From positions 1-12,925 of the forward strand of contig JAEYUH010000097.1 in assembly GCA_023432725.1 (NCBI GenBank): a DNA stretch of 12,925 nucleotides, in the 5' to 3' direction. The number at the start of each line of letters is the position of its first letter. Within the stretch, counting starts at the first letter, position 1. Origin of the DNA: Actinomycetes bacterium (lineage in GTDB: Bacteria; Actinomycetota; Actinomycetes; Propionibacteriales; Propionibacteriaceae). This document shows positions 1 through 12,925 of the stretch, piece by piece. Both the position numbers and the translations under genes were made by a program. The notes under the pieces are model-generated. The model was not told where the DNA came from. It was given only the letters and a program-made list of their open reading frames with translations, and ran no database searches.

Positions 1-438
1 GTCGGAGTGGCCGTGGTAGCAGCCGGCGAACTTCACCACCAGGTCGCGGCCGGTGGCGCCGCGGGCCAGCCGGACCGCCGTCATGCAGGCCTCGGTGCCG
101 GTGGAGACCAGGCGCACCCGTTCGGCCAGCGGCACCCGGGCCGTGATGGCTTCGGCGAGCTCGGCCTCGGCGAGGGTGGGCGCTCCGAACGACAGGCCGC
201 GCGCGGCCGCCGTCTGCACGGCGGAGACCACCCCGGGGTGGGCGTGGCCCAGCAGTGCCGGCCCCCATGAGCCGACCAGGTCGACGTACTGGCGGCCGGC
301 GACGTCGTACAGGAACGGCCCCGCTGCGCGCTGGACGAAGACGGGAGTGCCGCCCACCGAGCCGAAGGCACGAACCGGCGAGGAGACCCCACCCGGCATC
401 ACCCGGCGGGCCCGGTCGAAGGCGTCGGCGTTGGTCAT
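1..438 (-). CDS. hemL: Glutamate-1-semialdehyde 2,1-aminomutase, N-terminal part (cut by window edge)
   Basis: PLP-dependent cytoplasmic enzyme that isomerises glutamate-1-semialdehyde to 5-aminolevulinate, the second step of the C5 route begun by HemA in this operon. The 146 visible residues begin [20 protein letters not shown] and include the family's early [11 protein letters not shown] block (residues 15-25), the [15 protein letters not shown] stretch (54-68), and the STGTEA segment (112-117) typical of the PLP phosphate-binding region of class III aminotransferases. The frame then runs into [11 protein letters not shown] (136-146) and leaves the window. The PLP lysine lies in the missing part. 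The ATG at 436-438 shares ATGA with the hemB stop, so the two genes are translationally coupled. Identity is firm. HemL and ordinary class III aminotransferases are related, but the N-terminal [11 protein letters not shown] block and the heme context favour HemL. Confidence 0.95.
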
Positions 439-1415
439 CGCAGCCAGTCGACGAGGTCGAGCGCGGCATAGGTGAGCACCACGTCGGCACCGGCGCGCAC
501 GATCGCAGTGACAGCCTCGGTGAACGCGGCCCGCCGGTCGATCCAGCCCCGCTCGGCGGCGGCGGCGATCATCGCGTACTCGCCGGAGACCTGATAGGCG
601 GCGACCGGAACCTGCGCGGCGGCGGCGACGTCGGCCAGCACGTCGAGGTAGTGGCTCGCCGGCTTCACCATCAGGATGTCGGCACCCTCGGCCTGGTCGA
701 GCGCGGCCTCCAGGCGGCCCTCCCTGCGGTTGGCCGGGTCCTGCTGGTAGCTGCGGCGGTCGCCGTCCAGGGAGGATCCGACAGCCTCGCGGAACGGGCC
801 GTAGAACGCCGAGGCGTACTTGGCGGCGTAGCCGAGGATGCCCACCTCCTGGTGGCCGGCGGCGTCCAGCCCGGCCCGGATCGCGCCGACCTGGCCGTCC
901 ATCATCCCGGAGGGGGCGACGAAGTGGGCCCCGGCCGCCGCCTGGGAGACCGCCTGCCGCACGTAGAGGTCGACGGTGGCGTCGTTGTCCACCCGTCCGT
1001 CGGCGTCCAGCACGCCGCAGTGCCCGTGGTCGGTGAACTCGTCGAGGCAGGTGTCGGCCATCACCACGAGGGAGTCCCCGACCTCGGCGCGGGTGGCGGC
1101 GACCGCCCGGTTGAGGATGCCGTCGGCGGCGTAGCCCGCCGAGCCGGTCGCGTCCTTATCGGCGGGGGCGGGGACGCCGAACAGCATCAGCCCGCCGATC
1201 CCGGCGCCGGCGGCGCGGGCGGCCTCGGCCCTCACCGAGTCGAGGGTGTGCTGGACGACCCCCGGTAGCGAGCTGATCGGACGGGGCTCGCCGATCCCGT
1301 CCGCGACGAACACCGGCAGCACCAGTTGGGAAGCGTGGACGCGGGTCTCGGCCACCAGCCGCCGGATCGCGGGGGTTGCCCTGAGCCGGCGGGGACGGCG
1401 GGCGAGGTCGGCCAT
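435..1415 (-). CDS. hemB: Delta-aminolevulinic acid dehydratase (porphobilinogen synthase)
   Basis: Condenses two 5-aminolevulinate molecules to porphobilinogen in the cytoplasm. The protein has 326 residues, normal for the family. The two Schiff-base lysines are visible as K199 in [17 protein letters not shown] and K251 in [10 protein letters not shown]. The metal-site segment reads [14 protein letters not shown] (121-134): C123 and C133 are present, but the middle cysteine of the zinc-type triad found in E. coli is D125, a form I associate with actinobacteria. An in-frame extension reaches 1502, but the ATG at 1415 is preferred because GAAGGAG lies 5 nt before it (1421-1427) and family homology begins just after it. 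It follows cpfC after a 20-nt gap, the only gap in this operon, and its stop overlaps the hemL start (ATGA). Confidence 0.96.
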
Positions 1416-1420
1416 CGGTA

Positions 1421-1427
1421 CTCCTTC
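1421..1427 (-). promoter_or_regulatory. Strong ribosome binding site of hemB
   Basis: GAAGGAG on the minus strand, 5 nt before the hemB ATG. It sits in the only real gap of the heme operon (20 nt between the cpfC stop and hemB) and decides the hemB start against the longer in-frame reading. hemB, and hemL coupled to it, may thus be translated independently of the upstream genes. Confidence 0.8.
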
Positions 1428-1435
1428 GGTGGGTC

Positions 1436-2509
1436 TCAGGCGATCGGGGAGCGGGCCACCGCCGGCACGACCGGCGCCGGACGGCGGGGATTGGCGCAGC
1501 ACCCGCCGAAGCAGTAGTCACCCTCCGCGGCGACCGGCGAGCCGGTCCGCAGCTCGGCGGCGATCCGGCCGGCGAGGTCCGTGACGAAGCCGGGAGCGGT
1601 GCCCACCGTCGGCGTGCGCACCAGCCGCAGGCCCAGGTCGGCGGCGGTCTGCCTCGCCTGGGTGTCGAGGTCCCAGATCACCTCCATGTGGTCGGAGATG
1701 AACCCGATCGGGACCAGCACCACGTCCCGCACCCCGGCCGTCGCCAGCTCGGCGAGGAAGTCGTTCACGTCAGGTTCCAGCCACGGCACCGACGGCGGTC
1801 CGCTGCGGGACTGGAACACCAGGCCCCAGCCCGGACGGGTGCCGGTGGCGGTCGCGATCCGCTCCGCCACCCGGTCGGCCACCCAGCGGTGCTGGCCGAG
1901 GTACCGGCCACCGCCCGGGCCGGCGGCGGCCGCCATGGTGTCGGGGATCGAGTGGGTGGTGAACACCAGGCGGCTGGTGGGCGCCGTGAGGTCCAGGTCG
2001 TCCGGCAGGGCGGCGAGCAGCAGGTCGGCGATCGTCCCGGCGAACCCCGGGAGGTCGAAGAACGGCGGCAGCTTCACCACGTCGAGGTCGAGCCCGGTCG
2101 CCTCCAGCGCCAGGCCGACATCCTCGCGGTACTGCCGGCAGCTGGAGTACCCGGAGTAGGCAGACGTCGCCACGGCCAGCAGCCGCCGCCGGCCCCGGGC
2201 TGCGAGGTCGGCGAGCACATCGGGGATGAACGGCGGGCTGTTGCGGTTCGCCAGCGCCACCTCGACGGTCACGCCGGCCTCGGCCAGCGCGGCGGCCAGC
2301 GCCTCCCGCAGCGCCCGGTTCTGGGCGTTGATCGGGCTCACCCCGCCGAGGGTGAAGTAGTGCTGGCCGACCTCGACCAGCCGCTCGGGCGGGATGCCGC
2401 GGCCGGCGGTCACCCGCTCGAGGAAGGGGACTACCTCCTCCATCGCCTCCGGCCCGCCGAAGCCGAGCAGCAGGACGGCGTCGTAGGCCAGCTCGCCGCC
2501 CGGGTTCAC
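1436..2509 (-). CDS. hemH: Ferrochelatase, coproporphyrin type, with likely [2Fe-2S] cysteines
   Basis: Inserts Fe2+ into a porphyrin, here most likely coproporphyrin III (name cpfC), because the operon also carries ChdC. The 357-residue protein starts VNPGGELAYDAVLLLGFGGP. Visible family landmarks are H186 in TTHSIPD, the catalytic histidine, and E276 in ISDHMEVIWDLD, the conserved acidic partner, plus the VFQSRSGPP strand (231-239). C124 (YSSCRQYRED) together with C333, C337 and C338 near the end (DYCFGGCCANP) gives four cysteines in the one-central, three-terminal pattern of actinobacterial ferrochelatases that bind a [2Fe-2S] cluster; cluster binding is inference. The frame is open upstream to 2989, but that part only shadows chdC. 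The GTG at 2507-2509 shares GTGA with the chdC stop and fits the family N-terminus. Confidence 0.95.
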   Translation of the reverse strand: MNPGGELAYDAVLLLGFGGPEAMEEVVPFLERVTAGRGIPPERLVEVGQHYFTLGGVSPINAQNRALREALAAALAEAGVTVEVALANRNSPPFIPDVLADLAARGRRRLLAVATSAYSGYSSCRQYREDVGLALEATGLDLDVVKLPPFFDLPGFAGTIADLLLAALPDDLDLTAPTSRLVFTTHSIPDTMAAAAGPGGGRYLGQHRWVADRVAERIATATGTRPGWGLVFQSRSGPPSVPWLEPDVNDFLAELATAGVRDVVLVPIGFISDHMEVIWDLDTQARQTAADLGLRLVRTPTVGTAPGFVTDLAGRIAAELRTGSPVAAEGDYCFGGCCANPRRPAPVVPAVARSPIA

Positions 2510-3180
2510 CGCAGCACCCGCGCCAGCTCGTCGGGGGCGATCCGGTGGCCGGTGAAGAACGGCACCTCGACCCGGACGTGCCGTCGCGCCCCGGTGGCGC
2601 GCAGGTGGCGCATCAGGTCGGTGAGGTCGACCAGGTCGTCGGCCTCGAGGGCCAGCAGCCATTCGTAGTCGCCCAGCGCGAACGCGGCCACGGTGTTGCT
2701 CAGCACCTGCGGGAAGTTGCGGCCCAGCCGGCCGTGCTCGCCCAGCAGGGCGCGGCGCTCGTCCTCGGGCAGCAGGTACCACTCGTACGAGCGGACGAAG
2801 GGGTAGACGGTCAGCCAGCGCAGCGGCTCGGCGCCGCGCAGGAAGGCGGGCGCGTGGTCGCGGCTGAACTCGGCCTGGCGGTGGACGCCGAACCCGGACC
2901 AGACGAGCTCGACGGCGCCGCCGAGCGCCTCGTGCTCGAAGCGGCGGATCGCCTCCTGCAGGTCGGACGCCGAGTCGCCGTGGAGCCACACCAGCAGGTC
3001 GGCGGTCGCCGGCATCCCCTTCACGTCGTAGAAGCCGCGGACGGTGACCCCGGCGCCGGCCAGGTCGGCGACCAGTTCGCCGGCGAGCGAGCCGGTGTCG
3101 ACCGGGACGGGGGAGCGGCGGGCGAAGACCGCGTAGGCGGTGTAGCTGGTCTGGCTGTCCGGGGCGGCTGCGGCGGTCAT
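2506..3180 (-). CDS. chdC: Coproheme decarboxylase (HemQ), actinobacterial type
   Basis: Last enzyme of the coproporphyrin-dependent pathway: uses H2O2 to remove two propionate carboxyls from coproheme, giving heme b. It is a cytoplasmic, normally pentameric, ferredoxin-like-fold protein of the chlorite dismutase superfamily. At 224 residues it fits the shorter actinobacterial clade. The catalytic tyrosine is Y126 in YPFVRSYEWY. H149 in LLGEHGRLGR lies 23 residues later, the spacing expected between catalytic Tyr and proximal His in actinobacterial enzymes. H109 in RDHAPAF lies 17 residues before Y126, where that clade has its distal histidine. These matches use residue spacings I remember for the Corynebacterium enzyme. 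FALGDYEW (167-174) is also typical. The ATG at 3178-3180 overlaps the cgoX stop as ATGA, and its own stop overlaps the cpfC start as GTGA. Confidence 0.96.
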   Translation of the reverse strand: MTAAAAPDSQTSYTAYAVFARRSPVPVDTGSLAGELVADLAGAGVTVRGFYDVKGMPATADLLVWLHGDSASDLQEAIRRFEHEALGGAVELVWSGFGVHRQAEFSRDHAPAFLRGAEPLRWLTVYPFVRSYEWYLLPEDERRALLGEHGRLGRNFPQVLSNTVAAFALGDYEWLLALEADDLVDLTDLMRHLRATGARRHVRVEVPFFTGHRIAPDELARVLR

Positions 3181-4583
3181 GGTCCGACCCTAGCGGGGAG
3201 CTGGGCGAGCGCGAGACCGGCCTGGCGCCGTCCGTCGACGACGCAGTCCGGGACGCCGACGCCGCGCAGGCTGGCGCCGGCGATCCGCCAGGCCGGCAGG
3301 TGCGCCAACCCCGCCTCGGCCTGGGCGACCCGCGCCGGGTGGCCGACGGTGTACTTCGGCATCACCCCGGACCAGCGCGCCACCCGGGTGAGCACCGGGG
3401 GGCTGGTGGCACCGAGCACCGCGCCGACGTGGGCGGTAACCGCGGCGACGAGTTCGTCAGTCGGCGCGTCGGCGATCGCCCCGAGCCGCTGCGGCACGAA
3501 CGCCCTCACCAGGACGTGCCCCTCGGGGGCCCGGCCGGCCCATTTGGCCGAGCTGACCGTGCCGCCGCTGATCGGTGCCGGGTCGGCCTCCAGCCAGCCG
3601 TGCGTGGTGACCGGCGCGGCGAAGGCCTCGGTGCGATAGCCGAGCGAGACCACGTTCGACGTGGCGAGCGGGATGGCGGCCAGCGCGCGGGCGGCCTGGG
3701 GTGCGGCGTCGTGCAGCAGCTGTGCGGTGGCGGCCGGCCCGACCGCCAGCACTACCGCGTCCGCGGTGTGGCTGGTGCCGTCGGAGAGGGTGGCGCGGGC
3801 TCCGGCGCCGTGCTGGCGCAGGCTGGTCACGGCGGTGCCGGTGCGCAGTTCGGCGCCGGCCGCGGTGAGCTGTTCGACGACGGCGTCCACCAGGCTGCCC
3901 ATCCCGCGGCTCAGGCTGCGGAACGGCGAGCCGGGTCCCCGTCCGGCGGTCCGGGCCCGCCGGCCCTGGGCGAGCGCTGCCAGCATCAGGCTGCGGTGCG
4001 CCTCCTCGTCCGCGCGCAGCGACGGCAGGGTGGCGTCCAGGCTGAGCTCGTCCACCCCGGCGCCGTAGATGCCGCCCAGCATCGGGTCGGCGAACCGGCG
4101 AACGACTCCCTCACCCAGTCGGGCGCGCAGGAACTCGCCGATCGACACGTCCACCCCGGGGCGGAGCTGCCGGGGCAGCACGAGGTCGAGGCCGGCGCGC
4201 AGCTTGTGGGCCGGCGACAGGATGGCGGTGGTCGCGAACGGCCACAGCCGGTTCGGCAGCACCATCCCCATGCCGGCGGGCAGCGGACGCAACCGGCCGC
4301 CGACCCGCAGGAACACCGAGCGATCCCCGGTAGTGGCGACGATCTCGTGCCCGAGCCCCACTTCGCCGGCGAGCTGCGCGGCCGCCGGGCGGTAGCTGAC
4401 GAACGAGTCGGGCCCGTGCTCGATGAGGAAGCCGTCGACGCTCTCGGTGCGGAGCTTGCCGCCGAAGCTGTCGGACGCCTCGACCAGCAGCACCTCGGCC
4501 GGCGGTCGTCCCTCGGCCCCGCGGACCGCCTCCCAGGCGGCCGCCAGGCCGGCGATGCCGCCGCCGACGACCAGCAACCTCAC
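3177..4583 (-). CDS. hemG: Coproporphyrinogen III / protoporphyrinogen oxidase, HemY/HemG FAD type
   Basis: FAD-dependent oxidase that takes six electrons from a porphyrinogen using O2 and releases H2O2. With ChdC in the operon, the likely substrate is coproporphyrinogen III (name cgoX, formerly hemY), and its H2O2 could feed ChdC. The 468-residue protein opens with the dinucleotide-binding fold RLLVVGGGIAGLAAAWEAV, followed by LVEASDSFGGKLRTE (33-47) and GFLIEHGPDSF (51-61). Later landmarks are DPMLGGIYGAGVDELSL (166-182), WSGVMPKYTVGH (404-415) and a C-terminal FAD-contacting IAGASLRGVGVPDCV (434-448). The frame is open to 4676, but the GTG at 4581-4583 is chosen: it puts the FAD motif at residues 4-12 and shares GTGA with the stop of the radical SAM gene. 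It is unrelated to the flavodoxin-like HemG of E. coli. Confidence 0.94.
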   Translation of the reverse strand: MRLLVVGGGIAGLAAAWEAVRGAEGRPPAEVLLVEASDSFGGKLRTESVDGFLIEHGPDSFVSYRPAAAQLAGEVGLGHEIVATTGDRSVFLRVGGRLRPLPAGMGMVLPNRLWPFATTAILSPAHKLRAGLDLVLPRQLRPGVDVSIGEFLRARLGEGVVRRFADPMLGGIYGAGVDELSLDATLPSLRADEEAHRSLMLAALAQGRRARTAGRGPGSPFRSLSRGMGSLVDAVVEQLTAAGAELRTGTAVTSLRQHGAGARATLSDGTSHTADAVVLAVGPAATAQLLHDAAPQAARALAAIPLATSNVVSLGYRTEAFAAPVTTHGWLEADPAPISGGTVSSAKWAGRAPEGHVLVRAFVPQRLGAIADAPTDELVAAVTAHVGAVLGATSPPVLTRVARWSGVMPKYTVGHPARVAQAEAGLAHLPAWRIAGASLRGVGVPDCVVDGRRQAGLALAQLPARVGP

Positions 4584-5704
4584 AGGGCGGCCCTGGGCTG
4601 GTAGGGGCACAGCGGGTCGGACTCCAGCGGGTCGCCGGTCCAGGCGTAGGCCCGCGCCCGCGATCCGCCGCACCACTGGCGGAACTCGCAGCGGCCGCAG
4701 CGGCCCTTGAAGCCGTCCGGCTCCCGCAGTGCCCGCATCGTGGGGTGGTGCCGGTAGAGGTCGACCAGCGAGCCGTCCTTCACGTTGCCGACGGTCAGCG
4801 GCAGGAACCCCGACGGCGTCACGTCGCCGAGGTTCGACACGAAGACGATGCCGTTGCCGTCGCGGATGCCGAAGGCCCGCGCCATCGGGTGGGCCTCCAC
4901 CTCCTCCTTGCTCTTGCCCGCCCGCAGCAGCGCGGCCGCGCCCAGCCGGCGGTACTGCATCGCCTCGGTGGTCTTCACCCGGAAGGCGGCGTCGCGGCCC
5001 ACCCGCTGGGCCCAGGCGAGGGTGCGTTCGGCTTCGCCAGGGCTGAGCTCGACGAGCTCACTGCCGCGGCCGATGGAGATCAGGAAGAACAGGCTCCACT
5101 GCTGCAGGGTGTGCCGGGACAGCAGGTCGAAGACCGCCGGCAGGTCCGCCGCGGTGGTCGCGGTGACGAGGGTGTTCACCTGCACCGGCAGTCCCGCCTC
5201 GGCCGCGGTGTCGAGGGCGGCGAGGGTGGCCTGGAAGGTACCGGGGACCATCCGGACGCCGTCGTGGCGAGCCGGCGTCGACCCGTCGAGGGAGAGCGAG
5301 ATCGCCTGGATTCCGATCTGCCTCATCCAGAAGATGCGCTCCCGGGTGAGCAGCGGGGTGACCGCCGGTGCGAGCGAGACCCCGATCCCGCGGTCGCTGG
5401 CCGCCGCGACGAGTTCCGCCAGGTCCGGACGGCGCAGCGGGTCGCCGCCGGTCATCACCACGTGCGGCAGGGCCTCGCCCGGGCCGGCGAAACCGCAGAT
5501 GTCGTCGAGCAGGGCAAGGGCCTCGGCGGTGCTGAGCTCCCCCGGGGCGGCGTCCGGAATGGCCGTCGCGCGACAGTGCCGGCACGCCAGCCCGCAGGCG
5601 TTCGTGAGCTCCCAGTAGACGATCATCGGTGCCCGGTCGTAGGCCCAGCCGACCGGCTTCACCGACCCGATGCCGTGAGGGTGGCGGGCGACGGGGTGGG
5701 TCAT
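4580..5704 (-). CDS. Radical SAM/SPASM-type protein, NirJ/AhbD-like, in heme operon
   Basis: The 374-residue protein has the radical SAM cluster motif C37-x3-C41-x2-C44 (TNACGLACRHCRA), the MTGGDPL segment (84-90) of the SAM-binding region, and a C-terminal auxiliary-cluster motif C336-x2-C339-x5-C345-x20-C366 in CGRCEFRQWCGGSRARAY and TGDPLESDPLC. The CGGSRARAY...TGD...DPLC layout resembles NirJ, AhbC and AhbD, which modify heme d1 or siroheme-derived hemes. AhbD removes the same two coproheme carboxyls as ChdC, but without oxygen. The gene lies between hemE and cgoX, overlapping both (TGATG and GTGA), so a tetrapyrrole role is likely. The ATG at 5702-5704 is preferred because GAGGAG lies 5 nt upstream; a GTG three bases earlier is possible. 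The exact reaction cannot be read from sequence. Other options are an oxygen-independent partner of CgoX or an uncharacterised radical SAM maturase. Confidence 0.85.
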   Translation of the reverse strand: MTHPVARHPHGIGSVKPVGWAYDRAPMIVYWELTNACGLACRHCRATAIPDAAPGELSTAEALALLDDICGFAGPGEALPHVVMTGGDPLRRPDLAELVAAASDRGIGVSLAPAVTPLLTRERIFWMRQIGIQAISLSLDGSTPARHDGVRMVPGTFQATLAALDTAAEAGLPVQVNTLVTATTAADLPAVFDLLSRHTLQQWSLFFLISIGRGSELVELSPGEAERTLAWAQRVGRDAAFRVKTTEAMQYRRLGAAALLRAGKSKEEVEAHPMARAFGIRDGNGIVFVSNLGDVTPSGFLPLTVGNVKDGSLVDLYRHHPTMRALREPDGFKGRCGRCEFRQWCGGSRARAYAWTGDPLESDPLCPYQPRAAL

Positions 5705-6744
5705 CACTTCTCCTCGATCGGCAGGGAGTGGACCAGTTCCACCAGCCTGGTGAGCGTGTCCGGGTCGGTGTCCGGCGGCACCCCGTGGCCGAGGTTGAAG
5801 ACGTGCCCGGGCGCCGCAGCGCCGCGCCGGACGACGTCTTGGGCGGCCTGCGCCAGCACCGGCCAGTCGGCCTTCAACAGCGTGGGGTCGAGGTTGCCCT
5901 GCACTGGCACCGTGCCGCCGAGCAGCCGGGCGGCGGCGTCCAGCGGCAGGTCGGCGGCGACGCCGATCACGTCCGCGCCGGCGTCCAGCATGGCGGGGAG
6001 CAGGTGGGCGGTGGCGGTGCCGAAGTGCACCCGCGGCACCTTCAGGTCAGCGACCGCCGCGAGCACCGCTGCCGAGTGCGGCTGGACGGCGGCGGTGTAC
6101 TCGGGCAACGAGAGCCGTCCGGCCCAGGAGTCGAAGAGCTGCACAGCCCGGGCGCCCGCGGCGACCTGGCAGCGCAGGAAGGCGGCTGACAACCCGGCCA
6201 CCCAGGCCAGCAGCCGGTGCCAGGCGTCGGGGTCGGCGGCGAGCAGCGCCCGGGTGGCCGGCAGGTCCCGGTTGGGCCTTCCCTCCACCAGGTAGGACGC
6301 CACCGTGAACGGCGCCCCGGCGAAGCCGATCAGCGGCACCGGGCCGAGTTCGGCGACGCTGAGTGCGACGGCGTCGGCGATCGGCTGGAGGGCCGCCGGG
6401 TCGAGGTCGGGCAGCCGCTCGACGTCAGCGGCGCTGCGCACCGGGTCGGCGATCACCGGACCCACCCCGGCGACGATCTCCACCGCCACCCCGGCAAGCT
6501 TCAGCGGCACCACGATGTCGGAGAACAGGATGGCGGCGTCGACGTCGTGGCGGCGGACCGGCTGGCAGGTGATCTCCGCGGCCAGTTCCGGGGTCAGGCA
6601 GGCCTCCAGCATCGCGGTGCCTTCCCGGGCGGCACGGTACTCAGGCAGCGACCTGCCGGCCTGCCGCATGAACCACACCGGACGGCGGGACACCGCGGCG
6701 CCCTGGTAGGCCGCGAGCAGCGGCGGCAGGTCGACAGCGCTCAC
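5704..6744 (-). CDS. hemE: Uroporphyrinogen decarboxylase
   Basis: Removes the four acetate carboxyls of uroporphyrinogen III to give coproporphyrinogen III, the substrate of the downstream CgoX. It is a cofactor-free cytoplasmic TIM-barrel enzyme. The 346-residue protein shows the N-terminal signature [16 protein letters not shown] (22-37) with R27 and R31, the catalytic aspartate D76 in [18 protein letters not shown] (140-147), Y151 in ASYLVEG, FDSWAG (204-209), GNLDP (283-287) and H320 in [14 protein letters not shown]. These cover the expected active-site arginines, aspartate, tyrosine and histidine. It starts at the GTG 6742-6744, which shares GTGA with the hemA stop; no better in-frame start lies nearby. 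Its own stop shares TGATG with the radical SAM gene. Confidence 0.97.
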
Positions 6745-7997
6745 GCCTGCGCCCCGACGTCGATGCCGAACAGCGTCTGGAGCGCCTGGGAGTAGTCGGC
6801 GAGCTCGCCGGACCGGGCGAGTTCTGCGGCCCGCAGCGACGGGGTGTGCAGCAGAGAGTTCGACACCCGGCGCAGCGAACGCGCCACCGCGGCAGCGGTC
6901 TCCGGGTCGTAGCGCCGGTTGGCGCCCTCGATCTCGCCCTCGATGAACTGGCTGACATAGGAGCGGATCGCCGTCACAGCCGGCGCCGCTGCCCGTCCGG
7001 ACTCAAGGTGCAGGTAGGTCTCCACGCCGCGGCTGACCAGGTCGCGGGCGGCCAGCACGGCGGTCGCCCGCTCCGCGGGGGCGTGGGCGCCGATCTCGTC
7101 GAGGTCGATCAGGTCGATCTTCAGCGATCCGGAAGCAGCAGGATCGACGTCCCCGGTGAGCGAGAGGTCGAGGACGGGCAGCAGCGCGGCTTCGGCTCCG
7201 CGGGCGGCGCCGAGCAGGCCGGCGGCGAGCAGCGGACCGGTCCGGCGCTCAGCGCCGCTGCAGGTGACCAGCAGGGCGGAGGCGGCGAGCGCGGCGGGCA
7301 GCGCGGACTCGGTGACCGGGTCCACCGGACGGCTCGCCGCGAACTGCTCGGCGCGTCCGGTGGGGGAGTAGACCGACAGCTCGGTGCAGCCCAGCCGGAG
7401 CAGCGCGGCCACCACGACCCGGGCGTAGCTGCCGGTGCCGACCACCAGCGCACGGCGGCCGGCGAGCGGGAAGTGCCGCTGCTCCACGAGGGAGAGCCCG
7501 ACCTCGGCCAGCGATCGGCCGGCGGCGCCCAGGTCGGTCTGGGAACTCACCGCCTTGCCGGTGGTCAGCGCGGCGTTGAACAGCCGGTGGAGGGCAGGTC
7601 CGGCCTGGGCGCTGCTCCTGGCGATCGCCTCCTTGACCTGGCCGAGGATCTCGTCCTCGCCGACCACCATCGAGTCCAGCCCGCTGGCCACCTCCATCAG
7701 GTGCTGGACGGCTGCCTGGCCGGCGTACACCTCAAACTGGCCGACCAGGCCGTGGTGCTCCTCAGGCAGCCCGGCCCGCAGCGCAGCCAGCACGCCGTCC
7801 ACCCCGGGGTGGAAGGAGGGCGATTCGAAGTAGATCTCGAACCGGTTGCAGGTGCTCAGCACGACCCGTCCGGTGATCGCGGGCGTCCGATCCAGCGCGG
7901 CGGTCACCAGGTCACAGGCCCGGCTCAGCCGGGCAAGGTCGTCCAGCGCGACGAGGTGGTGACTGATGCCGACGGCAGAAACTGGCACGGCCGCCAT
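6741..7997 (-). CDS. hemA: Glutamyl-tRNA reductase
   Basis: NADPH-dependent reduction of glutamyl-tRNA(Glu) to glutamate-1-semialdehyde, the committed and usually regulated step of the C5 pathway; HemL takes the product. The 418-residue protein has the catalytic thiol C50 in [13 protein letters not shown], the family signature [20 protein letters not shown] (105-124), the nucleotide-binding GTGSYA (187-192), where many homologues have GAG-M, and a C-terminal helical dimerisation region (about 310-405). It is the first gene of the heme operon. The ATG at 7995-7997 is used. Its Shine-Dalgarno is weak (only AGG directly before it), and a GTG nine bases downstream is an alternative that would place AGGATGG ahead of it. 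A strong hairpin ends 12 nt upstream, and lacI stops 38 nt upstream on the same strand. Confidence 0.95.
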
Positions 7998-8009
7998 CCT
8001 AGCCGCGCC

Positions 8010-8036
8010 GGGCGGGCCGGTTCTCCGCGCCCGCCC
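8010..8036 (-). terminator. GC-rich hairpin between lacI and hemA (terminator or leader structure)
   Basis: GGGCGGGC at 8010-8017 pairs perfectly with GCCCGCCC at 8029-8036. Inside, CGG at 8018-8020 pairs with CCG at 8025-8027 around a TTCT loop, with a single bulged base at 8028, giving an 11-bp stem. It begins on the last base of the lacI stop codon and ends 12 nt before the hemA ATG. No U-tract follows on the minus strand, so it could be a U-less actinobacterial terminator for lacI, or a structure in the hemA leader if transcription enters from lacI. Confidence 0.55.
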
Positions 8037-9067
8037 TACCGGCGGGGGATGGTGGACCCCCGGATCACCAGCCGCACCGGGTGGTACTGCGTGCCGGCCG
8101 GGCGGGGCTGGTCGGTGTCCATCACCTGGAACAGCGAGCGCGCCGCCTCGCGTCCCAGCTGCTGGAGGTTCGGGTCGATGCTGGTGAGTTCAGGACGCGA
8201 ATTGGTGGTCAGCACCTCCCAGTTGTCGTAGCCGATCACCGCCACATCGCCCGGCACGTCGCGACCGAGGTCGCGCAGGGTGTCCAGCACGCCGCGGGCG
8301 ATCTGGTCCGAACCGCAGGCGATCGCATCCACCTCGGGGTGCTGGGCCAGCAGCATCGCCGCGGCGTCGCGTCCCCATCCCTCCGACCACTCCGAGAACA
8401 TCACGTCGCCGTGGAGTTCCAGGCCGGCGGCCGCCAGCGCCTGGTGGACCCCCTTGACGCGGTCCTGCGCAGCGGCGTAGGCGGGGTCGCCGGTGATGTG
8501 GGCGATCCGGGTCCGGCCGCAGGCGATCAGGTGCTCGACGGCCATCCGTCCGCCGGCCTCGTTGTCGGGGGTGAGCGAGAGGTCAGTCGGGTCGTCGGAG
8601 GGTGCGTAGGCGTACACCACCGGGACCGGGACGCCCTGGCCGAGGGACGGCCGGGGGTCGGTCTGCCGGCCGACCACGATGATCCCGTCCACCCGGCGGT
8701 GCAGCAGCGCCTTGAGGTGGTGCTGTTCGCGGATGTGGTCGCCCCGCGCGTCGCACAGGAAGACGTTGACCTGACCGGCCCCGAAGGCGTCCTCGGCCCC
8801 CATCAGGATCGGGATCACGAACCGTCCCTCGAGGTCACTGGTGAGCAGCCCGACGGTGCCGGTCCGCCCGGCGAGCAGGCTCCGCGCCAGTTGGTTGGGG
8901 GTGAAGCCGATCTCGTCGGCGGCGTCGAGGACGCGGCGACGCGTGGTCTCGGCGACGTCCCCGCGGCCGTTGATCGCCTTGGAGGCCGTCGCGAGCGAGA
9001 CGCCGGCCAGCCGGGCGACCTCCGACAGCGTGGCCGGGTAGCCCGGTGCTGGGTTTCCTGGCCTCAC
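8036..9067 (-). CDS. LacI-family transcriptional repressor, probably of the divergent sugar operon
   Basis: DNA-binding regulator with an N-terminal helix-turn-helix (TLSEVARLAGVSLATASKAI, residues 13-32), a hinge region (about 55-66) and a periplasmic-binding-protein-like sensor domain from about residue 69 (TGTVGLLTSDLEGRFVIPIL). It ends with the usual VIRGSTIPRR tail. At 343 residues the length is normal. Two GTG starts are possible. The one at 9065-9067 is preferred because GAGGAG lies 6 nt ahead, whereas the GTG at 9073 overlaps that Shine-Dalgarno. It faces the substrate-binding protein gene across a 197-nt control region, the usual layout for a local repressor, so the effector is probably the imported sugar or its product. 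It also lies directly upstream of hemA on the same strand, so read-through into the heme operon is possible. Confidence 0.93.
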   Translation of the reverse strand: MRPGNPAPGYPATLSEVARLAGVSLATASKAINGRGDVAETTRRRVLDAADEIGFTPNQLARSLLAGRTGTVGLLTSDLEGRFVIPILMGAEDAFGAGQVNVFLCDARGDHIREQHHLKALLHRRVDGIIVVGRQTDPRPSLGQGVPVPVVYAYAPSDDPTDLSLTPDNEAGGRMAVEHLIACGRTRIAHITGDPAYAAAQDRVKGVHQALAAAGLELHGDVMFSEWSEGWGRDAAAMLLAQHPEVDAIACGSDQIARGVLDTLRDLGRDVPGDVAVIGYDNWEVLTTNSRPELTSIDPNLQQLGREAARSLFQVMDTDQPRPAGTQYHPVRLVIRGSTIPRR

Positions 9068-9131
9068 GCCCACCTCCTCGTGCTCGCACGGTACCGCGAA
9101 AGGTCCGGAAAGGGTATCCGGCCCTGGCTCC

Positions 9132-9160
9132 TTGACGTCGACGCTACCCCTAGGTACGCT
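9132..9160 (+). promoter_or_regulatory. Predicted sigma70-type promoter of the sugar operon
   Basis: TTGACG at 9132-9137 and TACGCT at 9155-9160 are separated by exactly 17 nt. The -35 matches TTGACA at five of six positions, and the -10 keeps the TA...T pattern tolerated in high-GC actinobacteria. Transcription would start near 9166-9168, leaving a leader of about 98 nt before the ATG at 9265. Prediction by eye only. Confidence 0.55.
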
Positions 9161-9163
9161 CCC

Positions 9164-9177
9164 CGAAAAGGGTTTCG
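9164..9177. promoter_or_regulatory. Candidate LacI-family operator
   Basis: CGAAA (9164-9168) and TTTCG (9173-9177) form an inverted repeat around AGGG, centred just after the predicted transcription start. A protein bound here would block initiation, as expected of a repressor operator. Additional half-sites of the same word lie at 9097-9101 (CGAAA) and 9184-9187 (TTCG within CTTTCGG). Most LacI-family operators have a tighter, CG-centred symmetry, so the 4-nt spacer is a weakness. Confidence 0.4.
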
Positions 9178-9222
9178 ATGACTTTCGGCCAGCGCGCCTC
9201 GTCGGAGCCCCGAATGGCGACA

Positions 9223-9239
9223 GGGCCCCGCTGGGGCCC
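9223..9239 (+). promoter_or_regulatory. Leader hairpin ahead of the substrate-binding protein gene
   Basis: GGGCCCC (9223-9229) and GGGGCCC (9233-9239) form a 7-bp all-GC stem with a GCT triloop. It lies in the predicted 5' leader, 14 nt before the AAGGAG Shine-Dalgarno at 9254-9259, and leaves that site unpaired. There is no U-tract. It could stabilise the mRNA or attenuate transcription; its function is not shown by sequence. Confidence 0.45.
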
Positions 9240-9264
9240 GCTCAAGGACGAGCAAGGAGCTCAC

Positions 9265-10566
9265 ATGGGTAGTAACTGGAACCGGCGGGCCCGTCAGCTC
9301 GTCGGGATCGCGGTCGCCGGCGCGGTTGCGCTGAGCCTCACCGCCTGCGGGGGAACCGCCCCCACCCAGCCCTCAGCGGCGCCCTCGGTCGGCGCCGAGG
9401 GCACCGACGACGGCGCCAGCCTCACGCTGTGGACGCGCGCGCCGCTGGAGAAGCAGGCCAAGGCGCTGGTCGAGGCGTACAACGCGTCGCACAAGAACCA
9501 GGTCGAACTCACCGTCGTCCCCAATGACGACTACGTGGCGAAGGTCGGCGCGGCGGCGGGCGCCAACGGCCTGCCGGACCTGTTCGCCGCCGACATCGTC
9601 TACGTGCCCAACTGGATCCGCCAGGGACTCTTCCAGGACCTGACAGCCAACATCGGCGCGATGCCGTTCAAGGACTCGATCAACGCCGGCCACGTCAGCG
9701 CCGGTACTGCCGAAGGCAAGGAGTACGTGCTGCCGTTCGTGCTCGACCTCTCCATGCTGTTCTGGAACAAGGACCTGTTCCGTGAGGCCGGCCTCGACCC
9801 GGAGAAGGCCCCGGCCACGATGGCCGAGTACGCCGACGCGGCGAAGAAGATCCAGGCCCTGAACAAGCCGGGCGTCTACGGCACCGCCGCCGGCCTGAAC
9901 TGCGGCGGCTGCCTGGTGTTCACCTGGTTCCCCAGCATCTGGGCCTCCGGGGACCAGGTGATGAACCCCGAGGGCACTGAGTCGCTGCTGAACGGCGCCA
10001 ACGCCAAGCAGGTGTACGACATCTGGCGCGACCTGTGGAGTGCCGGCGCGGTGCTGCCGTCCTCTCGCGACGAGGCCGGTCCGACCTGGACCGCAGGGTT
10101 CACCGAGGGCAAGGTCGGGCTGATGTTCTACCCGGCCACCCTGATGTCGTCGACGCCGTTCGACGCCGGCGTGGCGGGCATCCCCGGGGTGAACGGCGGC
10201 GCCTCCACCTTCGTCGGCGGTGACGGCATCGGGATCTCGAAGGACTCCACCCAGGCCGCGCAGGCCTGGAACTTCCTGAACTGGATGATGTCGGAGGACG
10301 CCCAGGTCGGGGTGCTGGCCAAGGGCAACGACGCGGTCTCCCGCGGCGACCTCGCCAACAACGAGTTCGCCGCCAAGGATCCGCGGATGGTCACCATCAA
10401 CGAGGTGGCGGCCAAGGGCGGAACCCCGGTCGCGCTCAACTTCCAGCAGGCCTTCAACGCCGTCGGCAGCCCGTGGGTCACCATGGTCCGCAACCAGGTG
10501 CTGAACAACGCCGGGAGCGTCGACGCCGACAACGAACAGATCACGGCGATCCTGGGCCAGGGTTAG
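9265..10566 (+). CDS. Sugar ABC transporter substrate-binding lipoprotein (CUT1 family)
   Basis: Extracellular, membrane-anchored family 1 solute-binding protein that delivers a carbohydrate to the two downstream permeases. The 433-residue precursor has a lipoprotein signal: basic NRRARQ, a hydrophobic core (about 11-24), and the lipobox LTAC with lipidated C28. A Gly/Pro/Ala/Ser-rich linker follows to about residue 46, and the folded domain starts at SLTLWTRAPLEKQ. C213 and C216 (NCGGC) could form a disulfide. PSIWASGDQ and FTEGKVGLMFYPA (279-291) are typical of sugar-binding members. The ATG at 9265 is chosen over the in-frame ATG at 9178: AAGGAG lies 5 nt before it, the signal peptide begins at once, and 9178 overlaps the candidate operator. 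The ligand is not readable from sequence; the GH127 gene downstream suggests an arabinofuranose-containing oligosaccharide. Confidence 0.93.
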   Translation: MGSNWNRRARQLVGIAVAGAVALSLTACGGTAPTQPSAAPSVGAEGTDDGASLTLWTRAPLEKQAKALVEAYNASHKNQVELTVVPNDDYVAKVGAAAGANGLPDLFAADIVYVPNWIRQGLFQDLTANIGAMPFKDSINAGHVSAGTAEGKEYVLPFVLDLSMLFWNKDLFREAGLDPEKAPATMAEYADAAKKIQALNKPGVYGTAAGLNCGGCLVFTWFPSIWASGDQVMNPEGTESLLNGANAKQVYDIWRDLWSAGAVLPSSRDEAGPTWTAGFTEGKVGLMFYPATLMSSTPFDAGVAGIPGVNGGASTFVGGDGIGISKDSTQAAQAWNFLNWMMSEDAQVGVLAKGNDAVSRGDLANNEFAAKDPRMVTINEVAAKGGTPVALNFQQAFNAVGSPWVTMVRNQVLNNAGSVDADNEQITAILGQG

Positions 10567-10572
10567 CCGACA

Positions 10573-10605
10573 GTTGCCGGGTGCCGTGGCACGGCACCCG
10601 GCAAC
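10573..10605 (+). promoter_or_regulatory. 15-bp perfect hairpin between binding-protein and permease genes
   Basis: GTTGCCGGGTGCCG (10573-10586) is the exact reverse complement of CGGCACCCGGCAAC (10592-10605). An inner T-A pair extends the stem to 15 bp around a GGC loop. It lies 6 nt after the binding-protein stop, with no T-run following, and the permease gene starts 35 nt later. This is the position where sugar-transport operons often carry a structure that protects upstream mRNA or causes partial termination, so that the binding protein exceeds the permeases. The role is inferred; the structure is seen directly. Confidence 0.75.
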
Positions 10606-10640
10606 CCGTTGTCCCGGGTCGCTGAAAGGAAAGTCCCCAG

Positions 10641-11567
10641 ATGTCACTCGCACCCGCCCCGGCCCTTCCGGGCCGGCGCGCCGGCCGGCCCGGTGCCGCG
10701 CGCGCCCGACGCCGGCTGGCCTGGGAGGGCGCCGCCTTCGCGCTGCCGAACGCCGCCTTCCTGGTCCTGCTGTTCGTGCTCCCGCTCGTGCTGGTGCTCC
10801 AGATGTCGGGCTCGAAATGGCCGCTGCTGGGCGGAAACCAGGGCTGGAACTTCCCCGCCAACTTCGGCCGGGCGATCAGCCACCGGCTGTTCACCGACTC
10901 GATAGTGTTCACGGTCAAGTACACGCTGCTCGCCACCGCGCTGCTGATCCTCATCGGGCTCGGTCTCGGCCTGCTGGTCCAGGAGGCCAGCCGGTGGAAG
11001 GGCTTCCTGCGGACGGCGTTCCTGCTGCCGAGCGCGCTCGGGCTGGCATCGGCCTCCCTGCTGTTCTACGTCCTGTACTCACCGATCGCGGGCCCGTTCG
11101 CGCCGCTCATGGAGCGGTGGGGCGCATCCTTCCTCGGCACGCCGACCGCCGCGCTGCTCTCCACCACGTTCCTGATCGTGTGGCGGTACGCCGGGTTCTA
11201 CATGCTGCTGATGCTCGTCGGCCTGCAGCGGATCCCGGTGGACGTCTACGAGTCGGCCAGCCTCGACGGCGCCTCACGGTGGCAGACCTTCCGGTTCATC
11301 ACCCTCCCGTTGCTGAGGTCGACCCTCGCCCTCACCACGATGATGTGCGTCACCGGGTCCCTGCTCGCGTTCGAGCAGTTCTACATCCTCACCAAGGGCG
11401 GTCCGGACAACTCCACGATCACCATCGTGCAGTTGATCTACAGCGTCGCATTCCAGGGCCAGAACGACCTCGGGGTCGCCGGTGCACTGTCGGTGATCGT
11501 GCTGGTCGCGCTGGTCATCGTCAACATCGCCCAGATCCGCGCCTTCGCCCAGGACAACGCCTCATGA
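10641..11567 (+). CDS. Sugar ABC transporter permease, MalF-like (CUT1)
   Basis: Integral membrane subunit, 308 residues, with an Arg-rich cytoplasmic N-terminus (11-25) and about six hydrophobic segments, starting near 31-54, 90-113, 125-146, 170-194, 225-245 and 278-297. The cytoplasmic EAA loop that docks the ATPase reads VYESASLDGASRWQTFRFI (202-220), with the conserved glycine G210. LTKGGPDNST (250-259) is a common MalF-type periplasmic turn. The ATG at 10641 has AAAGGA 10 nt upstream. Its stop overlaps the next permease gene as ATGA. No ATP-binding subunit gene follows, so a shared MsiK-type ATPase encoded elsewhere is likely, as is common for actinobacterial CUT1 systems. Confidence 0.94.
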   Translation: MSLAPAPALPGRRAGRPGAARARRRLAWEGAAFALPNAAFLVLLFVLPLVLVLQMSGSKWPLLGGNQGWNFPANFGRAISHRLFTDSIVFTVKYTLLATALLILIGLGLGLLVQEASRWKGFLRTAFLLPSALGLASASLLFYVLYSPIAGPFAPLMERWGASFLGTPTAALLSTTFLIVWRYAGFYMLLMLVGLQRIPVDVYESASLDGASRWQTFRFITLPLLRSTLALTTMMCVTGSLLAFEQFYILTKGGPDNSTITIVQLIYSVAFQGQNDLGVAGALSVIVLVALVIVNIAQIRAFAQDNAS

Positions 11568-12439
11568 CCGCCGCCACCCTCAGCCGGGACGCATTGCCCG
11601 CCCGCCGGGAGGCCTCGCCGCTGGTCTCCGCGCTCTCCCGCACGCCGTTCTTCGTCCTCACCGGCGGCCTGGCGATCCTCTTCCTCTACCCGCTGGGATG
11701 GACGGCGGTGGCGTCGGTCTCGCCGCGGGCTGGCACCGCGCAGACCGATGGCTTCGGCTGGAACAACTACCTGACGCTCGCCGACTACCAGGCCGGCATC
11801 TGGCAGTACCTGTTCAACTCGGCGGTGGTCTCGCTGCTGACCGTCGTCCTCACCCTCGCCGTGTCGACGCTGTCGGGGTACGCGTTCGCGCGGTTCAGCT
11901 TCCCCGGCAAGGACGCCCTGTTCCTCGGCACACTCGCGATCCTGATGGTCCCGTACGCGACGGTCCTGATTCCGCTGTACGTGCTGCTCAACCGGGTGGG
12001 ACTGCAGAACTCGCTGGTGGGCGTCGCGCTGGTGCTGACGATGTTCCAGTTGCCGTTCTCGGTCTTCATGATGCGGATCTCCTTCGAGGCGATCCCGCGC
12101 GAGCTGGACGAAGCGGCACGGGTGGACGGCGCGTCCTCGACGGGCGTGCTGTGGCGGGTCCTGCTGCCGGCCGTCCAGCCGGGGCTGATCACCGTCGGGC
12201 TGTTCGCCTTCCTGGCCGCGTGGAACGACTTCATGGCGCCGCTGATCCTGATCAACGACACCAACCGGATGACCCTGCCGCTCGCGATCGCCAACCTGCG
12301 GGTGCAGGTTCAGGGGGTTGTCGACTACGGGGCCACCGAAGCGGGCGTGGTGATCCTCGCCCTGCCGTGCTGCATCCTCTTCCTCCTCCTCCAACGTCAC
12401 TACGTGCGCGGCTTCATGTCCGGCGCACTGAAGGGCTGA
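11564..12439 (+). CDS. Sugar ABC transporter permease, MalG-like (CUT1)
   Basis: Second membrane subunit of the transporter, 291 residues. Hydrophobic segments lie near 28-50, 86-107, 118-141, 148-170, 207-229 and 258-276. The EAA loop is IPRELDEAARVDGAS (177-191), with E183-A-A and G189 in place, followed by LWRVLLPAVQPGL; this is the strongest family match in the transporter. TAVASVSP near 47-54 and GYAFARFSFPGKD (105-117) are typical MalG-type segments. The ATG at 11564 shares ATGA with the first permease stop. A longer reading in this frame back to 10574 is an artefact over the first permease. The gene ends 2 nt before the GH127 start. Confidence 0.94.
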   Translation: MTAATLSRDALPARREASPLVSALSRTPFFVLTGGLAILFLYPLGWTAVASVSPRAGTAQTDGFGWNNYLTLADYQAGIWQYLFNSAVVSLLTVVLTLAVSTLSGYAFARFSFPGKDALFLGTLAILMVPYATVLIPLYVLLNRVGLQNSLVGVALVLTMFQLPFSVFMMRISFEAIPRELDEAARVDGASSTGVLWRVLLPAVQPGLITVGLFAFLAAWNDFMAPLILINDTNRMTLPLAIANLRVQVQGVVDYGATEAGVVILALPCCILFLLLQRHYVRGFMSGALKG

Positions 12440-12441
12440 CC

Positions 12442-12925
12442 ATGCTCACTTCCACGCGTCCTGCCGTCGCACCGGTCGTCCCCACCACCGGCAGGCTGCG
12501 CCCGCTCGGCCTGGCCGAGGTGCGGATCACCGACGGGTTCTGGGCGCAGCGGCAACACACCAACGCCCGCGCCACCCTGCCCCACATCGCCCACTGGCTG
12601 GAGCGGGAGGGCTGGATCGGCAACTTCGACCTCGCTGCCGCCGGCACCCTGCCGGCCGGCCGGCGGGGCCGGGAGTTCTCCGACTCAGAGATCTACAAGT
12701 TCCTCGAGGGCGCCGCCTGGGAACTCGGACGCGAGCCCGACCCCGGGCTGGAGGCGCGGTTCCGCGACTTCGTCCGACGGGTCGCCGCCGCCCAGGCACC
12801 GGACGGCTACCTCAGCACGGCGTTCGGCAGGCCGGGCCAGCCGGAGCGCTGGTCGGACCTGGCGTGGGGCCACGAGCTGTACTGCCTCGGACACCTCTTC
12901 CAGGCCGCTGTGGCGCGGGCCCGGA
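12442..12925 (+). CDS. GH127 (DUF1680) glycoside hydrolase, N-terminal part (cut by window edge)
   Basis: The first 161 residues match the N-terminal block of the GH127 family, whose characterised members include retaining beta-L-arabinofuranosidases using a cysteine nucleophile. Landmarks are ITDGFWAQRQHTN (29-41), ATLPHIAHWLEREGWIGNF (44-62), FSDSEIYKFLEGAAWELG (79-96), AAQAPDGYLSTAF (116-128) and WSDLAWGHELYCLGHLFQAA (137-156). The N-terminus MLTSTRPAVAPVVPTTG has no signal peptide, so the enzyme is probably cytoplasmic and acts on imported oligosaccharide. The catalytic cysteine and zinc ligands of the family lie beyond the window and could not be checked. The ATG at 12442 is 2 nt after the permease stop, with AAGGG at 12431-12435 as ribosome site. 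Related families (GH146 and other DUF1680 relatives) remain possible, and the exact linkage cleaved is unknown. Confidence 0.87.
   Translation, partial: MLTSTRPAVAPVVPTTGRLRPLGLAEVRITDGFWAQRQHTNARATLPHIAHWLEREGWIGNFDLAAAGTLPAGRRGREFSDSEIYKFLEGAAWELGREPDPGLEARFRDFVRRVAAAQAPDGYLSTAFGRPGQPERWSDLAWGHELYCLGHLFQAAVARAR

Follow-up and report, generated by a model that had tools for sequence, protein, structure and literature searches.

We analysed a 12,925-nucleotide stretch of DNA from an Actinomycetes bacterium of the Propionibacteriaceae (hereafter the window), in which a gene for a radical SAM protein lies within a heme operon, between hemE and cgoX (Table 1). Among its neighbours, hemA, hemE, HemY/cgoX, HemQ_actino (ChdC) and hemB scored above an NCBIfam cut-off. 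The ferrochelatase stayed below the cut-off of TIGR00109 as well (109.9 against 124.6 bits). The operon is coproporphyrin-dependent, and we saw no AhbA, AhbB or AhbC gene and no nir genes in the window.

Table 1. Genes of the heme operon in the window, from the operon's first gene onward
Feature	Coordinates	Strand	Basis
hemA (glutamyl-tRNA reductase), operon's first gene	6741..7997	minus	NF000750 329.6 bits, cut-off 289
hemE (uroporphyrinogen decarboxylase)	5704..6744	minus	TIGR01464 358.3 bits, cut-off 302.95
TIGR04053 radical SAM/twitch protein, 374 aa	4580..5704	minus	Profile, motifs, tree; decarboxylase function proposed
cgoX (HemY-type coproporphyrinogen III oxidase)	3177..4583	minus	TIGR00562 225 bits, cut-off 97.85
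chdC (hemQ), H2O2-dependent coproheme decarboxylase, actinobacterial type	2506..3180	minus	NF042928 302.3 bits, cut-off 235
cpfC (ferrochelatase), approximate start	1436..2515	minus	NF000689 375.1 bits, just below cut-off 408
hemB (porphobilinogen synthase), approximate start	435..1502	minus	NF006762 455.2 bits, cut-off 297
hemL (glutamate-1-semialdehyde aminomutase), truncated by window end	1..438	minus	Read from translation

The ATG start of the radical SAM gene (positions 5704-5702) gives the 374-residue protein, and an alternative GTG at 5707 would give 375 residues. Residues of P0002, the form of the protein used below, are counted from this GTG, and its motif numbers are higher by one than in ATG numbering. 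In ATG numbering, the translation contains CX3CX2C at 37-44 and CX2CX5CX20C at 336-366; CGGSRARAY and TGDPLESDPLC are also present. The ATG shares 1 nt with the hemE stop codon TGA (5706-5704), and the gene's own stop codon TGA (4582-4580) falls in a 4-nt overlap with cgoX, for which a GTG start at 4583 is inferred. Because of these overlaps on both sides, there is no space for a small peptide gene between this gene and its neighbours. The original prediction had been correct as to the coordinates, all of these motifs and the overlaps with hemE and cgoX; it had left out the strand, which is minus.

Profile searches placed P0002 in TIGR04053 (428.8 bits, above the curated cut-off of 395), a family that NCBIfam names without a function. 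The second-best family was AhbD (TIGR04545), with 272.1 bits and a curated cut-off of 500; AhbC-adjacent AhbDs of Chloroflexota likewise scored below this cut-off, the best of them at 490.5. By profile, the nearest characterised family is AhbD and not a peptide maturase, which supports the earlier AhbD-like reading with one correction: the protein belongs not to TIGR04545 but to the neighbouring TIGR04053, some members of which stand beside an AhbC/NirJ1-like gene.

In a tree of 106 radical SAM rows, TIGR04053 formed a single clade (83 rows, SH-aLRT 100) nested inside the AhbD-like rows via branches with SH-aLRT values of 80-95, and the AhbC-like rows formed a separate clade, the outgroup. This tree included no HemN, NirJ or maturase rows; like the CgoX tree described below, it was a quick search with support by SH-aLRT only. 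Because the seven cysteines of CX3CX2C and the auxiliary motif were invariant in 83 out of 83 TIGR04053 rows, and the rows used in alignment A2 were 39-85% identical to P0002, these motifs are not a product of chance. Nine residues of P0002 (E33, R46, Q176, E227, T247, R254, F289, G300 and P371) were at least 97% conserved in TIGR04053 and identical in 12 out of 12 AhbD-side rows, with a different residue in at least 9 out of 10 AhbC-like rows; L177, which is neither AhbD, AhbC-like nor TIGR04053, was excluded from these group counts.

The window protein has both motifs, CX3CX2C and a C-terminal CX2CX5CX20-38C, that are common to all 39 AhbDs of PMC10452713 (available in part). The extra SPASM cysteines of M. 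barkeri AhbD (C223/C256/C274/C324) correspond to E248/I281/S299/S349 of P0002, with a spacing of 33/18/50 in both proteins. P0002 thus lacks the full eight-cysteine SPASM motif, which the available portion of PMC10452713 assigns to methanogens, to sulfate reducers and to a single further archaeon, and shows the pattern of non-methanogen archaeal AhbDs, for which the same portion gives conserved Glu/Ser at C223, C274 and C324 and an unconserved place at C256. Counting against this argument, the first of these places in the AhbD rows of our own analysis held Asp in 7 out of 9 and Cys in 2 out of 9.

The TIGR04053 gene adjoined cgoX at 70 of the 80 related loci. At four loci (L171, L172, L174 and L178) a member adjoined an AhbC/NirJ1-like gene; two of these four neighbours were profiled, and both fell below the family cut-offs, scoring as NirJ1 as well as AhbC. 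One such locus (L172/L200) also carried, in L200, HemA and HemB, a fusion of a methyltransferase with HemD, and a protein of two siroheme-decarboxylase-like halves. Other members were located in coproporphyrin-pathway operons. Coproheme is an intermediate of both coproporphyrin and siroheme-type settings (pathways as given in the available part of PMC7242693), and because both kinds of neighbourhood have it in common, coproheme is the probable substrate. Within the family sample, we hand-picked 40 wider loci (L111-L150) from TIGR04053 matches; since 24 out of 40 had no other profiled heme gene within 19 kb, some paralogues may differ in function. For TIGR04053 genes flanked by cgoX alone or by no heme gene at all, the 20 neighbouring proteins included no heme or peptide-maturation protein; they were purine and other housekeeping proteins or matched no family.

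ChdC was present in 61 and absent from 18 of the 79 genomes carrying a TIGR04053 gene (the 80th locus, L049, was not searched, its contig being in the same assembly as L008). The 18 ChdC-negative genomes had neither HemF (0/18) nor HemN over the cut-off (0/18); one is that of an isolate, Propionibacterium acidifaciens DSM 21887 (L030), and 17 are MAGs, which may be incomplete. Judged by gene content, some relatives seem to have TIGR04053 as their only last-step enzyme, and the missing ChdC gives comparative support to the earlier idea that one operon encodes two alternative last steps. In the family sample, 99 out of 110 TIGR04053 genomes had ChdC; because most genomes with TIGR04053 also have ChdC, TIGR04053 is rarely the only last-step candidate.

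The genome-wide ferrochelatase search covered the family sample only, in which TIGR04053 occurred in 110 out of 181 ferrochelatase-positive and 0 out of 16 ferrochelatase-negative genomes (p 9e-7, relatedness ignored). Thirty ferrochelatase-positive genomes of this sample had neither ChdC nor TIGR04053 (HemN over the cut-off in 8/30, HemF in 0/30); some other route therefore exists, and arguments from absence are weakened. Counted by hand in the same sample, NrdD was present in 22 out of 110 TIGR04053-positive and 4 out of 87 negative genomes, an indirect link of the family to anaerobic life. Class II ribonucleotide reductases also function without oxygen, and NrdD is therefore a weak proxy.

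In the CgoX tree (121 rows, with 34 thinned out before building), the CgoX genes beside TIGR04053, that of the window among them, belonged to a different lineage from those beside ChdC alone; because eight row pairs were the same gene twice, 52 and not 60 distinct genes stood beside TIGR04053. The original prediction had combined CgoX and ChdC into an aerobic branch, to which the tree adds a point: CgoX is not simply part of that branch, and the CgoX genes beside TIGR04053 form their own lineage. For coelicolor cgoX, a source available in part reports no anaerobic complementation and calls for further study of the last steps in Actinobacteria.

From sequence, operon, family, tree and co-occurrence, we consider it very probable that the window gene encodes an oxygen-independent, AhbD-type coproheme decarboxylase working in parallel to ChdC. 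Going by the motifs, a [4Fe-4S] cluster on C37/C41/C44 would cleave SAM, and a single auxiliary cluster on C336/C339/C345/C366 would pass the leftover electron on. ChdC would act with H2O2 when oxygen is present and the TIGR04053 enzyme when it is absent, giving the window a second last step; the latter enzyme would be fed by the same CpfC as ChdC and by the CgoX of the co-travelling lineage.

The place of the gene between hemE and cgoX, and its contact with cgoX in most related loci, would also suit an enzyme doing HemN's job, in which coproporphyrinogen III is decarboxylated ahead of the CgoX step to give protoporphyrinogen IX, on a protoporphyrin route at low oxygen. HemN over the cut-off was indeed found in 0 out of 30 examined genomes with the gene; HemN-profile matches in 28 of the 30, all below the cut-off, are presumably HemW-like. 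We nevertheless regard this order of steps as unlikely. HemN (TIGR00538, cut-off 324.95) is missing from the 25 highest-scoring of 44 families for P0002, a list that goes down to 37.6 bits, and TIGR04053 nests (in a tree without HemN) in AhbD, whose substrate is an iron porphyrin. Early-branching members stand beside AhbC/NirJ1-like genes, one of them in a siroheme-type operon with no coproporphyrinogen III intermediate, and the window operon itself holds both ChdC and a ferrochelatase. Modification of another tetrapyrrole, heme d1-like or by AhbC-like deacetylation, would fit the NirJ2, NirJ, AhbC and NirJ1 profile matches (133-169 bits) and the dual scores of the AhbC-like neighbours, but it is very improbable: P0002 stayed below the cut-offs of NirJ (158.7 against 515.45 bits) and AhbC (145.3 against 650), AhbC-like proteins are an outgroup, members adjoin an AhbC-like gene rather than replace it, and the window shows no nir genes.

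A peptide maturase of the mycofactocin, PQQ or sactipeptide type, lying in the operon by accident, would share the SPASM/twitch fold, and the closest solved folds in a PDB search were PqqE, SkfB and SuiB; this match does not discriminate AhbD from a maturase, because the two lists of matches, of 4 and of 50 entries, contained no AhbD structure. The maturase profiles matched weakly, at 105 (MftC) and 88 bits (PqqE), far under AhbD's 272, and the precursor peptide gene that the original prediction had named as contrary evidence finds no place between the overlapping genes, so we give this reading hardly any weight. Tight heme-operon linkage would fit a HemW-like regulator or chaperone of the heme pathway that has no decarboxylase activity too, yet the invariant cysteines and the retention of the gene where ChdC is missing make such a helper just as hard to credit. 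Peptide maturase, NirJ/AhbC function, HemN-type order and HemW-type helper were all rejected. HemN, NirJ and AhbC share with the proposed decarboxylase that they are radical SAM enzymes of tetrapyrrole synthesis, but they are different families by profile, and AhbC-like proteins also by tree.

Compared with AhbD, the putative decarboxylase lies on the same superfamily branch, with the same motifs, AhbD-side residues and some relatives likewise beside an AhbC/NirJ1-like gene, but it has its own clade, a score under the AhbD cut-off and the extra SPASM cysteines replaced; AhbD belongs to the siroheme-dependent pathway, whereas the window operon is of the coproporphyrin type. ChdC, proposed to share its reaction and found in its operon, is an unrelated protein using H2O2. 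Haloferax volcanii likewise combines a last step of the ChdC type with one of the AhbD type; there, pitA (ChdC-like) is needed aerobically and ahbD only anaerobically, its deletion impairing anaerobic growth only (PMC5746218, available in part). Unlike the window, H. volcanii is without uroD, cgoX and cpfC and has a siroheme route, and the available portion of PMC5746218 describes no joint operon. The general idea of an AhbD-type last step is already in print: two reviews, available in part, name AhbD for it in general terms (PMC7242693, PMC12670364), and colocalisation of ahbD with hemY/hemH/hemQ appears in the accessible text of PMC10548856, citing Dailey 2015. Within our literature search, whose coverage of key papers was partial, the term TIGR04053 occurred in no paper, and no title or abstract start on AhbD, ChdC or the heme pathway named the family.

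Taken as one joint reading, which we favour slightly, TIGR04053 and its own CgoX lineage may together provide the coproporphyrin-dependent pathway with a terminal module that works independently of oxygen in Actinomycetota, Chloroflexota and others, with CgoX-ChdC and CgoX-TIGR04053 pairs side by side, merged as in the window, or with ChdC dropped, and with the module's CgoX using an electron acceptor other than oxygen. The analysis supplies a specific protein family and a CgoX lineage that goes with it, and the genomes lacking ChdC amount to a natural experiment; because of these the last-step question is directly testable in cultivable bacteria and in vitro.

The operon arrangement in the original prediction held throughout. 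The radical SAM gene lies at its predicted coordinates within a heme operon, the motifs occur at the residues named, and the overlaps amount to one base common to the hemE stop and the radical SAM ATG and four bases between the radical SAM stop and the inferred cgoX start. The best 120 protein matches listed were all at least 68% identical, and the named organisms among them were mostly Propionibacteriaceae (e.g., Propionicimonas, Micropruina and Brooklawnia). In several relatives' loci (L001, L002, L004 and others), a HemL-like aminotransferase (35–40% identity) lies at about 2–3 kb, on the opposite strand and upstream of the heme operon.

Features of the heme operon and its surroundings
Feature	Position	Strand	Basis
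hemA, hemE, radical SAM gene, cgoX, chdC, cpfC, hemB, hemL	gene order	minus	family profiles; hemL by eye
Radical SAM gene	5704–4580	minus	
LacI-family regulator	upstream of hemA, within 8036–12925	minus	NCBIfam
Sugar ABC transporter binding protein	9178–10566	plus	
Sugar ABC transporter permease	10641–11567	plus	
Second permease and start of glycosidase-like gene	within 8036–12925	plus-strand set	by eye

NCBIfam searches placed the window radical SAM protein in TIGR04053 (428.8 bits, cut-off 395), with AhbD second (272.1 bits, below its cut-off of 500), followed by NirJ2 (168.6), NirJ (158.7), AhbC (145.3) and the maturases of mycofactocin (105.2) and PQQ (PqqE, 88 bits). In a wider alignment that included AhbD rows, 83 out of 83 members had matches of 1e-20 or better to TIGR04053 and to AhbD alike. 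One source labels some relatives "AdoMet-dependent heme synthase", so automatic annotation has already made the AhbD link. The three radical SAM cysteines and four auxiliary cysteines were unchanged in all 83 TIGR04053 rows; nine more positions were common to 12 out of 12 AhbD-side rows and different in at least 9 out of 10 AhbC-like rows. Methanosarcina AhbD has four further SPASM cysteines; where these stand, the window protein has, with the same spacing, E248, I281, S299 and S349 (numbered from the GTG at 5707). Non-methanogenic archaeal AhbDs are described as lacking these four cysteines, with conserved Glu/Ser at three of the places (PMC10452713); in the AhbD rows of our own sample, the first place was Asp in 7 out of 9 and the other three were Cys in 9 out of 9. 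The predicted structure was confident (mean pLDDT 92.6), and its best PDB matches were SPASM/twitch radical SAM enzymes.

AhbD-like and AhbC-like rows for a tree were drawn from 201 genomes in the phylum of a Chloroflexota MAG, where no AhbD-like protein reached the AhbD cut-off (best, 488 bits). In the resulting 106-row tree (quick search, support by SH-aLRT alone), TIGR04053 formed a single clade of 83 rows (100), followed outward by three AhbD-like rows (95), an eight-row AhbD clade (80) and locus L161 (93). An AhbC-like gene adjoins six of the eight rows of the AhbD clade in the fetched DNA. The first fork inside the TIGR04053 clade had no resolution. An AhbC/NirJ1-like gene directly adjoins L172, a long row that is TIGR04053-side by tree position, and, within one early line, L171 (TIGR04053 score, 479 bits), L174 and L178. 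Two of these four neighbors were scored, at 516.5 (NirJ1) and 469.8 (AhbC) bits and at 531.3 (AhbC) and 489.8 (NirJ1) bits, all below the cut-offs of 650; a review gives NirJ1 and NirJ2 as other names for AhbC and AhbD (PMC10991733). Besides HemA, HemB and HemL, the wider region of L172 (L200) encodes a fusion of uroporphyrinogen methyltransferase to HemD and a protein with two NirDL-like siroheme decarboxylase halves. By gene content, L200 is a siroheme-type heme operon with a TIGR04053-side protein in AhbD's place. The wider region of L171 (L198) held no other gene matching the heme-gene profiles used.

The TIGR04053 side occurs in both siroheme-type and coproporphyrin-type settings. Coproheme is described as the intermediate common to both pathways (PMC7242693), which favors it as substrate and disfavors coproporphyrinogen III. 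The siroheme-type evidence comes from four loci, a single one of which carries many pathway genes.

Among the best 80 of 309 loci from named genomes, 73 carried one or more further heme genes, 70 had cgoX right next to the radical SAM gene, and 31 had cgoX and cpfC with no chdC, as judged from the fetched DNA. The seven without another heme gene were L021, L026, L027, L028, L064, L077 and L079 (L027 and L079 being short contigs). Of 40 loci hand-picked from one family, 16 had heme genes and 24 had none; several genomes carry two TIGR04053 copies, and in one of them a copy adjoins purine genes. Not every TIGR04053 gene is therefore positionally tied to heme. Copies without nearby heme genes at L120, L121, L123 and L126 come from genomes holding a second copy, and that at L121 adjoins SAICAR synthetase and glutamine amidotransferase genes. 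L129, L130, L133 and L142 form a separate TIGR04053 clade (453–463 bits), and none of them shows a heme gene in 19 kb; the neighbors of L130 are AICARFT/IMPCHase and a DUF6350 protein. At L011 the operon is split, TIGR04053-cgoX facing away from hemE-chdC-cpfC-hemB-hemL, an arrangement in which nature would have set the two proposed last steps apart.

By whole-genome search, ChdC was present in 37 out of 50 and 24 out of 29 TIGR04053 genomes, leaving 18 out of 79 without it: the isolate Propionibacterium acidifaciens DSM 21887 and 17 titled MAG. HemF was absent from all 18, and HemN was over cut-off in none of 30 TIGR04053 genomes examined (these 18 and 12 with ChdC). On the tree, ChdC absence required at least seven changes over 65 scored rows (12 without ChdC), part of which may reflect incomplete MAGs. 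The profile matches of cgoX and cpfC end 23–101 nt from each other in eight operons that lack chdC; one of the genomes concerned, that of Propionibacterium cyclohexanicum (L025), has chdC elsewhere.

Across 197 genomes from the family of P. acidifaciens, TIGR04053 was over cut-off in 110, ChdC in 141 and ferrochelatase in 181. The ferrochelatase-positive genomes held TIGR04053 and ChdC (99), TIGR04053 alone (11), ChdC alone (41) or neither (30); TIGR04053 was found in 0 out of 16 ferrochelatase-negative genomes. In the TIGR04053-only genome G090 (~2.0 Mb), the gene lies on a 2.0-Mb contig, and HemF was absent from G090, G102, G123 and G176, all TIGR04053-only. Among the 30 with neither gene, HemN was over cut-off in 8 and HemF in none, so 22 ferrochelatase-positive genomes (16 with a ferrochelatase match >300 bits) had no such decarboxylase over cut-off, which limits the argument from ChdC absence. 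By hand count, the anaerobic ribonucleotide reductase NrdD occurred in 22/110 TIGR04053, 1/41 ChdC-only, 3/30 neither and 0/16 ferrochelatase-negative genomes.

Eleven genomes carry two cgoX genes. Five (G028, G030, G031, G034 and G037) have a TIGR04053-cgoX pair and a second cgoX directly adjoining chdC; six (G082, G104, G150, G158, G168 and G174) have one beside TIGR04053 and another in a HemE/CpfC/ChdC cluster, with CpfC and ChdC together as in Cutibacterium acnes. Eight of the second copies (G030, G034 and the six cluster genomes) fell short of the 97.85-bit cut-off of TIGR00562; a custom profile and their position identified them. In G150, G168 and G158 (L240, L241 and L236), ferrochelatase and ChdC matches lie in open frames of equal length (687–705 aa), resembling the C. 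acnes CpfC-ChdC fusion described in PMC10427985. In an 87-row CgoX tree, every one of the 60 rows adjoining TIGR04053, which represent 52 distinct genes, fell on one side of a branch (support 96), as did seven non-adjacent rows in TIGR04053 operon regions. The window CgoX lies on this side, though chdC is its other neighbor. The other side held 11 out of 11 rows beside ChdC alone, the six cluster rows and, on a long branch, that of L127, where TIGR04053 adjoins ChdC and CgoX lies farther away. Among the exceptions were G083 and G105, which have no TIGR04053 over cut-off but CgoX on the TIGR04053 side; their loci (L228 and L225) had no other profiled heme gene in the fetched DNA. We predict that TIGR04053-side CgoX works anaerobically; Streptomyces coelicolor cgoX is described as giving no anaerobic complementation (PMC6620371).

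That AhbD can replace ChdC is stated in general terms in PMC7242693 and PMC12670364, ahbD near hemY/hemH/hemQ is described in PMC10548856, and the anaerobic enzyme is termed unknown in PMC10965808. Profile scores, tree, residues and ChdC-lacking genomes together support the AhbD-like reading of the original prediction and sharpen it to TIGR04053. AhbD-type heme synthase is known; the window protein would add, on this comparative evidence, a TIGR04053 variant with a single auxiliary cluster, a coproporphyrin-type operon and its own CgoX partner.
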